Shown one piece after another: positions 1-64,000 of a stretch of DNA of 64,000 nt. The translations under genes were made by a program, and so were the position numbers. Below the pieces are notes generated by a model, which worked only from the letters and a program-made list of their open reading frames with translations, did no database searches and was not told the DNA's origin. This DNA is from Arenivirga flava (GTDB taxonomy: Bacteria; Actinomycetota; Actinomycetes; Actinomycetales; Microbacteriaceae): contig NZ_BSUL01000001.1 of assembly GCF_030161575.1 (NCBI RefSeq), positions 2,523,809-2,587,808 on the forward strand. Direction: 5' to 3'. Each line of letters opens with the position of its first letter. Positions within the stretch are counted from its first letter, which is position 1.

Positions 1-1
1 C

Positions 2-994
2 TCCTTCCCGGCGATCCTGTCGGCGAACCCCTGGGACAGCACGCCGGGCATCCTCAACCTGCCGGCCGTCCTCCTCGTGCTGCTCTGCGCGCTGCTGCTC
101 ATCCGCGGCGTCTCCGAGTCGGCGAAGGTCAACACGGCCATGGTCGTCATCAAGGTCGCCGTGCTGGTGCTCTTCGGCGCCGTCGCGTTCACCGGCTTCC
201 AGGCCGACAACTTCGCCGACTTCGCCCCGTTCGGCGCCGCCGGCGTGACCGCGGCGGCCGGCACGATCTTCTTCACCTTCATCGGTCTCGACGCGGTCTC
301 GACGGCGGGTGGCGAGGCGAAGGACCCGCGACGCAGCCTGCCGCGCGCGATCCTCGGCGCGCTCGCCGTCGTCACGGCGCTCTACCTGTTCGTGGCCGTC
401 GCGGCCATCGGCAGCCAGCCCTGGCAGGCCTTCTCCGACCCGGAGCAGCAGAGCGTGGGCCTCGCGGTGATCATCGAGAACATCACCGGTGCCGCCTGGC
501 CCGGCACCCTGCTCGCGCTCGGCGCGGTGATCTCGATCTTCTCGGTCACCCTCGTCGTCATGTACGGCCAGACCCGCGTGCTCTACTCGATGGGCCGCGA
601 CGGTCTCGTGCCCGGCTTCTTCGCGCGGGTGAACCAGCGCACCGGCACCCCGGTGAACACCACGATCGTCGTCGCGGTGGCGGTCGGGCTGCTCGCCGCC
701 TTCGTGCCGCTCGGCGGGCTCTGGGACCTCGTGTCGATCGGCACCCTCGTGGCGTTCATCGTGGTCGCCGTCTCGGTGCTCGTGCTGCGGCGCAAGCGCC
801 CCGACCTGCCGCGCGGCTTCCGCGTGCCGTTCGGCCCGGTCATCCCGGTGCTGTCGATCATCACCTGCCTCGTGGTGCTCTCGGGCCTCGGGCTCGTGAC
901 CTACGCGTGGTTCGGCGCGTGGGTCGGAGCGGCACTGCTGTACTACGCGCTGTGGGGCCGCAAGTCGGCCGCGCGGGCCCGCGCGCGGGACTGA
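2..994 (+). CDS. APC-superfamily amino acid permease, C-terminal part
   Basis: The window opens inside this gene; frame 2 is open from the first bases, giving about 330 codons without the start. The protein is almost entirely hydrophobic helices with a basic tail (KSAARARARD). The segment FIGLDAVSTAGGEAKDPRR is the signature of the cationic amino acid transporter (CAT-like) branch of the APC superfamily, proton- or exchange-driven permeases in the cytoplasmic membrane. Substrate cannot be read from sequence. The stop lies one base before the next gene's GTG, so the two are probably co-transcribed. Family is confident, specificity is not. Confidence 0.85.
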   Translation, partial: SFPAILSANPWDSTPGILNLPAVLLVLLCALLLIRGVSESAKVNTAMVVIKVAVLVLFGAVAFTGFQADNFADFAPFGAAGVTAAAGTIFFTFIGLDAVSTAGGEAKDPRRSLPRAILGALAVVTALYLFVAVAAIGSQPWQAFSDPEQQSVGLAVIIENITGAAWPGTLLALGAVISIFSVTLVVMYGQTRVLYSMGRDGLVPGFFARVNQRTGTPVNTTIVVAVAVGLLAAFVPLGGLWDLVSIGTLVAFIVVAVSVLVLRRKRPDLPRGFRVPFGPVIPVLSIITCLVVLSGLGLVTYAWFGAWVGAALLYYALWGRKSAARARARD

Positions 995-995
995 C

Positions 996-1343
996 GTGCC
1001 CGACCGGCTCGCCGGGTTCGACCCGCTGCTCCTGCTGGCCGTCGCGGCCCTGGTGTCGCTCGCGGCGCTCGTCGCGGTGCTCCGGCGGGCGCGTCGACGT
1101 CGGCTGCCGCGGCGGTGGACCCGCCACATCGAGCAGCGGATGCGCCAGCGCCGCATCGCGCGCGCCGACGTCGAGCGCGTGGTCGCAAATCCCGCCCGCG
1201 TCACCCGCGACCGCGACGAGCGCAGCGTGCGCCTCGACGGCCGGGTCGGCGGCCGTCCGCTCAAGGTGTGGGTCGCGGAGCCGTGGCCGCCGCGGCGCGA
1301 GATCGTGCTGAAGTCCGCGGCCTGGGGCGACGTCGACGGCTGA
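996..1343 (+). CDS. small membrane-anchored DUF4258-like protein
   Basis: 115 residues from a GTG one base after the permease stop. Residues about 8-28 form one hydrophobic segment, then a short Arg-rich stretch, then a cytoplasmic domain carrying HIEQRMRQRRIARADVERVV and later RDRDERSVRLDGRVGGRPLKVWV. That H..xRMxxRxI..xDV..V..nP pattern resembles the DUF4258 family of small proteins of unknown activity, some of which are toxin-like. No partner gene is seen. Assignment to DUF4258 is from motif memory only; function unknown. Confidence 0.6.
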   Translation: MPDRLAGFDPLLLLAVAALVSLAALVAVLRRARRRRLPRRWTRHIEQRMRQRRIARADVERVVANPARVTRDRDERSVRLDGRVGGRPLKVWVAEPWPPRREIVLKSAAWGDVDG

Positions 1344-1401
1344 CGCGCCACCGGCGCGTGTGAGGATGGGCGGCGCCGTGCATCCGATCGAAGGAGCCCC
1401 C

Positions 1402-2193
1402 GTGAGCCACGACCACCTGATCGAGCTGGCGACCTCCGTCGCCGTGGGGGCCGGCGAGCTGGCGCTGGCGCGGCGCCGGGCCGGCGTGACCGTCGCGGCC
1501 ACGAAGTCGAGCGCCGAGGACATCGTCACCGAGGCCGACCGCGAGGTCGAGGCCCTCATCCGCTCGCGCATCGCCGCCGCGCGGCCCGACGACGGCTTCC
1601 TCGGCGAGGAGGGCGACGAGGCCGAGAGCCGCACCGGCCTCACCTGGGTGGTCGACCCGATCGACGGCACCGTCAACTACTTCTACGACCGGCCCGCCTG
1701 GTCGGTGAGCGTCGCGCTCGTCGAGGGCGACCCGCGGGCCGGTGGCCGCGCCGTGGTGGGCGCCGTGTTCAACCCCGTCGGCGGTGAGCTCTTCCGCGCC
1801 TCCCGCGGCGGCGGCGCGTGGCTGGGGGAGCGGCGGCTGCAGGTCAACGCCGACGTTCCCCTCGAGCTGGCCCTCGTCGCGACCGGCTACGCCTACCAGG
1901 CCGAGACGCGCATCCGCCAGGCGTCCATCGTGGAGGGCGTGATCGGCCGCGTGCGCGACGCCCGCCGCATCGGCAGCGCCGCGCTCGAGCTCTGCGACGT
2001 GGCCGCGGGCCGCACCGACGTGTACTACGAGAACGAGCTGAGCCCGTGGGACTACGCGGCCGGCGCGCTCATCGTCGAGGAGGCGGGCGGCAGCTTCGAC
2101 ATCCATCCCAGCGACGGCATGGCGTTCATGGTCGCCGGCGAGCCCGCCCTGGCGGAGCGGCTGCGCGCGCTGCTCGTCGAGCTCGGGCAGTAG
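1402..2193 (+). CDS. inositol monophosphatase family protein
   Basis: About 263 residues. GTG 1402 is chosen because AAGGAG lies five bases upstream (1391-1396). Family motifs are all present: GEEGDE near residue 70 (metal-binding Glu), WVVDPIDGTVNYF near 85 (DPIDGT metal site) and SPWDYAAGALIVEEAGG near 215. These define the Mg-dependent, Li-sensitive phosphatase fold that hydrolyses inositol-1-phosphate, histidinol phosphate or similar monophosphates. In actinobacteria members act as SuhB/ImpA or as histidinol phosphatase HisN; the sequence alone does not decide. A palindromic repeat follows at 2236-2295. Confidence 0.9.
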   Translation: MSHDHLIELATSVAVGAGELALARRRAGVTVAATKSSAEDIVTEADREVEALIRSRIAAARPDDGFLGEEGDEAESRTGLTWVVDPIDGTVNYFYDRPAWSVSVALVEGDPRAGGRAVVGAVFNPVGGELFRASRGGGAWLGERRLQVNADVPLELALVATGYAYQAETRIRQASIVEGVIGRVRDARRIGSAALELCDVAAGRTDVYYENELSPWDYAAGALIVEEAGGSFDIHPSDGMAFMVAGEPALAERLRALLVELGQ

Positions 2194-2235
2194 CGCCGGG
2201 CGCCATTCGTCCGGGCGCGGCTGCGCGGGTGTGAA

Positions 2236-2295
2236 GCAGTACCGGGGCGACGATGCGGTACCGCGTTCGGTGCTGCGCTGTCGTTCGGGTACTGC
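2236..2295. repeat. intergenic palindrome, family 1, copy 1
   Basis: Two imperfect 30-bp arms (2236-2265 and 2266-2295) begin GCAGTACC and end GGTACTGC. The same layout and much of the same sequence recurs at 7581-7644; both are followed by GCCGAGCGGATG. It lies between convergent genes and may serve as a transcription end. Confidence 0.7.
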
Positions 2296-2381
2296 CGAGC
2301 GGATGGGAGGCCCGGCGGTGGGGCGCCGAGCGGACGGGTGCTCCGAGCGCATGCGCGGATGAGGCGATCCGCCACACCGGC

Positions 2382-3146
2382 TCAGCCCGCCAGCACGCCG
2401 TCCTCGAGCCGCAGCACGCGGTCGGCGGCGGCGAGCAGCTCGGGCTCGTGGGAGACCGCGAGCACGGCGACGCCGCGGCGCGCCTCCTCGCGCAGCACGG
2501 CGAGCACGGCGGCGCGCTGCTCGGCGTCGAGGCCGGTGGTCGGCTCGTCGAGCAGCAGCAGCTCGGCGCCGCGGGCCAGGCCCTGCGCCAGCAGCACGCG
2601 CTGGCGCTGGCCGCCGGAGAGCTCGGCGAACGGCCGCGCGGCGAGGCCGTGCATGCCGACCCGGGCGAGGGCGTCGTCGACGAGCAGCCGCTCGATCGCG
2701 CGACGGCGCAGCAGCGGGGCGCGCTGCGCCCAGGCGCCGATGGCTGCGACGTCGCGCACGGTCACGGGCAGCCGGTCGGGCGCGGCGCTGCGCTGCGGCA
2801 CGAAGGCGTGCGCGTCGACGGCCAGCTCCACGCTGCCGCCGCTCGGCGCGAGCACGCCGGCCAGCGCCTCGAGCAGGGTCGACTTGCCGGCGCCGTTCGG
2901 TCCGGCGATGACGGTGAGCGCGCCGCGCGGCACGCGCAGGTCGATGCCGCGCAGCACCTCGCGACCGCCGAGGTCGACGCGGAGGGCGCGGGCGGTGACC
3001 GCATCCGCTCGTCCGACGGCGGCCCGGTCCGCGGCATCGGGATCGGAGCGGCGCGCGGCAGCGCGCTCTGCGGCGTCGCGCTCTGCGGCGTCGCCGAAGC
3101 CGGCGTCGCGCGCGGCGTCCGGTGAGACGGATGAACGGAACGGCAC
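2382..3146 (-). CDS. aztA: zinc ABC transporter ATP-binding protein AztA-like
   Basis: 254 residues; cytoplasmic ATPase of an ABC metal importer. Walker A is GPNGAGKST, the signature is LSGGQRQR, Walker B is ELLLLDEPTTGLD, and the H-loop is VSHE. An unusual 45-residue Ala/Arg/Asp-rich N-terminus precedes the ABC domain, so an internal start is possible. GTG 3146 is preceded on the minus strand by TATGGT and six bases, a leaderless arrangement, which supports it. It is divergent from the permease aztB across a Zur-type box at 3164-3178, placing it in zinc uptake. Manganese cannot be excluded. Confidence 0.85.
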   Translation of the reverse strand: MPFRSSVSPDAARDAGFGDAAERDAAERAAARRSDPDAADRAAVGRADAVTARALRVDLGGREVLRGIDLRVPRGALTVIAGPNGAGKSTLLEALAGVLAPSGGSVELAVDAHAFVPQRSAAPDRLPVTVRDVAAIGAWAQRAPLLRRRAIERLLVDDALARVGMHGLAARPFAELSGGQRQRVLLAQGLARGAELLLLDEPTTGLDAEQRAAVLAVLREEARRGVAVLAVSHEPELLAAADRVLRLEDGVLAG

Positions 3147-3152
3147 GTCCCC

Positions 3153-3192
3153 ACCATAGCATTTGATAATCGTTATCAGTTAACGCTACGGT
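3153..3192. promoter_or_regulatory. divergent azt promoters with Zur-type box at 3164-3178
   Basis: TGATAATCGTTATCA (3164-3178) has perfect 6-bp arms and is strikingly AT-rich for this genome. It matches the form of actinobacterial Zur boxes (TGAnAATnATTnTCA-like). On the left, minus-strand TATGGT (3158-3153) sits six bases from the aztA GTG; on the right TACGGT (3187-3192) sits eight bases from the aztB GTG. One bound repressor would cover the upstream promoter elements of both genes, giving zinc-dependent co-repression. Confidence 0.8.
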
Positions 3193-3200
3193 CGCTCCTC

Positions 3201-4067
3201 GTGACCTGGCTCCTCGATCCGCTCTCCCTCGACTTCGTGCTGCGTGCCCTCATCGGCGGCGCGCTCGTGGCCGCGATCTGCGGCGTCGTGGGCACCTGGG
3301 TGGTCATCCGCGGCATGGCGTTCCTGGGGGAGGCGCTCGCCCACGGCATGCTGCCCGGCGTCGCGCTCGCCACGCTGCTGGGCGCGCCCGTGCTGCTCGG
3401 CGCCGCGGTGAGCGCGGCCGCCATGAGCTTCGGCATCGGCGCCGTGCAGCGCCGCGCGAAGCTCTCGTACGACACGAGCATCGGCATGCTCTTCGTCGGC
3501 ATGCTCGCGCTCGGGGTGATCGTCATCTCGCACTCGGCGAGCTTCGCGACCGACGCCACGGCCATCCTGTTCGGCGACATCCTCGCCATCTCGACGGCCG
3601 ACGTCGTGCAGCTCGCCGTCGCGCTGCTCGTCACCCTCGCGGTCGCGGCGCTCTGCCACCGCGCGCTCGTCGCCGAGGCCTTCGACCCTCGGGTGGCGAG
3701 CGTCCTGAGGCTGCGGCCGCGGCTCGCCCGGGTCGCGCTCGTCGGGCTCGTCACGATCGCGGTCGTGGCCTCGTACCAGGCGGTCGGCTCGCTGCTCGTC
3801 GTGGGCCTGCTGCTCGCGCCCGCCGTGGCCGCCGGGCACTGGACCCGTCGCATCCCGGCCACCATGGCGCTCGCCGCGATCATCGGCGCGGCCGCCGTGC
3901 TCGTGGGACTGCTCGTCTCCTGGCACGCGGGCACCGCTGCGGGCGCCTCGATCGCGGCCGTCGCCATCCTCGGCGCCGGCGTCTCCGGGGCGCTGCGCGC
4001 GGCGCTCGCGGCGGTGCGACGCCGTTCGACTCCGCTCCGGGATGCGGGGGTGCCCGCCGTGGCCTGA
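3201..4067 (+). CDS. aztB: zinc ABC transporter permease AztB-like
   Basis: 288 residues, GTG start, eight or so hydrophobic helices. The sequence RGMAFLGEALAHGMLPGVA and the later SYQAVGSLLVVGLLLAPA are typical of the ABC-3 family of Zn/Mn/Fe permeases (ZnuB/AztB/TroC). It forms the membrane channel through which zinc delivered by the binding protein AztC enters. It starts the rightward arm of the locus after the Zur-type box and is followed, across a 158-bp gap with a strong inverted repeat, by two lipoproteins and AztD. Metal specificity is inferred from the aztC/aztD neighbours. Confidence 0.87.
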   Translation: MTWLLDPLSLDFVLRALIGGALVAAICGVVGTWVVIRGMAFLGEALAHGMLPGVALATLLGAPVLLGAAVSAAAMSFGIGAVQRRAKLSYDTSIGMLFVGMLALGVIVISHSASFATDATAILFGDILAISTADVVQLAVALLVTLAVAALCHRALVAEAFDPRVASVLRLRPRLARVALVGLVTIAVVASYQAVGSLLVVGLLLAPAVAAGHWTRRIPATMALAAIIGAAAVLVGLLVSWHAGTAAGASIAAVAILGAGVSGALRAALAAVRRRSTPLRDAGVPAVA

Positions 4068-4108
4068 CCCGCGCCCGCCCGCGCCCGCCCGTCCGCCCCC
4101 GAATGCAT

Positions 4109-4165
4109 CGAGTTGCCGCATATGGCTGCCTCGAGTCCGTCGAAGCAGCCATACGCGGCAACTCG
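4109..4165. repeat. long inverted repeat downstream of aztB
   Basis: Two 21-bp arms (4109-4129, 4145-4165) differ at one base and flank a 15-base loop. Arms start CGAGTTGCCGC. RNA from either strand would fold into a very stable hairpin, so it could end or attenuate transcription between aztB and the next gene. No T-tract follows. No second copy was found in the window. Confidence 0.75.
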
Positions 4166-4225
4166 ACGCGGCGGACGGCGTCGAGGGCCCGCATCCGCTC
4201 CAACCCACCGCCCCTGAAAGGCACC

Positions 4226-5415
4226 ATGCTCCACCGCACGACCCTGCTGATCCCGGCCATCGCCCTGGTCGCCCTCACGGGCTGCGCGGGCTCCGCCGAG
4301 CCCGTCGAGACCCCCGAGCCCACCGACGGCGCCGGCCACGGCGCCGTCGCCGGTGCGGCCGAGGTGAGCGAGCCGCAGCTGCACCTCACGACCATCGACC
4401 CCGCGGGGTCGGTGTCGCAGCTCGACCTGCTCGACGAGTCGGTCACCGAGATCGGCGCCATCGAGCCCGCGAGCGCGATGACCACCGACGGGCGCTACCT
4501 CTTCGCGAGCGGATCGGAGGGGGTCACCGTCGTCGACAGCGGCATGTGGACCTGGGATCACGTCGACCACTTCCACTACTACCGGGCGACCCCGAGCATC
4601 GTCGGCACCGTGCCGGGGAGGGTGACGCGGTCGTCGCGACCACGAACCTCTCGACCACCGGATCGACCGGCCTGTTCTTCGCGGAGAGCGGTGAGGCCGT
4701 GCTGCTCGACACCGAGGCGCTGTCGAAGGGCGAGATCGTGGAGCGCTTCCGACGCGAGCTCGACCCGCAGGCCGGCGTGCTGGCGCCCATCGGCTCGCAC
4801 GCGGTGCTCGCCGCCGACGGGCTCGCGCGGGTGCTCGACGAGGACGGCGAGCCGAGCGGCGCCGAGGCGGCCTGCATCGACCCGGAGGGCACCATCGCCA
4901 CCAGGGTCGGCGTCGTGATCGGCTGCGCGGACGGCGCACTGCTCGCCACCGCCGACGGCGACGACGTGACCCTCGAGGCGATCGCCTACCCGGACGGCGC
5001 GGAACGCGCGACGAGCTTCGCGAACCGCGAGGGGCGGCCGACCGCAGCCGCCCTCGCGGGCGACCGGGGCATCTGGCTGCTCGACACCCGCGAGCGCAGC
5101 TGGACCCTGCTGCCCGCACCCGCGCCGCTCGTGCAGGTCACCGCCGTGGACGACGACGCGGAGCACGTGCTCGCGCTCGCCGCCGACGGACGGGTGCTCG
5201 TGCTCGACGGCAGCGGCGCGCAGCTCGCCGCCACGGAGCCGCTCGTCGACGCGTCCCAGCCCGGCGTCGCGCTCATCGCCGATCAGCAGCGCGCGTACCT
5301 CGCGGCGCCCGCCGAGCAGCGCCTCGTGGAGATCGACTTCGCCGACGGCGCGCGCATCGCGCGCACGTTCGAGACGCCGACCGAGCCCGCCTTCACGGCG
5401 CTGACGGGGCGGTGA
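4226..5415 (+). CDS. AztD-like beta-propeller lipoprotein (frameshifted as read)
   Basis: ATG 4226 follows GAAAGG and encodes a lipoprotein signal (LVALTGC). The first frame runs to VGTVPG near 4615; the homologous continuation EGDAVVATTNLSTTG is one frame away. Restoring one G in the GGGG run at 4615-4618 joins them into roughly 395 residues. Repeating blades such as GVTVVDSGMWTW and GRVLVLDGSG resemble the zinc chaperone AztD encoded two genes downstream. A candidate metal site is HVDHFHYY; an acidic/His stretch DGAGHGAVAGA follows the lipobox. The stop overlaps the aztC start (GTGA), so it belongs to the zinc operon. Role as a second periplasmic zinc carrier is inference. Confidence 0.7.
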
Positions 5416-6308
5416 CCGGCATGCGCATCCGCTCCTCCGTGGCCCTCGGCGTCGCCGGTCTGCTCGCGCTCTCCGGCTGCGGTGCCGTCGCCGGCGACGA
5501 CCGGCCGCTGGTGGTCGTGACGACGAACATCCTCGGCGACGTGGTCGGCGAGCTCGTCGGCGATCAGGCCGAGGTGATGACCCTCATGAGGCCGAACGCC
5601 GACCCGCATTCCTTCGAGATCTCGGCGCAGGAGGCGGCCCGTCTGCGCAGCGCCGACCTGCTCGTCTCGAACGGGCTCGGACTCGAGGAGGGCCTGCAGC
5701 AGCACCTCGACGCGGCCGACGACGTCGAGCAGTTCGTCGCGGGCGACGCGATCGAGGTGCTGGACTATGCCGAGGGCGACGCCGCGGGCCAGCCCGACTC
5801 GCACTTCTGGACCGACCCGCAGCGGATGCTCGACGTCGTCGACGCGCTGGTGCCCGTGCTGCAGGATCTCGGCATCGCCGACCCGGACCCGCAGTACCGC
5901 GCGGCGATCGAGCAGCTCGACGCCGAGATGACCGAGGCCTTCGCCGGCATCCCGGACGACCGCCGCGCGCTCGTCACCAACCACCACGTCTTCGGCTACC
6001 TCGCCCAGCGCTTCGACTTCGACGTGATCGGGGCGATCATCCCCGGCGGCACGACGCTCGCCGCGCCCAGCGCATCCGATCTGGCCTCGCTCGTCGGCGC
6101 GGTGGAGGAGGCGGGCGTGCCCGCGATCTTCGCCGAGTCGTCGTCGCCCGACCGCCTCGCCCGAGCGCTCGCCGAGGAGGCGGACGTGCACGTCGAGGTC
6201 GTGGAGCTGTTCACGGAGTCGCTGACCGAGGCGGATGGCGGCGCCCCCGACTACCTGACCATGATGCGCGTCAACACCGAGCGCATCACCACCGGGCTCT
6301 CGTCCTGA
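5412..6308 (+). CDS. aztC: zinc ABC transporter substrate-binding lipoprotein AztC-like
   Basis: 298 residues with lipobox LALSGC. Cluster A-I metal-binding protein (ZnuA family): His in MRPNADPHSFEIS, His in SHFWTDP, His in TNHHVFGYLAQRF and the acidic residue in IFAESS are the expected zinc ligands. The long His/Asp loop of ZnuA is absent, as in AztC proteins that depend on the chaperone AztD. GTG 5412 overlaps the preceding stop; an ATG nine bases later is an alternative. It delivers Zn to AztB on the outer face of the membrane. Confidence 0.9.
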   Translation: MTGMRIRSSVALGVAGLLALSGCGAVAGDDRPLVVVTTNILGDVVGELVGDQAEVMTLMRPNADPHSFEISAQEAARLRSADLLVSNGLGLEEGLQQHLDAADDVEQFVAGDAIEVLDYAEGDAAGQPDSHFWTDPQRMLDVVDALVPVLQDLGIADPDPQYRAAIEQLDAEMTEAFAGIPDDRRALVTNHHVFGYLAQRFDFDVIGAIIPGGTTLAAPSASDLASLVGAVEEAGVPAIFAESSSPDRLARALAEEADVHVEVVELFTESLTEADGGAPDYLTMMRVNTERITTGLSS

Positions 6309-6343
6309 GACCCCGAAACCCACTGGAAAGAGAAGGACACAGC

Positions 6344-7537
6344 ATGCGCGCACAGCAACTGCGACGGGCCGGATTCCTGGCCCTCGCGACCGGAGCGGTA
6401 TTCGGCCTGGCGGCCTGCAGCAGCACGGCCACCGGCGGCACCGGCGACGGCGAGGCGGCCGGCGCCCGGGTCGCGATCTCCGTGCCGAACGGCATCGTCG
6501 TGCTCGACGGCGAGACCCTCGAGGTGGTCGACGAGTTCGACACCGAGGAGTTCACCCGCCTCAACCCGGCCGGCGACGGCCGCGGCGTGATGGTGACGAT
6601 GAGCGAGGGCTTCCAGGTGCTCGACACCGCGGCGGGCACCACCGGCGCGGCCGAGCTCACCGACCTCGTGTTCGAGGCCGACACCGCCGGCCACGTCGTG
6701 AGCCACGGCGGCAAGACCGTGCTCTACGCCGACGGCACGAGCGACTCGACGATCTTCGACACCGAGGACCTCTTCGCGGGCGAGGCGCTGCCCGAGACCG
6801 AGACGATCCCCGGCGAGGAGGCGCACCACGGCGTCTCGGTCGTGCTCGAGGACGGCTCGTTCCTGACGACCCGCGGCAACGCCGACGGGCGCAGCACCGT
6901 CGAGGTGCTCGACGCGGACGGCGAGCGGATCGCGATCAGCGACCAGTGCCCGGGCGTCCACGGCGAGGGCACCGCCGAGGGCGAGGCCGTCGTGTTCGGC
7001 TGCGAGAACGGCGCGATCCTCGTCAAGGACGGCGCGATCACCAAGCTCGACGCCCCGGACCAGCCGTACGGCCGGATGGGCAACGCCTACGTCAGCGAGA
7101 CCAGCCCGTTGATCGTCGGCGACTACAAGCACGACCCGGACGCCGAGGGCTACCTGCTGCACGAGGTCGTCGTCATCGACACCGAGGCCGAGACGTACGA
7201 GGTCACCGCCCTGCCGGAGGGCGTCGAGTACACCTTCCGCGACGTCGCGCGCGGCCCGGGCGACCTGGCCTACATCCTCGCCACCGACGGCTCGATCCAC
7301 GTCTTCGACCCCGCCACGGGCGAGCTGACGGACGAGTTCCCGGTCATCGGGGCGTGGGAGGGCCCGGCCGAGTGGCAGGACGCCCACCCCGCCATCAAGA
7401 TCGACGGCGACATCGCCTACGTGACCGAGCCGGCCACCGACGAGGTGCACGCCGTCGACCTCACCACCGGCGAGGTCGTCGCGAGCGTGACGCTCGACGC
7501 GGCGCCGAACGAGATCGCGGTGGCCTCGGGCCGCTGA
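6344..7537 (+). CDS. aztD: zinc metallochaperone AztD-like lipoprotein
   Basis: 397 residues; ATG follows GAAAGAGAAGG. Signal peptide ends at lipobox LAACSS. The rest is a chain of beta-propeller blades (GIVVLDGETLEVVDEF, AYVTEPATDEVHAVDL). Candidate metal ligands include EEAHHGVSVV, CPGVHGEG, GDYKHDP and DAHPAIKI. AztD proteins bind zinc in the periplasm or on the cell surface and pass it to AztC. It ends the operon: a hairpin built from an inverted 10-mer pair follows at 7544-7579. Confidence 0.85.
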   Translation: MRAQQLRRAGFLALATGAVFGLAACSSTATGGTGDGEAAGARVAISVPNGIVVLDGETLEVVDEFDTEEFTRLNPAGDGRGVMVTMSEGFQVLDTAAGTTGAAELTDLVFEADTAGHVVSHGGKTVLYADGTSDSTIFDTEDLFAGEALPETETIPGEEAHHGVSVVLEDGSFLTTRGNADGRSTVEVLDADGERIAISDQCPGVHGEGTAEGEAVVFGCENGAILVKDGAITKLDAPDQPYGRMGNAYVSETSPLIVGDYKHDPDAEGYLLHEVVVIDTEAETYEVTALPEGVEYTFRDVARGPGDLAYILATDGSIHVFDPATGELTDEFPVIGAWEGPAEWQDAHPAIKIDGDIAYVTEPATDEVHAVDLTTGEVVASVTLDAAPNEIAVASGR

Positions 7538-7543
7538 TCCACC

Positions 7544-7579
7544 GCATCCGCTCGTCCGGCTCCACGGCCGAGCGGATGC
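7544..7579. terminator. hairpin made of an inverted GCATCCGCTC/GAGCGGATGC pair
   Basis: GCATCCGCTCG (7544-7554) and CGAGCGGATGC (7569-7579) form a perfect 11-bp stem with a 14-base loop, seven bases after the aztD stop. No T-tract. Likely end of the zinc operon transcript. Confidence 0.65.
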
Positions 7580-7580
7580 G

Positions 7581-7644
7581 CGGCAGTACCGAGACAACAC
7601 GGCAGTACCGGTACCGGTACTGCCGTGTCGTGCGCATACTGCCG
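7581..7644. repeat. intergenic palindrome, family 1, copy 2
   Basis: Two 32-bp arms (7581-7612, 7613-7644) meet at GGTACC; 26 of 32 positions pair. The arms contain the inner repeat CGGCAGTACC twice. It is closely related to 2236-2295 and, like it, runs into GAGCGGATG. Confidence 0.8.
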
Positions 7645-7750
7645 AGCGGATGCACGGAGGGCCGGGGCGTATCGCCCCGGCCCTGTCGTGCGGGGCGGAG
7701 CTCGTTCCCGTGCTCGTAGGCTGATCGAATCAAGGGCCGGGGAGGGGTCG

Positions 7751-8479
7751 ATGCTGATCACCTATGTCGACGAGTCGGAACGTGGCCGACAGATTTACTT
7801 CATCGGCGCGCTCACGGTGGACACCGCCGCTGCAGTGGCGATCGAGGAGAGTCTCGACGGGATCGTCATGGAAGCGTCGGGTGCCTGGCCTGCTCTCTCG
7901 CCGGAGGCCGAGCTGCACGGGCGTGACGTATTCCAAGGTGAAGCAGATTGGGCCGGAGTGCCGCCGCGTCTTCGAGCGAACGTCTGCGTGCAGGCGATCG
8001 AAGCGATCGCAGCATCAGGCGCACGATTCGTCATCCGCGGCACAGACCGACCAGCTCTGCTGAGGAAGTACCCGGAACCGCATCCGATTCACGAGTTGAC
8101 CTTGTCGCATGCGTTGGGAAGGGTGAACGGACTTCTGCTCGATCGCGAGAGTGCGCTGGAACGCACACTCGTCATCGCTGATGAGCACCACGCGGCGGAG
8201 GACAGCCGCAGGCGTTTCAAGCAGATCCGACGGCTTTCGGGTGATGGCTACTCGCAGGAGCCGCTGACGCAGCTGATCGACACGGTCTACTTCGGTCCTT
8301 CGCATCACAGCCGCCTGCTGCAGGCGTCCGACATGGCCACCTTCTTCAGCAACCGGATCTTGACCATGCAGGAGAGCGACCCCCGGTCGGCGTCCACGAT
8401 GTCGACGATCGACTCGCTGCTGCTGAGGTTCACCGATCAGCGTTACATCTGGGTCCCGAAGGCTGAGACGCCCGGTTAA
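7751..8479 (+). CDS. DUF3800 domain protein
   Basis: 242 residues from ATG 7751, chosen for GGAGGGG just upstream (7741-7747) and the hallmark N-terminus MLITYVDESERG, the first acidic motif of the DUF3800 family (predicted RNase H-like fold). Further family features are LVIADEHH and LLQASDMATFFSNR. Function is unknown; such genes often travel with mobile or defence DNA. Base use is unlike its neighbours, with many AT-ending codons and several TTG Leu codons. It sits alone between a palindromic repeat and a perfect hairpin, which fits acquired cargo. Confidence 0.8.
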   Translation: MLITYVDESERGRQIYFIGALTVDTAAAVAIEESLDGIVMEASGAWPALSPEAELHGRDVFQGEADWAGVPPRLRANVCVQAIEAIAASGARFVIRGTDRPALLRKYPEPHPIHELTLSHALGRVNGLLLDRESALERTLVIADEHHAAEDSRRRFKQIRRLSGDGYSQEPLTQLIDTVYFGPSHHSRLLQASDMATFFSNRILTMQESDPRSASTMSTIDSLLLRFTDQRYIWVPKAETPG

Positions 8480-8482
8480 GCA

Positions 8483-8510
8483 CGAAACCCTCGCGTCAGC
8501 GAGGGTTTCG
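8483..8510. terminator. hairpin after the DUF3800 gene
   Basis: CGAAACCCTCGC (8483-8494) pairs perfectly with 8499-8510 over a GTCA loop. It starts four bases after the stop and lies between convergent genes, so it may act in both directions. Confidence 0.8.
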
Positions 8511-8587
8511 GCGGCTGCGGAGGCCTTTCGGCATCCTGCAGAGTCAAGCTAACACCCGGAGCCGACATTCGGCCGGACGGCCTGGGT

Positions 8588-10243
8588 CTACGGCGTCGCG
8601 ATCCACACCGTCGTGTCGCTGGGCAGCCCTGCGCGCGAGATCTCGCCGGAGCAGAGCAGCGTCTCGCCGGCGGGCAGCGCCACCGGCTCCTCGCCGAGGT
8701 TGGCGATCACGGTGACGTCGCCGTTGCGGAACGCGAGCACCGACGGTCCGTAGCCGCCCAGCCACTCGAGCGAGCCGTGGCCGAGCGCGTGGGCGCGGCG
8801 CACGCTGAGCGCGCGGCGGTAGAGCTCGAGCGTCGAACCCGCCCTGCCCTCCTGCAGGTCCCTGGACATCTCGCGGTACCCGGCCGGCTGCGGCAGCCAG
8901 CTCGCGCCGGTCGCGTTGAAGCCGTAGGCCGGCGCATCCGCCTCCCACGGGATCGGCACGCGGCAGCCGTCGCGGCCGTAGCGCTCGCCGCCGGTGCGGA
9001 ACCAGGTCGGGTCCTGCCGCGCCTCGTCGGGCAGGTCGATGGCCTCGGGCAGCCCGAGCTCCTCGCCCTGGTAGAGGTACGCGCTGCCCGGCAGGGCGAG
9101 CATGAGCATGGTCGCGGCGCGGGCGCGGCGCAGGCCGAGCAGCGGCTCGGGCAGCCCCTTCGACTTGGGCCCGATGCCGTCGCCCTGCGGATTCTCGGCC
9201 GTCAGGGCCAGCCGCGAGGCGTGCCGCACCACGTCGTGGTTCGAGAGCACCCAGGTGCTCGGCGCACCGACCGAGCCGAACGCGGCCAGCGAGTCGTCGA
9301 TCACGGTGCGCTGCGCATCCGCCGTCCACGGGGTCTCGAGGTAGGCGAAGTTGAAGGTCTGGTGCATCTCGTCCGGGCGCACCCAGTCGGCCAGCTTCGC
9401 GAGCGGGTCGACCCAGGCCTCGCCGGCGAGCATCCGATCGCCCTCGTAGCCGTTCAGCAGCTCGCGCCACTCGCGGAAGATCGGATGCACGCCCGGCTGC
9501 GCCCAGTACGGCGGCGTCTCGCCCGCCTCCTGGCCCCCGCCCATGCTGCCGGCCTCGGCCGGCGGCGTGTAGTCGGGCAGCCCGTCGGCCTTGATCATGC
9601 CGTGCGCCACATCGACCCGGAAGCCGTCGACGCCGCGGTCGAGCCAGAAGCGCAGCACGTCGAGGAACTGCTCCTGCACCTCGCGGTTCGACCAGTCGAA
9701 GTCGGGCTGGCTGGTGTCGAAGAGGTGCAGGTACCACTGGCCTGGCGCGCCGTCGGCCTCGGTGATGCGGGTCCACGCGGGGCCGCCGAAGACCGACTGC
9801 CAGTTGTTGGGCGGCACGCTGCCGTCGGCGCCCAGGCCGTCGCGGAAGAGGTAGCGGGCGCGCTCCGGGGAGCCCGGGGCCGCCGCGAGGGCCTCCTGGA
9901 ACCAGCGGTGCTGATCGCTCGAGTGGTTCGGCACCAGGTCGACGATGATGCGCAGCCCCAGCTCGGTGGCCTCGGCGCGCAGCGCGTCGAAGTCGGCGAG
10001 CGTGCCGAAGAGCGGATCGATGTCGCAGTAGTCGGCGACGTCGTAGCCGGCGTCCTTCTGCGGCGAGCGGAAGAACGGCGAGAACCAGACCGCATCCACT
10101 CCCAGCCGGGCGAGGGCCGGCAGGCGGGTCGTGATGCCCGCGAGGTCGCCGATGCCGTCGCCGTCCCCGTCCGCGAAGGAACGGGGGTAGACCTGGTAGA
10201 TCACTGCGGAGCGCCACCATTCGGCGCCGAGGGTTGTGGTCAT
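8588..10243 (-). CDS. GH13 alpha-glucosidase / oligo-1,6-glucosidase type
   Basis: 551 residues, no signal peptide, so cytoplasmic. The (beta/alpha)8 family 13 motifs are in order: VDLVPNH (101-107), GFRVDVAH with nucleophile Asp211, LAGEAW with acid/base Glu275, and LSNHD with Asp337. The opening WWRSAVIYQVYPRSF with the calcium-type loop DGDGDGIGDL is typical of alpha-glucosidases acting on short maltose/isomaltose oligosaccharides. Minus-strand TAGCGT (10255-10250) lies six bases before ATG 10243, a leaderless promoter. No transporter is adjacent. Exact substrate not decided. Confidence 0.88.
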   Translation of the reverse strand: MTTTLGAEWWRSAVIYQVYPRSFADGDGDGIGDLAGITTRLPALARLGVDAVWFSPFFRSPQKDAGYDVADYCDIDPLFGTLADFDALRAEATELGLRIIVDLVPNHSSDQHRWFQEALAAAPGSPERARYLFRDGLGADGSVPPNNWQSVFGGPAWTRITEADGAPGQWYLHLFDTSQPDFDWSNREVQEQFLDVLRFWLDRGVDGFRVDVAHGMIKADGLPDYTPPAEAGSMGGGQEAGETPPYWAQPGVHPIFREWRELLNGYEGDRMLAGEAWVDPLAKLADWVRPDEMHQTFNFAYLETPWTADAQRTVIDDSLAAFGSVGAPSTWVLSNHDVVRHASRLALTAENPQGDGIGPKSKGLPEPLLGLRRARAATMLMLALPGSAYLYQGEELGLPEAIDLPDEARQDPTWFRTGGERYGRDGCRVPIPWEADAPAYGFNATGASWLPQPAGYREMSRDLQEGRAGSTLELYRRALSVRRAHALGHGSLEWLGGYGPSVLAFRNGDVTVIANLGEEPVALPAGETLLCSGEISRAGLPSDTTVWIATP

Positions 10244-10249
10244 GGGGCC

Positions 10250-10255
10250 ACGCTA
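10250..10255 (-). promoter_or_regulatory. -10 element of a leaderless promoter for the GH13 gene
   Basis: TAGCGT on the minus strand, six bases before the ATG at 10243, so transcription would start at or beside the start codon; no ribosome-binding site is present. Confidence 0.55.
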
Positions 10256-10290
10256 TCGACGGGCCCCTGCGAGTGCGAGAGGAGCGGCGG

Positions 10291-10989
10291 ATGGAGGACT
10301 CGTCATTGCGCGCCTGGCGCTACCGCCTGCGACGCGACGACCCGACGGCGGCCGGCGAGGAGGCCGAGGAGCGGACGGCGGATGCGGGCGCACCCGGCAT
10401 CGAGGCCCGCGCCGCCTACGTCGAGACGGTGATCCAGCAGGCGATCCGCCGCGGCGACTTCGACAACCTGCGCGGTGCCGGCAGACCGCTGGAGGGTCTC
10501 GACCGCGGGCACGACCCGGACTGGTGGATCCGCCGCAAGATCGAGAGCGAGCGCATCACCGGCCTCGGACCGCCCGCGATCCTGCTGCGCACCGAGGACG
10601 CGGAGCTCGACGACCGGCTCGACCGCCTGCACCGCGAGGGCGAGGTGCGCGAGGCGCTCGAGGACTTCAACCGCCGCATCGTCGACGCCCGCCGCCAGCT
10701 GCTCGGCGGCCCGCCCGTCGTCACGCCGCTGCGCGACGTGCCGTCCGAGCTGGCCGCCTGGCGCGCGCGTCGCGAGGAGCGGCAGCGGGCCGTCTCCGAG
10801 CGGGTCGAGACCGAGCGGATGCGCTGGGCGGCCATGACGCCGAGGGAGCGCCGCGCGGCCCGCCGGGCGGGGAGCGGCCGCCGGTCTGAGGGGCGGGGCC
10901 GCCCGCATCCGCTCCGCCTGCCGCTCAACCGAGCGCGTCGACGATGCGGTCCTGCGCGAGCCGCGCCGCGACGGGCCCGGCGTTCATGA
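10291..10989 (+). CDS. DUF1992 (DnaJ-homologue subfamily C member 28-like) protein
   Basis: 232 residues from ATG 10291 after AGAGGAG. The region VIQQAIRRGDFDNLRGAGRPLEG and DPDWWIRRKI is the DUF1992 domain, a small conserved domain of unknown role found alone in bacteria. The C-terminal 40 residues are Arg/Pro-rich with no family likeness and run 65 bases into the convergent gene's 3' end. One extra G in the GGGG run at 10869-10872 would instead end the protein at 10889, so this tail may be a sequence error. The N-terminal domain call is firm. Confidence 0.75.
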   Translation: MEDSSLRAWRYRLRRDDPTAAGEEAEERTADAGAPGIEARAAYVETVIQQAIRRGDFDNLRGAGRPLEGLDRGHDPDWWIRRKIESERITGLGPPAILLRTEDAELDDRLDRLHREGEVREALEDFNRRIVDARRQLLGGPPVVTPLRDVPSELAAWRARREERQRAVSERVETERMRWAAMTPRERRAARRAGSGRRSEGRGRPHPLRLPLNRARRRCGPARAAPRRARRS

Positions 10990-11953
10990 AGAACGGGTCG
11001 AGGTCGACCTCGACGGCGCTCCCGCCGCGCACCGCCCCGAGCGACGGCCACAGCGGCGCCTCCAGCAGCGCCGCGGCTCCGTCGCCTTCCACGGCGTAGA
11101 ACAGCCAGTCCGCATCCGCCGCCTGCAGCTGCTCCGGGCTGAGGTCCTGCGAGGTCTCGTCGAAGCGCTGCGACTCGGGGCGGCCGAGGCCCAGGTCCTC
11201 GGCGATGCCGCCGGTGAAGGAGGGCAGCCCCATGATGCGCATGCGCAGCCCCGCGGACTGCAGGAAGGAGACGGTCGGGGCGTCGTCGAGTCCTGCCGCG
11301 AAGGCGTCGGCGTCGCGATGCAGGCCGTCGAGCACGTCCTGCGCGTCGCCCTCCATGCCGAGGGCGTCCGCGAGCAGCAGGAAGTCGCTCTTCCAGTTCA
11401 CGCCGTTGCCCAGCGTGACGACGGTCGGCGCGATCGTGGAGAGCCGGTCGAACAGCTCGGCGCCCCGCACCGAGTTGATGAGGATGAGGTCCGGCTCGGA
11501 TGCGGCGATCGCCTCGAGCGACGGCTCGGTGCGCTCGCCGATGTCCTCGAGGTCGTCGAGCGCCTCGGCCCGCTCGGGGAAGGCCTCCGCCAGGTATGCG
11601 GGCACCAGGGCGCTCGCCTCCGCTCGGGTGGCGGCGACCGGCACCGTGCCGAGCGCGAGCAGCGCATCGAGCTGGCCGGTCGAGACGACCGCGATGCGCT
11701 TCGGCGCGGTCTCGAGCTTGGTGCTGCCCGCGTCGTGCTCCACGGTGCGCGGGAAGGCGCCGTCCGGCTCCGACGCCCCCATCCCCTCGGCCATCTCGCG
11801 CGCGACGACGTGCTCGCCGGCGCTGCCGGCCTCGGCGTCGGGAGCGGAGGCGGTCGGCGTCCCGGAGGGCTGCGCGGAGGCGCTGCATCCGCTCGTGAGG
11901 AAGGCGAGGGCAGTGGCGACGACGAGCAGGCGGCGAAGAGGGGTGGAGCTCAT
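10925..11953 (-). CDS. iron-siderophore ABC transporter substrate-binding lipoprotein
   Basis: 342 residues. Signal peptide with lipobox LTSGC, a low-complexity linker, then a periplasmic-binding fold of the FecB/FhuD type (RIAVVSTGQLDALLALGTVPVAAT; LEDIGERTEPSLEAIAASEPDLILI). It would capture ferric siderophore outside the membrane. No permease or ATPase is adjacent, so it is an orphan receptor for a transporter encoded elsewhere. A DtxR/IdeR-type box spans the start and promoter (11952-11972), implying iron repression. Confidence 0.88.
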   Translation of the reverse strand: MSSTPLRRLLVVATALAFLTSGCSASAQPSGTPTASAPDAEAGSAGEHVVAREMAEGMGASEPDGAFPRTVEHDAGSTKLETAPKRIAVVSTGQLDALLALGTVPVAATRAEASALVPAYLAEAFPERAEALDDLEDIGERTEPSLEAIAASEPDLILINSVRGAELFDRLSTIAPTVVTLGNGVNWKSDFLLLADALGMEGDAQDVLDGLHRDADAFAAGLDDAPTVSFLQSAGLRMRIMGLPSFTGGIAEDLGLGRPESQRFDETSQDLSPEQLQAADADWLFYAVEGDGAAALLEAPLWPSLGAVRGGSAVEVDLDPFFMNAGPVAARLAQDRIVDALG

Positions 11954-11972
11954 GAGGCAAGGCTAACCTCAT
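11952..11972 (-). promoter_or_regulatory. DtxR/IdeR-type iron box overlapping a leaderless promoter
   Basis: On the minus strand GAGGTTAGCCTTGCCTC forms an inverted repeat matching the core of the actinobacterial iron box (TTAGGTTAGGCTAACCTAA). Within it TAGCCT lies six bases before ATG 11953. A bound Fe-repressor would cover both the -10 element and the start codon. Confidence 0.75.
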
Positions 11973-12066
11973 CCGGTCCCGGCGGCGTTCGCGTGGCATC
12001 GAGCGCTCCGATCCCGTGCTAGTCTCTCCTGGTGCCTCGGGCGCGGGTCATCCGCGCGTAGGTCAC

Positions 12067-12138
<72 letters not shown>

Positions 12139-12177
12139 CAGGCTTCACCCCGGCGGTTCCGCCGAGGCGCTGCCCGT

Positions 12178-12251
12178 GGCGGGATAGCTCAGTTGGTTAG
12201 AGCACACGACTCATAATCGTGAGGTCGCGGGTTCAAGTCCCGCTCCCGCTA
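12178..12251 (+). tRNA. tRNA-Met (CAT)
   Basis: Acceptor GGCGGGA pairs with TCCCGCT (G-T at the end); anticodon stem CACGA/TCGTG with loop CTCATAA, anticodon CAT; T-arm GCGGG TTCAAGT CCCGC. An elongator Met is likeliest; lysidine-modified Ile cannot be excluded by eye. A terminator follows. Confidence 0.92.
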
Positions 12252-12259
12252 CAGATCAT

Positions 12260-12285
12260 GAAAGCGGCTCCTCGGAGCCGCTTTC
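12260..12285 (+). terminator. terminator after tRNA-Met
   Basis: GAAAGCGGCTCC (12260-12271) and GGAGCCGCTTTC (12274-12285) form a 10-12 bp stem, followed by GTTGTT. It closes the tRNA-Thr/tRNA-Met unit. Confidence 0.8.
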
Positions 12286-12312
12286 GTTGTTCCGGCATGG
12301 AATGCGGAGCGG

Positions 12313-12825
12313 ATGAGGGGCGTTGCGACCAGCGTGATCGCAGACCTCGCCGAGCAGTTCAAGACCGCCTTCCGCGCGCATCCCGCGGGCGTCGCCGTCG
12401 TCGCCGCTCGCGATGCCGAGGGACCGGTGGGGCTCACCGCCTCGAGCGTCTCGTCGGTGTCGGTCGAGCCGGCAGCGCTCGTCTTCTCGGTGACCCGCGC
12501 GCGAGGATCGGCGGGCCGGGTGCTCGCGGCCGAGGAGATCACCGTCAACCTGCTGACGACGGCCGACGTCGGCACCGCCAAGTCGTTCGCGGTCTCGGGT
12601 GCCGAGCGCTTCACCGCCGCCGAGCAGTGGCGGGACCTCGACGGGCTGCCCTGGCTGGCGAGCGCGGGCTCGGCCCTGCGGTGCCGGCCGATCACGACCC
12701 ACCGGGTCGGCGACTCCACCGTCGTCGTGGCCGAGGTGCTCGAGGTGCTGGCGCAGAACGCCGGCGAACCGCTCGTCTACCACGACCGCGCCTTCCACCG
12801 GCTGTCGGACGACTCGCTGCTCTGA
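12313..12825 (+). CDS. flavin reductase family protein
   Basis: About 170 residues of the FMN-binding split-barrel flavin reductase family (HpaC/DIM6 type): FRAHPAGVAVVAARDAEGPVGLTASSVSSVS is the N-terminal signature region, and TVNLLTTADV and FTAAEQW follow. Such enzymes reduce FMN/FAD with NAD(P)H, usually for a partner monooxygenase. No monooxygenase is adjacent. ATG 12313 has a poor ribosome site; GTG 12334 is an alternative. Cytoplasmic. Confidence 0.85.
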   Translation: MRGVATSVIADLAEQFKTAFRAHPAGVAVVAARDAEGPVGLTASSVSSVSVEPAALVFSVTRARGSAGRVLAAEEITVNLLTTADVGTAKSFAVSGAERFTAAEQWRDLDGLPWLASAGSALRCRPITTHRVGDSTVVVAEVLEVLAQNAGEPLVYHDRAFHRLSDDSLL

Positions 12826-12947
12826 GTTCATCGCTGCGCCGCCGCTCCTGCGGCGCAGCCCCTGCGGTGCCGCCCCCTGCGGTGCCGCCCCCTGCGGCGC
12901 CGGTCCTGCGGCGCCGTGCTTCCGCGGGCCGAGTCCCCAGCCGCGGG

Positions 12948-13011
12948 TTGGGGCGCTTCGGCGACATCGGGGCATGCGTGCGCGCGCCCCGACGTCGCGG
13001 AGCCGCCCCAA
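12948..13011. repeat. intergenic palindrome, family 3, copy 1
   Basis: TTGGGGCG...GGCGACATCGGGGC on the left pairs with GCCCCGACGTCGC...CGCCCCAA on the right around a short centre. The same design (CCCCAACGTCGCC core) recurs at 21754-21818. Confidence 0.7.
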
Positions 13012-13155
13012 AGCGGTGACGGGCGGCTGTGAGCCCGAGCGGATGCGCGCCCCGATGTCGCCGAGGCGCCCGAGTCAGCCCGCCGCAGCCGACCGCCGCG
13101 GACGCGCCGAGCAGCCCGCCTGCTGACCCCGAGCGGATGCGCGGGCCCCGCCGCG

Positions 13156-13161
13156 TAGGAT
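13156..13161 (+). promoter_or_regulatory. -10 element of a leaderless promoter
   Basis: TAGGAT sits six bases before GTG 13168, with no ribosome-binding site between. Confidence 0.5.
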
Positions 13162-13167
13162 CGTCGG

Positions 13168-13632
13168 GTGCCAGCCAACCCCGACAGCGCCGTGAACCCC
13201 GAGATCCAGGGCCGCACCTACCCGGCCACCGAGCCGTACCTGGTGGGCCGCGAGAAGGTGCGCGAGTTCGCCCGCGCCGTGCTCGCCACGAGTCCGCTCT
13301 CGCTCGATCCGGCGGCCGCGCAGGCCGCGGGCTTCGCCGACGTGATCGCGCCGCCGACCTTCCCGGTCGTCGTGCAGGAGCACTCCCTCGCGCAGCTGCT
13401 GGCCGATCCCGAGGCGCGGATCGACTTCAGCCGCGTCGTGCACGGCGACCAGCGCTTCAGCTACAGCCGCCCGATCGTCGCCGGCGACGAGCTCACCGCG
13501 ACCCTCACGGTCACGAGCGTCAAGAGCCTCGGCGGCAACTCGATGGTCACCGCCGAGTCGGCGATCGTCGACGCCTCCGGCGCCCACGTCGTGACCGCCA
13601 TCTCGACCCTCGTCGTGCGAGGAGAGGACTGA
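13168..13632 (+). CDS. MaoC-like dehydratase, N-terminal type (HadA-like)
   Basis: 154 residues of hot-dog fold. NPEIQGRTYPATEPYLVGREKVREFARAV and DVIAPPTFPVV match the FAS1-type dehydratase half found in actinobacterial HadA/HadC. It lacks the catalytic D-x-x-x-x-H of the second gene, so it is expected to be the substrate-binding half of a heterodimeric (3R)-hydroxyacyl dehydratase. The stop overlaps the next start (TGATG), tying expression of the two subunits. The role in fatty acid elongation is inferred from family. Confidence 0.85.
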   Translation: MPANPDSAVNPEIQGRTYPATEPYLVGREKVREFARAVLATSPLSLDPAAAQAAGFADVIAPPTFPVVVQEHSLAQLLADPEARIDFSRVVHGDQRFSYSRPIVAGDELTATLTVTSVKSLGGNSMVTAESAIVDASGAHVVTAISTLVVRGED

Positions 13633-14057
13633 TGAGCACCCTGCAGAACCTCGAGAAGGGCCAGGTCGTCGCCGAGGCGACCTTCACGCTCGGCCGCGAC
13701 ACGCTCGTGCGCTACGCCGGCGCCTCCGGCGACTTCAACCCCATCCACTACCGCGACGACGTCGCCGCCTCCGTCGGGCTGCCGGGCGTGCTCGCCCACG
13801 GCATGCTGACGATGGGCTTCGCCGTGCAGCCGGTCGTCGACTGGCTGGGCGCGGACGGCTACGTCAGCGACTACCAGGTGCGCTTCACGCGGCCCGTGGT
13901 CGTCGACCCGGCCGAGGGCGCATCCGTCACGGTCACCGCGACGGTCGGCGCCGTGAACGACGACGGCACCGCGCGCATCGACCTCAAGGTCGTCGTCGGC
14001 GAGCAGACCGTGCTCGGCAAGTCGCAGGCCGTGGTGTCGCCGTGGCCCGGAGCCTGA
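13632..14057 (+). CDS. MaoC-like dehydratase, catalytic type (HadB-like)
   Basis: 141 residues. The hydratase-2 motif SGDFNPIHYRDDVAASVGLPG carries the catalytic Asp and His, followed by LAHGMLTMGF. With the HadA-like protein it would form a (3R)-hydroxyacyl-thioester dehydratase. ATG overlaps the upstream stop, and murB begins inside its 3' end, so the three genes are one operon. HadAB next to murB is a recurrent actinobacterial arrangement. Confidence 0.9.
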   Translation: MSTLQNLEKGQVVAEATFTLGRDTLVRYAGASGDFNPIHYRDDVAASVGLPGVLAHGMLTMGFAVQPVVDWLGADGYVSDYQVRFTRPVVVDPAEGASVTVTATVGAVNDDGTARIDLKVVVGEQTVLGKSQAVVSPWPGA

Positions 14058-15148
14058 GCGACCTCACCACCCTGCGCGTCGGCGGCGAGCCGCGGCTGCT
14101 GCTCGAGCCGGCGACGCGCGACGAGATCGTCGAGTCCGCCCTCGAGACGTGGGGCTCGGGCGAAGAGTGGCTGCTGCTCGGTGGCGGCTCGAACACCGTG
14201 ATGGCGGATGAGGGATTCGACGGCACGGTCATCCGCATCCGCTCGTCCGGCATCGCCGAGATCGAGAGCGGATCGGAAGCAGTGCGCCTGCGCGTCGAGG
14301 CCGGGCACGACTGGGATGCGCTGGTCGCGCACACCGTGCAGCTCGGGCTGAGCGGGATGGAGGCGCTGAGCGGCATCCCCGGATCGGTCGGCGCCGCGCC
14401 CGTGCAGAACATCGGCGCCTACGGGCAGGAGGTGGCCGAGACGCTCGTGGCGATCGACTTCCTCGACTACCTGAGCGGCGACGTGGTGCGGCTCTCGCGT
14501 GACGAGCTCGAGCTCGGCTACCGCTGGAGCGCGCTCAAGGCCGGCCGGCAGGGCGTTGTGCTCGCGGTCGAGTTCGACCTGACCCCGGGCGGGGCCGCGC
14601 CGGTGCGCTACGCGCAGCTCGCCAACGCCCTCGGCGTCGAACTGGGCACCCCGGTCGACCCGGCGGAGACGCGGGAGGCCGTGCTGCGGCTGCGCGCGTC
14701 GAAGGGCATGGTGCTGGATGCGGCCGATCCCGACACCGCGAGCGCGGGCAGCTTCTTCACGAACCCGATCGTCAGCGCGGCGTTCGCGGCCGACCTGCCG
14801 GAGGGGGCTCCGCGGTTCCCGGTGGACCCCGCATCCGCTCCGGTCGACCGCATCGTGCCGCTCGACGGCTCGGGCGGCTCGCTGCAGGTCGACCCGGTGC
14901 CGCGCGAGCTGCCGCAGGTGAAGCTCAGCGCCGCGTGGCTCATCGAGCACGCCGGCATCTCCCGCGGCTTCCGGCTGCCGGGCTCGGGCGCGGCGATCAG
15001 CTCGAAGCACACGCTCGCGCTCACCAACCAGGGCGGCGCGACCGCGTCGCAGGTGGCGGAGCTGGCGCGCTACGTGCAGACCCGCGTGCTGGCCGAGTTC
15101 GGCGTAATCCTGCATCCCGAGCCCGTGCTGGTGGGGGTCTCGCTGTAA
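14042..15148 (+). CDS. murB: UDP-N-acetylenolpyruvoylglucosamine reductase
   Basis: 368 residues. FAD-binding features: LLLGGGSNTVMADEGFDG near residue 45, GIPGSVGAAPVQNIGAYGQEV near 115, and the catalytic-site ELGYRWSALK. Late motifs AGSFFTNPIV (Ser proton donor) and AAWLIEHAG, FRLPGSGAAISSKHTLALTN (catalytic Glu region) complete the MurB set. It reduces the enolpyruvyl group to make UDP-MurNAc, an essential cytoplasmic step of peptidoglycan synthesis. GTG 14042 lies within the upstream gene (16-base overlap). Confidence 0.97.
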   Translation: MARSLSDLTTLRVGGEPRLLLEPATRDEIVESALETWGSGEEWLLLGGGSNTVMADEGFDGTVIRIRSSGIAEIESGSEAVRLRVEAGHDWDALVAHTVQLGLSGMEALSGIPGSVGAAPVQNIGAYGQEVAETLVAIDFLDYLSGDVVRLSRDELELGYRWSALKAGRQGVVLAVEFDLTPGGAAPVRYAQLANALGVELGTPVDPAETREAVLRLRASKGMVLDAADPDTASAGSFFTNPIVSAAFAADLPEGAPRFPVDPASAPVDRIVPLDGSGGSLQVDPVPRELPQVKLSAAWLIEHAGISRGFRLPGSGAAISSKHTLALTNQGGATASQVAELARYVQTRVLAEFGVILHPEPVLVGVSL

Positions 15149-15424
15149 CCGCCGGGCCCGCCCCGCCCGCCCGACCTCGCCCTGCCCTGCCCTGATGCGG
15201 AATGCAGTGGATGCGCCGAGATGGTGTGCGGTCCGCACTGCGAGGACGGGCGAGACCGGCTGAGGCACTGCGTTCGGCATCGAGCGGATGTGCGGACGAG
15301 TGGGCGAGCGGACGCGCGGCCCCGGGCCCGCCGGCCCGGGCGCGCGCCCGAACCGGCGGGTGACGGCGTCGGTGGTGCGGAGTACGCTCCGAGCAGGTTG
15401 CCGACTCCCACCCCGAGGAGACCC
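15149..15424. other. spacer without a gene
   Basis: GC-rich with runs such as CGGGCCCGCCGGCCCGGG (self-complementary, near 15323) and a GAGCGGATGTG word. The next gene's ribosome site GAGGAG is at 15415-15420. Nothing else is recognisable. Confidence 0.5.
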
Positions 15425-16387
15425 ATGATCCACGCGCGCGGGCTCTCCCGCACCTTCGATACCAAGCACGGCCGCGAGAAGAAGCAGGTGCAGGCGGTGC
15501 AGGGCGTCGACCTCGACGTCGAGGCCGGCGAGATCGTCGGGTTCCTCGGCCCGAACGGCGCCGGCAAGACCACCACGCTGCGCATGCTCACGACGCTGCT
15601 CAAACCCACCGCCGGCACCGCCACGGTGGCCGGATTCGACGTGGCGACGCAGCCCGTCGACGTGCGCCGCAGCATCGGCTACGTCTCGCAGTCGGGCTCG
15701 ACGAGCCCGGAGGCGCTGGCCGGCGAGGAGATCGTCGACCACGGCATGCTCTACGGCGTCGGCAAGCAGCAGGCGGAGCGCCGCGGTCGCGAGCTCTTCG
15801 AGCAGCTCGACCTCGACGGGCTCTGGACCCGCCAGCCGCGCACCCTCTCCGGCGGCCAGCGCCGCCGCCTCGACATCGCCATGGGGCTCGTCCACGACCC
15901 CGGCCTGGTGTTCCTCGACGAGCCCACCACGGGCCTCGACCCGCAGGCGCGCGCCAACCTCTGGACCCACATCTCGGCGTTGCGCTCCGAGCGCGGCAGC
16001 ACCGTCTTCCTCACCACGCACTACCTCGACGAGGCGGATGCGCTCTGCGACCGCATCCTCGTCATCGATCACGGCGAGATCGTGGCCAGCGACACACCCG
16101 AGTCGCTCAAGCGCCAGGTCGCCGGCGACCTCATCGAGCTCATCGTCCTCTCCGCCGATCAGGTCGCCCCGGCAGCGGCGAGGCTCTCCGCGCTGGCGGG
16201 AGCGGATGCGGAGGTCGCCGACCGCACGGTGAGCGTGCGCGTGCCCCGCGCCGGCACCGAGCTGCCGGGCCTGCTGCGGTCCCTGGACGCGGACGGCATC
16301 GCGCTCGAGTCGATCGAGGTGCGCCGCCCCACGCTCGACGACGTCTTCCTCGAACTCACCGGACGCTCGCTGCGCGAGCACGCCTGA
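15425..16387 (+). CDS. ABC transporter ATP-binding protein, DrrA-type
   Basis: 320 residues from ATG 15425 behind GAGGAGACCC. Walker A is GPNGAGKTTT, the signature is LSGGQRRR, Walker B is LVFLDEPTTGLD, and the H-loop is TTHYLDEADALCD. The C-terminal extension (residues about 230-320, ending RPTLDDVFLELTGRSLRE) is diagnostic of the daunorubicin-resistance (DrrA) group of exporters. It is paired with the ABC-2 permease 11 bases downstream; the two likely export a lipid or drug-like compound. Substrate unknown. Confidence 0.88.
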   Translation: MIHARGLSRTFDTKHGREKKQVQAVQGVDLDVEAGEIVGFLGPNGAGKTTTLRMLTTLLKPTAGTATVAGFDVATQPVDVRRSIGYVSQSGSTSPEALAGEEIVDHGMLYGVGKQQAERRGRELFEQLDLDGLWTRQPRTLSGGQRRRLDIAMGLVHDPGLVFLDEPTTGLDPQARANLWTHISALRSERGSTVFLTTHYLDEADALCDRILVIDHGEIVASDTPESLKRQVAGDLIELIVLSADQVAPAAARLSALAGADAEVADRTVSVRVPRAGTELPGLLRSLDADGIALESIEVRRPTLDDVFLELTGRSLREHA

Positions 16388-16398
16388 GAGGCGCGACC

Positions 16399-17154
16399 AT
16401 GACCTTCCTGCGCGAGACGTCCATCGTCTTCAACCGCCAGCTGCGCATGAACCTGCGCAACCCCGCCTGGGTGATCATCGGCCTCATGCAGCCGGTGCTC
16501 TACCTGGCGCTCTTCGGCCCGCTGCTCGAGAGCTTCGCCCCGATGCTCGGCACCGACAACGCCTACATGGTGTTCGTGCCCGGCCTGCTCATCCAGCTCG
16601 GCATCTTCGGCGCGCTCTTCGCCGGCTTCAGCCTCATCTCCGAGTGGCGCTCGGGCGTCATCGAGGCCGAGCGGGTCACCCCGGCCAGCCGCACCGCGCT
16701 GCTGCTGGGCCGTGTGCTGCGCGACTCGGTGCAGCTCGCCGTGCAGGGCATCGTGCTCATCGCGCTCGGTTTCGCCTTCGGCCTGCGAGGTTCGATCGGC
16801 GGCATGCTGATCGGCCTGCTCATCACGATCGCCCTCGGCACGGCCTGCGCCTCGGCGTCGAACGCCCTCGCGCTGACGACCAAGAGCGAGGACGTCATGG
16901 CCCCGCTCATCAACTCGGTGGCGCTGCCGGTGCTGCTGCTCTCGGGCATCCTCATCCCCATGTCGGTGGGCCCGCAGTGGCTGCAGACGATCAGCGATTT
17001 CGTGCCCACCAAGCACATCGTCGAGGCGGTACGCGCGGTCTTCGCGGGCGACTTCGCGAACGGCGTCGTCTACTGGGGCATCGGCTGGACCGCGGTGCTC
17101 GTGGCGCTCGGCCTCTGGGCCGGCACGCGTACGTTCCGCAAGGAGAACGCCTGA
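16399..17154 (+). CDS. ABC-2 type exporter permease, DrrB-type
   Basis: 251 residues, six hydrophobic helices. The pattern RNPAWVIIGLMQPVLYLALFGPLL at the first helix and SGILIPMSVGPQWLQTISDFVPTKHIVEAVRA before the last is typical of DrrB/ABC-2 permeases. It forms the membrane half of the exporter with the ATPase just upstream (same operon). Confidence 0.88.
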   Translation: MTFLRETSIVFNRQLRMNLRNPAWVIIGLMQPVLYLALFGPLLESFAPMLGTDNAYMVFVPGLLIQLGIFGALFAGFSLISEWRSGVIEAERVTPASRTALLLGRVLRDSVQLAVQGIVLIALGFAFGLRGSIGGMLIGLLITIALGTACASASNALALTTKSEDVMAPLINSVALPVLLLSGILIPMSVGPQWLQTISDFVPTKHIVEAVRAVFAGDFANGVVYWGIGWTAVLVALGLWAGTRTFRKENA

Positions 17155-17163
17155 TCGGCGCCC

Positions 17164-17169
17164 TAGCCT
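17164..17169 (+). promoter_or_regulatory. -10 element of a leaderless promoter
   Basis: TAGCCT lies six bases before ATG 17176, with no ribosome site. The preceding gene ends ten bases upstream. Confidence 0.5.
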
Positions 17170-17175
17170 GAGGGC

Positions 17176-17907
17176 ATGAGCACCGCTGCACCGTCACTCG
17201 AACGCTGGGAGTCCTGGCGCGCCGCACGCTGGCGCTGGGTGAGCGCGTCACACGGCCCCGCGGCCCTGCTGACGACCGAGTGGCTCACCGCCGAGCCGCG
17301 CGCGATCGACGGGCTGCCCGGAGTCTGGTCGGCCGTCGGCGGCGCCGCGCGCAGCGACGCCGGCATCGAGGTCGCACCCGGGCAGGAGGTGCCGCACGGC
17401 GACGCGGTGCTGCGCGTGATCGAGCGCGACGGTGCGGTGGGCCTGCGGGTCTTCGATCCCGCATCCGCTCGCCGTGCCGCCCTGACCGCGCTCGAGGCGT
17501 TCCCGTACGACGAGCGCTGGCTCGTGCCGGGCCGCTTCGTGCCGGCGCCCGACGGCGCCACGCGTGTGGTCGAGTCGGTCGACGGCTACCGCGCCGAGAG
17601 GCCGCACGCGGGCGCGGTCGAGGCTCGCATCGGCGATGAGGACGCCTCGCTCGTCGTCAGCCAGGCGGCTGACGGCACGCTCAGCGCGGTGGTGCGCGAC
17701 GGCACGAGCGGTGTCGAGTCGTACCGCTTCCGCTTCGTGCCGATCAGCGCGCCGGACGCGGATGGGAACGTCGTCATCGACTTCACCCGCGCCTTCTCGC
17801 CGCCCTGCTCCTTCAGCGACTGGTTCGTCTGCCCGCTGCCGGCGCCGTCGAACATCCTCGCCACCCGCATCGAGGCCGGCGAGCACGCACCGCGCTTCGC
17901 GGCGTAG
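17176..17907 (+). CDS. DUF1684 family protein
   Basis: 243 residues, soluble. The C-terminal signature DFTRAFSPPCSFSDWFVCPLPAPSN with its two conserved Cys and the PLPxPxN end, together with RYRFRFVPI-like strands, identify the DUF1684 family. No activity is established for it to my knowledge. It is monocistronic from a leaderless promoter and faces pgm across a strong bidirectional hairpin. Confidence 0.85.
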   Translation: MSTAAPSLERWESWRAARWRWVSASHGPAALLTTEWLTAEPRAIDGLPGVWSAVGGAARSDAGIEVAPGQEVPHGDAVLRVIERDGAVGLRVFDPASARRAALTALEAFPYDERWLVPGRFVPAPDGATRVVESVDGYRAERPHAGAVEARIGDEDASLVVSQAADGTLSAVVRDGTSGVESYRFRFVPISAPDADGNVVIDFTRAFSPPCSFSDWFVCPLPAPSNILATRIEAGEHAPRFAA

Positions 17908-17925
17908 CGCCGCCGACCGAACGAT

Positions 17926-17957
17926 GAGGGGACCGGATGCGCGCATCCGGTCCCCTC
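17926..17957. terminator. bidirectional terminator hairpin
   Basis: GAGGGGACCGGATGC (17926-17940) pairs perfectly with 17943-17957 (15 bp, two-base centre). It lies between convergent genes. A near twin (GAGGGGCCGGATGC) lies at 46253-46283. Confidence 0.85.
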
Positions 17958-17970
17958 CGCAGTCACGAGG

Positions 17971-19614
<1,644 letters not shown>

Positions 19615-19672
19615 GGCACGATCCTGCCAGCATCCGCTCCGCCGCGGCGCCGCCTCGTGGCCGACGTTCGGG

Positions 19673-20995
19673 CTACGCCCCCGCGGCGTCCTCCTCCGCG
19701 ACCCGCTCGCGCACGGCGACCCGCTCGATGCGGTGGCCGTCGACCTCGATCACCTCGAGCAGGTGCCCCTCGAGCTCGATCGCATCGCCGGGCTTCGCGA
19801 GCTGGCCGAGGTGCTCGAGCACGAGACCGGCGACCGTGTCGTAGCGGCCCTCGGGCAGCTCTGCGCCCAGCATGTTCGCGAGCTCGTCGGCCGCGAGCCC
19901 GCCGTCGACCTCGAGCACGTCGCCGCGGCGCAGGCTCGAGTCCTCCGGGTCGCGGTCCCGGTCGTACTCGTCGTAGATCTCACCGACCAGCTCCTCGACG
20001 AGATCCTCCATCGTGACGATGCCGTCGGTGCCGCCGTACTCGTCGATGACGACGGCGATGTGGTTGCCCTCGCTGCGCATGCGATGCAGGGCGTCGAGCA
20101 CGGTGTTGCTGGCGGGCAGGGCGAGGATGGGGCGCAGCAGCGTCTCCACGGCCGTCGTCTCGGTGGTTTCGGGCCGGTCGGCGGATGCGGCCATGAGATC
20201 GCGCACGTGCACGAAGCCGCGCACGTGATCGGCGTCGTGGTCGATGAGCGGGAACCGCGAGTAGCCGAGCTGCAGGCTGAGCCGGTAGACCTCGGCGATG
20301 CTGGAGCGCTGCTCGACGAACGTGACGTCCGGCCGAGGGCGCATGACCTCGCTGATGCGGCGGTCGCTCGCGCGGAAGACATCGGTGAGCAGCAGCTTGC
20401 GCTGCTCGGGCAGGTGCTCGTTGCTGTCGATCATGTGCCGCACCTCCTCCTCCGTCACCTGGTCGCTGGCGGCGTGTGGGTCGCTGCCGAGCAGGCGCAC
20501 CACGAGGTTCGTCGAGACGGAGAGCAGCCAGATGGCCGGGCGCATGAGCGTGGCCAGGGCGTTGAGCGGAGGCGCCAGCACCTTCGTGAAGGCCACCGGG
20601 TGCTGCATGGCGAGGCGCTTGGGCACGAGTTCGCCGAAGACCAGCGAGAAGTACGCGATGACGAGGGTGAGGCCGATGAAGGCGGTCGTGCCGGCCGCGC
20701 TCGCCGACAGCCCCCATCCCTCCAGCACCGGGGTGATGCTTGGTGCGATGGTCGAGGCGCCGTAGGCGGAGGAGAAGAAGCCGGCCAGGGTGACGCCGAT
20801 CTGCACGGCGGAGAGGAAGCGGTTCGGATTGCCGACGAGCGCGGCGATGCGGGCCCCGCCCTTGCCGCCCTGCTCGATCGCCTTGACCTGCGACTCCCGC
20901 AGGCTGACGATGGCCAGCTCGGTGCCCGCGAAGACACCGCCGATCAGGATGAAGAGGAGGACGAGGGCGATGTCGACGAGTGTTCCAGGCTCCAT
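19673..20995 (-). CDS. CNNM/HlyC-CorC family membrane protein
   Basis: 440 residues from ATG 20995; minus-strand TAGCGT lies eight bases upstream. Order of domains: DUF21 transmembrane domain (about 1-190; [20 protein letters not shown]), two CBS domains (about 215-335; [34 protein letters not shown]), and a C-terminal CorC/HlyC domain ([14 protein letters not shown]). Family members are linked to Mg/Co efflux or adenosine-nucleotide sensing. Called hemolysin by homology only; a haemolytic role is not implied. Confidence 0.9.
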
Positions 20996-21095
20996 GCGCA
21001 GCGACGCTACCGGCATCCGCTTCGGGAACGCCCCCAAGCACTCAGCGAGCGCCGTGCGGTCAGCGAGCGCCGAGCGGCCAGCGCGCGCCGAGCGC

Positions 21096-21725
21096 TCAGC
21101 GCTGCAGCAGCCCCAGCTCCATCGCCCGGGTCACCGCCCGCGTGCGGTCGCGCACGCCGAGCTTGTCGAAGACGTGCCCGAGGTGGCTCTTCACGGTCGC
21201 CTCGCCCAGGAACAGCCGTTCGGCGATCTCGGGGTTGCTGAGCCCGTCGGCGACCAGCGCCAGCACCTCGCGTTCGCGCGGCGAGAGCGAGGGCGTCGAA
21301 CCGCGGTCGGCCATGCCGCGCACGAGGCTGGCGGCGAGTGCCGGCGCCAGGGCCGTGCCGCCCTGCGCGACGGCGCGCACACCGGCCACGATCTCCTCGG
21401 GCGGAGCGGCCTTCAGCAGGTAGCCGCTGGCCCCGGCCTCGATGGCGCGCAGGATGCTGTCGTCGGTCTCGTAGGTCGTCAGCACCAGCACGCGCACGGT
21501 CGGCGAGGACGAGCGGATGCGGGCGGTCGCCGCGTCGCCGTCCAGTCGCGGCATGCGCAGATCCATCACCACGACGTCGGGCCGCAGCGCGTCGGACATG
21601 GCGACCGCCTGCTCGCCGTCCGCCGCCTCGCCGACGACCTTGATGCCGGGCTCGGCGGCGAGCAGCCCGGCGATGCCGGCGCGCACGACGGGATGGTCGT
21701 CGGCCACGAGCACGCGCAGGGTCAC
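21096..21725 (-). CDS. NarL-type response regulator
   Basis: 209 residues from GTG 21725, which overlaps the kinase stop (GTGA). Receiver domain has the acidic pair ADD at 8-10, phospho-acceptor Asp55 in VVMDLRMP, Thr in LTTYE and Lys in YLLKAAPPEE. The LuxR-type DNA-binding domain is at about 145-205 (LSPREREVLALVADGLSNPEIA, TVKSHLGHVFDKLGVRDRTRAV). Because the kinase and the ABC exporter at 23029-24767 lie just upstream on the same strand, control of that exporter is plausible. Confidence 0.92.
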   Translation of the reverse strand: MTLRVLVADDHPVVRAGIAGLLAAEPGIKVVGEAADGEQAVAMSDALRPDVVVMDLRMPRLDGDAATARIRSSSPTVRVLVLTTYETDDSILRAIEAGASGYLLKAAPPEEIVAGVRAVAQGGTALAPALAASLVRGMADRGSTPSLSPREREVLALVADGLSNPEIAERLFLGEATVKSHLGHVFDKLGVRDRTRAVTRAMELGLLQR

Positions 21726-22989
21726 GGGGTCGATCCTGCCCGTGTCGCTGTGCTTCGGGGCGTGTTGGCGACGTTGGGGCGTGCGCCCGCATGCCCCAAC
21801 GTCGCCGAGGCACCCCAAACCTGGTCGCGGGCAGCCCCGGAGCCGTCCTCATCTCGGTGATCTGCGTGCTGCACTCCCGTCGGTAGCCAGGCCGCGAGCT
21901 CCGTGCCGCGCGCCCCGCTGGTCACCTCGAGCCGGCCGCCCGCGAGGGCCAGGCGCTCCCGCATGCCGGCCAGTCCGAATCCGCTGGTCGGGGCGTCGGG
22001 ATCGAAGCCGGAGCCGTCGTCGGCGACCACCAGGCGCACGCCGCCGTCGCGTTCGGCGATGCGCAGCCGCATCCGCTGGGCGCCCGCGTGCTTGCGGGCG
22101 TTGGCGAGGCCCTCCTGCGCCACGCGCAGCAGCACCACCTCGAGGTCGCGCGGCAGGGCCGGGGAGCGCCCTCGACCTCGACGTCCAGGCCCGTCTCGCG
22201 CGCGAAGCGGTCGGCCAGGCGATCGAGCGCCGGCCCGAGCCCCGCGTCGATGCCGAGCGGAGCGGATGCGGCCACGAGCGCGCGGGTCTCGTCGAGGGCG
22301 CGGCGCGCGGACTCCTCGAGCAGCGCCAACGCGTCGGCCGGATCGGCCTCGCGGCGCGCCCGTTGGGCGAGCAGCACGACGCCGGTGAGGTCCTGCGCGA
22401 TGGTGTCGTGCAACTCGCGGGCCCAGCGCTCGCGCTCGCCGGTGGCGCCGGCCTCGCGGCTCAGCGCGGCGACCTCGGCCTGGGCGCGCTGCAGCTCGTC
22501 GACCAGGGCGGCGCGCTCGGCGCTGATCTCGTGGACGCGACTGATCCACAGACCGAAGGCGATCGAGAACGTGAGCGAGAGGCCCTGCACGATCGCGATC
22601 TGCGTGAAGGTCTCCGCCCGCCAACCGAGGCTCGCTGCGTAGCCGATCGTGACAGCGGCGACGACCGCGACGTTGGCGATGAGCGCTTTCCGCACCCCGT
22701 CGACCAGCGACCATGCGAGCGGCAGAGCGATGCTCTGCACGACCGCGAGACCGGGGTAGCCGGCCGTGATCAGGCCGCTCGCGACGACCGTCGCCGCGAC
22801 GAGTGCGACGCCGCGGCGTTCGTCGGAGAAGGCGCGCCGGTAGCCCACCAGCCAGGCGGTCAGCAGCAGCGCGATCCCGCTCAGACCCACGGCCAGATGC
22901 GCTGTGCTGAATGCCGATGGCAGCAGCACGGCGGTCATCAGCGCGCTCAGGCCGATCACGGCGACATGCCACCAGCGCGAGTACGGCAT
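21722..22989 (-). CDS. sensor histidine kinase, NarL partner (frameshifted as read)
   Basis: ATG 22989 follows AGGAGG at seven bases. The N-terminus has about six membrane helices (to residue about 150), then a short coiled coil, then HisKA_3 with phospho-His in WARELHDTIAQDLTG. Frame is lost at the GGGG run 22161-22164: the kinase continues as LPRDLEVVLLRVAQEGLANARKHAGA, VVADDGSGFDP and GLAGMRERLALAGG (HATPase) one frame away, needing one added base. The last 40 or so residues are encoded by a palindromic repeat (21754-21818) and are probably not part of the functional domain. Ligand unknown. Confidence 0.82.
21754..21818. repeat. palindrome, family 3, copy 2, inside the kinase 3' end
   Basis: CGACGTTGGGGC and GCCCCAACGTCG face each other near the centre, with outer arms TTCGGGGCG / CACCCCAA. 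Related to 12948-13011. Here it is read through as the C-terminal tail of the histidine kinase. Confidence 0.72.
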
Positions 22990-23028
22990 CGGGTCTCCTC
23001 CTGCTCCGATTTCCATCGTCGCAGTCGC

Positions 23029-23874
23029 TCAGCCGTCCTTGCGGATCCAGCGGAACGTCAGCAGGCAGAGCACGAGCCCGCCCACGAGCCAGGCGCCCGA
23101 GACGAGCGCGACGCCGGGCAGGTTCCACGCCTCGCCCTGCTCCAGCACCGCCAGGGTGTCGGGCAGCAGCGCGGCGCGCATGCCGTGCGCGGCCCACGCC
23201 ACGGGGAATACGTTCGCGATGCTCTGCAACCACTCCGGCAGCAGCGAGAACTGCAGGTACACGCCGGAGACGAACTGCAGCACGAGCACGATCGGGATCA
23301 CGACGGCCGTGGCGCTCTTGCCGCTGCGCGGCACCCTGCTCAGCGCGATGCCGAGCACGGCGCTGGTCAGCACGCCGAGCAGGAACACCCACAGCACCGT
23401 CAGCCAGGCCTCCGGGGTCGTCGGTAGCGGCACCCGGAACGCGATCGCCGCTACCCCGATCACGAGCACGGCCTGCGTGGCGCCGGTCACGAGCACCTGC
23501 CCGAGCTTGCCGATGAAGTAGCTGACGACCGGCAGCGGCGTGCCGGCCAGGCGCTTGAGGGTGCCGTCGCCGCGCTCCACCGCGATGTCGATGGCGAGAT
23601 TCTGCAGCCCGCTGAGCAGGATGCCCGCCGCCAGCATCGAGGGCAGGTAGTACGCCGCGGCGGTCACGACCTCGCCGTCGGCGTCGCGCCCGAATTCCTG
23701 CTCGGCGAACGCCGTGGCGAAGATCGTGAGCAGCAGCACGGGGAACAGGAACGTGAAGAACACGCTGTCCGGCTGCCGGAAGTACGCGCGCACCTCGTAG
23801 CCGATGCGCGCGGCGCCGAGCGCGAGCGCGCCGGGGTGCTGCTGCCGCCGAGCGGATGCGGTGAGCGAGGTCAT
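23029..23874 (-). CDS. ABC-2 type exporter permease
   Basis: 281 residues, six helices. FRQPDSVFFTFLFPVLLLTIFA (first helix) and FVSGVYLQFSLLPEWLQSIANVFPVAWAAHGMRAALL (fourth-fifth) are typical ABC-2 features. ATG 23874 overlaps the ATPase stop (ATGA), so the two are translated together. They lie directly upstream of the NarL-type two-component genes on the same strand, the standard bacterial arrangement of an exporter with its regulator pair. Substrate unknown. Confidence 0.88.
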   Translation of the reverse strand: MTSLTASARRQQHPGALALGAARIGYEVRAYFRQPDSVFFTFLFPVLLLTIFATAFAEQEFGRDADGEVVTAAAYYLPSMLAAGILLSGLQNLAIDIAVERGDGTLKRLAGTPLPVVSYFIGKLGQVLVTGATQAVLVIGVAAIAFRVPLPTTPEAWLTVLWVFLLGVLTSAVLGIALSRVPRSGKSATAVVIPIVLVLQFVSGVYLQFSLLPEWLQSIANVFPVAWAAHGMRAALLPDTLAVLEQGEAWNLPGVALVSGAWLVGGLVLCLLTFRWIRKDG

Positions 23875-24767
23875 GAGCGGACCTCCCGGTCGGTCGCGGC
23901 GTCCGGCGCCGTCGTTGGTTCGGCGGCCCCGATCAGCTGCAGGTACACGTCCTCGAGGGTCGGCCGCACGATCTCCAGCCCCTGGGGCTCGACGCCGAGG
24001 CGCGACTGGAGCGCGGCGACGACCGCGCCGGGCGTCGTGGTGCGGTGCTCGTGCATCCGCCCCTCCTCCCGCCAGCGCACGGCCGGGGTCCACGCCTCCG
24101 CGCCGCCGAGCTCGTGCACGGCGCCGATGGCGACGATCGAACCGCCGGCGATCACGCCCGCGCGGTCGGCCAGCTGCGCCGCCTCGTCGAGGTAGTGGGT
24201 GGTGAGCAGGATGCTCGTGCCCTCCGCCTTGAGCGAGCGGATGAGGTCCCAGAACCGGCGCCGCGCCTCCGGGTCGAAACCCGTGGTCGGCTCGTCGAGG
24301 AAGAGCAGCTCGGGGCGGCCGATGATGCCGAGCGCCACGTCGACGCGTCGGCGCTGCCCACCCGAGAGTTTGCGGATCAGCTGGCCGGCCTGCGCTTCGA
24401 GCCCGACCGCGGCGATCACCTCGTCGACGTCGCGCGGTGCCGGATAGAAGCGCGCGAAGTGCCGCAGCTGCTCGCGCACGGTGGCGTTGCCGGTCTCGCC
24501 GCTGCTCTGCAGCACGATGCCGAGGCGCCGCTTCCAGTCCAGGCTGCCCTTGCCGGGGTCGGTGCCGAGCACCTCCGCGACCCCGGACGTGCGGTCGCGG
24601 TACCCCTCCAGGATCTCGATCGTGGTCGACTTGCCGGCGCCGTTCGGGCCGAGCAGGGCGAAGGTCTCGCCGCGGGCGATCTCGAAGCTCGCGCCGTCGA
24701 CCACTGCGCGCTCGCCGTAGCGCTTGACGAGCTCGTGCACCCGCACGACGCTCTGGTGGTTGTCCAT
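23871..24767 (-). CDS. ABC exporter ATP-binding protein
   Basis: 298 residues from ATG 24767. Walker A GPNGAGKST, signature LSGGQRRRVDVALGI, Walker B ELLFLDEPTTGFD, H-loop TTHYLDEAAQLADR. The C-terminal 80 residues end in RPTLEDVYLQLIG, as in drug/lipid exporters. First gene of a probable four-gene unit: ATPase, permease, kinase, regulator. CAGGCT lies six bases before the ATG, a weak leaderless signature. Confidence 0.9.
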   Translation of the reverse strand: MDNHQSVVRVHELVKRYGERAVVDGASFEIARGETFALLGPNGAGKSTTIEILEGYRDRTSGVAEVLGTDPGKGSLDWKRRLGIVLQSSGETGNATVREQLRHFARFYPAPRDVDEVIAAVGLEAQAGQLIRKLSGGQRRRVDVALGIIGRPELLFLDEPTTGFDPEARRRFWDLIRSLKAEGTSILLTTHYLDEAAQLADRAGVIAGGSIVAIGAVHELGGAEAWTPAVRWREEGRMHEHRTTTPGAVVAALQSRLGVEPQGLEIVRPTLEDVYLQLIGAAEPTTAPDAATDREVRS

Positions 24768-24912
24768 GCCCTCAGCCTGCTCCTCACGGGCGCGGGGCGA
24801 CAGCGCCCGTTCGGCTCGACCTCGCATCCCCCGATCGGTGGATGCGGGGTTGCTCGCCCAGCCCAGCCCAGCCCAGCCCTGTCCTGCCTCCCCGCAGCAT
24901 CCTCCCCCTCCG

Positions 24913-24971
24913 CAGATCGGCGGGTCCCTGCCGCTTCGACGTCGCGCGAGCAGCAGGAACCCGCCGATCTG
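24913..24971. repeat. dispersed palindrome, family 2, copy A
   Basis: Starts CAGATCGGCGGGTCCCTGC and ends with its near complement GAACCCGCCGATCTG. Arms about 20 bp around a variable centre. Three relatives lie at 37666, 38835 and 38973. Confidence 0.8.
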
Positions 24972-24988
24972 GGCGGTGCAGGGAGGGG

Positions 24989-25477
24989 TCAGGCGTCCGC
25001 GCGGCTCCGCTGCAGGCGGCGCACCGAGGCGAGCAGCGCGCCGAGCACCAGCACGGCGCCGAGCACGAGCGCCAGGATGATCGCCGCGGTGTCGCCCTCG
25101 AGCGACCCCAGCCACTGGGCGGCCGTGCGGCGGCGCACCGGGTCGGTCACCACGCCGAGCAGCACCAGGGCGGCGGTCGCGAAGACGACGCCCCAGGCGA
25201 TGCCGGCGAAGCGGATGCGCGGCCGCGGGTCCGCGACGCCGGCTGCGGTCGCCGGGGCGGTCGCGTCGTCAGGCACGGTCGCCCGTGCCGAGGGCGCGGC
25301 CGCGTCGAGCGGCGCGGTCGGGGTGTCGAGTCGCTCGGTGTCGGCGGTCTCCGCGCTCGCAGGCGCGGCCGGGTCGGAGGCCCGGGTGCCGGTCGCGTCG
25401 TCCGGCGCCGAGTCGAAGACCTCGGTGCCGAGCGGCTCGGTGCGGGCGTCGTCCTCGTGGTTGCTGCGCTCGGTCAC
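24989..25477 (-). CDS. small two-helix membrane protein with acidic disordered N-terminus
   Basis: 162 residues; GTG 25477 overlaps the stop of the PspC protein (GTGA), so it is co-translated. Residues 1-90 are rich in Asp, Glu, Ala, Pro and Thr, with no domain. Two membrane helices follow (IAWGVVFATAALVLLGVV and AAIILALVLGAVLVLGALL), then a basic tail RRLQRSRADA. I do not recognise a named family. Gene order says it is an accessory part of the PspC cluster. Confidence 0.75.
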   Translation of the reverse strand: MTERSNHEDDARTEPLGTEVFDSAPDDATGTRASDPAAPASAETADTERLDTPTAPLDAAAPSARATVPDDATAPATAAGVADPRPRIRFAGIAWGVVFATAALVLLGVVTDPVRRRTAAQWLGSLEGDTAAIILALVLGAVLVLGALLASVRRLQRSRADA

Positions 25478-27189
25478 GGCTGGACCTCCTCGGTCTGGGG
25501 TGCTTCGGGGCGGTCGGATGCATCGGACGACGCCCGGGAGATCTCGACGTGGCTGTTCCCGAGCCAGCCGGTGATGATCGCGTCGACGCCGGCGCCTTCG
25601 CCGATCGTCTGCGTGAACCTCCCGTCGTCCGGGAGGAGGGTCTCGTACCGTGCATCGCCGTTCAGCGGGTACTCGACGTAGCTGCCGGAGGCCGCCGGGT
25701 CGACCTCGAGATCGAGCTGCACGACCGCATTGGCCGGCAGCGACAGGTACACCGTGCCGGCTGCCTGCCAGAGATCGATACGCGCCGTGCCGAGCGAACC
25801 GGGCACGTGCAGCGAGGGTTCGGCGCTGATCTCGCCAACGCCCATCTCGAGGGCGCGGTTCCGCTCGTCCCAGGGGCCGGACCATCCCAGGTACGTCGAT
25901 CCGATCACCTGCGAGTACCGTCCGCTCTCCGTCAGATCGAGGCTGGCGTCGATCCCGACCAGCTCCCGATCTGTCGGCACCAACGACCCCACCCCCGCCA
26001 CGACGAGCGACCCCGCCGCCAGGAACGCCAGGAACCCGCTGCGCCGCCGCGCAGCACCCGCGACGATCATCGCCACGCCGAACACGCCGCTCGCGGTCGC
26101 GAAGCCCGCGGCCAGCGACACCTCGGCGAGCCCCGCCTGACGCACCCCGAGCACGACCGCGGCGGCCGCGATGAGCGCCGCGCCGAGCACCAGCACGGTC
26201 AGGGCGAAGCCGATGCGCGGGTTGGCGAGCCGGCGGCGCCGCTGCGCCTCGCGCCAGGCGGCGTGCCGCTGCTCGCGCTCGGCGGCGCGCTGCGCGGCGA
26301 GCTCGCTGCGGATGCGCGCATCCACCCCCTGGCGCTGCTGCGCCGCCCAGGCGGCGTGGTGCAGCTTCCACGACTCCTGCTGCTGCCGCCAGGCGGCGAG
26401 CTGCTCGGCCGGGGCGTCGGCGGCCGGCGGCGCCGGGGCCACGGGCTCGCCGTGCTGCGGGGGAGCGGCGGATGCGGTCGCTGCGCCCTCGGCGCCCGGT
26501 GCCGGCGTCGAGCCGGCCTCGGCGCCCGCGGACGAGCCGCCGGCCGCGGGCGCCGGGAATCCACCCGGCGCGCCCGGCGCACCATTCGCATCCGCAGCCT
26601 GAGCGCCCTCGGCGACGGTGCCCGTCGACGACGCGACCCACGCGGCCGACGTGGGGCCCGCATCCGCTCCGCCCGCGGAGCCCGCTGCCGGCGCGGTGCC
26701 GGCGGTGTACGCCGCCCGCTGCTCGGCGGTGCGCGCCCGACGCGCCATCCACAGGATGAACAGCACCACGGCCGTGAGCATGAAGCCCGTCCAGAGCACG
26801 CGGAGGAACCAGCCCGCGCCGCCGTACGGCTCGCTCCAGTAGGAGTAGCCGAGGAACCAGAAGCCGGCCGTCAGCGGGGTCAGCTGCAGCAGCAGCATGA
26901 CGCCGGCCCCGACGACGGCGGGGTCGAAGCGGCCGCGCAGCAGGCGCTCGAGGTGGATGCGGTCCTCCGCGTCGGGCAGCAGCAGCCAGGCGGCCGCGTA
27001 GAGCAGCAGCGCCGGCGCGCCGAGCACGGCGAGCACGACGGCGACGCCGCGCACGATGAGCGGATCGATGCGGATGCGGTCGGCGATGCCGGCGCAGACG
27101 CCGCCGATCCAGCCGGCGCGGCGGGGCACGTCCATGCCCCGCATCCAGCGGAAGAAGCGCCAATCGGTGGCGGCGGAGGTGTCGGTCAT
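25474..27189 (-). CDS. PspC domain membrane protein with C-terminal toast-rack-like domain
   Basis: 571 residues. PspC domain at about 20-75 (RAGWIGGVCAGIADRIRIDPLIVR), two more helices to about 150, then a 110-residue Ala/Gly/Pro low-complexity linker, a charged stretch, a four-helix membrane block (about 330-425), and a soluble beta-rich C-terminus (about 440-560) of the LiaF/toast-rack type. It is divergent from a histidine kinase that also has PspC, an arrangement seen in actinobacterial envelope-stress loci. It may act as the membrane sensor or anti-activator. The linker is unusually long. Confidence 0.82.
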   Translation of the reverse strand: MTDTSAATDWRFFRWMRGMDVPRRAGWIGGVCAGIADRIRIDPLIVRGVAVVLAVLGAPALLLYAAAWLLLPDAEDRIHLERLLRGRFDPAVVGAGVMLLLQLTPLTAGFWFLGYSYWSEPYGGAGWFLRVLWTGFMLTAVVLFILWMARRARTAEQRAAYTAGTAPAAGSAGGADAGPTSAAWVASSTGTVAEGAQAADANGAPGAPGGFPAPAAGGSSAGAEAGSTPAPGAEGAATASAAPPQHGEPVAPAPPAADAPAEQLAAWRQQQESWKLHHAAWAAQQRQGVDARIRSELAAQRAAEREQRHAAWREAQRRRRLANPRIGFALTVLVLGAALIAAAAVVLGVRQAGLAEVSLAAGFATASGVFGVAMIVAGAARRRSGFLAFLAAGSLVVAGVGSLVPTDRELVGIDASLDLTESGRYSQVIGSTYLGWSGPWDERNRALEMGVGEISAEPSLHVPGSLGTARIDLWQAAGTVYLSLPANAVVQLDLEVDPAASGSYVEYPLNGDARYETLLPDDGRFTQTIGEGAGVDAIITGWLGNSHVEISRASSDASDRPEAPQTEEVQP

Positions 27190-27294
27190 GGCTCCGAGCC
27201 TGTCGCAGGCGGGCTGCGGGCCGCGATGGGGTGATCCCCTGATCCGTCCCTGACCGGCCGGGGTCGGAGTGCTCGCGCGTGCTTGGATGCAGAG

Positions 27295-28464
27295 GTGACG
27301 ACCGCCGTGATCGAGCCCAGACCCCCGCTGCTTCGGCCGCGGCGGGTGCTGCTCGCGGGCGTCGCCGCGGGGCTCGCCCGGCACCTGGGCCGCTCGACCG
27401 CGACGGTGCGCTGGTGGTTCGTGCTGCTCGCCCCGCTCGGCGGCGCCGGTGTGCTGCTCTACCTCTGGCTGTGGGCCCTCGTTCCCGTCGCGGAGCCGGC
27501 GGACGCGGAGGAGGCGAAGGGCCTGCGTCGCGCGACCCCCGTCGCGCTGCTCCTGCTCGTGGCGCTGCCGATCACGGCGCTGCTCGGCTCGGTCGTCGCG
27601 GACCTCGGCGCGATCGGAGCGCTCGCGGGCGCCGCGCTCGTCTGCTGCGCCGTGATCGCCTGGTCGCTCGGCGTCGACCGGCTCGACCCGTCGTGGCCCG
27701 CCGCCTACACGAACGGCACGCGGCTGCTCGCGGCCGGCATCCTGCTGCTCTGCGCCGTGCTGGCCGCCCTCGGCGTCACGAACCCGCAGGGGGTCATGAC
27801 CGTCCTGCTGGCGAGCCTGCTCGCCCTCGTCGCCCTCGGCACCCTCTTCGCGCCGCGCCTCGTCAAGCTCTGGAGCGAGCTCGGATCGGAGCGGGTCGCC
27901 CGCGTCAAGGAGGAGCAGCGCGCCGAGATGGCCGCCCACCTGCACGACTCGGTGCTGCAGACCCTCGCCGTCATCCAGAACCGCGCCGGGGCCTCCAGCG
28001 AGGTCGCCCGACTCGCCCGCGCCCAGGAGCGCGAGCTGCGCGAGTGGCTCTTCGCCGGACCCGCGCCCGTCGGCGCCGACCTGGCCGCCCGCCTGCGCGA
28101 GGTCGCCGAGACGGTCGAGCTCGAGCATCCGGTCGTTGTCGACGTCGTCGCGATCGGCGAGGCGGAGCTTCCGGAGGACGCCGGCCAGGCGCTCGTCGCC
28201 GCCACCCGCGAGGCCGTCGTCAACGCCGCCCGGCACGCGGGCGGCGACATCAGCGTCTACGTCGAGATCGCAGTCGCGCAGACCGAGGTCTTCGTGCGCG
28301 ATCGCGGCGCCGGTTTCGACCTCGCCGCCGTGCCGGACGGCCGGCTCGGCGTGCGGGAGTCCATCATCGGACGGATGCAGCGCGCCGGCGGCGCCGCCAC
28401 CGTCCGCAGCGGCGAGACCGGCACCGAGATCGTGCTGCGCTGGCCTGAGACGAGGAGAGCATGA
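27295..28464 (+). CDS. PspC-domain sensor histidine kinase
   Basis: 389 residues from GTG 27295; TTGGAT six bases upstream suggests a leaderless start. PspC domain at about 10-60 (LLAGVAAGLARHLGRSTATVR), several membrane helices to about 190, then HisKA_3 with phospho-His in MAAHLHDSVLQTLAVIQN, and a HATPase domain (ATREAVVNAARHAGG, VRDRGAGFDL). A Liar/NarL-type envelope stress kinase. Stop overlaps the regulator start (ATGA). Confidence 0.9.
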   Translation: MTTAVIEPRPPLLRPRRVLLAGVAAGLARHLGRSTATVRWWFVLLAPLGGAGVLLYLWLWALVPVAEPADAEEAKGLRRATPVALLLLVALPITALLGSVVADLGAIGALAGAALVCCAVIAWSLGVDRLDPSWPAAYTNGTRLLAAGILLLCAVLAALGVTNPQGVMTVLLASLLALVALGTLFAPRLVKLWSELGSERVARVKEEQRAEMAAHLHDSVLQTLAVIQNRAGASSEVARLARAQERELREWLFAGPAPVGADLAARLREVAETVELEHPVVVDVVAIGEAELPEDAGQALVAATREAVVNAARHAGGDISVYVEIAVAQTEVFVRDRGAGFDLAAVPDGRLGVRESIIGRMQRAGGAATVRSGETGTEIVLRWPETRRA

Positions 28465-29111
28465 CCGAGCGACTCACCGTGGTCATCGTCGACGACCACT
28501 CGATCTTCCGCTCCGGCCTGCGCGCCGACCTCGACGACGCCCTCGAGGTGCTCGGCGAGGCGGCCACGGTCGACGAGGCGATCGAGACGATCGAGCGGCT
28601 GCAGCCCGACGTGGTCCTGCTCGACGTGCACCTGCCCGGCGGGCAGGGCGGCGGCGGGGCCGAGGTGCTGCGCCGCGCGAAGCTGGGCCGCACCAGGGCG
28701 CTCGCGCTGAGCGTCTCCGACTCGGCGGAGGACGTCGTCGGCGTCATCCGTGCCGGCGCCCGCGGCTACATCACCAAGGGCAGCTCCGGGCCGCAGGTCT
28801 CCCGGGCGGTCGCCACGATCGCCGGCGGCGATGCCGTGTTCTCGCCGCGGCTGGCCGGCTTCGTGCTCGACGCGTTCGGCGCGCCGGCCGGCGAGCAGGC
28901 GGAGACGGATGCGGAGCTCGACCGCCTCTCGAAGCGCGAGCGGGAGGTCATGCGCTTCATCGCCCGCGGCTTCGCCTACAAGGAGGTGGCCGCGGAGCTC
29001 TTCATCTCGATCAAGACGGTCGAGACCCACGTCTCGGCGGTGCTGCGCAAGCTGCAGCTCTCCAGCCGCCACGAGCTCACGGCCTGGGCCCTGGAGCGCA
29101 AGCTGCTGTAG
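28461..29111 (+). CDS. LuxR/NarL-type response regulator of the PspC cluster
   Basis: 216 residues. Receiver with VDDHSIFRSGL, phospho-acceptor Asp55 in VVLLDVHLPGG, and Lys in YITKGSSGPQ. DNA-binding domain at about 150-210 (LSKREREVMRFIARGFAYKEVA, IKTVETHVSAVLRKLQLSSRHEL). Overlaps the kinase by ATGA and must be its partner. Likely target is the divergent PspC operon at 27189; the intergenic 105 bp would hold its site, though none is obvious by eye. Confidence 0.93.
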   Translation: MTERLTVVIVDDHSIFRSGLRADLDDALEVLGEAATVDEAIETIERLQPDVVLLDVHLPGGQGGGGAEVLRRAKLGRTRALALSVSDSAEDVVGVIRAGARGYITKGSSGPQVSRAVATIAGGDAVFSPRLAGFVLDAFGAPAGEQAETDAELDRLSKREREVMRFIARGFAYKEVAAELFISIKTVETHVSAVLRKLQLSSRHELTAWALERKLL

Positions 29112-29393
29112 CCCGGCTGCGGCGCGCTGCGCGGTCCCTCGACCGCCACGCCGGCCCCTCCGTGACGCAGCGCACCTCCCCAACGCTGCCCCCTCCCCGA
29201 CAGCGCTCTTCCCGAAAGACGGAGCATCAGTCCAAGAGAGGCCCCTTGGGCTCCGGAACGAGCGGATGCAGCGCTTGACGCGCGCAAGTCTCCGTCGTTT
29301 GGCAAACGGGTCGAGGGCGGGCTCGCGCGGCAAGGGAGTCGAGGCGGGCTCGCGGCTGGGAGACGGGCCGAGAGCGGCCCGGGCCTGCAGCCC
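29112..29393. other. spacer between convergent genes
   Basis: 282 bp without a convincing gene. A direct repeat (GTCGAGGGCGGGCTCGCG near 29311, GTCGAGGCGGGCTCGCG near 29338) and one GAGCGGATGC word (29260) are visible. No clear terminator. Confidence 0.5.
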
Positions 29394-30602
29394 CTACTTC
29401 GTACCGAAGAGCGCCTGCAGGCGGCGCACGCCCTCGAGCAGCGGCTCGTCGCCGAGCGCGTAGCTGAGACGCAGGAAGCCGCTCGGGCCGAAGGCCTCGC
29501 CCGGCACCGCCGCGACCTCGGCCTGCTCGAGGACGAGGTCTGCCAGCTCGAGCGAGCTCGTCGGCGTCACGCCGCCCCACTCGCGCCCGAGCAGCCCGCT
29601 CACGTCCGGGTACACGTAGAAGGCGCCCTCGGGTGTGGGCGTCACAACGCCCGGGATGCGGTTGAGCTCCTCGACGATGAGCTGGCGGCGGCGGTTGAAG
29701 GCCTCGCGCATCCGCTCGACGGGCTCCTGCGTGCCGGTGAGGGCCGCGATCGCCGCGCGCTGCGACACGTTGGAGACGTTCGACGAGAGGTGCGACTGCA
29801 GGTTCGCGGCGCCCTTGATCACGTCGGCGGGGCCCACCATCCATCCGACCCGCCAGCCGGTCATCGCGTAGGTCTTCGCGACGCCGTTGACGAGGATGGC
29901 CTGCTGTGCCAGCTCGGGCACCGCCTCGACGATCGACAGCGCGCGCTCGACGGAGCCGTAGACGAGGTTCTGGTAGATCTCGTCGGTGATCACCCAGATG
30001 CCGTGCTCGAGCGCCCATTCGCCGATGGCCTTCGTCTGCTCGTCGCTGTAGACGGCGCCGGTGGGGTTCGAGGGCGAGACGAAGAGCAGCACCTTCGTGC
30101 GCTCGGTGCGGGCAGCCTCGAGCTGCTCGACCGTCACCCGGTAACCCTGGTCGGCGCCGGCGAAGACCTCGACGGGCACGCCGCCGGCCAGCTTCACGAC
30201 CTCGGGGTAGGTGGTCCAGTACGGCGCGGGCAGCAGCGCCTCGTCGCCGGGGTTCAGCAGCGCCGCGAAGCTCTGGTAGACCGCCTGCTTGCCGCCGTTG
30301 GTCACGATCACCTGCGACGGCGCGACCTCGAGGCCGCTGTCGCGCAGGGTCTTCGCCGCGACCGCCTCGCGCAGCTCGGGCAGGCCGGCGGCGGGCGTGT
30401 AGCGGTGGTTGCGCGGGTCGAGCACGGCGGCGGATGCGGCCTCGACGATGTGCTCCGGCGTCGCGAAGTCCGGCTCGCCCGCGGCGTAGCTGATGACCGG
30501 GCGACCGGCCGCCTGCAGCGCCTTCGCCTTCGCGTCGACCTTGAGGGTCGCGGATTCGGCGATGGCGGCGAGGCGGGTGGAGAGACGCTGCTGCTGGGTC
30601 AC
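29394..30602 (-). CDS. pyridoxal phosphate aminotransferase, aspartate aminotransferase type
   Basis: 402 residues, class I/II fold. [14 protein letters not shown] near the N-terminus, [11 protein letters not shown] in the middle, [12 protein letters not shown] (Asp to pyridine N), the PLP lysine in [18 protein letters not shown], and the substrate Arg in [10 protein letters not shown] are the marks of the AspC/AatA subgroup Ib. Transfers amino groups between aspartate and 2-oxoglutarate. GTG 30602 is preceded by TAGGCT and six bases: leaderless. Confidence 0.92.
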
Positions 30603-30608
30603 GCACCC

Positions 30609-30650
30609 AGCCTACTGAGGCTGGTCCCGACGCGGGCCGCTGCCTAGGCT
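30609..30650. promoter_or_regulatory. back-to-back leaderless promoters
   Basis: TAGGCT appears on the minus strand (30614-30609), six bases from GTG 30602, and on the plus strand (30645-30650), six bases from GTG 30657. The 54-bp gap thus holds two identical -10 elements with identical spacing, and no ribosome sites. Confidence 0.65.
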
Positions 30651-30656
30651 GAGCGG

Positions 30657-31967
30657 GTGACCGGGGGCGAGATGGATCAGCAGGGCGGCAGCGCGCAGCC
30701 GAACGGCGGCGTGCAGCGGATACGGCGGCGCCGCTGGCCCTGGATCGTGACGCCGGTCGTCGCGATCGTGGCGATCGCCGGGGTCGTCGCGGCCATCGTG
30801 GTGCCGAGGACGTTGGCCCGGGACGAGGCCGCACGCGACCTTGCCTCGATCGCCGCGCTGGTGCCCGAGCACGGCGAGCGGCTCGAGACGGCGCTCGCCG
30901 AGCGCGGTGCCGCCGACGAGGCGCTGCTCGCGCTGACCGGGGCGGTGGACGCGGTGCTCGCCGCCGAGGTCGGCGAGCGGGTCGCGCCCGAGACCGTGGC
31001 CGCGCTGCGGCAGGCCCGCGACGCGGTGCCGCAGGCTCCCGCTGCGGGGGCGGTCGACGTCGTCGCCGTCGCGGAGGCGCAGGGCCTCGACATCGACGAG
31101 CTGCGCGCCGAGACCGCCCGCATCGAGCGCGCCAACGCCGAATCCGAGGCGGCGGCGGAGCGGGCCGGCGTGGACGCGGCCGTGCTCCACGAGGCCGCGG
31201 AGGCGTTGACGGCCGCCAGCGCCGCCTACGCCGCGGCGCTCGGCGAGAGCGGCGCCGCGCTGCTCGAGGAGCGGGCGGATGCGGAGGAGGAGCCCCGCGC
31301 GGCCCTGCAGTCCGTGCTCGACGCGCTGCCCGCGACCGAGACGGCCGGGCTCGCGGAGCAGCTGACCCGCTTCCTGGAGTCCGCGGATGCCCTGGTCGCC
31401 TCCTCCGACGCCGTGCGCGAGGCCGCGCTCGTCCGGGAGCGGGCCGCGCCCGCACCACGCGCGCCGTCCGCATCCGCCCCGCCGCACTCGACCGGCGGCT
31501 CGGTGAGCGCCCAGATCGACTACCTGCTGCGGCACGCCTACGACTACAACACCGCCGAGTGGGGCGACTACAACCCCTCGGGTGGCGACTGCGCCAACTT
31601 CGTGAGCCAGGGGCTGCTGCAGCGGGGCATCCCGATGGACTCGACCTGGCGCAGCGGTGGCCCCGGCCAGGCCTCGACGGCCTGGGTCTACGTGCCGGCG
31701 ATGGACCGCTGGCTCGCGGGCAAGGGCTACGAACGGCTCGGCCTCGACCAGCTCGACCGGCTGAAGGTCGGCGACGTCGGCATCTTCGACTGGGAGCCCA
31801 ACGGCAGCGGCAACCACACGATGACGGTGTCGCGCATCGAGCAGGGCGCCGACGGTCCGATCGTGTACTTCGTCAGCCACAACCGCGACGGCGAGTACCG
31901 CGAGCTGCGGCACGTCATCGAGGTGGAGTGGCCCGGCGCGAACGCCTGGTTCTACTCGATCCCGTGA
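30657..31967 (+). CDS. exported amidase-domain protein (Amidase_6 type)
   Basis: 436 residues. A basic N-terminus then one membrane helix (IVTPVVAIVAIAGVVAAIVV) anchors it; residues about 60-270 are an Ala/Glu/Arg-rich helical, coiled-coil-like region; residues about 285-436 are a cysteine-peptidase-like amidase domain with GDYNPSGGDCANFVSQGLLQ (catalytic Cys), NHTMTVSRI (His) and FVSHNRDG. Such domains are linked to cell-wall peptide hydrolysis. Outside the membrane by topology. Activity unproven. Confidence 0.85.
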   Translation: MTGGEMDQQGGSAQPNGGVQRIRRRRWPWIVTPVVAIVAIAGVVAAIVVPRTLARDEAARDLASIAALVPEHGERLETALAERGAADEALLALTGAVDAVLAAEVGERVAPETVAALRQARDAVPQAPAAGAVDVVAVAEAQGLDIDELRAETARIERANAESEAAAERAGVDAAVLHEAAEALTAASAAYAAALGESGAALLEERADAEEEPRAALQSVLDALPATETAGLAEQLTRFLESADALVASSDAVREAALVRERAAPAPRAPSASAPPHSTGGSVSAQIDYLLRHAYDYNTAEWGDYNPSGGDCANFVSQGLLQRGIPMDSTWRSGGPGQASTAWVYVPAMDRWLAGKGYERLGLDQLDRLKVGDVGIFDWEPNGSGNHTMTVSRIEQGADGPIVYFVSHNRDGEYRELRHVIEVEWPGANAWFYSIP

Positions 31968-31987
31968 CCGTACGGCGCGCCCGCGCT

Positions 31988-32016
31988 TTGCGGTGCCGTG
32001 CGGGGTGACCTACACT
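31988..32016 (+). promoter_or_regulatory. sigma70-type promoter for tRNA-Trp/secE
   Basis: TTGCGG (31988-31993), 17-base spacer, TACACT (32011-32016). It lies 75 bases before tRNA-Trp, and is likely to drive tRNA-Trp, secE and nusG. Confidence 0.65.
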
Positions 32017-32090
32017 GGCCCAGGCGGCCCTGAACCTCCATGATTCGGCGCGCCCTTCCGGGGGTGCACGATTCGGGAACCGGGGCCCAT

Positions 32091-32163
32091 AGGGCGGTGG
32101 CTCAATTGGTAGAGCAGCGGTCTCCAAAACCGCAGGTTGCAGGTTCGAGTCCTGTCCGCCCTG
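32091..32163 (+). tRNA. tRNA-Trp (CCA)
   Basis: Acceptor AGGGCGG pairs with CCGCCCT; anticodon stem GCGGT/ACCGC with loop CTCCAAA, anticodon CCA; T-arm CAGG TTCGAGT CCTG. tRNA-Trp before secE is a common bacterial order. Confidence 0.96.
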
Positions 32164-32252
32164 CACTTCGGTCGTCGTGAAACTCGCGGCGAGCGGCGTA
32201 CGGACGCCGGGCCTTCCGCCTCGGCGCTCCGAGAACCTGGAAGGTCGGAGCC

Positions 32253-32537
32253 TTGGCGAGAAGAGTGGTCGACGAGCAGCCCAGCGAGGATGTCGTCGAG
32301 AACGCGAAGAAGGAGCGGGCGAAGCGCCGCAACCCCTTCTCACGGATCACCCTGTTCCTGCGCCAGGTGCTCGGCGAGCTGAAGAAGGTCGTCACGCCGA
32401 CCCGCAAGGAGCTCTTCAGCTACACCGGCGTTGTGCTGGTCTTCGTGATCATCATGATGGCCCTGGTCTCGCTGCTCGACCTCGTGTTCGGCACCGCGGT
32501 GTCGTACGTGTTCGGCACCGGGAACGACCTGTTCTGA
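32253..32537 (+). CDS. secE: preprotein translocase subunit SecE
   Basis: 94 residues. Basic amphipathic region then the SecE core FLRQVLGELKKVVTPTRKEL followed by one membrane helix (VVLVFVIIMMALVSLLDLVF). It stabilises the SecYEG channel. The start is TTG 32253 or possibly GTG 32265; AAGG and GGAG precede. Position between tRNA-Trp and nusG confirms identity. Confidence 0.95.
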   Translation: MARRVVDEQPSEDVVENAKKERAKRRNPFSRITLFLRQVLGELKKVVTPTRKELFSYTGVVLVFVIIMMALVSLLDLVFGTAVSYVFGTGNDLF

Positions 32538-32645
32538 CCGGCTCCGGCTCGTCGAACCGCGGCAGCGCCCATTGCCTGGCCAACGCTCCGCAACCTCCTG
32601 AACGGCGGCCCCACGAGGGCGGCCACTCGAACGGAAAGAGAAGCT

Positions 32646-33410
32646 GTGTCTGACATCGAACGCGACGAGCCCATCGAGGAGACCCTCGAGACGGCCGACG
32701 GCTCGACCGAGGTCGAGGAGACGACCGACGAGGCCGTCGCCGCCGAGGCCGTCGACGCGCCCGTCGAGGACGAGGCCGAGGTCGAGATCGACCCCTACGA
32801 GGACTTCCGTGCCGAGCTGCGCGGCAAGCTCGGCAAGTGGTACGTCATCCACTCCTACGCCGGCTTCGAGAAGCGCGTCAAGCAGAACATCGAGAACCGC
32901 CGCGTCAGCATGGGCATCGAGGACGACGTCCTCGAGGTGCAGGTGCCGATGGAGGACGTCGTCGAGATCAAGAACGGCCAGCGCAAGCTGGTCAACCGCG
33001 TGCGCATCCCCGGCTACGTGCTGGTGCGCATGTTCCTCAACGAGGACAGCTGGTCCGTCGTGCGCCACACGCCCGGCGTCACGGGCTTCGTGGGCAACGC
33101 CCACAACCCGACGCCGCTGCGGTTCGAGGAGGCCTTCAACATGCTGAAGAGCCTCGTCGAGCCGAAGGAGGTGCCGGTCGCGAAGGGTGCCACCGCCGCG
33201 AAGGGCTCCGCCACGCAGGCCCGCTCGATCCCGGCCGAGGTCGACTTCGAGGTCGGCGAGACCATCACGATCAAGGAGGGCTCGTTCGCGGGCCTCCCCG
33301 GCACGATCAGCGAGATCAAGCCCGAGAGCGGCAAGCTCACCGTGCTCGTGTCGCTCTTCGAGCGCGAGACTCCGGTCGAGCTCACCTTCGACCAGGTCAC
33401 CAAGCTCTGA
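32646..33410 (+). CDS. nusG: transcription termination/antitermination protein NusG
   Basis: 254 residues; GTG 32646 after GGAAAGAGAAG. An acidic 55-residue N-terminal extension (Glu/Asp/Thr-rich), common in actinobacteria, precedes the NGN domain ([26 protein letters not shown]-like [22 protein letters not shown]). KOW domain at about 200-254 ([24 protein letters not shown]). It couples RNA polymerase to Rho and ribosomes. A terminator follows before rplK. Confidence 0.97.
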
Positions 33411-33424
33411 TCCGAACGGATCGG

Positions 33425-33456
33425 AAGGGCGCCCCGTCTTCCGACGGGGCGCCCTT
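33425..33456 (+). terminator. intrinsic-type terminator between nusG and rplK
   Basis: AAGGGCGCCCCGTC (33425-33438) pairs perfectly with 33443-33456 over a TTCC loop, followed by CGCTTT. A -10 element TACACT at 33479-33484 starts the next unit. Confidence 0.85.
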
Positions 33457-33595
33457 CGCTTTAAGGTGCGCTCTCGCGTACACTCAAGAGGTTGCCCGTG
33501 CTCCGTCGCGGGGACACCACCATTCCACCGCGTCCGGGATTCGCCCGGAAGTGCGGGAGCGCCGCCTCCGGGCGGCTCGACAGTAAGGAAGACGA

Positions 33596-34027
33596 ATGGC
33601 ACCGAAGAAGAAGGTCACGGGTCTGATCAAGCTGCAGATCCAGGCCGGCGCCGCCAACCCCGCCCCGCCCATCGGCCCGGCGCTCGGTCAGCACGGCGTC
33701 AACATCATGGAGTTCTGCAAGGCTTACAACGCCGCGACCGAGTCGCAGCGCGGCAACGTCATCCCCGTGGAGATCACCGTCTACGAGGACCGCAGCTTCA
33801 CCTTCATCCTGAAGACCCCGCCGGCGGCGGAGCTCATCAAGAAGGCCGCGGGCGTCCAGAAGGGCTCCGCGACCCCCCACACCGTCAAGGTCGCCACGCT
33901 GACCAAGGACCAGGTGCGCGCCATCGCCGAGCAGAAGGCTCCCGACCTCAACGCGAACGACGTCGAGGCCGCGATGCTCATCATCGCCGGCACCGCCCGC
34001 TCCATGGGCATCACGGTCGAGGCCTGA
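33596..34027 (+). CDS. rplK: 50S ribosomal protein L11
   Basis: 143 residues. [39 protein letters not shown] and the C-terminal rRNA-binding TIVA-like [12 protein letters not shown] are L11. It binds the GTPase-associated centre of 23S rRNA with L10 and L7/L12. It has its own promoter after the nusG terminator; the ribosome site is AAGGAAG. Confidence 0.98.
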
Positions 34028-34135
34028 GCCTCCTCATCACTGCACGCGGGGCGCTGACCGCCCCGCACTCACGCACGTAAGCCGCGGGAGAGCCAGCCAG
34101 GCTCGATGACCGCGCACTCACTTCAGGAGAAACTC

Positions 34136-34825
34136 ATGGCACAGAAGTCCAAGGCGTACCGCGCCGCGGCCGACAAGATCGAGGCCGGCAAGTACTACAC
34201 CGCTACCGAGGCCGTCGCGGTCGCGAAGGAGACGGGCTCGGCGAAGACCGACAGCACCGTCGAGGTCGCGCTCAAGCTCGGCGTCGACCCCCGCAAGGCG
34301 GACCAGATGGTGCGCGGCACCGTCATCCTGCCGCACGGCACGGGCAAGACCGCCCGCGTCATCGTCTTCGCCACCGGCCCCGCGGCCGAGGCGGCCATCG
34401 CCGCCGGTGCGGACGAGGTCGGCGGCGACGAGCTCATCGCGAAGGTGGCCGAGGGCTGGGTCGACTTCGACTCCGCCGTCTCGACCCCCGAGCTCATGGG
34501 CAAGGTCGGCCGTCTGGGCAAGGTCCTCGGTCCGCGCAACCTCATGCCGAACCCGAAGACCGGCACCGTGACGCCCGACGTCGCGAAGGCCGTCTCCGAC
34601 ATCAAGGGCGGCAAGATCGCGTTCCGCGTCGACAAGCACTCGAACGTGCACTTCGTCGTCGGCAAGGTCTCGTTCTCGGCCGAGCAGCTCGACGAGAACT
34701 TCCAGGCCGCGATCGACGAGGTCGTCCGCCTCAAGCCGTCGTCGGCGAAGGGCCGCTACATCCAGAAGGGGTCGATCTCGACCACCTTCGGCCCGGGCAT
34801 CCCGCTCGAGGTCAACAACTACTGA
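34136..34825 (+). CDS. rplA: 50S ribosomal protein L1
   Basis: 229 residues from ATG 34136 (AGGAG upstream). [17 protein letters not shown] at the N-terminus, [25 protein letters not shown], and [21 protein letters not shown] are classical L1 motifs. L1 binds the 23S stalk and often represses its own operon. Here rplA ends the unit with a hairpin, and rplJ-rplL lie 6.8 kb away. Confidence 0.98.
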
Positions 34826-34843
34826 TCCGTTCGGATCGGATGC

Positions 34844-34873
34844 AGGAGGGGCTCGCGCTGGCGGGCCCCCTTC
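34844..34873 (+). terminator. hairpin after rplA
   Basis: AGGAGGGGCTCGC (34844-34856) and GCGGGCCCCCTTC (34861-34873) pair with one G-T wobble near the loop, ending the L11-L1 transcript. Confidence 0.65.
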
Positions 34874-34918
34874 GGCGTTCCCGAACCGTGCCAGGATCGA
34901 CCGCAGGAGGTCCGCCCC

Positions 34919-35478
34919 ATGAGCATGGTCATCCGCCCCGCCGTCGTCGACGACGCCCCCGCCCTCGCCGCGCTGGCGGAGGCGACCTTCGTGCTCGCCT
35001 GCCCGGCCGGCACGACCGAGGAGGAGCTCGAGACGCACCTGGCGCTGCACCTCGCGGTCGACAGCTTCGAGCGCTACCTCGCCGACCTGCGGCACCACCT
35101 GCTCGTGGCCGAGCTCGACGGCACCGGCGGGGGTCGCCGCTGGGCGCGCGTCTGCTCGGCTACGCCATGCTCGTCGACGGGCCGCACGAGGGCGCCATCG
35201 CCGCGCAGCTGACCGCCGCTCCGAGCATCGAGCTCAGCAAGTTCTACGTGCTGCAGGAGCACCACGGCGGCGGCGTCGCCGCGGGCCTCATGACCGCCAC
35301 CCTCGCCGCGGCCGCCGAACGCGGCGCCTCCGGCCTCTGGCTCGGGGTGAACGAGTTCAACGCGCGCGCGCAGCGGTTCTACGGCAAGCACGGCTTCGTC
35401 GCCGTGGGCCGCAAGTCGTTCCTGCTCGGCACGAGCCCGCAGAACGACCACGTCATGGAGCTCGTGCTCGGAGCCTGA
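34919..35478 (+). CDS. GNAT family N-acetyltransferase (frameshifted as read)
   Basis: ATG 34919 has AGGAGG eight bases upstream. The first frame gives MSMVIRPAVVDDAPALAAL and runs to LDGTGGG; the acetyl-CoA binding part continues in another frame as LGYAMLVDGP, LSKFYVLQEHHGGGVAAGLM, ASGLWLGVNEFNARAQRFY and KHGFVAVGRKSFLLG. One added G in GGGGG at 35129-35133 joins them (about 186 residues). Q/E-x-x-G-x-A pyrophosphate loop present. Substrate unknown. Alone between rplA and a convergent reductase. Confidence 0.8.
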
Positions 35479-35526
35479 GGGCCGAGCCGGTCGCCGCGCA
35501 CCCCACGCGCGCGGCGACCGGCGGTC

Positions 35527-36546
35527 TCAGCCCTCGCGCACCCGCAGCACGCGCTTGCCGCGCGTGCGTCTCGTCTCCCCTGCGGCGTGCGCCTCGGCGG
35601 CCTGCTCGAGCGGATGCACGGAGCTCACGTGCACCGTCACATCGCCGGAGTCGATGAGCCGGCCGATGACGGCCAGGGTCTGCGCGTTGCCGGCCACCTG
35701 GAATCCGCTCGCCCGCACGCCCGCCGCGGCGGCCTCGTCCGCCATCGTCGGCCAGCTGCCCGTGGGCGCGTTGACGAGGATGCCGCCCGGGCGCAGCAGC
35801 GCCAGCGAGCGACTGCCGGTGTCGGCGTGCACGTTGCCGATCAGGTCGATCACGACGTCGACCTCGTCGAGCACCTCGTCGAAGCGCTCGGCGCGGTAGT
35901 CGATCACCCGATGGGCGCCGAGCGAGTGGAGCCAGGCGGCGTTCTCGGCGGAGGCGGTGGCCGTCACATGGCCGCCGAAGTAGGCCGCGAACTGCACCGC
36001 GAAGTGGCCGACGCCGCCAGCGCCCGCGTGCACCAGCACCCGGCTGCCCTCGTGCACCTTGGCGACCTCCACGACCATGCCCCAGGCCGTGAGCGCGGCG
36101 CACGGCACCGCCGCGGCCTCGACGTGCCCGAGGGACGCGGGCTTGCGCGCCACGGCCAGGCTGGGCGCGCTCACGAACTCGGCGTACGAGCCCGTGCCGC
36201 GCGGGAACGGGAGCAGACCGTAGACCTCGTCGCCGGGCTGCAGCGGATGCGCCGCGTAGGGCGCCTGCACGACCACGCCGCTGAAGTCGAGGCCCAGCAC
36301 CGCGGGGTAGTCGGTGATCCCGGGGGTCACGCCGCGACCCGCGCGCGTCTTCACGTCGAGCGGGTTCACGCCGGCGGCGACCACCTCGACCAGCACCTCG
36401 TCGCGCAGGCGCAGCACGCGCGGCACCTGCGCCGCGCGCAGCACCTCCGGCCCGCCGGGGCCGTCGTACACGGCGGCGCGCATCGTCTCCGGCAGCTCGG
36501 ACGCTGCGACGACGGCAGCGGTGCTGGTGGTGGGCGTCTCGGGCAT
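35527..36546 (-). CDS. zinc-independent quinone reductase-type NADPH oxidoreductase
   Basis: 339 residues from ATG 36546 (GGGGAG upstream). MDR superfamily: catalytic GroES-like domain (VVAAGVNPLDVKTRAG, LGLDFSGVV) and Rossmann domain with the NADPH loop VLVHAGAGGVGHFAVQFA. Cys ligands for zinc are absent, as in the quinone oxidoreductase (QOR) branch. It likely reduces quinones or enones with NADPH. Single gene. Confidence 0.87.
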   Translation of the reverse strand: MPETPTTSTAAVVAASELPETMRAAVYDGPGGPEVLRAAQVPRVLRLRDEVLVEVVAAGVNPLDVKTRAGRGVTPGITDYPAVLGLDFSGVVVQAPYAAHPLQPGDEVYGLLPFPRGTGSYAEFVSAPSLAVARKPASLGHVEAAAVPCAALTAWGMVVEVAKVHEGSRVLVHAGAGGVGHFAVQFAAYFGGHVTATASAENAAWLHSLGAHRVIDYRAERFDEVLDEVDVVIDLIGNVHADTGSRSLALLRPGGILVNAPTGSWPTMADEAAAAGVRASGFQVAGNAQTLAVIGRLIDSGDVTVHVSSVHPLEQAAEAHAAGETRRTRGKRVLRVREG

Positions 36547-36672
36547 GGTGTCTCCCCGCTCATCGAAGGCTGCGCGGGCGTCTCGCGTCCCGGCCCGCAC
36601 GCCTCCATCCAATCGTGCGGATGCTTCCACGGCGTTACGGGCAGGTCACCGTGTCGTGCGCGGTGCGTCCGA

Positions 36673-37536
36673 TCAGTAACCGCGGCTGCGAGCGACCTCG
36701 AGGCCGTCGAGCACCATCTCGGCGTAGCGGATGAGCGTGCTGATCTGGGCTTCGTCGCGCTCGATCCAGCGGCACTGCGGCACCTCGTCGAGCACTCGGA
36801 AGTCCTTGTGCTGCTCCCAGACGAGCAGGGTGCGCTCGGCGCCGAGCACGTACTGCTGCCACCAGATCTGCCGCAGGTAGCCGCGCGGGATGCTGCGCCA
36901 CGGCTTGCTCGTGGTCTTGATCTCGGCGAGCTCGACCGAGCCCGAGCCGCGCGAGACCACGCCGTCGGGGGTCGCCAGGTGCTGCGGCGCCTCGAAGGCG
37001 TGGAACAGCGCGTTGCTCGCGGCGATGCCGTGCTCGTCGAAGACCCAGCGGGCGATCACCGGCTCGCGGCGACGGCCGTGCTCGGTGTAGGCGTTGCCGC
37101 CGAAGCCCGAACCGTTGAGCTTCTCCCACAGCACCGACTTCACGGCGCTCTCGCTCGTGAGCTTCGCGACATCGGTGGCGGTGATGCCGCGGCTGCGGGC
37201 GCGGATCCACGACACCCGGTCGTCCGAGTAGGCGACGATGCGCGAGCGGTGGTCGACCATCGCCGACGGGTCGAGCGACTGCCGAGCCTGCTGCTCGCGG
37301 ATGCCCTCCGGCTGCGGCGCACTCACGATCAGCAGCGGCGCGGCGGCGGCGGCCGCGCGCTGGGCGATGCCCGGGTCGAGGTCCACGGGGGAGACGGGAG
37401 CGGATGCGGGCTGCGGCGAGGCGTTGCGGACGGGCGCCGCCTCGAGCACGGCCTCGGCCACGTCGAAAGGACCGGACGCGGGGCCGAAGAGGGGGACCGA
37501 GCCCGCGCCGGCGTCGAAGGCGCTGCTCGAGGTCAT
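36673..37536 (-). CDS. YqaJ-type viral recombinase family nuclease
   Basis: 287 residues. After a 95-residue Ala/Pro-rich lead, the lambda-exonuclease fold appears: SRGITATDVAKL, YTEHGRRREPVIARWVF (catalytic Glu region), LATPDGVV (Asp), VELAEIKTTSKPWRSIP (Glu-x-Lys active site) and YLRQIWWQQYVLGA. These are PD-(D/E)XK nucleases that phages pair with an annealing protein; chromosomal copies are common in Microbacteriaceae. No annealase or other phage gene is nearby. Likely a domesticated recombination nuclease (inference). Confidence 0.85.
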   Translation of the reverse strand: MTSSSAFDAGAGSVPLFGPASGPFDVAEAVLEAAPVRNASPQPASAPVSPVDLDPGIAQRAAAAAAPLLIVSAPQPEGIREQQARQSLDPSAMVDHRSRIVAYSDDRVSWIRARSRGITATDVAKLTSESAVKSVLWEKLNGSGFGGNAYTEHGRRREPVIARWVFDEHGIAASNALFHAFEAPQHLATPDGVVSRGSGSVELAEIKTTSKPWRSIPRGYLRQIWWQQYVLGAERTLLVWEQHKDFRVLDEVPQCRWIERDEAQISTLIRYAEMVLDGLEVARSRGY

Positions 37537-37665
37537 CCATCCATTGTGCGCCCTCGCCGCGCGCAGCCCGTCCGCCCGCCCGCGCGTCGTGCATCCGCTC
37601 GCGCTCCTCGTGCCGATCCGCTCGCCCTCGTCCTCCAGCCGCCTCCCCCTCTCCGCCCCCAGCAG

Positions 37666-37726
37666 GCAGATCGGCGAGTTCGTGCCGCTACGACGAGCGG
37701 GATGCGACCCGGAGGCGCCGATCTGC
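37666..37726. repeat. dispersed palindrome, family 2, copy B
   Basis: Starts GCAGATCGGCGAGTTCGTGC and ends GCGCCGATCTGC. It abuts the stop of the following minus-strand gene. Same family as 24913, 38835 and 38973. Confidence 0.8.
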
Positions 37727-37728
37727 GG

Positions 37729-38637
37729 TCAGAGAGCTCCGCGAGCGGCGAGGATGCGAGCGATCTCGCGGGCCATGACCCGCAGATCGTCGCTTGCGGT
37801 CACCCGGATGAGCAGCCATCCGTCGGCCATGAGGCGGCGGTGCCGTTCGACGTCCCGCCGCCATTGCGCCGGGTCGGTCCGATGCTGGTCGCCCTCGTAC
37901 TCGATGGCGGTCCGCCGCAGCTCGTCCACGAGGTCCACGCGTCCGATCCGCCGGCCCCGCCGGTCGTGCACGGTCGGATTGACGTGCAGCCAGGTGATGC
38001 CGACGGTCACCAGCTCGTACCGCAGCAGCGACTCCTTGCGCGAATCGCTGCCTCCGTCGAGCAGCGGGAGCGCCTCGCGGAGCCGTCGCACCCCCACGGT
38101 GCCGCGGGGCAGCCCGGCGAGCGCATCGGCGAGCTCGGACCGCGTCGCCAGCGCCGGGCGCTCGCGGTCGCGCAGGAGGTGGTCGCCCGCCGCCACCAGG
38201 TCGGCCGTGCCCAGGCTCGCCGCGAGGTCGCACCACGTCCGAGCCGGCGACGTCACGGGCGCGCCGGAGACGGTCCGTCGCTCGTGCGGATCGAGCCGGC
38301 GCGAGTGTCCGGCGAATCCGCGCGCCTGCTTCGCGCGAGCCGGCGCAGGTGTCGTGACGTGAAGGACCTCCGAACGCTCGAGTCGCGCCGGCAGCGGGAT
38401 GCCGTAGAGGATCGCGGCGGTCTGGTGCGAGAAGACGGCGCCCTCGGGGATCAGCGGCGCGGCGGCGATGGCGAGATCCCTCGGGGTCCGAGGGGTGCCC
38501 CGACGCCATCGGACCCCGCGCAGCGGAGCCTCGAGATCGGCGCGGCGCAGCCTCCCGGCCGGGAGCCCTGCGACGCGGGCTCGTCGGACGGTCAGCGGCA
38601 GGCGCACGGACGGTGGCAGCGGTCGCGGGGTTCTCAT
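37729..38637 (-). CDS. DUF559-like / AbiEi-like protein with endonuclease-fold C-terminus
   Basis: 302 residues from ATG 38637; starts at 38748 or 38736 are also open. N-terminal part has the winged-helix-like layout of AbiEi-type proteins (VAGLPAGRLRRADLEAPLRGVR; FSHQTAAILYGIPLP). The C-terminus carries the very-short-patch-repair/DUF559-like nuclease pattern: RVDLVDELRRTAIEYEGDQH and LMADGWLLIRVTASD. Abundant in Microbacteriaceae genomes and of unknown role; a toxin-antitoxin or defence function is only suggested. Flanked by family 2 palindromes on both sides. Confidence 0.7.
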   Translation of the reverse strand: MRTPRPLPPSVRLPLTVRRARVAGLPAGRLRRADLEAPLRGVRWRRGTPRTPRDLAIAAAPLIPEGAVFSHQTAAILYGIPLPARLERSEVLHVTTPAPARAKQARGFAGHSRRLDPHERRTVSGAPVTSPARTWCDLAASLGTADLVAAGDHLLRDRERPALATRSELADALAGLPRGTVGVRRLREALPLLDGGSDSRKESLLRYELVTVGITWLHVNPTVHDRRGRRIGRVDLVDELRRTAIEYEGDQHRTDPAQWRRDVERHRRLMADGWLLIRVTASDDLRVMAREIARILAARGAL

Positions 38638-38773
38638 GCTCGACGATGTGCGAGGCCGCGCGTGCTCGGACCGCCCTCCACCGCGCGTGCTGCCTGCGAC
38701 TGACTGTGGAGGGATGCTGCTCTGCGGCTCCTCCATCCGTCCCGTCACCAGCCCCCTGTGCGCATGCCCCTTA

Positions 38774-38833
38774 CCCCGACTCCACCTCCCTCACCCCGCC
38801 TCCACCTCCCTCATCCCGACTCCACCTCCCCCA
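38774..38833. repeat. three tandem 20-bp units
   Basis: Units CCCCGACTCCACCTCCCTCA, then the same with CGCC for CGAC, then with T for the first C and CCCA at the end. Period exactly 20. One strand is nearly pure pyrimidine. Confidence 0.85.
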
Positions 38834-38834
38834 T

Positions 38835-38897
38835 CGCAGATCGGCGGCTTGATGCTGCTCCCACAGGGGTAGAGCAGCGCGAAGTCGCCGATCTGCG
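38835..38897. repeat. dispersed palindrome, family 2, copy C
   Basis: CGCAGATCGGCG at the left pairs with CGCCGATCTGCG at the right; inner arms ATGCTGCTC / GAGCAGCGC. Starts one base after the tandem repeat. Confidence 0.85.
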
Positions 38898-38972
38898 AGT
38901 TCCAGGTGCGGTCCCGCCCGGGGCGCCGCGCCCGCCTGCCACACCTGCGCCCCGCCCCTCGCCTCGCGCCCT

Positions 38973-39035
38973 CGCAGATCGGCGGGTTCGTGACGCTCTC
39001 GGCGGAAGAGAGCAGCACGAAGGCGCCGATCTGCG
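38973..39035. repeat. dispersed palindrome, family 2, copy D
   Basis: CGCAGATCGGCG and CGCCGATCTGCG at the ends; inner arms GTTCGTGACGCTCTC / GAGAGCAGCACGAA. Best-preserved copy, 63 bp like copy C. Confidence 0.87.
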
Positions 39036-39172
39036 GACTTCGAGGCAGTCTCGGCTGAAGCGCACCCAGCGACCGACCGGCCGCCGAGCGCGGGCTATGA
39101 AGCGCATATGAGCCACGATGCGGCATAGCCTCACCACAGCCGGTTCATAGGAATGCGCGGATACTCGGAATC

Positions 39173-39934
39173 GTGACCGAAGCGACCGATTCCCGACACC
39201 TCGCCCCCAGTGCGCCGCGCGCGGCGCTCACGCGCGCCGACGGCACCCCCATCCGCGTGCTCGTCGTGGACGACGAGGCGAGCCTCACCGACCTGCTCTC
39301 GATGGCCCTGCGCTACGAGGGCTGGGAGATCAAGGCGGCCGGCGACGGGCACTCGGCGCTCGCCGCCGCGCGCGAGTTCAAGCCCGACGTGGTGGTGCTC
39401 GACATCATGCTGCCCGACATCGACGGGCTGACCGTGCTGCAGCGGATGCGCCAGAACGGCCAGGACGTGCCGGTGCTGTTCCTCACCGCGAAGGACTCCG
39501 TGGACGACCGCATCACCGGCCTCACCGCCGGCGGCGACGACTACGTGACGAAGCCCTTCAGCCTGGAGGAGGTCGTGGCCCGGCTGCGCGGCCTCATCCG
39601 CCGCTCGACGCTGCTCGGCGTGCGCGAGGACGACCCGCAGCTCATCGTCGGCGATCTGGTGCTCGACGAGGACAGCTACGAGGTGCACCGCGGCGGGGTG
39701 CCGGTGGAGCTCACCGCGACCGAGTTCGAGCTGCTGCGCTACCTCATGCGCAACCCGCGCCGCGTGCTCAGCAAGGCACAGATCCTCGACCGGGTCTGGA
39801 GCTACGACTTCGGCGGCAAGTCGAGCGTCGTCGAGATCTACATCTCCTACCTGCGCAAGAAGATCGACACCCTGGGTGAGCCGATGATCCGCACCGTGCG
39901 CGGCGTCGGCTACATGATCAAGGCGCCGGAGTGA
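39173..39934 (+). CDS. OmpR-family response regulator
   Basis: 253 residues from GTG 39173. A 25-residue lead precedes the receiver: VVDDEASLTD, phospho-acceptor Asp77 in VVVLDIMLPDIDGL, LTAKDS, YVTKPFSLEE. Winged-helix DNA-binding domain at about 155-253 (LTATEFELLRYLMRNPRRVLSKAQIL, SVVEIYISYLRKKID). Nearest characterised relatives by motif are the TcrX/TrcR/CseB group. Overlaps the kinase by GTGA. Confidence 0.93.
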   Translation: MTEATDSRHLAPSAPRAALTRADGTPIRVLVVDDEASLTDLLSMALRYEGWEIKAAGDGHSALAAAREFKPDVVVLDIMLPDIDGLTVLQRMRQNGQDVPVLFLTAKDSVDDRITGLTAGGDDYVTKPFSLEEVVARLRGLIRRSTLLGVREDDPQLIVGDLVLDEDSYEVHRGGVPVELTATEFELLRYLMRNPRRVLSKAQILDRVWSYDFGGKSSVVEIYISYLRKKIDTLGEPMIRTVRGVGYMIKAPE

Positions 39935-41382
39935 CGACGGAGGCGCCGCGACGGCGGGTGCGCTGGACGCTGCGCCGGCGCCTCGTCGTGAGCATCGTCG
40001 CGCTGCTCGCCGTCCTGGGCGCCGCCATCGGCACCGTCAGCGTCGTGACGCTCGAGAGCGTGCTGGTGAGCCGCTTCGACCAGCAGCTCGCCGCCGCGGT
40101 CGCCCTCAGCCGCGACAACGTCGGCCCATACGGCTACGGGGGATCGCTCCCCTCCGCGGACGAGCTGCTCGCCCGGCAGCCGCTGGGCACGATCGCGGTG
40201 ATCGACAGCGAGGGCTACGGGATGCGCGGCTTCATCGTCGCGCCGAAGGGGGCCTCGGTCGGCACCGCTGACCAGATGGAGCTGGCCCTGCACGCCGCCC
40301 GCGACGGCCAGCCCGTCTCGACGGACCTCGGCGGCGAGCTCGGCGAGTACCGCCTGCTCGCGGCGACCACGGAGAACGGCGACTCGCTCGTCGTCGGGCT
40401 CCCCATGCGCGACGTCAACGCGACCGCTGCGGCGCTCACGACCGCCATCGTGCTCGTCATCCTCGCCGGCCTCATCCTGGCCGCCATCGCGGCCACCGTC
40501 ATCGTCCGGCTCGCACTGCGCCCCCTGCAGCGCGTGGCCGAGACGGTCTCGCACGTCGCCGAGCTGCCCCTCGACCGCGGCGAGGTCGCGCTCAGCGTGC
40601 GGGTGCCCGAGGGCGACACCGATCCCGGCACCGAGGTGGGCCAGGTGGGCGCCGCGGTGAACCGCATGCTCGGTCATATCGGCAGCGCGCTCGAGGCGCG
40701 GCAGGCGAGCGAGAACAAGGTGCGCCGCTTCGTGGCGGATGCGAGCCACGAGCTGCGCACGCCGCTGGCGTCGATCCGCGGCTACAGCGAGCTGACCCGC
40801 CGCGGCGGCCACGAGCTGCCGGACGACGTCGTCTACTCGATCGGCCGGATCGAGAGCGAGTCGCTGCGCATGACCGAGCTCGTCGAGGACCTGCTGCTGC
40901 TGGCCCGCCTCGACGAGGGCCGCGAGATCCGCCGCGCCGAGGTCGACCTCACGGCGCTGCTCATCGACGCGGTGAGCGACGCGCAGGCCGCCGGCCCCGA
41001 CCACGTCTGGCAGCTCGACCTGCCGGAGGAGCCGCTCACCGTCACCGGCGACGGCCCGCGCCTGCAGCAGGTCGTCGTCAACCTGCTCACGAACGCCCGC
41101 GTGCACACCCCCGAGGGCACGACGGTGCGCGTCGGGCTGCGAGCGGATGCGGACGAGGTGGTCGTCAGCGTCGCCGACGACGGTCCCGGCATCCCCGAGG
41201 GCATCCTCCCCTCGCTGTTCGAGCGCTTCGTGCGCGGCGACGCCTCCCGCTCGCGCAAGGCGGGCAGCTCCGGCTTGGGCCTCGCGATCGCCGCGGCCAT
41301 CGTGCAGGCGCACCACGGGCGCATCGACGTGGACTTCGAGCCCGGCGCCACCGAGTTCCGCATGGCGCTGCCGGCCGGGTGA
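39931..41382 (+). CDS. sensor histidine kinase of the OmpR-type pair
   Basis: 483 residues. Helix at about 16-38 (VVSIVALLAVLGAAIGTVSVV), an extracytoplasmic sensor of about 130 residues with no recognised fold, second helix (IVLVILAGLILAAIAATVIV), HAMP, HisKA with FVADASHELRTPLASIRGY, then HATPase (NLLTNARVHTPEG, VADDGPGIPE, GSSGLGLAIAAAIVQAHHG). Partner of the overlapping regulator. Signal unknown. Confidence 0.93.
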   Translation: MTTEAPRRRVRWTLRRRLVVSIVALLAVLGAAIGTVSVVTLESVLVSRFDQQLAAAVALSRDNVGPYGYGGSLPSADELLARQPLGTIAVIDSEGYGMRGFIVAPKGASVGTADQMELALHAARDGQPVSTDLGGELGEYRLLAATTENGDSLVVGLPMRDVNATAAALTTAIVLVILAGLILAAIAATVIVRLALRPLQRVAETVSHVAELPLDRGEVALSVRVPEGDTDPGTEVGQVGAAVNRMLGHIGSALEARQASENKVRRFVADASHELRTPLASIRGYSELTRRGGHELPDDVVYSIGRIESESLRMTELVEDLLLLARLDEGREIRRAEVDLTALLIDAVSDAQAAGPDHVWQLDLPEEPLTVTGDGPRLQQVVVNLLTNARVHTPEGTTVRVGLRADADEVVVSVADDGPGIPEGILPSLFERFVRGDASRSRKAGSSGLGLAIAAAIVQAHHGRIDVDFEPGATEFRMALPAG

Positions 41383-41397
41383 GCGCGCCGGGGCGAC

Positions 41398-41427
41398 TTG
41401 CGCTCCGGCCCGGGCGTGTCGTATAGT
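41398..41427 (+). promoter_or_regulatory. promoter of the rplJ-rplL operon
   Basis: TTGCGC (41398-41403), 18-base spacer, TATAGT (41422-41427), the most canonical promoter in the window. It leaves a leader of about 215 bases before rplJ. Confidence 0.8.
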
Positions 41428-41433
41428 GCTCGA

Positions 41434-41575
41434 AGCCAAAGACCGCCGGTCTCCGCTGCGCTCGCGCAGAGGAGCGAAGGTCCGAATCGAATCGGACGCC
41501 TGCGCAGGTGGAACAGAACGTCGAAGACCTCGTGTCATCCTCAGCCCTGAGCCTCTGCGCCGGGGCTTTTTCTTT
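41434..41575 (+). promoter_or_regulatory. ribosomal protein L10 leader with attenuator
   Basis: Long structured leader upstream of rplJ, in the position of the L10-binding autoregulatory leader. It ends with a weak stem AGCCC/GGGCT (41543-41547, 41563-41567) followed by TTTTTCTTT (41567-41575), one of very few T-tracts in the window. L10 (or L10-L12) binding would favour the terminator and limit rplJL. Structure inferred by eye. Confidence 0.6.
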
Positions 41576-41649
41576 GCCCAGTCCTTCGAAGCGGACCGGT
41601 CGGCGGCCACCAGCGGCATCCGCCGCGGGTGACAAGGAAAAGGAGTGCC

Positions 41650-42165
41650 ATGGCGAACAAGGAAGCTTCGGTCGCCGAGCTCACGGAGAAGTTCCAGAGC
41701 TCGACCGCCGTACTGCTCACCGAGTATCGCGGTCTCACGGTCGCGCAGCTGAAGACGCTGCGCAAGTCGATCGCTGCAGACGCGACCTTTGCCGTGGTGA
41801 AGAACACGCTCACGAAGATCGCGGCGAACAACGCCGGCATCTCGTCGTTCGACGACGAGCTCGCCGGTCCCTCCGCGATCGCCTTCGTGCACGGCGACCC
41901 CGTCGCCGTCGCGAAGTCGCTGCGTGACTTCGCCAAGGCCAACCCTCTGCTCGTGATCAAGAGCGGTTACTTCGACGGTAACCCGCTCTCCGCGGACGAG
42001 GTGAACAAGCTCGCCGACCTGGAGAGCCGTGAGGTGCTGCTGGCCAAGCTGGCCGGTGCCTTCAAGGCGTCGCTCTTCGGTGCCGCGTACCTGTTCAACG
42101 CTCCGCTCGCCCAGGCCGTTCGCACGGTCGACGCGCTGCGTGAGAAGCAGGAGGCCGGCAACTAG
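41650..42165 (+). CDS. rplJ: 50S ribosomal protein L10
   Basis: 171 residues from ATG 41650 (AAGGAG upstream). [29 protein letters not shown] and [15 protein letters not shown] are L10; the C-terminal helices ([23 protein letters not shown]) bind L7/L12 dimers. Its AT-richer third positions fit strong expression codon use. Confidence 0.98.
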
Positions 42166-42219
42166 GCATCCGCCTGGTCCGGTCCCACGACAACAAACCC
42201 CCTATCTAAGGAGAACACG

Positions 42220-42602
42220 ATGGCGAAGCTGTCGACCGACGAGCTGCTCGAGGCGTTCAAGGAGCTCACCCTCATCGAGCTCAGCGAGTTCGTGAAGAAG
42301 TTCGAGGAGACCTTCGAGGTCACCGCCGCTGCCCCTGTCGCCGTCGCCGCCGCTGGCGCCCGGCCGCCGCCGCCGAGGAGGTCGAGGAGAAGACCGAGTT
42401 CGACGTCGTTCTCGAGTCGGCCGGCGACAAGAAGATCCAGGTCATCAAGGCCGTGCGCGAGCTCACCTCGCTGGGTCTGGGCGAGGCCAAGGCGCTCGTC
42501 GACGGCGCCCCGGCGACCGTCCTCGAGGCGGCTGCCAAGGACGCCGCCGAGGCTGCCAAGGCGAAGCTCGAGGAGGCCGGCGCGACGGTGGGCCTCAAGT
42601 AA
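42220..42602 (+). CDS. rplL: 50S ribosomal protein L7/L12 (frameshifted as read)
   Basis: ATG 42220 with AAGGAG. The N-terminal dimer domain is intact ([27 protein letters not shown]) and runs into the hinge [11 protein letters not shown]. The C-terminal domain is one frame off: [51 protein letters not shown]. One C added to CCC at 42359-42361 restores a full protein of about 127 residues ending at 42602. L7/L12 recruits translation factors and is essential, so a sequencing deletion is the sensible reading. Confidence 0.93.
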
Positions 42603-42629
42603 GGACCCCCGCGCACCAGCGCATCGTGG

Positions 42630-42657
42630 AAGGGCCCCCGCTCCGGCGGGGGCCCTT
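42630..42657 (+). terminator. intrinsic terminator after rplL
   Basis: AAGGGCCCCCGC (42630-42641) pairs perfectly with 42646-42657 over a TCCG loop; the run CCCTTTTC follows. Strongest classical terminator in the window. Confidence 0.88.
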
Positions 42658-42735
42658 TTCGCGTTCCCGGGCGCATCCCCCAGGTCGCGTGCAGCGTTCG
42701 TTGCCCGACCGTGATCGGCGGATGGTCGCGCTCTC

Positions 42736-42763
42736 TTGCCCCCTCCGGCGGGCGCAATAGCCT
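42736..42763 (+). promoter_or_regulatory. possible promoter of the first sugar importer operon
   Basis: TTGCCC (42736-42741), 16-base spacer, TAGCCT (42758-42763). The leader that follows contains an inverted repeat GTGATGC/GCATCAC (42786-42792, 42801-42807) that could bind a regulator. Confidence 0.4.
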
Positions 42764-42901
42764 CGACCAGAGGGGTCACGCCGGCGTGATGCAGCAGGTC
42801 GCATCACGGCTTCTACCGGCGAAGACTCGAGGACCGCGCACACCCGGCACCGAATCGCACCACCGGGGTGGCGGTCTCGCTCGAGCTAGAGGAGAACGTC
42901 A

Positions 42902-44242
42902 ATGAAGACCACCCGAATCCGTCGCACGGCCGTCCCGGTCGTCGGCATCGCCGTCGCCGCGCTCGCGCTCAGCGCCTGCGCGCCGCCCACGGGCCCCGGC
43001 GGCGAGGAGATCGACTGCGCCGACTACGAGGCGTACGGCACGCCCGGCGGCGAGGTCGAGCTCTACACGACCATCGCGGGCGTGGAGGCGGACCAGCTGC
43101 AGGAGAGCGTCGACGCCTACAGCTTCTGCACCGAGACCGAGGTGAACCTCGTCAGCTCGCAGGAGTTCGAGACCCAGATCAACGTACGGGTGCAGGGCGG
43201 CGACGCCCCGGACCTCGCGATCTTCCCGCAGCCCGGACTGCTGCAGCGCATCGCGAGCACCGGCGCGGTCGTGGCGGCCCCCGCCGAGGTCGAGGCGAAC
43301 GTCGACGAGTACTGGACCGAGGCCTGGAAGGAGTACGGCACCGTCGACGGCACCTTCTACGCGGCACCGCTCATGGCCAGCGTGAAGGGCTACATCTGGT
43401 ACTCGCCCGCGCAGTTCGAGGAGCTCGGCGTCGAGGTGCCCACCACCTGGCAGGGCCTCATGGACCTGACCGCCCAGCTCGCCGAGAACAACACCGACAC
43501 CTACCGCCCCTGGTGCGTGGGCTTCGGCTCCGGCGACGCCACCGGCTGGCCGGGCACCGACTGGATCGAGGACCTCGTGCTGCGCGAGGCGGGCCCGGAC
43601 GCCTACGACGCCTGGGTCGCCGGCGAGCTGCCCTTCGACAGCCCCGAGATCTCGGCGGCCTGGGAGAGCGCGGGCGAGATCCTGCGCAACCCGGAGTACG
43701 TCAATGGCGGCTACGGCGGCGTCGAGTCCATCAACTCGACCACCTTCAACGACGGCGGCCTGCCGATCCTCGAGGACAACTGCTCGCTGCACCACCAGGC
43801 CTCCTTCTACGAGGCGCAGTGGCCCGAGGGCACCACGGTGGCCCCCGACGGCGACATCTGGGCCTTCCTCACCCCGCCGGTGAACGAGGGCGACCCGGCA
43901 TCGGTGACCGGCGGCGGCGAGTTCGTCGCGGCGTTCAACGACAACGAGGAGACCGCGGCGCTGCAGGCGTTCCTCTCCTCCTCGGAGTGGGCGAACATCC
44001 GCGTGGAGCTCGGCGGCGTGATCAGCGCCAACAACGGCCTCGACCCGGCCGTCGCGGGCAGCGACATCGGTCGCCAGTCGATCGAGATCCTGCAGGGCGA
44101 GGACACCGTCTTCCGCTTCGACGGATCGGACCTCATGCCCGCCGCGGTGGGCAGCGCCTCGTTCTGGACCGGACTCGTCGACTGGATCGGCGGCAAGGAC
44201 ACGACGCAGACGCTGCAAGACATCGACGCCACCTGGCCGTAG
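42902..44242 (+). CDS. sugar ABC transporter substrate-binding lipoprotein (alpha-glucoside type)
   Basis: 446 residues; ATG 42902 after AGAGGAGAA. Lipobox ALSACA. Family 1 extracellular binding fold: VELYTTIAGVEADQLQESVDAY, DAPDLAIFPQPGLLQRIA, YAAPLMASVKGYIWYSPAQFEE. Trp-rich pocket segments (GFGSGDATGWPGTDWIEDL) suit sugar stacking. Overall pattern is closest in my memory to AglE-type alpha-glucoside proteins. First gene of a three-gene importer. Confidence 0.87.
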   Translation: MKTTRIRRTAVPVVGIAVAALALSACAPPTGPGGEEIDCADYEAYGTPGGEVELYTTIAGVEADQLQESVDAYSFCTETEVNLVSSQEFETQINVRVQGGDAPDLAIFPQPGLLQRIASTGAVVAAPAEVEANVDEYWTEAWKEYGTVDGTFYAAPLMASVKGYIWYSPAQFEELGVEVPTTWQGLMDLTAQLAENNTDTYRPWCVGFGSGDATGWPGTDWIEDLVLREAGPDAYDAWVAGELPFDSPEISAAWESAGEILRNPEYVNGGYGGVESINSTTFNDGGLPILEDNCSLHHQASFYEAQWPEGTTVAPDGDIWAFLTPPVNEGDPASVTGGGEFVAAFNDNEETAALQAFLSSSEWANIRVELGGVISANNGLDPAVAGSDIGRQSIEILQGEDTVFRFDGSDLMPAAVGSASFWTGLVDWIGGKDTTQTLQDIDATWP

Positions 44243-44251
44243 CGAGCGTCC

Positions 44252-44288
44252 GGGGCGCCCGACCGTCGATGCGACGGTCGGGCGCCCC
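44252..44288 (+). terminator. stem-loop between binding protein and permease genes
   Basis: GGGGCGCCCGACCGTC (44252-44267) pairs perfectly with 44273-44288 over GATGC. No T-tract, so it more likely acts as a partial terminator or RNA-stabilising hairpin that keeps the binding protein in excess over the permeases. Confidence 0.8.
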
Positions 44289-44313
44289 GCGCTCTCCTCT
44301 TGGAAGGAGCACC

Positions 44314-45303
44314 ATGGACCTCGCAACGTACCGACTGCTGCAGGACATCGGCGAGAAGCTGGGCCTGCTGGGCATCGGCGTCGCCGTCTTCCTCGCGGTG
44401 GTCGGCCTGATCCTCTTCCTCGCCGACAAGGCGCCCAAGCGCGGGCGCGACAAGGTGCAGCTGGCCGTCTTCGTGGCGCCCGCCCTCATCCTGCTCGCGA
44501 TCGGCCTCGTCTGGCCGGCATTGCAGACCGGATGGACCGCCTTCACCGACGGGCGCGGCACCTTCATCGGCCTGCAGAACTTCGTCTGGATGTTCACGCA
44601 GTCCACCATCCTCACGACGCTGCTCAACACGGTCGTCTGGGTGGTGCTCGTGCCGACGCTCTCGACGGCGATCGGCCTGGCCTACGCCGTCTTCATCGAC
44701 AAGTCGCACGGCGAGAAGATCCTCAAGTCGCTCGTGTTCCTGCCGATGGCGATCTCGTTCGTGGGCGCCGGCATCATCTGGCGATTCGTCTACGAGTACC
44801 GCTCGCCCGGCTACGAGCAGATCGGCCTGCTCAACCAGATCCTGGTCTGGACGGGCGCCGAGCCGCAGCAGTTCCTCATCAACTCGCCCTGGAACACGCT
44901 CTTCCTCATCGTCGTCATGATCTGGATCCAGACCGGATTCGCCATGGTCGTGCTCTCGGCCGCGATCAAGGGCGTGCCGCCGGAGATCGTCGAGGCGGCC
45001 CGTCTCGACGGCGCCGGTGCCTGGAAGATCTTCTGGAACGTGACCGTGCCCGGCATCCGCTCGTCGCTCGTCGTCGTCGTGACGACGATCACCATCGCGA
45101 CCCTCAAGGTCTTCGACATCGTGCGCACGATGACCGGCGGTCAGTACGAGACCAGCGTCGTGGCGAACGAGATGTATTCGCAGGCGTTCCGGCTCGGCGA
45201 GCCCGGGCAGGGCGCCGCGCTCGCGCTCGTGCTCTTCGTCATGGTGCTGCCGATCGTCATCTACAACGTGCGCGTCATGCGCAAGCAGAAGGAGGTGCGC
45301 TGA
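44314..45303 (+). CDS. sugar ABC transporter permease (AglF/MalF type)
   Basis: 329 residues from ATG 44314 (AAGGAG upstream). An extra N-terminal helix, then the six-helix binding-protein-dependent transport core. The EAA loop is EIVEAARLDGAGAWKIFWNVTVPGI, docking site for an ATPase. Overlaps the next gene by TGATG. No ATPase gene in the operon. Confidence 0.92.
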   Translation: MDLATYRLLQDIGEKLGLLGIGVAVFLAVVGLILFLADKAPKRGRDKVQLAVFVAPALILLAIGLVWPALQTGWTAFTDGRGTFIGLQNFVWMFTQSTILTTLLNTVVWVVLVPTLSTAIGLAYAVFIDKSHGEKILKSLVFLPMAISFVGAGIIWRFVYEYRSPGYEQIGLLNQILVWTGAEPQQFLINSPWNTLFLIVVMIWIQTGFAMVVLSAAIKGVPPEIVEAARLDGAGAWKIFWNVTVPGIRSSLVVVVTTITIATLKVFDIVRTMTGGQYETSVVANEMYSQAFRLGEPGQGAALALVLFVMVLPIVIYNVRVMRKQKEVR

Positions 45304-46238
45304 TGGCCACGACCGTGCCGAACGTCTCCCGTCGCGCCGCCCGTGAGACGACCGTCGACGCCAAGCCGCGCACGAAGACGGGGCGGGTGAAGCAGAAGCT
45401 CACGAGCAGGTGGGCGACGACCGCAGCGATCGTCATCGCCGTGGTGTGGACGCTACCCACCTTCGGCCTGCTGATCAGCTCGTTCCGCCCCGAGTCGGAG
45501 GTGAACTCGAGCGGATGGTGGACGATCTTCGCCAACCCCGCGTTCACGCTCGAGAACTACGGATCGGTGCTGTTCTCGCAGGGCGCGAGCTCCGCGAGCC
45601 TCGGCTCGTACTTCGTGAACTCGCTCGTGATCGCCATCCCGGGCACGCTCATCCCGCTCGCCCTGGCGCTCATGGCGGCGTACGCCTTCGCGTGGATCCC
45701 GTTCAGGGGGTCCGGTCCGCTGTTCGTGACGGTGTTCGCGCTGCAGATCGTGCCGCTGCAGATGGCGCTCATCCCGCTGCTGCAGATCTTCACGAACATG
45801 GGCATCAACGGCTCGTTCATCGGCGTCTGGATCGCGCACGCGATCTTCGGCCTGCCGCTGGCGACCTTCCTGCTGCACAACTTCATCTCGGAGATCCCGG
45901 GCGATGTGATCGAGGCGGCGCGGGTGGACGGCGCGAGCCACACGCAGATCTTCACCCGCATCATCATCCCCCTCTCCCTGCCGGCGATCGCGAGCATCGG
46001 CATCTTCCAGTTCCTCTGGGTGTGGAACGACCTGCTGGTGGCGCTCGTCTTCTCGGGCGGCACGGTCGACGTCGCGCCGCTCACGCAGCGCCTCGCCGAG
46101 CTCTCGGGCAGCCGGGGCAGCGACTGGCACCTGCTCACCGCGGGCGCCTTCGTCTCGCTGATCGTGCCGCTGCTGGTGTTCTTCGGTCTGCAGCGCTACT
46201 TCGTGCGCGGCCTGCTGGCCGGCTCGACGAAGGGCTGA
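45303..46238 (+). CDS. sugar ABC transporter permease (AglG/MalG type)
   Basis: 311 residues. Basic 40-residue N-terminus, six helices, EAA loop DVIEAARVDGASHTQIFTRIIIPLS. GFQRYFVRGLLAGSTKG-type ending is usual for MalG-like permeases. Last gene of the operon; a bidirectional hairpin follows. Confidence 0.92.
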   Translation: MATTVPNVSRRAARETTVDAKPRTKTGRVKQKLTSRWATTAAIVIAVVWTLPTFGLLISSFRPESEVNSSGWWTIFANPAFTLENYGSVLFSQGASSASLGSYFVNSLVIAIPGTLIPLALALMAAYAFAWIPFRGSGPLFVTVFALQIVPLQMALIPLLQIFTNMGINGSFIGVWIAHAIFGLPLATFLLHNFISEIPGDVIEAARVDGASHTQIFTRIIIPLSLPAIASIGIFQFLWVWNDLLVALVFSGGTVDVAPLTQRLAELSGSRGSDWHLLTAGAFVSLIVPLLVFFGLQRYFVRGLLAGSTKG

Positions 46239-46252
46239 CGCCGGGAACGGCG

Positions 46253-46283
46253 GAGGGGCCGGATGCACTGCATCCGGCCCCTC
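46253..46283. terminator. bidirectional hairpin
   Basis: GAGGGGCCGGATGCA and TGCATCCGGCCCCTC meet with one base between, a near-perfect 31-bp palindrome between convergent genes. Same CCGGATGC/GCATCCGG core as 17926-17957. Confidence 0.85.
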
Positions 46284-46293
46284 TCGCGTGCGG

Positions 46294-47031
46294 TCAGGAG
46301 ACCGAGGGTTCGACCCTAACCCCGCGCTGATCGAGCAGGTCGCGCATCGCAGCGAGGTCGCCCTCCTGCGTTCGGATCATCTGGCTGGCCAGCGTGACCA
46401 CCTCGCGCTGATCGGAGCGCTCCAGGATCGCTTGCGCCATCTCGATGCCGCCGACGTGATGCGCGGTCATGAGCTGCAGGAAGAGGACCTCGGCGTCGAC
46501 CCCGGTCGCGTCGCGCAGCGCCTGCATCTGCGTGAAGGTCGCGAGGCCGGGCATCGGCTCGTCGGCGGCCGTGCTGTGGCCGTGGTCGCCCATCGAACCA
46601 TCGCGCGTGGGCCGGCTCATCCAGGTCATGGAGGGCTCGGACGGCGCCTGCTGCAGCCCCCAGGTGTCGAGCCAGGCGTACATCTGGCCCATCTGCTGGG
46701 TCTGGCCGGTCAGGATGTCGTAGGCCAGCAGCCTGATGCCCTCGTCGTCGCTGCGGTCGTAGACGAGCTGCGCCATCTCGACGGCCTGCGCGTGGTGCTC
46801 CTGCATGTCGCGGGCGAAGCCGGCCTCGGCGCTGGTGTCACCGGGCACGGAGATCTGCTGCGGCAGGCTCACCCGGCCCAGCAGCAGACCGCCGGCGAAG
46901 AGCAGCACCCCGACCACCGCCACGGCGATGACGCGGCGGAGCCGCCGGTCGGATCGACCGGCGGCTCCCTCGTCGATCGCGGCGTCGAGTTCGGCGTCGC
47001 TGAGCGACTCGGGATCGACCCGCGGGGTCAT
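46294..47031 (-). CDS. DUF305 domain protein, membrane-anchored
   Basis: 245 residues. One N-terminal helix (VIAVAVVGVLLFAGGLLLG) anchors an outside helical domain with two repeats of the DUF305/ferritin-like pattern: FARDMQEHHAQAVEMAQLV and FLQLMTAHHVGGIEMAQAIL. The paired His and Glu/Met residues suggest metal (often copper) binding. ATG 47031 overlaps the DUF3105 stop (ATGA), so the two work together. Function unproven. Confidence 0.88.
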   Translation of the reverse strand: MTPRVDPESLSDAELDAAIDEGAAGRSDRRLRRVIAVAVVGVLLFAGGLLLGRVSLPQQISVPGDTSAEAGFARDMQEHHAQAVEMAQLVYDRSDDEGIRLLAYDILTGQTQQMGQMYAWLDTWGLQQAPSEPSMTWMSRPTRDGSMGDHGHSTAADEPMPGLATFTQMQALRDATGVDAEVLFLQLMTAHHVGGIEMAQAILERSDQREVVTLASQMIRTQEGDLAAMRDLLDQRGVRVEPSVS

Positions 47032-47768
47032 CAGGCGACGCGTCCCGGGCCCTCGAGCGCGCCGGAGCACGAGGCACCCGGCTCGGGCACGAGGCCCGAC
47101 TGCCAGTACTTCGTGATGAACTCCTCGAGGCGCGGATCCTCCGGTCCGTCGAGCAGCACGTCGGCGCCCCAGGCGGAGGCGGCCATCGGGGCCTGCAGGT
47201 CCTCGACCGGCGAGATGATGATCTTCGAGGACGGCACCTGGCGCCCGTACAGGTCCTCGACCGTGGCGGCATCGACCTCGTCCGGGTTGTACATGATCCA
47301 GACGGCACCGTGCTCCAGCGCGTGCACGGCGTTCTCGGGGGTCTGCGGCTCGGAGTAGACGCCGCAGTTGAGCCACGCCGAGAGGTGGTCACCGCCGGCG
47401 GGCACCTCCATGCCCCACTTCTCGGCGTAGTCGACGGTGCCGTCCGGGTACTCGGTGAGCCCCTCGCCGCCGTCGATGTGCATGTTGGTGAGGTTCGCGT
47501 ACGTCTCCTCGCCGGCGATCGTGATGGCGGCGCGCTCGTCGGCCGCGAGGCTCGCGTCGTAGTTGACGCGGGTGGCGTTCGAGACCACGATGCCGATGAC
47601 GACGGCCACCACGGCGACGGCCGCCACGGAGCCCGTGGCGATCGCGATGACGCGGTTGCGGCGCTCCTTGGCCTGCTGCTTCTTCAGCTGGGCGACCTTC
47701 TGCTGGCGGCGCGCCTCGCGCTGCTGCTTGACGGTCAGGTTCTCGTTCTCGGCGCTGCTCTTGGCCAC
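47031..47768 (-). CDS. DUF3105 domain protein, membrane-anchored
   Basis: 245 residues from GTG 47768 (GGAG nine bases upstream); ATG 47813 is an alternative. Lys/Gln/Arg-rich coiled coil (VKQQREARRQQKVAQLKKQQ), one membrane helix, then the DUF3105 domain outside: HLSAWLNCGVYSEPQTPENAVHALEHGAVWIMYNPD, IIISPVEDLQAPMAASAWG, CSGALEG. Conserved Cys and His in a family repeatedly found beside DUF305 in actinobacteria. Role unknown. Confidence 0.87.
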   Translation of the reverse strand: MAKSSAENENLTVKQQREARRQQKVAQLKKQQAKERRNRVIAIATGSVAAVAVVAVVIGIVVSNATRVNYDASLAADERAAITIAGEETYANLTNMHIDGGEGLTEYPDGTVDYAEKWGMEVPAGGDHLSAWLNCGVYSEPQTPENAVHALEHGAVWIMYNPDEVDAATVEDLYGRQVPSSKIIISPVEDLQAPMAASAWGADVLLDGPEDPRLEEFITKYWQSGLVPEPGASCSGALEGPGRVA

Positions 47769-48014
47769 GTTCGCGATCTCCGGATGGGGTGGGGTGGGGT
47801 GTCGGGATGTCATCCCATTCAATCGCATGGGGCCGGGACCTATTCCGAGAGGACGCCGAGGGGTTCCGAAGGCTATGCTCGACCCGTGCTCGCACTGCGC
47901 TGTTGTCGTTCCTGACGCCCCGACCCTCACATCCCGTCGGCGGCGTGAACCGCGCATCCTCCGCAGTGGCGGAGCCCGGAAGCCGCAGCCATCAGCAGCA
48001 CAGGAGCATCCTCC

Positions 48015-49411
48015 ATGCAGTACGCAGAATCCGTCGTCGACCTCGTCGGCGACACCCCGCTGGTCAAGCTCAACCGCGTGACCGAGGGCATCGCCGCCAC
48101 GGTGCTCGTCAAGGTGGAGTACCTCAACCCCGGCGGTAGTGCGAAGGACCGCATCGCGACCCGCATCATCGACGCGGCCGAGCGCGAGGGCACCTGCGGC
48201 CCGGCGGCACGATCGTCGAGCCCACGAGCGGCAACACCGGGGTCGGCCTGGCGCTCGTCGCGCAGCAGCGCGGCTACCGCTGCGTCTTCGTCGTGCCCGA
48301 CAAGGTGGGCGAGGACAAGCGCAACGTGCTCACGGCCTACGGCGCCGAGGTCGTCGTGACCCCCACCTCCGTCGCCCCCGACAGCCCCGAGAGCTACTAC
48401 TCGGTGAGCGACCGGCTCGCGCGCGAGATCCCCGGCGCGTTCAAGCCGAACCAGTACGCGAACCCGAACGGGCCGCTGAGCCACTACGAGAGCACCGGCC
48501 CGGAGATCTGGCGCGACACCGAGGGGCGCGTGACGCACTTCGTGGCCGGCGTCGGCACGGGCGGCACCATCAGCGGCACCGGGCGGTTCCTCAAGGAGAC
48601 CTCGGCGGGCGGCGTGCGGGTCATCGGCGTCGATCCCGAGGGCAGCGTCTACTCGGGCGGCACCGGCCGGCCCTACCTCGTGGAGGGCGTCGGCGAGGAC
48701 TTCTGGCCCGGCGCCTACGACCCCGCGGTGCCCGATGAGATCATCGCCGTCGACGACGCCGCGGCCTTCGCCATGACCCGCCGGCTCGCCCGCGAGGAGG
48801 GCCTGCTCGTGGGCGGCTCCAGCGGCATGGCCGTGGTCGGCGCGCTCGAGGCGGCGCGCGGGCTGGGACCCGACGACGTCGTGGTCGTGCTGCTGCCGGA
48901 CGGCGGGCGGGGCTACCTCGGCAAGATCTTCAACGACCGCTGGATGCAGTCCTACGGCTTCGCGCCGGTCGGCGAGCAGGTTACGGTGCGCGACGTGCTC
49001 GACGCGAAGGCACCGGGCGTGCCGGACCTGGTCTACGTGCATCCGTCCGAGACCGTGCACGACGCCGTCGAGGCGATGGGCCGCTACGGCGTCTCGCAGC
49101 TGCTCGTGCTCAGCGCCGAGCCGCCCGTGGTGATGGGCGAGGTCGCGGGCGCGCTCAGCGAGCGCGAGCTGCTCGACCTCGTGTTCACCGGCACGGCGGC
49201 GATGGGCGACGCCGTCTCGCAGCACCTCGGCACGACGTTCCCGCTCATCGGCATCAACGCCTCGCTCGAGCAGGCCCGCGAGGCGCTGGCCTCGGCCGAC
49301 GCGCTGCTCGTCACGGAGGACGGCAAGCCCGTCTCCGTGCTCACCCGACCCGACCTGCTGGCCTTCCTCTCCCACGGGGAGCGGCCCTCGAACGGAAAGC
49401 GACTCGCATGA
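48015..49411 (+). CDS. cbs: cystathionine beta-synthase (frameshifted as read)
   Basis: PLP lysine in LNPGGSAKDRIATR near residue 41. The first frame ends its likeness at AEREGT; the protein goes on one frame away with GGTIVEPTSGNTGVGLALV, VVPDKVGEDKRNVL, GVGTGGTISGTGRFLKE. One C added to CC at 48193-48194 restores REGTLRPGGTIVEP and about 465 residues. Two C-terminal CBS domains (VHPSETVHDAVEAMGRYGVSQ; LLVTEDGKPVSVLTRPDLLAFL). It joins serine and homocysteine. The stop overlaps metB (ATGA). Confidence 0.92.
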
Positions 49412-50553
49412 CCCAGGACTTCTCCACCCGCGCCATCCACGCCGGGCAGGACTTCGACCCGACGACCGGGGCGGTCATCCCTCCCATCTACCAGTCCTCC
49501 ACCTTCGTGCAGGACGGCATCGGCGGCTTCCGCGGCGGCTACGAGTACGCGCGCGGCGGCAACCCCACGCGCGACTCGCTGCAGACGCAGCTGGCCTCGC
49601 TGGAGGGCGGCTCGCACGCGCTGAGCTTCGCGACCGGCCTCGCGGCGGAGGATGCGCTGCTGCGCGCGATCCTGCGCCCCGGCGACCACGTGCTGATGGG
49701 CAACGACGTCTACGGCGGCACCCACCGCCTCGTGAACCGCATGTTCACGCCCTGGGGCGTCGAGCTCGAGACGACCGAGTTCAGCGACCTCGAGAGGGTG
49801 CGCGCGGCCATCCGCCCGTCCACGAAGGTGCTCTGGGTCGAGACGCCGAGCAACCCGCTCATGAAGATCAGCGACATCGCGGCGCTCGCCGAGATCGGCC
49901 ACGCGGCCGGCGCGGTCGTGGTGGTCGACAACACCTTCGCCTCGCCGTACCTGCAGAACCCGCTCGCGCTCGGCGCCGACGTGGTGGTGCACTCGACGAC
50001 GAAGTACCTCGGCGGGCACTCCGACGTGCTCGGCGGCGCCCTGGTGACCTCGGACGCCGAGATCGCCGAGAAGGCCGGCTTCGTGCAGTTCGCGGCCGGG
50101 GCGATCTCCGCGCCGATGGAGGCATGGCTCACCGTGCGCTCGATCAAGACGCTCGCGGTGCGCATGGAGCGCCACAGCGACAACGCCGAGGTGATCGCCG
50201 CGCGGCTGGCGCAGCACCGCGCCATCGAGCGCGTCTACTACCCGGGCCTGCCCGAGCACCCGGGCCACGAGCTCGCGGCCAAGCAGATGCGGCGCTTCGG
50301 CGGCATGATCTCGCTCGCCATCGCAGGCGGACCCGAGGCCGCGCGCCGCTTCGCCGAGTCGACCTCGGTCTTCCAGCTGGCCGAGTCGTTGGGCGGCGTG
50401 GAGTCGCTCATCAGCTACCCGCACGAGATGACGCACGCCTCGGTGCGCGGCACCGAGCTGGCGGTGCCGGAGCACGTGGTGCGCCTCTCGGTCGGCATCG
50501 AGGGCGTGGACGACCTGCTCGGCGATCTGCTCGAGGCGCTCGACCGGCTCTGA
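49408..50553 (+). CDS. metB: cystathionine gamma-synthase / transsulfuration PLP enzyme
   Basis: 381 residues. Cys/Met metabolism PLP family: PPIYQSSTFVQDG, YEYARGGNPTRDSLQ, DNTFASPYLQNPLALGADVVVHSTTKYLGGHSD with PLP Lys199, and SLGGVESLISYPHEMTHAS. Actinobacterial homologues paired with cbs act as cystathionine gamma-synthase or gamma-lyase; residues alone do not settle this. Operon partner of cbs; an inverted 10-mer hairpin follows. Confidence 0.9.
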   Translation: MTQDFSTRAIHAGQDFDPTTGAVIPPIYQSSTFVQDGIGGFRGGYEYARGGNPTRDSLQTQLASLEGGSHALSFATGLAAEDALLRAILRPGDHVLMGNDVYGGTHRLVNRMFTPWGVELETTEFSDLERVRAAIRPSTKVLWVETPSNPLMKISDIAALAEIGHAAGAVVVVDNTFASPYLQNPLALGADVVVHSTTKYLGGHSDVLGGALVTSDAEIAEKAGFVQFAAGAISAPMEAWLTVRSIKTLAVRMERHSDNAEVIAARLAQHRAIERVYYPGLPEHPGHELAAKQMRRFGGMISLAIAGGPEAARRFAESTSVFQLAESLGGVESLISYPHEMTHASVRGTELAVPEHVVRLSVGIEGVDDLLGDLLEALDRL

Positions 50554-50560
50554 GACCGCG

Positions 50561-50595
50561 CGAGCGGATGCGGGCCGCCGGCCTGCATCCGCTCG
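50561..50595. terminator. hairpin made of an inverted GAGCGGATGC/GCATCCGCTC pair
   Basis: CGAGCGGATGC (50561-50571) and GCATCCGCTCG (50585-50595) form a perfect 11-bp stem; the inner GGGCCGCCGGCCT can extend it. Eight bases after metB. Same construction as 7544-7579 with the order reversed. Confidence 0.7.
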
Positions 50596-50646
50596 TCCCC
50601 TCGCGGCCGCCTGCTCGGCGAGCCCCGCCTATGGCACGCTGAGGGC

Positions 50647-51741
50647 ATGACCTCAGCGCGGATCGTCATCGCCCCCGATTCGTTCAAGGGCAGTGCCAGC
50701 GCCCTCGAGGCCGCGGAGGCGCTGCGGCGCGGCTGGCTCGCCGGGCGCCCCGGCGACGAGGTCGTGCTGCTGCCGATGGCCGACGGCGGCGAGGGCAGCG
50801 TGGACGCGTTCGCCGCGGCGGTGCCCGGCGCGGAGCGCCGTCCGCTCGCCGTCACCGGCCCGGACGGTCGCACGCTGCGGGCGGAGTGGCTGCTGCTGCC
50901 GGACGGCACCGGTGTCGTCGAGCTCGCGAACGCCAGCGGCATCACCCTGCTCGACCCGCTGCTGCCCCACGACGCGCACAGCCTCGGCTTCGGGCAGCTC
51001 ATCGCCGACGCGCTCGACGCGGGGGTGCAGCGGCTCGTGCTGGCGATCGGCGGCAGCGCGTCCACCGACGGCGGCGCGGCGGCGCTCGCGGCGCTGGGCG
51101 CTCGCTTCCTCGACGCCCGCGGCGCGCCCGTGCCCCTCGGCAACCGCGGCCTGGCCGAGCTCGCGAGCGTCGAGCTCGAGGGCCTGCGCCCGCCGCCGGT
51201 CGGGGGCGTCACCGTGCTCAGCGACGTGACGAGCCCGCTGCTCGGGCCGGACGGCGCTGCCGCGGTCTTCGGGCCGCAGAAGGGCGCGACGCCCGAGGAC
51301 GTGCCCGTGCTCGACGCCAACCTCGCGCGCTTCGCCGGGCTGCTGCACGCGGACGCCGAGGCTCCCGGCACCGGCGCGGCGGGCGGCGCCGGCTACGGCC
51401 TGCTGGCCTGGGGGGCGCACCTGACGCCGGGGTCCGGCGCCGTGGGCGAGGCGCTCGGCGCGGCGGAGGCGATGCGCGGCGCCCGGGCCGTCGTCACGGG
51501 GGAGGGGCGCTTCGACCTGCAGTCCGCGGTGGGCAAGGTGCCCAGCTACATCCGCTCGATCGCCTCGGACGCGGGCGCTGCGACCCTGCTCGTCGCCGGC
51601 GCCATCGAGGCGCCCACCGAGGGCTTCGCTGACGCGCTCTCCCTCACCGAGCTGGCCGGCTCGGGCGATGCAGCCCGAGCGGATGCGGTGCGCTGGCTGG
51701 AGCGCGCCGGTCGCGATCTCGCCGCCCGCTTCGAGCGGTGA
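50647..51741 (+). CDS. glycerate kinase
   Basis: 364 residues. IVIAPDSFKGSASALEAAEALRRGW, LPMADGGEGSVDAF, LAIGGSASTDGGAAALAALGARFLD, VTSPLLGPDGAAAVFGPQKGA and VVTGEGRFDLQSAVGKVP are the full GarK/GlxK (type II) signature set. It phosphorylates D-glycerate to 2-phosphoglycerate with ATP in the cytoplasm. Stands alone between metB and the AraC gene. Confidence 0.95.
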   Translation: MTSARIVIAPDSFKGSASALEAAEALRRGWLAGRPGDEVVLLPMADGGEGSVDAFAAAVPGAERRPLAVTGPDGRTLRAEWLLLPDGTGVVELANASGITLLDPLLPHDAHSLGFGQLIADALDAGVQRLVLAIGGSASTDGGAAALAALGARFLDARGAPVPLGNRGLAELASVELEGLRPPPVGGVTVLSDVTSPLLGPDGAAAVFGPQKGATPEDVPVLDANLARFAGLLHADAEAPGTGAAGGAGYGLLAWGAHLTPGSGAVGEALGAAEAMRGARAVVTGEGRFDLQSAVGKVPSYIRSIASDAGAATLLVAGAIEAPTEGFADALSLTELAGSGDAARADAVRWLERAGRDLAARFER

Positions 51742-51744
51742 GGA

Positions 51745-51799
51745 TCGCGCCGAACCGGGTAGCGGACGGGGACGCGTCACCTGTCGCGCCGAACCGGGT
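51745..51799. repeat. 16-bp direct repeat between convergent genes
   Basis: TCGCGCCGAACCGGGT at 51745-51760 and again at 51784-51799, 39 bases apart. Significance unknown. Confidence 0.7.
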
Positions 51800-51817
51800 G
51801 CCGTCGACGCCGGCCGG

Positions 51818-52672
51818 TCAGCGCAGCCGCGCCCGGTAGGCCGCCGGCGCGCTGCCCGTGGCCCGGGCGAAGTGCGCGTAGAAGCTGCTCTGCGAACCGA
51901 AGCCCGCGGCGTGCGCGATCTCGGAGGCCGTCAGCGAGGTGGTCATGAGGAGGCGTTGCGCCTCGGCGACACGACAGCGCGTGAGGTACTCGACGATCGT
52001 GCTGCCGACGTCGTGCCGGAAGACCGTCATGGCGTAGTGCGGGTTGAGGTGCTCGGCATCGGCGACCTCGGCGACGCCGATCGGCTCGCGGAAGCGCTCG
52101 ACGATGAACCGCACCATGCCGACCACCCGCTGCATCGTCTCGGCGGTGCCGTGGGGCGCATCCGCTCGCAGATCCAGCCGCTCGCGATGGTGGCGGAGCA
52201 ATCGCCGGACGAGCGCCTGGGCCTCGAGCGTCGCGATGATCTCGGCGCCCTCGTCGGCGAAGTCGCGCTGCCAGGAGCCCATCATCGACTCGACGTCGCG
52301 GCCCGCCGCGCTCGTCGGCACCACGATGGGCCGGTTGAGCAGCATGGCGCCGAGGTCGGGGTCGGGCAGGCCCCAGGCGAGCACCTCGGCGAGCGGGATG
52401 TGCACCCAGCGGAACTCCCCGGCCAGGTCGTCGACCAGCTGGTGGGCCGTCCAGCCCCAGAACAGCGCGATCTCGCCGGCGTGCACGCTCACCGGCGCGC
52501 CGCCGAAGACGTAGTCGAGCCGCCCCTGGAGCACGAGGTTGATCTCGAGGTCGTCGTGCCGATGCGAGCTCGGCATGTGCGGCGCCGGGCCGCGGTGACT
52601 CCAGAAGGCGGGTTCGACCGTCACGACGCCGGCAGCCGGCGCGTGAGGGAGCGTCGGCGCGTCCTCGGGCAC
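51818..52672 (-). CDS. AraC-family transcriptional regulator with cupin sensor
   Basis: 284 residues from GTG 52672; an upstream ATG would extend it without likeness. N-terminal cupin (SHRHDDLEINLVLQGRLDYVFGG, EIALFWGWTAHQLVD) binds the effector; C-terminal HTH_18 (VAEVADAEHLNPHYAMTVFRH; LTASEIAHAAGFGSQSSFYAHF). MsmR/RafR-like sugar activators have this build. Divergent from the GH4 gene across 92 bp, so it very likely controls the GH4-importer operon in response to an alpha-galactoside or similar sugar. Confidence 0.9.
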   Translation of the reverse strand: MPEDAPTLPHAPAAGVVTVEPAFWSHRGPAPHMPSSHRHDDLEINLVLQGRLDYVFGGAPVSVHAGEIALFWGWTAHQLVDDLAGEFRWVHIPLAEVLAWGLPDPDLGAMLLNRPIVVPTSAAGRDVESMMGSWQRDFADEGAEIIATLEAQALVRRLLRHHRERLDLRADAPHGTAETMQRVVGMVRFIVERFREPIGVAEVADAEHLNPHYAMTVFRHDVGSTIVEYLTRCRVAEAQRLLMTTSLTASEIAHAAGFGSQSSFYAHFARATGSAPAAYRARLR

Positions 52673-52752
52673 GCAGCCGAGCCTAGGCGAGGACCTGAGG
52701 ATCCTGGAAGGGCGCGCTCGGAAGCCGGAGGACCGCATCCGCTCGCGATTCC

Positions 52753-52758
52753 TAGCGT
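52753..52758 (+). promoter_or_regulatory. -10 element of a leaderless promoter for the GH4 operon
   Basis: TAGCGT six bases before ATG 52765, with no ribosome site. It lies in the 92-bp gap shared with the AraC-type regulator. Confidence 0.5.
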
Positions 52759-52764
52759 GGCCGC

Positions 52765-54153
52765 ATGGCAACGACGCGCACCCCCAAGATCACGATCATC
52801 GGAGCCGGCGGCTTCGTGTTCCCGTTCCGCCTCATCGGCGACCTGGTCAGCTTCCCGGCCCTGCGCTCTGTGACGCTGCACCTCATGGACCTCGACGCGG
52901 GCAGGGTCGCCCGCACCGCGAAGGCCGCCCGCGAGCTGGTGGCGCACCACGGCTTCGACACCACGGTGCTCGAGACCACCGATCGGCGGGAGGCGCTCGA
53001 CGGCGCCGACGTCGTGATCATCACGTTCCAGGTGGGCGGGGTGGACTCCTACCGGCACGACGTGGAGATCCCGCGCCGGTACGGGGTCGACCAGACCGTC
53101 GGCGACACGGTCGGGCCGGGCGGCGTCTTCCGCTTCCTGCGCTCGGTCGACGCCTACGCGGGCATCGCCGCCGACGCGCTCGAGCTCTGCCCGGACGCGC
53201 AGTTCATCAACTACGCCAACCCGATGGCCATGGCCACCGCCTACCTCAACGCCAAGGGGCTGCGCACCGTGGGCCTCTGCCACAGCGTGCAGGGCACCAC
53301 CCGCATGCTCGCCCGCACCCTCGGCGTCGACTACGACGAGGTCGAGTACGTGTGCGCCGGCATCAACCACCAGGCCTGGATCCTCGACTTCAAGCAGCGC
53401 GGCGGCGAGGACCTCTACCCCCGGCTGCGCGAGGTGATGGGCCAGCGGCACCGCCGGGGCATCGCTGCCGCCGACCTGCTCGGCGACGACGGCGACCACA
53501 GCGAGGCGGCCGCCGCGGCCAGCAACTACGAGGGCGGCAACGAGCAGGTGCGCACCGCGATCATGCAGGCATTCGGCTACTTCCAGACCGAGTCGAGCCA
53601 CCACGCCAGTGAGTACCTGCCCTACTTCCGCAAGGACGCCGGGACGGTGCTCGAGTACATCCCCGAGCGCTGGGACTACTACGAGATCTGCGTCGCGCAC
53701 GACGAGCAGGGCGACGTCGACCAGCAGCTCGAACGCCTCAAGGCCGATCTCAAGCCCTCCGTGGAGTACGGCGCCAGCATCGTCAACGCGATCGTCACCG
53801 GCGTGCCGACGGTCGTCTACGGCAACGTGCCCAATACCGGTCTGATCGGCAACCTGCCCGACGACGCCTGCGTCGAGGTGCCGTGCCTGGTCGACGCCAA
53901 CGGGGTGCAGCCGACCGCCGTCGGTCAGCTGCCGCCGCAGCTCGCGGCGCTCAACCGGACCAACGTCAACGTGCAGACGCTCGCCGTCCGGGCCGCGCTC
54001 GAGGGCAGCATCGAGCACGTGCACCACGCCGTGGCGCTCGATCCCCTCACCGGCGCGCTGCTGACGCTCGACCGCATCCGCTCGATGACGGACGAGCTGC
54101 TCGAGGCGCACGCGGCGCTGCTGCCTGAACCGCTGCGGCCCGCCACCGCGTGA
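52765..54153 (+). CDS. GH4 glycosidase, alpha-galactosidase/alpha-glucosidase type
   Basis: 462 residues. NAD-dependent family 4: Rossmann loop ITIIGAGGFVFPF at the N-terminus, DGADVVIITFQVGG, the metal-binding NYANPMAMAT and GLCHSVQG (Cys metal ligand), and AGINHQAWILDF (His). The CHS and NHQAW forms fit the MelA-type branch that works on alpha-galactosides such as melibiose, usually with Mn. Cytoplasmic; substrate would be brought in intact by the importer just downstream. Confidence 0.9.
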   Translation: MATTRTPKITIIGAGGFVFPFRLIGDLVSFPALRSVTLHLMDLDAGRVARTAKAARELVAHHGFDTTVLETTDRREALDGADVVIITFQVGGVDSYRHDVEIPRRYGVDQTVGDTVGPGGVFRFLRSVDAYAGIAADALELCPDAQFINYANPMAMATAYLNAKGLRTVGLCHSVQGTTRMLARTLGVDYDEVEYVCAGINHQAWILDFKQRGGEDLYPRLREVMGQRHRRGIAAADLLGDDGDHSEAAAAASNYEGGNEQVRTAIMQAFGYFQTESSHHASEYLPYFRKDAGTVLEYIPERWDYYEICVAHDEQGDVDQQLERLKADLKPSVEYGASIVNAIVTGVPTVVYGNVPNTGLIGNLPDDACVEVPCLVDANGVQPTAVGQLPPQLAALNRTNVNVQTLAVRAALEGSIEHVHHAVALDPLTGALLTLDRIRSMTDELLEAHAALLPEPLRPATA

Positions 54154-54220
54154 TCACCACGCGGGGCGGCCGAACGGTCGCCCCGCATCCGACGCTCACA
54201 CCTCAATGGAGAGGCAGGAC

Positions 54221-55525
54221 ATGCGCGCATCCCATCCGCTCTCCGCGACCGCCATGGGCCGTCGCGGCTTCATCGCCCTCGCGGGCATCTCGATCGCCGG
54301 GGCCCTGGCCGCCTGCTCGGGCTCGCCGCCCAGCGGCACCAAGCACATCCGCCTGTCGACCTGGAACATCCCCACCGACATCGCCAGCTACCAGGCCATC
54401 GCCGACGCCTTCGTGGCGAAGCATCCCGGCACGAGCGTGGCCGTCGAGGTGACCACGGGGCAGTTCCACCAGTGGTTCATCACCCGGCTGGCCGCCGACC
54501 TGGCGCCCGACGTGATCCGCATCACCCCGCAGCAGATCGGCCGCTACGCCGCCAACGGCAGCCTCGTCGACATCAGCGGCGCGATCCCCGACGACTACCG
54601 CGGCGACTACAGCGACCCCTTCTGGGCGATCGGGGCGCGGGAGGACGGCGTCTACGGCGTCTTCCAGCACACCGACAACTTCATCACCTACTTCAACCGC
54701 GGCGTCATGGATCGGATCGGCGTGACCCCGCCGACCGCGCTCGCCGACGCCTGGACCTGGGACGAGTTCCTCGAGATCGCGACCGAGACGAAGAAGGTGA
54801 CGGGCCGCTACGGCTTCGGATACGGATGGACCGGCCCCGAGACCGCCTACCGCTGGATGCCGCTCGTCTACCAGAACGGCGGCGCCTTCCTCGGCGAGGA
54901 CGGCGAGACCCCGTCGATGGACACGGAGGAGGCCGTCGGCGCCCTCGCCTTCGGCCGGCGCTGGTACGAGGAAGGCCTGGTGAGCACCGGCAACCTCAGC
55001 AAGACCGGCGGCGGCGACGTGGCCCGCAACCTCTTCCTGACCGGGCAGATCGGCATGATGCTGAACAACCCCGAGTCGATGGCGCAGCTCGACGAGGAGA
55101 TGCCGGGCGAGTGGGGCACGGCCCCGATGATCCGCAACGCGGGCGAGGCGAGCGACCTGGGCGGCAACGCCCTGGCCGTGACGAAGTCGAGCAGGCACCC
55201 GGAGCTGGCGGCCGAGCTGGTCGCCATGATCACCAGCCGCGAGCAGATGCGGTTCTTCTGCCACGAGGGCAACTGGCTGCCCGCGCGCAGCTCGCTCGAC
55301 GCCGAGGACATCGGCTACGCCGCCAACAGCGACACGATGCAGCGCTTCATCGACCAGGGCGCCACCATCCCGCTGCCCATGGTGCGGGCGCAGAGCGGCG
55401 AGTACTTCAGCTCGCTCAACGCCGTCTTCGCCGACTACCTCGACCTCTGCCTGATCGGTCAGCTCAGCCCGCGCGACGCCTCGCGCCAGATGATGGAGGC
55501 GATGCGCAGTGTCACTGCGAACTGA
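54221..55525 (+). CDS. sugar ABC transporter substrate-binding lipoprotein with Tat-like signal
   Basis: 434 residues from ATG 54221, chosen for GGAGAGG six bases upstream (54208-54214). Signal MGRRGFIALAGISIAGALAACSG combines a twin-arginine motif with a lipobox, suggesting Tat export. Binding fold: IRLSTWNIPTDIASYQAIADAF, YAANGSLVDISG, GVFQHTDNFITYFNRGVMD. Partner of the next two permeases; overlaps the first by 17 bases. Confidence 0.88.
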   Translation: MRASHPLSATAMGRRGFIALAGISIAGALAACSGSPPSGTKHIRLSTWNIPTDIASYQAIADAFVAKHPGTSVAVEVTTGQFHQWFITRLAADLAPDVIRITPQQIGRYAANGSLVDISGAIPDDYRGDYSDPFWAIGAREDGVYGVFQHTDNFITYFNRGVMDRIGVTPPTALADAWTWDEFLEIATETKKVTGRYGFGYGWTGPETAYRWMPLVYQNGGAFLGEDGETPSMDTEEAVGALAFGRRWYEEGLVSTGNLSKTGGGDVARNLFLTGQIGMMLNNPESMAQLDEEMPGEWGTAPMIRNAGEASDLGGNALAVTKSSRHPELAAELVAMITSREQMRFFCHEGNWLPARSSLDAEDIGYAANSDTMQRFIDQGATIPLPMVRAQSGEYFSSLNAVFADYLDLCLIGQLSPRDASRQMMEAMRSVTAN

Positions 55526-56408
55526 GCGGGCAGCCGACCGCCGCCGCGGCGGACGTCTGGTGCCCTACGTCTTCGCCGGACCGGCCGCGCTGCTGTTCCT
55601 CGCGTTCTCGCTCATCCCGATCGTCATTGCGATCGGCCTGAGCTTCCAGGACACGGCCTCGCTCGGCGACGGGGAGTGGATCGGCGGCGGCAACTTCGCC
55701 AGCATGACCTCCGATCCGCTCATCGGCACCGCCCTCATGAACACGCTCGTGTTCACGGTCGGCACGGTGCCCACCTCGATGGCGATCGGCCTCGCACTGG
55801 CGATCGCGCTGAACCGGCCGCTGCCCGGTCGTTCGGTGTTCCGCGCGCTGTTCTTCGTCCCCATGGTCGCCGCGGGCGTCGTGGTCGGCGTGATCATGTC
55901 GTGGATCTTCAACGGCGACTACGGCGTGGCCAACAACCTGCTCGAGGCGCTCGGCCTCGGTCGGCTGCCCTGGCTGACCGCGCCCGGCTGGGCGATGGCC
56001 ACCCTCGTGATCGTGGTGGTCTGGACCCGGATCGGATTCTGCATGGTCATCTACCTGGGCGCGCTGCAGTCGATCCCGAGCGAGCTCAAGGAGGCTGCCG
56101 CGATCGACGGCGCCAGCCGCTGGGCGCGCTTCCGCACGATCAGCTGGCCGATGCTGCGGCCGACCACCTCGATCCTGCTGATCCTCAACGTCGTGTTCTC
56201 GCTGCAGGCCTTCGACGTCATCTACGTGATGACCGGCGGCGGGCCTGGCTTCTCGACGACCGTGCTCATCCAGTACGTGTTCCGCTCGGCGTTCGTGGAC
56301 GCCCGGATGGGGTACGCGGCGGCCCTCGGGCTCGTGCTCGTCGCCATCCTGCTCGTCTTCACGCTGCTGCGGCAGCGCGCCAACCGCAAGGCCGAGGAGA
56401 TGCTGTGA
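55509..56408 (+). CDS. sugar ABC transporter permease (MalF type)
   Basis: 299 residues, GTG 55509 inside the upstream gene. Six helices; EAA loop ELKEAAAIDGASRWARFRTISWPML. Ends VFTLLRQRANRKAEEML. Overlaps the next permease by GTGA. No ATPase in the operon. Confidence 0.92.
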   Translation: MSLRTERAADRRRGGRLVPYVFAGPAALLFLAFSLIPIVIAIGLSFQDTASLGDGEWIGGGNFASMTSDPLIGTALMNTLVFTVGTVPTSMAIGLALAIALNRPLPGRSVFRALFFVPMVAAGVVVGVIMSWIFNGDYGVANNLLEALGLGRLPWLTAPGWAMATLVIVVVWTRIGFCMVIYLGALQSIPSELKEAAAIDGASRWARFRTISWPMLRPTTSILLILNVVFSLQAFDVIYVMTGGGPGFSTTVLIQYVFRSAFVDARMGYAAALGLVLVAILLVFTLLRQRANRKAEEML

Positions 56409-57277
56409 CCGCGACCGCCCCCATCCGCTCGTCCACGTCCTCTCGGCGGCGGCGCCGGCCGCGTCCGGCGCGCTGGCTGCTCGTCGCGGCGATGGCGGCG
56501 CTGGCCGTGCTCATGGTGTTCCCGCTGTACTGGATGCTCGTCTCGGCGCTCACGCCGGGCGGCCAGTCGCAGAGCGGCAGCTTCTACCTGCTGCCGGAGG
56601 CGCCGACGCTCGACAACTACACGGAGGTGTTCGCGCAGCAGCCCGTGTGGCGCTGGCTGGGCAACTCGGTGCTGATCGCCTCGGTCGGCACGGCGCTGAG
56701 CGTGGTCGTCTCGCTCATGGCCGGCTACGCGCTGGCGAAGTACCGCTTCCGCGGGCGCGGGGTGCTCTACGCGGCGTTCCTGGTGACGATCATGATCCCG
56801 ATCCAGGTGACCCTCGTGCCGAGCTTCCTCGTGGTGGCGCGCATCGGGCTCGTCGATTCGCCCTGGGCGGTGATCCTGCCGACGCTCTTCGACGTGGTGG
56901 GCATCTTCATCGCCCGGCAGTTCCTGCTCGGCGTGCCCGACGCGCTCATGGAGGCCGCACGGCTCGACGGCGCGGGGGAGTTCGCGACCTTCTTCCGCGT
57001 CGTGCTACCGTCCTGCGGTCCGCTCGTCGGCGTGCTCGTGATCCTGGGCTTCATGACGCGGTGGAACGACTTCCTCTGGCCGCTCGTCGTGCTGCAGGGC
57101 AACGAGAACCTCACGGTGCCGGTGGCGCTCTCGACGCTGACCAACAACCCGGCATTCAGCTCGCCCTACGGCGCGGTCATGGCGATCGCGACCATCACGG
57201 TGCTGCCGCTGCTCGTGGTGTTCCTGGCATTCCAGCGGCAGTTCGTGCAGGGGATCGCTTCCACGGGGATCAAGTGA
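56405..57277 (+). CDS. sugar ABC transporter permease (MalG type)
   Basis: 290 residues, GTG 56405. Arg-rich start, six helices, EAA loop ALMEAARLDGAGEFATFFRVVLPS, ending QRQFVQGIASTGIK. Completes the importer of the GH4 operon. Confidence 0.92.
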   Translation: MTATAPIRSSTSSRRRRRPRPARWLLVAAMAALAVLMVFPLYWMLVSALTPGGQSQSGSFYLLPEAPTLDNYTEVFAQQPVWRWLGNSVLIASVGTALSVVVSLMAGYALAKYRFRGRGVLYAAFLVTIMIPIQVTLVPSFLVVARIGLVDSPWAVILPTLFDVVGIFIARQFLLGVPDALMEAARLDGAGEFATFFRVVLPSCGPLVGVLVILGFMTRWNDFLWPLVVLQGNENLTVPVALSTLTNNPAFSSPYGAVMAIATITVLPLLVVFLAFQRQFVQGIASTGIK

Positions 57278-57306
57278 ACGATGCCGCGACGGCCGCGGAG
57301 GGCTGA
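57274..57306 (+). other. 10-codon open frame after the permease
   Basis: GTG 57274 overlaps the permease stop in the same GTGA manner as true genes here, but the frame (MNDAATAAEG) stops at 57306. It may be chance, a coupling peptide, or the stub of a lost gene. Low support. Confidence 0.25.
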
Positions 57307-57376
57307 CGTGCCCGTGGCGGGGTTCGTCGGAGCCGGCGTCGCAGCGACGGCGGCGATGCGATGCGGCTCGGTCTTG

Positions 57377-57388
57377 CGAAGCGCTTCG
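57377..57388. promoter_or_regulatory. LacI-type operator upstream of the lacI-like gene
   Basis: CGAAGCGCTTCG, a perfect 12-bp palindrome 70 bases before the regulator start. Same core as the site at 58491-58504. Confidence 0.75.
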
Positions 57389-57419
57389 ACAGGGCGTAAC
57401 GTCACTGCTCGTTCAGTGT

Positions 57420-57431
57420 AGAAGCGTTTCG
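57420..57431. promoter_or_regulatory. second LacI-type operator at the regulator start
   Basis: AGAAGCGTTTCG matches ten of twelve bases of the palindrome CGAAGCGCTTCG and lies 16 bases before ATG 57447. With 57377 it suggests autoregulation. Confidence 0.65.
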
Positions 57432-57446
57432 ACGATGGAGTCCCCG

Positions 57447-58454
57447 ATGGTCACGATCCACGATGTCGCCAAGGCGGCCGGCGTGTCGATCAGCACCGTC
57501 TCGTACGCCCTCTCCGGCAAGCGCTCGATCTCCGCGACGACCCGCACCCGCATCGACCGCGCGATCGCCGACCTCGACTACCGGCCGCACGCGGCGGCGC
57601 GGATGCTGGCCGGGGCCCGCACGAACATCCTGGCGCTCAGCGCGCCGCTGCGTCAGGACGGCCATCTGCCGACGCACATGCGCTTCGTCAGCGCGGTGGT
57701 CGCCGCCTCGCGCGCGCACGACTACGACGTGCTGCTGCTCGCCACCGACGACGAGGTCAGCGGCATCCGACGCGTCGGCTCGAGCTCGCTCGTCGACGGC
57801 GTGGTGATGATGGGCGTCGCCACGGGCGACGAGCGCCTGCCGATCGTGCGCGACCTGGCCCTGCCGGCCGCCTTCATCGGCGTGCCCGGCGACGTCGACG
57901 ACATCGCCTGCGTCGACCTCGACTTCGCCGCCGCGGCGCGCGAGGCGGTCGACCGCATCGCCGACCTCGGGCATCGCGTCGTGGGCATGATCGGGCACCC
58001 GCCGAGCTACCTCGAGCGCCAGACCGGCTTCATAGAGCGCTTCGACCAGGCGCTCGAGCGCGAGGCCGCCGCCAAGGGCGTGCGCATCGTGCGCCGCTGG
58101 GCCGGCCTCGAGCGCGGTGCCGGCCGCAGCGCGGTCGACGAGCTGCTCGCCGAGGCGCCGCAGCTGACCGCGGTGCTGTTCCACTGCAACGAGCCCGTGG
58201 TCGAGGAGGCGGAGCGCCGCCTGCTCGAGCTCGGGGTCGACGTGCCGGGGCAGGTCTCCCTGTTCGCGGCCGCCGCGAGCTACGACCCGTCGCGGCTCGA
58301 GATCCCCCTCAGCGGCATCACCCTGCCGCTCGAGGACATGTGCCGGCGCGCGGTCGAGGCCGTGTTCGCCGCCGTGGACGGGCGTCCGGCGCCGGACGTC
58401 ACGCTCCTCGAGCCGCGGTTCGAGGACCGCGGCTCGCTCATCCCCGCCCCCTAG
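57447..58454 (+). CDS. LacI-family transcriptional regulator
   Basis: 335 residues from ATG 57447, chosen because GGAG (57437-57440) is six bases upstream and LacI proteins start MVTIHDVAKAAGVS. Helix-turn-helix with hinge: STVSYALSGKRSISATTRTRI, YRPHAAARMLAG. Sugar-binding domain of the periplasmic-binding fold follows (LVDGVVMMGVATGDERLPIV; ITLPLEDMCRRAVEAVF). It sits between operators for itself and for the downstream importer/GH31 operon, which it should repress until the sugar is present. Confidence 0.93.
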   Translation: MVTIHDVAKAAGVSISTVSYALSGKRSISATTRTRIDRAIADLDYRPHAAARMLAGARTNILALSAPLRQDGHLPTHMRFVSAVVAASRAHDYDVLLLATDDEVSGIRRVGSSSLVDGVVMMGVATGDERLPIVRDLALPAAFIGVPGDVDDIACVDLDFAAAAREAVDRIADLGHRVVGMIGHPPSYLERQTGFIERFDQALEREAAAKGVRIVRRWAGLERGAGRSAVDELLAEAPQLTAVLFHCNEPVVEEAERRLLELGVDVPGQVSLFAAAASYDPSRLEIPLSGITLPLEDMCRRAVEAVFAAVDGRPAPDVTLLEPRFEDRGSLIPAP

Positions 58455-58490
58455 ACCCCACCGGAGAACGACCCATCCACAGCGGCATCG

Positions 58491-58504
58491 TCGAAGCGCT
58501 TCGA
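58491..58504. promoter_or_regulatory. LacI-type operator before the xyloside importer operon
   Basis: TCGAAGCGCTTCGA, a perfect 14-bp palindrome, 52 bases before ATG 58557. Third copy of the operator core in 1.1 kb. Confidence 0.82.
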
Positions 58505-58556
58505 TAGCTTCGCGCGATGCTCGGGCCGCTGGCCCACCTACAAGGAGGTAGACACC

Positions 58557-59846
58557 ATGTCCCTGCGACGCACCGCATCCGCTCTCGGCGTCCTCGCCGT
58601 CGGCGCCGGCCTGCTCACGGGCTGCGCGCCCGGCGAGCAGGAGTCGGACGACACCCTGACGCTCTGGCACTACGAGGGCGAGAACTCGGCGATGGGCATC
58701 GCCTGGAACCGCGCGATCGAGATCTTCGAGGAGGAGACCGGAGCCACGGTCGACTTCGAGGAGCGCTCCTTCGAGCAGATCCGCCAGACCGCCAGCCAGG
58801 CGCTCAACTCCGACGAGGCGCCCGACCTGCTCGAGTACAACAAGGGCAACGCCACCGCGGGCCTGCTCGCGAGCCAGGGCCTGCTCGAGCCGCTCGACGA
58901 CGCGGTCGCCGAGTACGGCTGGGACGAGAAGCTGGCCGACTCCGTCGCCACCACCTCGCGCTACGACGGGAACGGCGTCATGGGCTCGGGCTCGTGGTAC
59001 GGCATCCCCAACTACGGCGAGTACGTGCAGTTCTACTACAACGTCGACATGTTCGAGGAGTACGGCATCGCGGTGCCGACGTCGGTGGACGAGCTCGAGA
59101 CCGCCATGCAGGCCTTCGCGGATGCGGGCGTCACCCCGCTCGCCGAGGCCGCCGCCGAGTACCCGCTCGGCCAGCTCTGGTACCAGCTCGCCCTCGCCGA
59201 GGCCGACCGCGAGTGGGTCGACGCGTACCAGACCTACACCGCCCCGGTCGACTTCGAGGGCGCTGAGATCACCGCCGCGACGCAGACCGTCGCGGACTGG
59301 GTCGACGCCGGCTACATCTCCAGCGACGCCACCGGCCTCGCGGCCGAGGACGCCGGCACCGGCTTCATCAACGGCACCTACCCGATGTTCTACTCGGGCA
59401 GCTGGTGGTACGGCCGCTTCATCGACGAGATGGATGCGAACTGGTCGACCTTCCTCTACCCGGGCAGCGACATGGCGCCGGGGTCCGGCGGCAACCTCTG
59501 GGTCGTCCCGGCGCGCGCCGGTGACAAGGACCTCGCCTACCAGTTCATCGAGATCACGCTGCGCCCCGAGATCCAGGCGCTGATCGGCAACAACGGCGGC
59601 GTCCCCGTCGCCGCCGATGCCTCGGAGATCACCGACGCGAAGAGCCAGGAGCTCATCACGAACTTCAACACGCTCCTCGAGCGGGACGGCCTGGCCTTCT
59701 ACCCGGACTGGCCCACGCCCACCTTCTACGACGAGCTCAACGCGGGTCTGCAGGGCCTCGTGAACGGCACGCTCGACCCGGCCGCCATGAACCAGCAGAT
59801 CGGCGCCGACTACGAGGCCGGCCTGCCGGCCGTCGCCCAGCAGTAA
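58557..59846 (+). CDS. sugar ABC transporter substrate-binding lipoprotein (xyloside operon)
   Basis: 429 residues; ATG 58557 with AAGGAGG (58542-58548), the best ribosome site in the window. Lipobox LLTGCA. Binding fold: LTLWHYEGENSAMGIAWNRA, EAPDLLEYNKGNATAGLLAS, YPMFYSGSWWYGRFIDE. It supplies the two permeases downstream. Substrate inferred from the GH31 alpha-xylosidase: xylose-bearing oligosaccharide such as isoprimeverose. Confidence 0.9.
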   Translation: MSLRRTASALGVLAVGAGLLTGCAPGEQESDDTLTLWHYEGENSAMGIAWNRAIEIFEEETGATVDFEERSFEQIRQTASQALNSDEAPDLLEYNKGNATAGLLASQGLLEPLDDAVAEYGWDEKLADSVATTSRYDGNGVMGSGSWYGIPNYGEYVQFYYNVDMFEEYGIAVPTSVDELETAMQAFADAGVTPLAEAAAEYPLGQLWYQLALAEADREWVDAYQTYTAPVDFEGAEITAATQTVADWVDAGYISSDATGLAAEDAGTGFINGTYPMFYSGSWWYGRFIDEMDANWSTFLYPGSDMAPGSGGNLWVVPARAGDKDLAYQFIEITLRPEIQALIGNNGGVPVAADASEITDAKSQELITNFNTLLERDGLAFYPDWPTPTFYDELNAGLQGLVNGTLDPAAMNQQIGADYEAGLPAVAQQ

Positions 59847-59853
59847 CCCCACC

Positions 59854-59882
59854 GGGCCCGGCCGCCATCGACGGCCGGGCCC
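59854..59882 (+). terminator. stem-loop between binding protein and permease genes
   Basis: GGGCCCGGCCG (59854-59864) pairs perfectly with CGGCCGGGCCC (59872-59882) over seven bases. No T-tract. Same position as the hairpin at 44252-44288. Confidence 0.8.
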
Positions 59883-59900
59883 TCCACCGGGAGGACCCCC

Positions 59901-60884
59901 GTGACCACGATCACCCCACCCGCCTCCGAGGCGCCGGCCACGCCGGTACGCCGTCGGCGGCCCCGCTCCGGCGGCGGCGTCATGCCGTTCGCCAGCGGAC
60001 GCAGCTACTGGTGGTACCTGCTGCCCGGCCTCGCGCTCATCACGGTCATCGTCCTGGTGCCGCTGGTGTGGAACGTGTACCTCAGCTTCACCGAGTACCG
60101 CGGCATCATCGCCCCGCGGTGGATCGGCCTCGACAACTGGACCCGCCTCTTCGAGGACGAGCGCTTCTGGATGTCGTTCCGCAACAGCATCGGCATGGTC
60201 ATCGCCATGGTGGTCGTGCCGACGCTGCTGGGCCTGGTGCTCGCGGCAGCGCTCTTCGACGTCGTCGGCCGCAAGTTCGGCGGCAGGCTCGCCAGCTTCC
60301 TGCGCGCCACGTACTACCTGCCGCAGATCCTGCCGTCGGTCGTCGCCGCCATCGTGATCGGCTGGATCCTGCGCCCCGAGAACGGCGCGCTCAACACGAT
60401 CCTCGAGGCCGTCGGCCTCGGCTCGCTCGCCGGCAACTGGCTCGGCAACCCCGACACGGCGCTGCTCAGCATCATGGTCGTGCTCGTCTGGATCCAGATC
60501 GGCTACCCCGTCGTCATCTTTATGGCAGCGCTCCAGCGCGTCGACCCGGAGCTCTACGAGGCCGCCGAGCTCGACGGCGCCGGCTGGTTCCACCGCTTCC
60601 GCGCCATCACCCTGCCGATGATCCGTCCCGAGGTGTTCGTGGTCGCCCTGACCTGCACCATCGCGGCGCTCAAGGTCTTCGGTCCCGTCTACGCCCTCAC
60701 CGGCGGCGGACCGAACAACGCCACCATCGTGCCGAGCTACTACTCGTACCAGCAGTTCTTCCAGAGCCAGCAGGTCGGCTACGGCGCCGCCATCGCGACG
60801 GCGCTCACCGTCGTCATCGTGATCGTCTCGATCGTCTTCGTGTGGGCGCAGAACCGCTCCGAGCGCAAGGAGGCGCAGCTGTGA
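59901..60884 (+). CDS. sugar ABC transporter permease (MalF type, xyloside operon)
   Basis: 327 residues from GTG 59901 (GGGAGG upstream). Arg/Pro-rich cytoplasmic start, six helices, EAA loop ELYEAAELDGAGWFHRFRAITLPMI. Overlaps the next gene by GTGA. Confidence 0.93.
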   Translation: MTTITPPASEAPATPVRRRRPRSGGGVMPFASGRSYWWYLLPGLALITVIVLVPLVWNVYLSFTEYRGIIAPRWIGLDNWTRLFEDERFWMSFRNSIGMVIAMVVVPTLLGLVLAAALFDVVGRKFGGRLASFLRATYYLPQILPSVVAAIVIGWILRPENGALNTILEAVGLGSLAGNWLGNPDTALLSIMVVLVWIQIGYPVVIFMAALQRVDPELYEAAELDGAGWFHRFRAITLPMIRPEVFVVALTCTIAALKVFGPVYALTGGGPNNATIVPSYYSYQQFFQSQQVGYGAAIATALTVVIVIVSIVFVWAQNRSERKEAQL

Positions 60885-61750
60885 CCGCCATCGTCGACCG
60901 CCCCAGGGCGGCCAAGCCCCGCGGGCGCAAGCGCACCGTCGGCGACTGGATCGTGCTCGCCTTCGCGGTCGTCATCGCGGTGATGATCGTGTTCCCGTTC
61001 GCCGTCATCCTCATCAACTCGTTCAAGAGCCCCGGGGACTACGCGAACGGCGGTCCGCTGACGCTGCCCACCGGCCTCTACGTCGACGGCATCGTCAACT
61101 TCTGGAACCGCGTCGACTTCCCCGAGAAGCTCTGGAACAGCTTCTTCATCAGCGGCGTCGTCGCAATCCTCGCGGTCGTCGTCTCGGTGATGAACGCCTT
61201 CGCGCTCGGCATCGGGCGCGTCAAGGGCCGTGTGCCGCTCATCCTCGTCTTCCTGCTGGCGAACATGCTGCCGCAGGAGGTGCTGCTCTACCCGCTGTAC
61301 TCGATCTTCCGCGCGGTCGGCCTGTACGACAACGTGTGGGCGGTCATCATCACCTTCGTCGTGATCCAGAGCGCCTTCGGCACCTACCTGCTCGCATCCG
61401 TCTTCGGCACCTTCCCCAAGGAGGTGCTCGAGGCCGCCGCGCTCGACGGCGCCGGCCGCTGGCGCATCCTCTGGCGGGTCATCGTGCCGATCAGCCGGCC
61501 GACGCTCGGCGTGCTCATGGTCTTCTTCTTCATCTGGACGTGGAACGAATTCCTCATCCCGCTGACCTTCCTCATCAGCAACGCGAACCAGACCGTGCCG
61601 GTCGCGATCAGCGTGCTGCAGGGCGACCGGCTCATGGACGTCACGACCACCAGCGCCTCGGCGCTGCTGGGCCTCATCCCCACCCTCGTCTTCTTCCTCA
61701 TCTTCCAACGCACCCTCACCCGGGGCATCACCGCAGGAGCAGTCAAGTAA
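60881..61750 (+). CDS. sugar ABC transporter permease (MalG type, xyloside operon)
   Basis: 289 residues from GTG 60881. Six helices; EAA loop EVLEAAALDGAGRWRILWRVIVPIS; ending QRTLTRGITAGAVK. The stop overlaps the GH31 start (TAATG), so import and hydrolysis are translationally linked. Confidence 0.93.
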   Translation: MTAIVDRPRAAKPRGRKRTVGDWIVLAFAVVIAVMIVFPFAVILINSFKSPGDYANGGPLTLPTGLYVDGIVNFWNRVDFPEKLWNSFFISGVVAILAVVVSVMNAFALGIGRVKGRVPLILVFLLANMLPQEVLLYPLYSIFRAVGLYDNVWAVIITFVVIQSAFGTYLLASVFGTFPKEVLEAAALDGAGRWRILWRVIVPISRPTLGVLMVFFFIWTWNEFLIPLTFLISNANQTVPVAISVLQGDRLMDVTTTSASALLGLIPTLVFFLIFQRTLTRGITAGAVK

Positions 61751-64000
61751 TGAAGTTCACCGACGGTTTCTGGCAGCTCAGGCCGGGCGTCGACGCGCTG
61801 TACGGCCGCGAGACGCACGACCTCGAGCAGCAAGGCCGCACCATCGTGGCCACCGTGCCCACCAAGGTCATCGAGCGCCGCGGCGACACCCTCAACCGGC
61901 CGGTCCTCACGGTCACGCTGCACGCGCCGCTGCCCGGCGTCATCGGGGTGCGCGTCGAGCACCACCGCGGTGGAGCGGATGAGGTCGGCTTCGACCTGAT
62001 CGGCGCCGAGGACGGCCACGGCGAGGTCACCGTGACGGATGCGGGCGCCACGCTGGTCAGCGGCGAGGTCACCGCGACGATCACCCGCGGGGCCCCGTGG
62101 AGCCTGGTCTTCACCGAGACCGCCACCGGTCGCGTGCTCACCTCGAGCGGCGAGAAGTCGCTCGGCTACATGACCCTCGCCGAGAACGCGCAGGTCGACG
62201 GCGCGCCCGTCGGCAACGCCCGCGGCGGCACGGCACGGCAGCACTCCCGCCACTACCTGCACGAGCAGCTGGCGCTCGGCGTCGGCGAGCTCGTCTACGG
62301 ACTCGGCGAGCGCTTCGGGCCGCTGGTCAAGAACGGCCAGGTCGTCGACATCTGGAACGCCGACGGCGGGACCAGCAGCGAGCAGGCCTACAAGAACGTG
62401 CCGTTCCACCTCTCCAATCGCGGCTACGGCGTGCTGGTGAACCACCCGGGCCACGTCTCGTACGAGATCGGCTCGGAGGCGGTCGAGCGCGTGCAGTTCT
62501 CGGTCGCGGGCGAGAGCCTCGAGTACTACGTGGTCGGCGGCGGCACCCCGGCCGGCGTGCTCGAGCGCTACACCGCCCTCACCGGCCGCCCGGCGCGGCT
62601 GCCGGCCTGGTCGTACGGTCTCTGGCTCTCGACGAGCTTCACGACCGACTACGACGAGACCACCATCAACTCGTTCATCGACGGCATGGCCGAGCGCGAG
62701 CTGCCGCTCAGCGTCTTCCACTTCGACTGCTTCTGGATGCGCGAATTCAACTGGTGCGACTTCGAATGGGACCCGCGGGTGTTCCCGGACCCCGACGGCA
62801 TGCTCGCCCGCCTGCACGACAGGGACCTCCGCGTCTGCGTCTGGATCAACCCCTACATCGGCCAGCGCTCGCCGCTGTTCGACGAGGGCAAGGCGGCCGG
62901 CTACTTCGTCAAGCGGCCCGACGGCTCCGTCTGGCAATGGGACCTCTGGCAGTCGGGCATGGCGCTGGTCGACTTCACGAACCCCGAGGCGACGGCCTGG
63001 TACCAGGGGTACCTGCGCAGGCTCATCGCGCAGGGCGTCGACGCGTTCAAGACCGACTTCGGCGAGCGCATCCCGCTCGAGGTCGACTACTTCGACGGCT
63101 CGAGCCCCGAGCGCATGCACAACCTCTACACCCAGCGCTACAACGAGGCCGTCTTCGAGGTGCTCGAGGAGCTGCAGGGCGAGGGCGAGGCCATCGTCTT
63201 CGCGCGCTCCGCGACCGCCGGCGGGCAGACCATGCCGGTGCACTGGGGCGGCGACAACACGTCGAGCTACGAGTCGCTCGCCGAGACCCTGCGCGGCGGC
63301 CTCTCGCTGGCCCTCAGCGGCTTCGGCTACTGGAGCCACGACATCGGCGGCTTCGAGGGACTGCCCGACCCCGGCGTCTTCAAGCGCTGGCTGGTCTTCG
63401 GCCTGCTCTCGAGCCACACCCGCCTGCACGCGAGCCAGAACTACCGGGTGCCGTGGCTCTTCGACGAGCGCGAGGGCCGCGACGAGGCCGACCCGCAGTC
63501 GGCCGTCTCCGTCACCCGGCGGTTCACGCAGCTCAAGCACCAGCTCATGCCGTACCTGCACGCCGCCGGGCTCGAGGCGCACCGCACGGGCACGCCGATC
63601 ATGCGCCCGATGCAGCTCGCCTTCCCCGGCGACCCCGCGGTGGCCTACCTCGACCGCCAGTACCTGCTCGGCCCGGACCTGCTGGTCGCGCCGGTCATGT
63701 CGGCCGACGGCGAGGTCGAGCTCTATCTGCCGGACGGACGCTGGACCGACTGGTGGACCGGCGAGGTCGTCGAAGGCGGTCGCTGGCGCCGCGAGACGCA
63801 CGGTTTCGACACCGTGCCGCTCTACGTGCGCGAGGGTGCGGTGCTGCCGCTCGGCGCCCGCGTCGACCGCCCCGACTACGACTACCTCGACGGCCTCGAG
63901 CTGCGGCTGTTCCCGAGCGGCGAGGGGTCGACCGAGCTGACGGTGACGACGCCGGAGCGGACGGAGGCGGTCTTCCGCGTCGTGCGCTCCGCCGACGGCG
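61750..64000 (+). CDS. yicI: GH31 alpha-xylosidase (YicI-type), 3' end outside the window
   Basis: 750 codons are visible; the frame is still open at the window edge. The usual length is about 770, so only the last few dozen residues are missing. N-terminal beta domain MKFTDGFWQLRPGV is typical of YicI; catalytic barrel carries FHFDCFWMREFNWCDFEWD (xylose-selecting Cys/Phe region), nucleophile Asp436 in AFKTDFGERIP, acid/base Asp502 in HWGGDNTSSYE, and YWSHDIGGFEG. It releases alpha-xylose from non-reducing ends of xyloglucan oligosaccharides in the cytoplasm. Last known gene of the LacI-controlled operon. Confidence 0.94.
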   Translation, partial: MKFTDGFWQLRPGVDALYGRETHDLEQQGRTIVATVPTKVIERRGDTLNRPVLTVTLHAPLPGVIGVRVEHHRGGADEVGFDLIGAEDGHGEVTVTDAGATLVSGEVTATITRGAPWSLVFTETATGRVLTSSGEKSLGYMTLAENAQVDGAPVGNARGGTARQHSRHYLHEQLALGVGELVYGLGERFGPLVKNGQVVDIWNADGGTSSEQAYKNVPFHLSNRGYGVLVNHPGHVSYEIGSEAVERVQFSVAGESLEYYVVGGGTPAGVLERYTALTGRPARLPAWSYGLWLSTSFTTDYDETTINSFIDGMAERELPLSVFHFDCFWMREFNWCDFEWDPRVFPDPDGMLARLHDRDLRVCVWINPYIGQRSPLFDEGKAAGYFVKRPDGSVWQWDLWQSGMALVDFTNPEATAWYQGYLRRLIAQGVDAFKTDFGERIPLEVDYFDGSSPERMHNLYTQRYNEAVFEVLEELQGEGEAIVFARSATAGGQTMPVHWGGDNTSSYESLAETLRGGLSLALSGFGYWSHDIGGFEGLPDPGVFKRWLVFGLLSSHTRLHASQNYRVPWLFDEREGRDEADPQSAVSVTRRFTQLKHQLMPYLHAAGLEAHRTGTPIMRPMQLAFPGDPAVAYLDRQYLLGPDLLVAPVMSADGEVELYLPDGRWTDWWTGEVVEGGRWRRETHGFDTVPLYVREGAVLPLGARVDRPDYDYLDGLELRLFPSGEGSTELTVTTPERTEAVFRVVRSADG

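Follow-up and report, generated by a model that had tools for sequence, protein, structure and literature searches.

The closest described relatives of the protein considered here are the AztD proteins of Paracoccus denitrificans and Citrobacter koseri (PDB 6ck1, 6cmk, 6n01), which belong to azt transporter operons and carry two zinc sites in one protein. In P. denitrificans AztD (PdAztD), site 1 consists of His124, His167 and His218 in the pore, and site 2 of His99, His102 and Asp104, together with the less conserved C-terminal His408 (PMC6689063). Site 2, from which the binding protein AztC receives zinc, is a hairpin with the motif HGDHx[D/H]; its C-terminal His ligand is kept in only 68% of AztD proteins. 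In Paracoccus, zinc reaches AztC via site 2 only: site 1 cannot pass it, and the role of this highly conserved site was called open by the authors of the structures (PMC6689063). The open-access papers found on AztD describe one AztD per azt system.

We analyzed a stretch of 64,000 nucleotides from Arenivirga flava (hereafter the window), which encodes an AztABCD zinc transporter: AztA, AztB, AztC and AztD all pass the NCBI curated cut-offs of the models named below. Between aztB and aztC lies an additional gene, here called X. The features are as follows.

2382-3146, minus strand: aztA, ATP-binding protein, divergent (NF040873)
3164-3178, plus strand: Zur-box-like palindrome TGATAATCGTTATCA in the gap between aztA and aztB, core of the C. 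glutamicum Zur motif (PMC2823685)
3201-4067, plus strand: aztB, permease (NF040871)
4226-5415, plus strand: gene X, AztD-related beta-propeller lipoprotein with site 2 only, frame broken
4283-4285, plus strand: predicted lipid-modified Cys20 of X (ALTGC lipobox), a Cys that is invariant in the alignment
4337-4342, plus strand: N-terminal His-Gly of X (HGxVxGAxE), present in 79 of 81 paired X proteins
4559-4582, plus strand: HVDHFHYY, an H-x2-H-x-H triad aligned to the position of AztD zinc site 2
4615-4618, plus strand: shortened G run where the frame of X breaks, one base fewer than in the nearest relative
4873-4926, plus strand: Cys pair of X (4873-4875 and 4924-4926), matching the AztD disulfide, in 80 of 80 X proteins
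5412-6308, plus strand: aztC, substrate-binding lipoprotein (NF040870)
6344-7537, plus strand: aztD (NF038015, 452 bits)

Thus aztA is divergent from aztB-X-aztC-aztD, and the start of aztC overlaps the stop codon of X. The Zur-box-like palindrome fits zinc control of the operon; with a strict pattern, such a box was found in only 15 of 82 related loci. The layout of ATPase and permease genes is similar to that of C. glutamicum cg0042-cg0041-cg0040 with the divergent cg0043, which has a Zur box between and in which cg0040 encodes a secreted protein; the comparison is with the published description (PMC2823685), and in that operon, unlike here, no gene is listed between permease and binding protein. 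A 30-nt inverted repeat at 4105-4169, between aztB and X, has about a dozen similar copies elsewhere in the genome; some of these form arrays with a spacing of about 175-205 bases, which resembles a REP or MITE family.

A sequence-only reading of this DNA had noted a second beta-propeller lipoprotein between aztB and aztC with its own His motif, and this description is borne out by the lipobox, by the match to AztD and by the His triad. All 80 aligned X proteins carry this triad unchanged, so the motif is not due to chance. The NCBIfam AztD model matches the downstream piece of X with E = 8.7e-14, and comparison of the X profile with the NF038015 family by hhalign gives a probability of 99. 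Scores against NF038015 itself are 51 bits for the downstream piece and 51.6 bits for the intact X of a relative (locus L179), missing the 400-bit cut-off. By these profile comparisons, X is a distinct AztD-related lipoprotein of the same superfamily. The structure comparison that the sequence-only reading had proposed was made on the L179 protein (model pLDDT 88.4): its nine best PDB matches are all AztD chains (TM 0.70-0.78), so that X is predicted to have the AztD-type propeller fold. A model of the AztD of the window also has pLDDT 88.4, and its best PDB matches are likewise all AztD. Among viral contigs we found no relative. In two Streptomyces plasmid loci, NCBI names aztA, B, C and D but calls X a "hypothetical protein".

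X is not a plain second AztD: the two propellers differ in their zinc sites. In the AztD of the window, site 1 is kept (H117, H162, H206) and the site-2 hairpin is absent. The X profile, by contrast, places its HGDHxH onto site 2 of PdAztD (HGDHRD) and C. koseri AztD (HGDHAD) with E about 2e-19. In a joint alignment, whose sequences are related to each other so that no p-value is given, X has the site-2 triad (H-x2-H-x-D/H) in 80 of 80 proteins and the full site-1 triad in 1 of 80, paired AztD has site 1 in 81 of 81 and site 2 in 0 of 81, and the single-propeller proteins of deeper lineages have both sites in 7 of 7. This complementary pattern is repeated class-wide in additional proteins (15 X, 16 AztD), and in 80 named loci (the best 80 of at least 589), bar two AztD motif matches elsewhere in the protein. 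Apparent site-2 motifs in the paired AztDs L246 and L253 were rejected, being positioned downstream of HHG rather than at the hairpin. At the level of aligned residues, these counts show that the two zinc sites of a single AztD are split in actinomycetes between X (site 2) and its partner AztD (site 1).

AztDs that stand without an X (orphans) nearly always keep both sites. In the joint alignment, 10 of 13 orphans have site 2, the exceptions being two incomplete or aberrant sequences (L148, which lacks only its second half, and L156, a short fragment) and L108, which has no hairpin. Class-wide, raw sequences give the hairpin in 41 of 45 orphans and in 0 of 16 paired AztDs; a count of 32 orphans lacking site 2 was traced to an artefact of mafft --keeplength. 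AztDs that lack both an accompanying X and site 2 are few (L108, L303, L306). The solo AztDs of L102-L107 and L292-L335, which have no azt transporter genes nearby, mostly keep both zinc sites. One locus (L320) carries one X and two AztDs, both without site 2.

X is like the P. denitrificans and C. koseri AztDs in its propeller fold, its disulfide Cys pair, the position of its site-2 hairpin and its place in an azt transporter operon, and differs in having site 2 only and in identity (about 20%). The actinomycete NF038015 AztD shares the superfamily but has site 1 only. The motif itself, HxxHxH, is common to X and pneumococcal PhtD, a surface protein in which it is the zinc motif and which passes zinc to the transporter lipoprotein AdcAII (PMC3842936); this likeness ends at the motif (24 residues, E = 0.0019), PhtD not being a propeller. 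X is very probably zinc-binding. The earlier suggestion of a second zinc carrier therefore stands in part: X is AztD-like and keeps its triad, and the refuting case of a structure without a metal site did not arise, but X does not simply duplicate a standard AztD next to it. That the two propellers pass zinc in series, or serve different faces of a thick cell wall, is a guess of that earlier reading. Because the annotated AztD has lost the site for transfer to AztC and X carries it, X is likelier than the annotated AztD to be the functional counterpart of AztD towards AztC.

The pairing of the two genes is widespread. Of 267 good genomes in the family of the window, 61 have an X match, as do 30 of the 85 genera; the weakest matches include a few to other propellers, AztD itself among them. 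Within this family, the fetched azt loci repeat the order of the window, with X in a single open frame, and further loci of the class agree. A survey of actinobacterial azt operons, as the sequence-only reading had advised, found at least 589 relatives in named genomes; the best 80 of these, some of which come from genomes already counted in the family survey, all carry both X and aztD (80/80), among them Microbacterium, Clavibacter, Rathayibacter, Rhodococcus, Nocardioides, Dietzia, Arthrobacter and Sinomonas. X and aztD occur together in almost every azt transporter locus of the class that was examined, and two propellers are the usual azt operon arrangement in Actinomycetes. At locus L173, which has aztA, B and C, X is absent and a short aztD-like remnant is all that lies nearby; X and aztD may have been lost together there. 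A record titled Vibrio cholerae strain 35D (L252) bears an actinomycete-type azt locus, with 56% identity to the query X, and is probably mislabelled or a contaminated assembly.

A tree of X and AztD, built with the site columns excluded, places X in a single clade (support 100/96), sister to single AztDs, most of which adjoin azt transporter genes. The paired AztDs group among orphan AztDs. Constraining them to one clade is rejected (p = 0.015, in a smaller set). In a larger tree of the AztD side, site 2 has to change state (kept or lost) three times, and well-supported branches force two of these changes. On this tree, site 2 was probably lost two or more times among the paired AztDs, always next to an X, a picture that gene transfer between lineages could affect. 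The early-branching X of locus L174 retains both sites and its partner AztD lacks site 2, which suggests that at this locus the first loss was that of AztD.

How would such a pair work? Our preferred reading, which we consider probable though far from assured, is a division of labor: X would bind zinc at an AztD-type site 2, through the triad of its HxxHxH hairpin, and would hand it directly to AztC, with AztD storing or buffering zinc at the cell surface through its pore site 1, a role that is a guess. The triad would probably be completed by the conserved N-terminal His; as the termini of AztD sit near site 2, the His-Gly of X is a candidate for its fourth ligand. By analogy with the published Paracoccus mutants, we infer that X, not the site-1-only AztD, loads AztC, because delivery of zinc to AztC is confined to site 2 in Paracoccus. 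Against loading by X stands the composition of its site: a His replaces the Asp of both solved AztDs (Asp106 in C. koseri numbering), and the C-terminal His is missing (0 of 80 X proteins has a His in the last six residues). The few AztDs that lack site 2 without an X beside them, and the X of L174 with its two sites, also speak against this reading. The Paracoccus docking model may not carry over to actinomycete AztC, because in most of the paired loci where the AztC loop was read, the loop is short and contains few His residues or none. An alternative that we judge unlikely is a heteromeric relay: X and AztD would bind each other, the hairpin of X would enter the pore of AztD, and zinc would pass from site 1 of AztD to site 2 of X and on to AztC. 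Crystals of C. koseri AztD do show a chain inserting its site-2 feature into the pore of its neighbor, which creates a hybrid two-zinc site, and the sites here are divided over two proteins of one operon that co-occur in nearly all loci examined. A relay at the interface of X and AztD, in which the pair does what a single protein does elsewhere and whose split was completed by complementary site loss that occurred more than once on the AztD side, is judged equally unlikely. The authors regarded the hybrid site as an artefact of the crystal, and in Paracoccus zinc was not passed, with EDTA competing, from an AztD without site 2 to one without site 1. We prefer the division of labor because in this mixture, which resembles the natural pair, zinc did not move from site 1 to site 2.

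The remaining explanations fare worse. A role for X with another metal, or as a scaffold or sensor, is improbable: metal specificity does not follow from sequence, but X lies in an operon with zinc transporter genes and a Zur-box-like palindrome upstream, and its triad resembles that of a known zinc donor. It is slightly more improbable still that X and AztD carry zinc as equals, as the sequence-only reading had it; both are AztD-like propeller lipoproteins of one operon, but they keep different, complementary sites. Least credible is that X is a decaying duplicate. Its copy in the window does read in two frames, through a one-base deletion near 4615-4618, and the X of locus L168 is also in two frames; in all other relatives fetched it is intact, so that the decay in all relatives envisaged earlier is not seen. 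The X of the nearest relative shares 86% protein identity over the downstream piece, where dN/dS is about 0.24, close to the aztD value and indicating purifying selection. Decay is already contradicted for the X family by this selection, by the intact copies and by the invariant triad. Because the remainder of the gene is still under purifying selection, the break in the window is, on this comparison, a sequencing error or very recent. With regard to assembly error, rpoB is intact. The same AztC-like match, with identical scores and lengths, occurs at three sites in the assembly of the window (C1:29859-30650, C1:3145978-3146769 and C2:37880-38671), a probable redundancy.

We found no earlier report of the split of sites between X and AztD in the open-access literature; a report elsewhere is possible. 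The actinomycetes offer natural proteins that have each AztD site alone, making the two roles separable without mutants. The name AztD, which implies transfer, may be misleading for the site-1-only proteins, and an unnamed gene gains a specific, checkable role in zinc uptake.

Follow-up and report, generated by a model that had tools for sequence, protein, structure and literature searches.

Whether two adjacent nuclease genes lying among palindromes form a functional pair, and to which of them the palindromes belong, is the question raised by this locus. The window, that is the whole stretch of 64,000 nucleotides that was analysed, comes from a genome of 3.25 Mb that, judging by its named relatives, apparently belongs to the family Microbacteriaceae. 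It contains a YqaJ-type exonuclease gene at 36673-37536 on the minus strand (PF09588, E 1.8e-9) and, next to it on the same strand, a gene for an AbiEi-like/Vsr-type nuclease, identified by domain profiles and predicted fold. Both had been named in the preliminary description, the second as a DUF559/AbiEi-like gene, and both are present, the latter with Pfam and PADLOC matches in an open reading frame at 37729-38748 on the minus strand whose longest form, from 38748, is 339 aa. Position 38637 is the probable start of the nuclease, since the conserved N-terminus of its relatives matches there, and this gives a gene at 37729-38637 coding for 302 aa.

The two nucleases had been put forward as a pair, possibly a defence or recombination module. 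That the genes adjoin on one strand in both the window genome and its sister species, G072, speaks for such a module, but these are the only two genomes in which they adjoin, and YqaJ was absent from all 80 named DUF559-type nuclease loci among the matches listed (fetched stretches of up to 4 kb per side). YqaJ is also frequent in the bacterial family, mostly in single copy, and occurs without a DUF559-type gene beside it: within a set of 40 genomes of relatives it was found in 19 of 25 family genomes (the window genome included), 17 of these with one match. Seven YqaJ loci fetched from other genera had a response-regulator gene near YqaJ and no DUF559-type gene in the stretch. The neighbours of the nuclease gene in the window are YqaJ and a response regulator; in G072 YqaJ and the nuclease gene are both there, and on the other side the fetched stretch contains reading frames that by eye resemble ABC transporters, and gave no match to a response regulator. 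The adjacency looks incidental, and YqaJ was ruled out as a partner of the nuclease, as the adjacency does not recur. A general YqaJ-DUF559 module is refuted, at most a lineage-specific link could remain, and a two-nuclease module is highly improbable.

Domains and predicted fold of the nuclease

The product of the nuclease gene probably joins an AbiEi-like DNA-binding part to a nuclease of the Vsr/I-Bth0305I type. In the window protein PF18741 (MTES_1575) scored E 1e-6 at 29.5 bits, under its curated cut-off of 38.2, and the DUF559 profile (E 0.043) likewise remained under its cut-off; PADLOC AbiEi models matched with E values down to 2.8e-12. In an alignment of 50 proteins, PF18741 REase_MTES_1575 was found in 47 (at E 0.01 or better) and PF04480 DUF559 in 33. 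A sequence search against solved structures returned no match for the nuclease. An AlphaFold2 model (pLDDT 95.6) was compared with known structures by VIA-align, which placed residues 4-194 (38056-38628, minus strand) on AbiEi 6y8q_A (Z 11.3, 175 residues, rmsd 6.0) and residues 199-301 (37735-38043, minus strand) on the I-Bth0305I catalytic domain 3r3p (Z 12.2, rmsd 2.7 over 95) and on Vsr 1cw0 (Z 10.4, rmsd 2.6 over 97); a mitoribosomal chain ranked third, with Z 10.6. The two Foldseek matches at E 0.001 or better were Toxoplasma mitoribosomal proteins with poor overall superposition (TM 0.28-0.29 over the model), and I-Bth0305I appeared at E 0.2-0.4, so the fold assignment rests on VIA-align. 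On this model the C-terminal domain has a Vsr-like PD-(D/E)XK fold, and the 6y8q match together with the PADLOC models points to an AbiEi-like two-domain protein. Conservation in the 50 proteins agrees with the predicted nuclease domain: E202, D235, E246, H252, D262 and R265 are among the invariant residues, and by comparison with Vsr-like enzymes they are putative catalytic residues within the predicted fold.

Palindromes in the window and at related loci

Palindromes had been described after, between and before the two genes. Those between and before were found: one at 37666-37726, 2 nt from the stop codon of the nuclease gene, and two upstream of that gene at 38836-38896 and 38974-39034. 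Beyond the YqaJ gene no palindrome comparable to these was found, a relaxed scan of 36400-36750 giving just three matches of 26-30 bp. The three palindromes between and before the genes were identified by pattern match and folding; they are imperfect, 61 bp long and built as GCAGATCGGCG-N39-CGCCGATCTGC, with DNA folding z-scores of -3.3, -5.9 and -7.6. A further copy of this family lies at 24912-24972 (pattern match), a site common to G072, and a relaxed scan placed a copy of a second family at 4108-4166. That family, GAGTTGCCGC..., flanks one paralogue of the nuclease gene in the window genome (L026, G000:C1:1348804-1349649); another paralogue (L027) has no flanking palindrome.

The excess of 61-bp palindromes in the window over chance was confirmed. 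At up to 3 mismatches GCAGATCGGCGNNTTCGTG gave 13 matches in the window vs 0.77 expected, some of the 13 lying outside palindromes. In the window genome the 61-bp family gave 20 matches per strand when up to 3 mismatches were allowed and 15 with up to 2, and a reversed-pattern control gave zero; some of the matches with 3 mismatches may be chance. The sister species G072 has three copies (up to 2 mismatches, laxer pattern), two of which flank its nuclease gene. With exact arms the pattern was found in two of 299 family genomes, the second with a single match that is perhaps chance. As a known RNA family the palindromes were rejected, the window giving just three tRNAs at gathering thresholds.

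Eighteen copies of the 61-mer from the window genome and G072 were aligned, with L014 and L022 left out as near-identical, along with three of five 3-mismatch matches. Changes on both sides were seen at 11 of 24 pairs, 10 of these 11 in columns 12-24, a part unconstrained by the search patterns; all five measures of inner-stem covariation exceeded 500 shuffles and all slid controls, with the relatedness of the copies uncontrolled. These compensated changes suggest that palindromy itself matters, beyond the sequence of the arms. Compensation between upstream and downstream hairpins (27 vs 5.0 expected) is a biased count, because the hairpins were picked by pairing, and the inner-stem covariation is less so.

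The same layout recurs at other loci. Of 40 related genomes, 20 contained nuclease homologues at E 1e-20 or better, and at least 80 named actinobacterial loci were sampled. A strict hairpin was defined by a perfect outer arm of 10, a span of 40-85 and at least 62% pairing. Among the matches listed (80 named loci), 44 had such a hairpin upstream, 41 downstream, 27 on both sides and 58 on at least one; 22 had none. The density in these 80 loci was 21 times background, with 85 hairpins in 64.4 kb of flank vs 28 in 446.5 kb more than 1 kb away. Since several loci of one genus occupy one common genomic site, flanking-hairpin counts overstate independent events. Among the loci with G handles and 300 bp of flank on each side, hairpins lay on both sides in 10 of 28. 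Upstream hairpins mostly (37/44 among the matches listed) ended 54-113 bp before the assigned start, and 22 of the 41 listed downstream hairpins overlapped the stop codon. The span of the flanking palindromes had a median of 57 bp (quartiles 52-61, n=118; the 3-mismatch matches at 330487 and 984458 were omitted from this span and paralogue set and that at 2794084 was retained).

For comparison with control genes, loci with under 300 bp of flank were left out. Of the 74 named loci among the matches listed with 300 bp on both sides, 53 had at least one hairpin and 25 had both. By the same criterion YqaJ genes had a hairpin in 0/20 cases upstream and 1/20 downstream, response regulators in 0/6, and the ADH neighbour in 1/2 on each side; the difference between 53/74 listed nuclease loci and 1/20 YqaJ genes gave a Fisher p of 5e-8. 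An enzyme that processes repeats had been proposed in the preliminary description, and for the DUF559-type gene alone, not for YqaJ, its association with palindromes is well supported. The statement that neither gene has a known partner stands for protein partners as far as examined; the palindromes go with the nuclease gene. Carriage as plasmid or phage cargo was rejected; at E 1e-5 the protein had matches in eight plasmid records and one phage record. Of two plasmid copies looked at, one (L230) had flanking palindromes on both sides and the other (L231) upstream only.

The palindrome is specific to its locus. Using a relaxed hairpin criterion, with scores maximised over all candidate hairpins both within and between loci, 48 of 55 non-duplicate loci scored 20 or more within the locus, vs 0.9% of 647 comparisons between loci, for which the 95th percentile was 9. 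The two palindromes of a locus were in direct orientation in 27 cases and inverted in 17, with five ties (L051 and L058 left out of the 110-gene set). Paralogues within one genome showed the same specificity: L036 and L054 scored 5 against each other and 14 and 21 within their own loci, L090 and L111 scored 6 against each other and 21 and 17 within theirs, and for L095 and L125 the score of 9 between them indicated a partial resemblance. Arm similarity tracked protein identity over 48 loci (Mantel r 0.52, 0/2000 permutations), also in pairs below 55% identity (r 0.19, 0/2000 permutations); L035, a duplicate of L091, was omitted from this co-divergence test and from the palindrome-match null.

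Copies elsewhere and the readings they allow

Three species of one genus carried 9, 8 and 11 copies of palindromes of another family, CGCAACACGCCG, a genome of another genus carried two, and the other 295 of 299 family genomes none. Close nuclease relatives (52-56% identity) were present in three of the bearing genomes, one of them split by a stop codon. The link between palindrome family and gene is good but imperfect, as three genomes do not match: G225 has eight copies and a diverged form of the palindrome beside its nuclease gene, G125 contains a close relative (52%) whose palindrome is diverged, and exact copies of the pattern are missing there, and in G263, with two copies, the best nuclease relative is just 42% identical.

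Ten sites with joined flanks were compared between the window genome and G072, of which five could be bridged. The palindrome was missing from G072 at L013, L017 and L018, unclear at L020 and present at L019 (the window copy at 24912), where the G072 counterpart has a different inner stem; intergenic divergence blurs the junctions in this comparison, and the differences could reflect loss as readily as gain. The palindrome copies examined showed neither a target-site duplication nor a fixed insertion sequence, and with the variable orientation of the palindromes this led us to reject a classic transposon, which would have terminal inverted repeats and duplicate its target. In Jiangella one unit has relocated, the only such case: about 4 kb on each side of L131 and L142 had no flanking sequence in common at E 1e-20, and the similarity of L131 to L110 and L142 started at or inside the upstream palindrome and stopped at the downstream one or about 25 bp past it. 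In Curtobacterium and other genera the nuclease gene is usually at one site, and movement of the whole unit is therefore rare.

We propose that palindrome, nuclease gene and palindrome form a unit of about 1.1-1.4 kb, with YqaJ as a neighbour outside it. The unit would function as REP/RAYT pairs do, with an unrelated enzyme, a reading for and against which we find the case about evenly poised. The N-terminal AbiEi-like part would recognise its own palindrome by both arms, in the manner of AbiEi antitoxins on paired inverted repeats, and the C-terminal Vsr-type domain would nick or cut DNA at or beside that palindrome, perhaps as an extruded hairpin. Repair of the cut could then copy the palindrome, and occasionally the entire unit, to other sites. 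Palindromes scattered over the genome would be non-autonomous copies, and the one upstream would double as operator of the nuclease gene. Binding, cutting, the route of copying and a selfish character of the unit are what we infer here. In a broader form, held with slightly less assurance, these would be small, widespread actinobacterial elements in which an AbiEi-Vsr fusion recognises and cuts its own palindrome, spreading palindromes and now and then itself; such a REP/RAYT-like system would be of independent origin, built on an enzyme of the restriction/homing type, with an operator turned into the end of an element.

A serious, if on balance unlikely, rival holds that the palindromes are operators of the AbiEi type. 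The upstream one would repress the nuclease gene, the downstream one would block read-through or loop to the upstream one, the scattered ones would be a small regulon or serve titration, and the nuclease would act elsewhere, for example in phage defence. The predicted AbiEi fold of the N-terminal part and the position of most strict upstream hairpins, 54-113 bp before the assigned start, would suit this reading. So would the palindrome spans: the AbiEi operator is given as two 23-bp inverted repeats 3 bp apart (PMC3985639), and the Rv2827c operator as two pairs of 23-bp repeats with 13 bp within each pair (PMC7319586), which makes sites of 49 and 59 bp. The fit of the median span to these operators also makes the palindrome the likely binding site of the AbiEi-like part in the unit that we propose. 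However, an operator has no need of a matching copy at the stop codon, a pure operator does not need 15 copies in the window genome vs three in its sister species, and the compensated changes in the inner stem suggest that palindromy itself counts. The stop-codon copy, the scattered copies, the difference in number between the species and the relocated unit are unexplained by an operator alone.

Transcription terminators or RNA hairpins without a special link to the nuclease are improbable. The downstream palindromes are indeed found at the stop codon or close to it, and those in the window give good folds as DNA, but the upstream copies precede the start of the gene and match the downstream ones, the palindrome sequence is specific to the locus and tracks the protein, other genes tested (small controls) mostly do without such hairpins, and no T run was found in the 25-base flanks of 18 copies.

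Comparison with known systems

RAYT genes are flanked by REPs, and a REP carries a GTAG-type tetranucleotide 5' of its stem. The unit proposed here is similar in that palindromes flank the enzyme gene and are repeated in the genome. According to PMC8266576, REP/RAYT systems ('REPtrons', TnpA-REP) combine an enzyme with cognate palindromes that are numerous in the genome and co-evolve with it, and GTAG is named for REP sequences. The differences lie in the enzyme and in the repeats. RAYT is an HUH transposase, whereas a Vsr-like nuclease with an AbiEi-like part is predicted here, and no Pfam match to an HUH (Y1) transposase domain was found in the window protein or among the six families of the 50-member alignment. 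The palindromes are longer than REPs, their copy counts reach tens at most, and in 15 copies of the window genome and three of G072 neither strand had a GTAG immediately flanking the stem.

The type IV toxin-antitoxin system AbiE and Rv2827c are alike in the predicted N-terminal fold and, by analogy, in paired inverted repeats of about the same span upstream. Unlike in AbiE, the AbiEi-like part would be fused to a nuclease domain, and palindromes also occur downstream and elsewhere in the genome; no gene for an AbiEii nucleotidyltransferase toxin is adjacent to the nuclease gene in the window. The unit lacks a defining feature of REP/RAYT (the HUH domain) and, in the window, one of AbiE (the adjacent toxin gene). 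With the homing endonuclease I-Bth0305I and with Vsr the protein shares a predicted catalytic-domain fold and invariant acidic and histidine residues, but the window gene is intergenic, lying between palindromes and outside an intron or intein. PF18741 REase_MTES_1575 and PF04480 DUF559 proteins, including VsrA of Caulobacter, have the same nuclease domain family that is found in the relatives. The MTES_1575 domain has been assigned to the Vsr fold (PMC3710099), and a DUF559 protein has been called Vsr-like, with mismatch repair proposed (PMC12907096); unlike the unit here, flanking palindromes go unmentioned in the consulted parts of both sources. Among the matches listed from the open-licence PMC literature, no description of DUF559/MTES_1575 or AbiEi-Vsr genes flanked by palindromes was found.

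To our knowledge, the HUH RAYTs are the main case in which an enzyme has been linked to the dispersal of palindromic repeats in bacterial chromosomes. If the proposed unit is real, a second, unrelated enzyme has cognate palindromes and such a lifestyle evolved more than once, and many proteins named just DUF559/MTES_1575 or AbiEi-like would gain a candidate function. Because the nuclease genes carry their own palindromes, the rules of recognition should be readable from natural pairs, in a system resembling REP/RAYT in layout and built on a different predicted enzyme.

Distribution of the first palindrome family around dnaA

A pattern scan of the 3.18-Mb contig C1 of the A. flava genome showed that, at no more than 2 mismatches to the search pattern, all 11 distinct palindrome sites lie within 0.66 Mb of dnaA (C1:2328528), spanning 1724768-2983401 and including the window copies that begin at 24912, 37666, 38836 and 38974. 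Under uniform placement the probability of 11/11 dnaA-proximal sites is approximately 6e-5, for a question that was raised post hoc by the same data. When 3 mismatches were allowed, 12 of 14 sites fell within this distance; the two beyond it, 330487 and 984458, may be chance matches to the pattern.

Palindrome arrays and their surroundings

Three near-identical palindromes are arranged in tandem with a period of 95 bp at locus L013 (1501-1751; C1:2866635-2866885), on the downstream side of a reading frame judged by eye to be integrase/recombinase-like. The corresponding intergenic region of the sister species G072 is approximately 140 bp shorter than that of A. flava, even without the palindromes. 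Immediately upstream of the AbiEi-like nuclease gene in the window, a 20-bp CCCTCACCCCGACTCCACCT-like unit is repeated three times in tandem (38768-38833). Upstream of the palindrome-flanked nuclease gene in G072 (L030:1-1316) there are ABC-transporter-like reading frames, also judged by eye, instead of the response regulator present in the window, and the two genomes perhaps differ by a rearrangement near the upstream palindrome.

Palindromes and nuclease genes at other loci

A palindrome at window 4108-4166 belongs to a second family, which flanks a paralogous nuclease gene at C1:1348804. At nuclease loci L216 and L218, several palindromes lie on the two sides of the gene, and a GACACGCCG-like core is found repeatedly within the palindrome stem. 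Since a nuclease gene of another family genome, G266 (L203/L228), is interrupted by a stop codon and 11 copies of the matching palindrome are present in that genome, the palindromes may persist longer than their enzyme.
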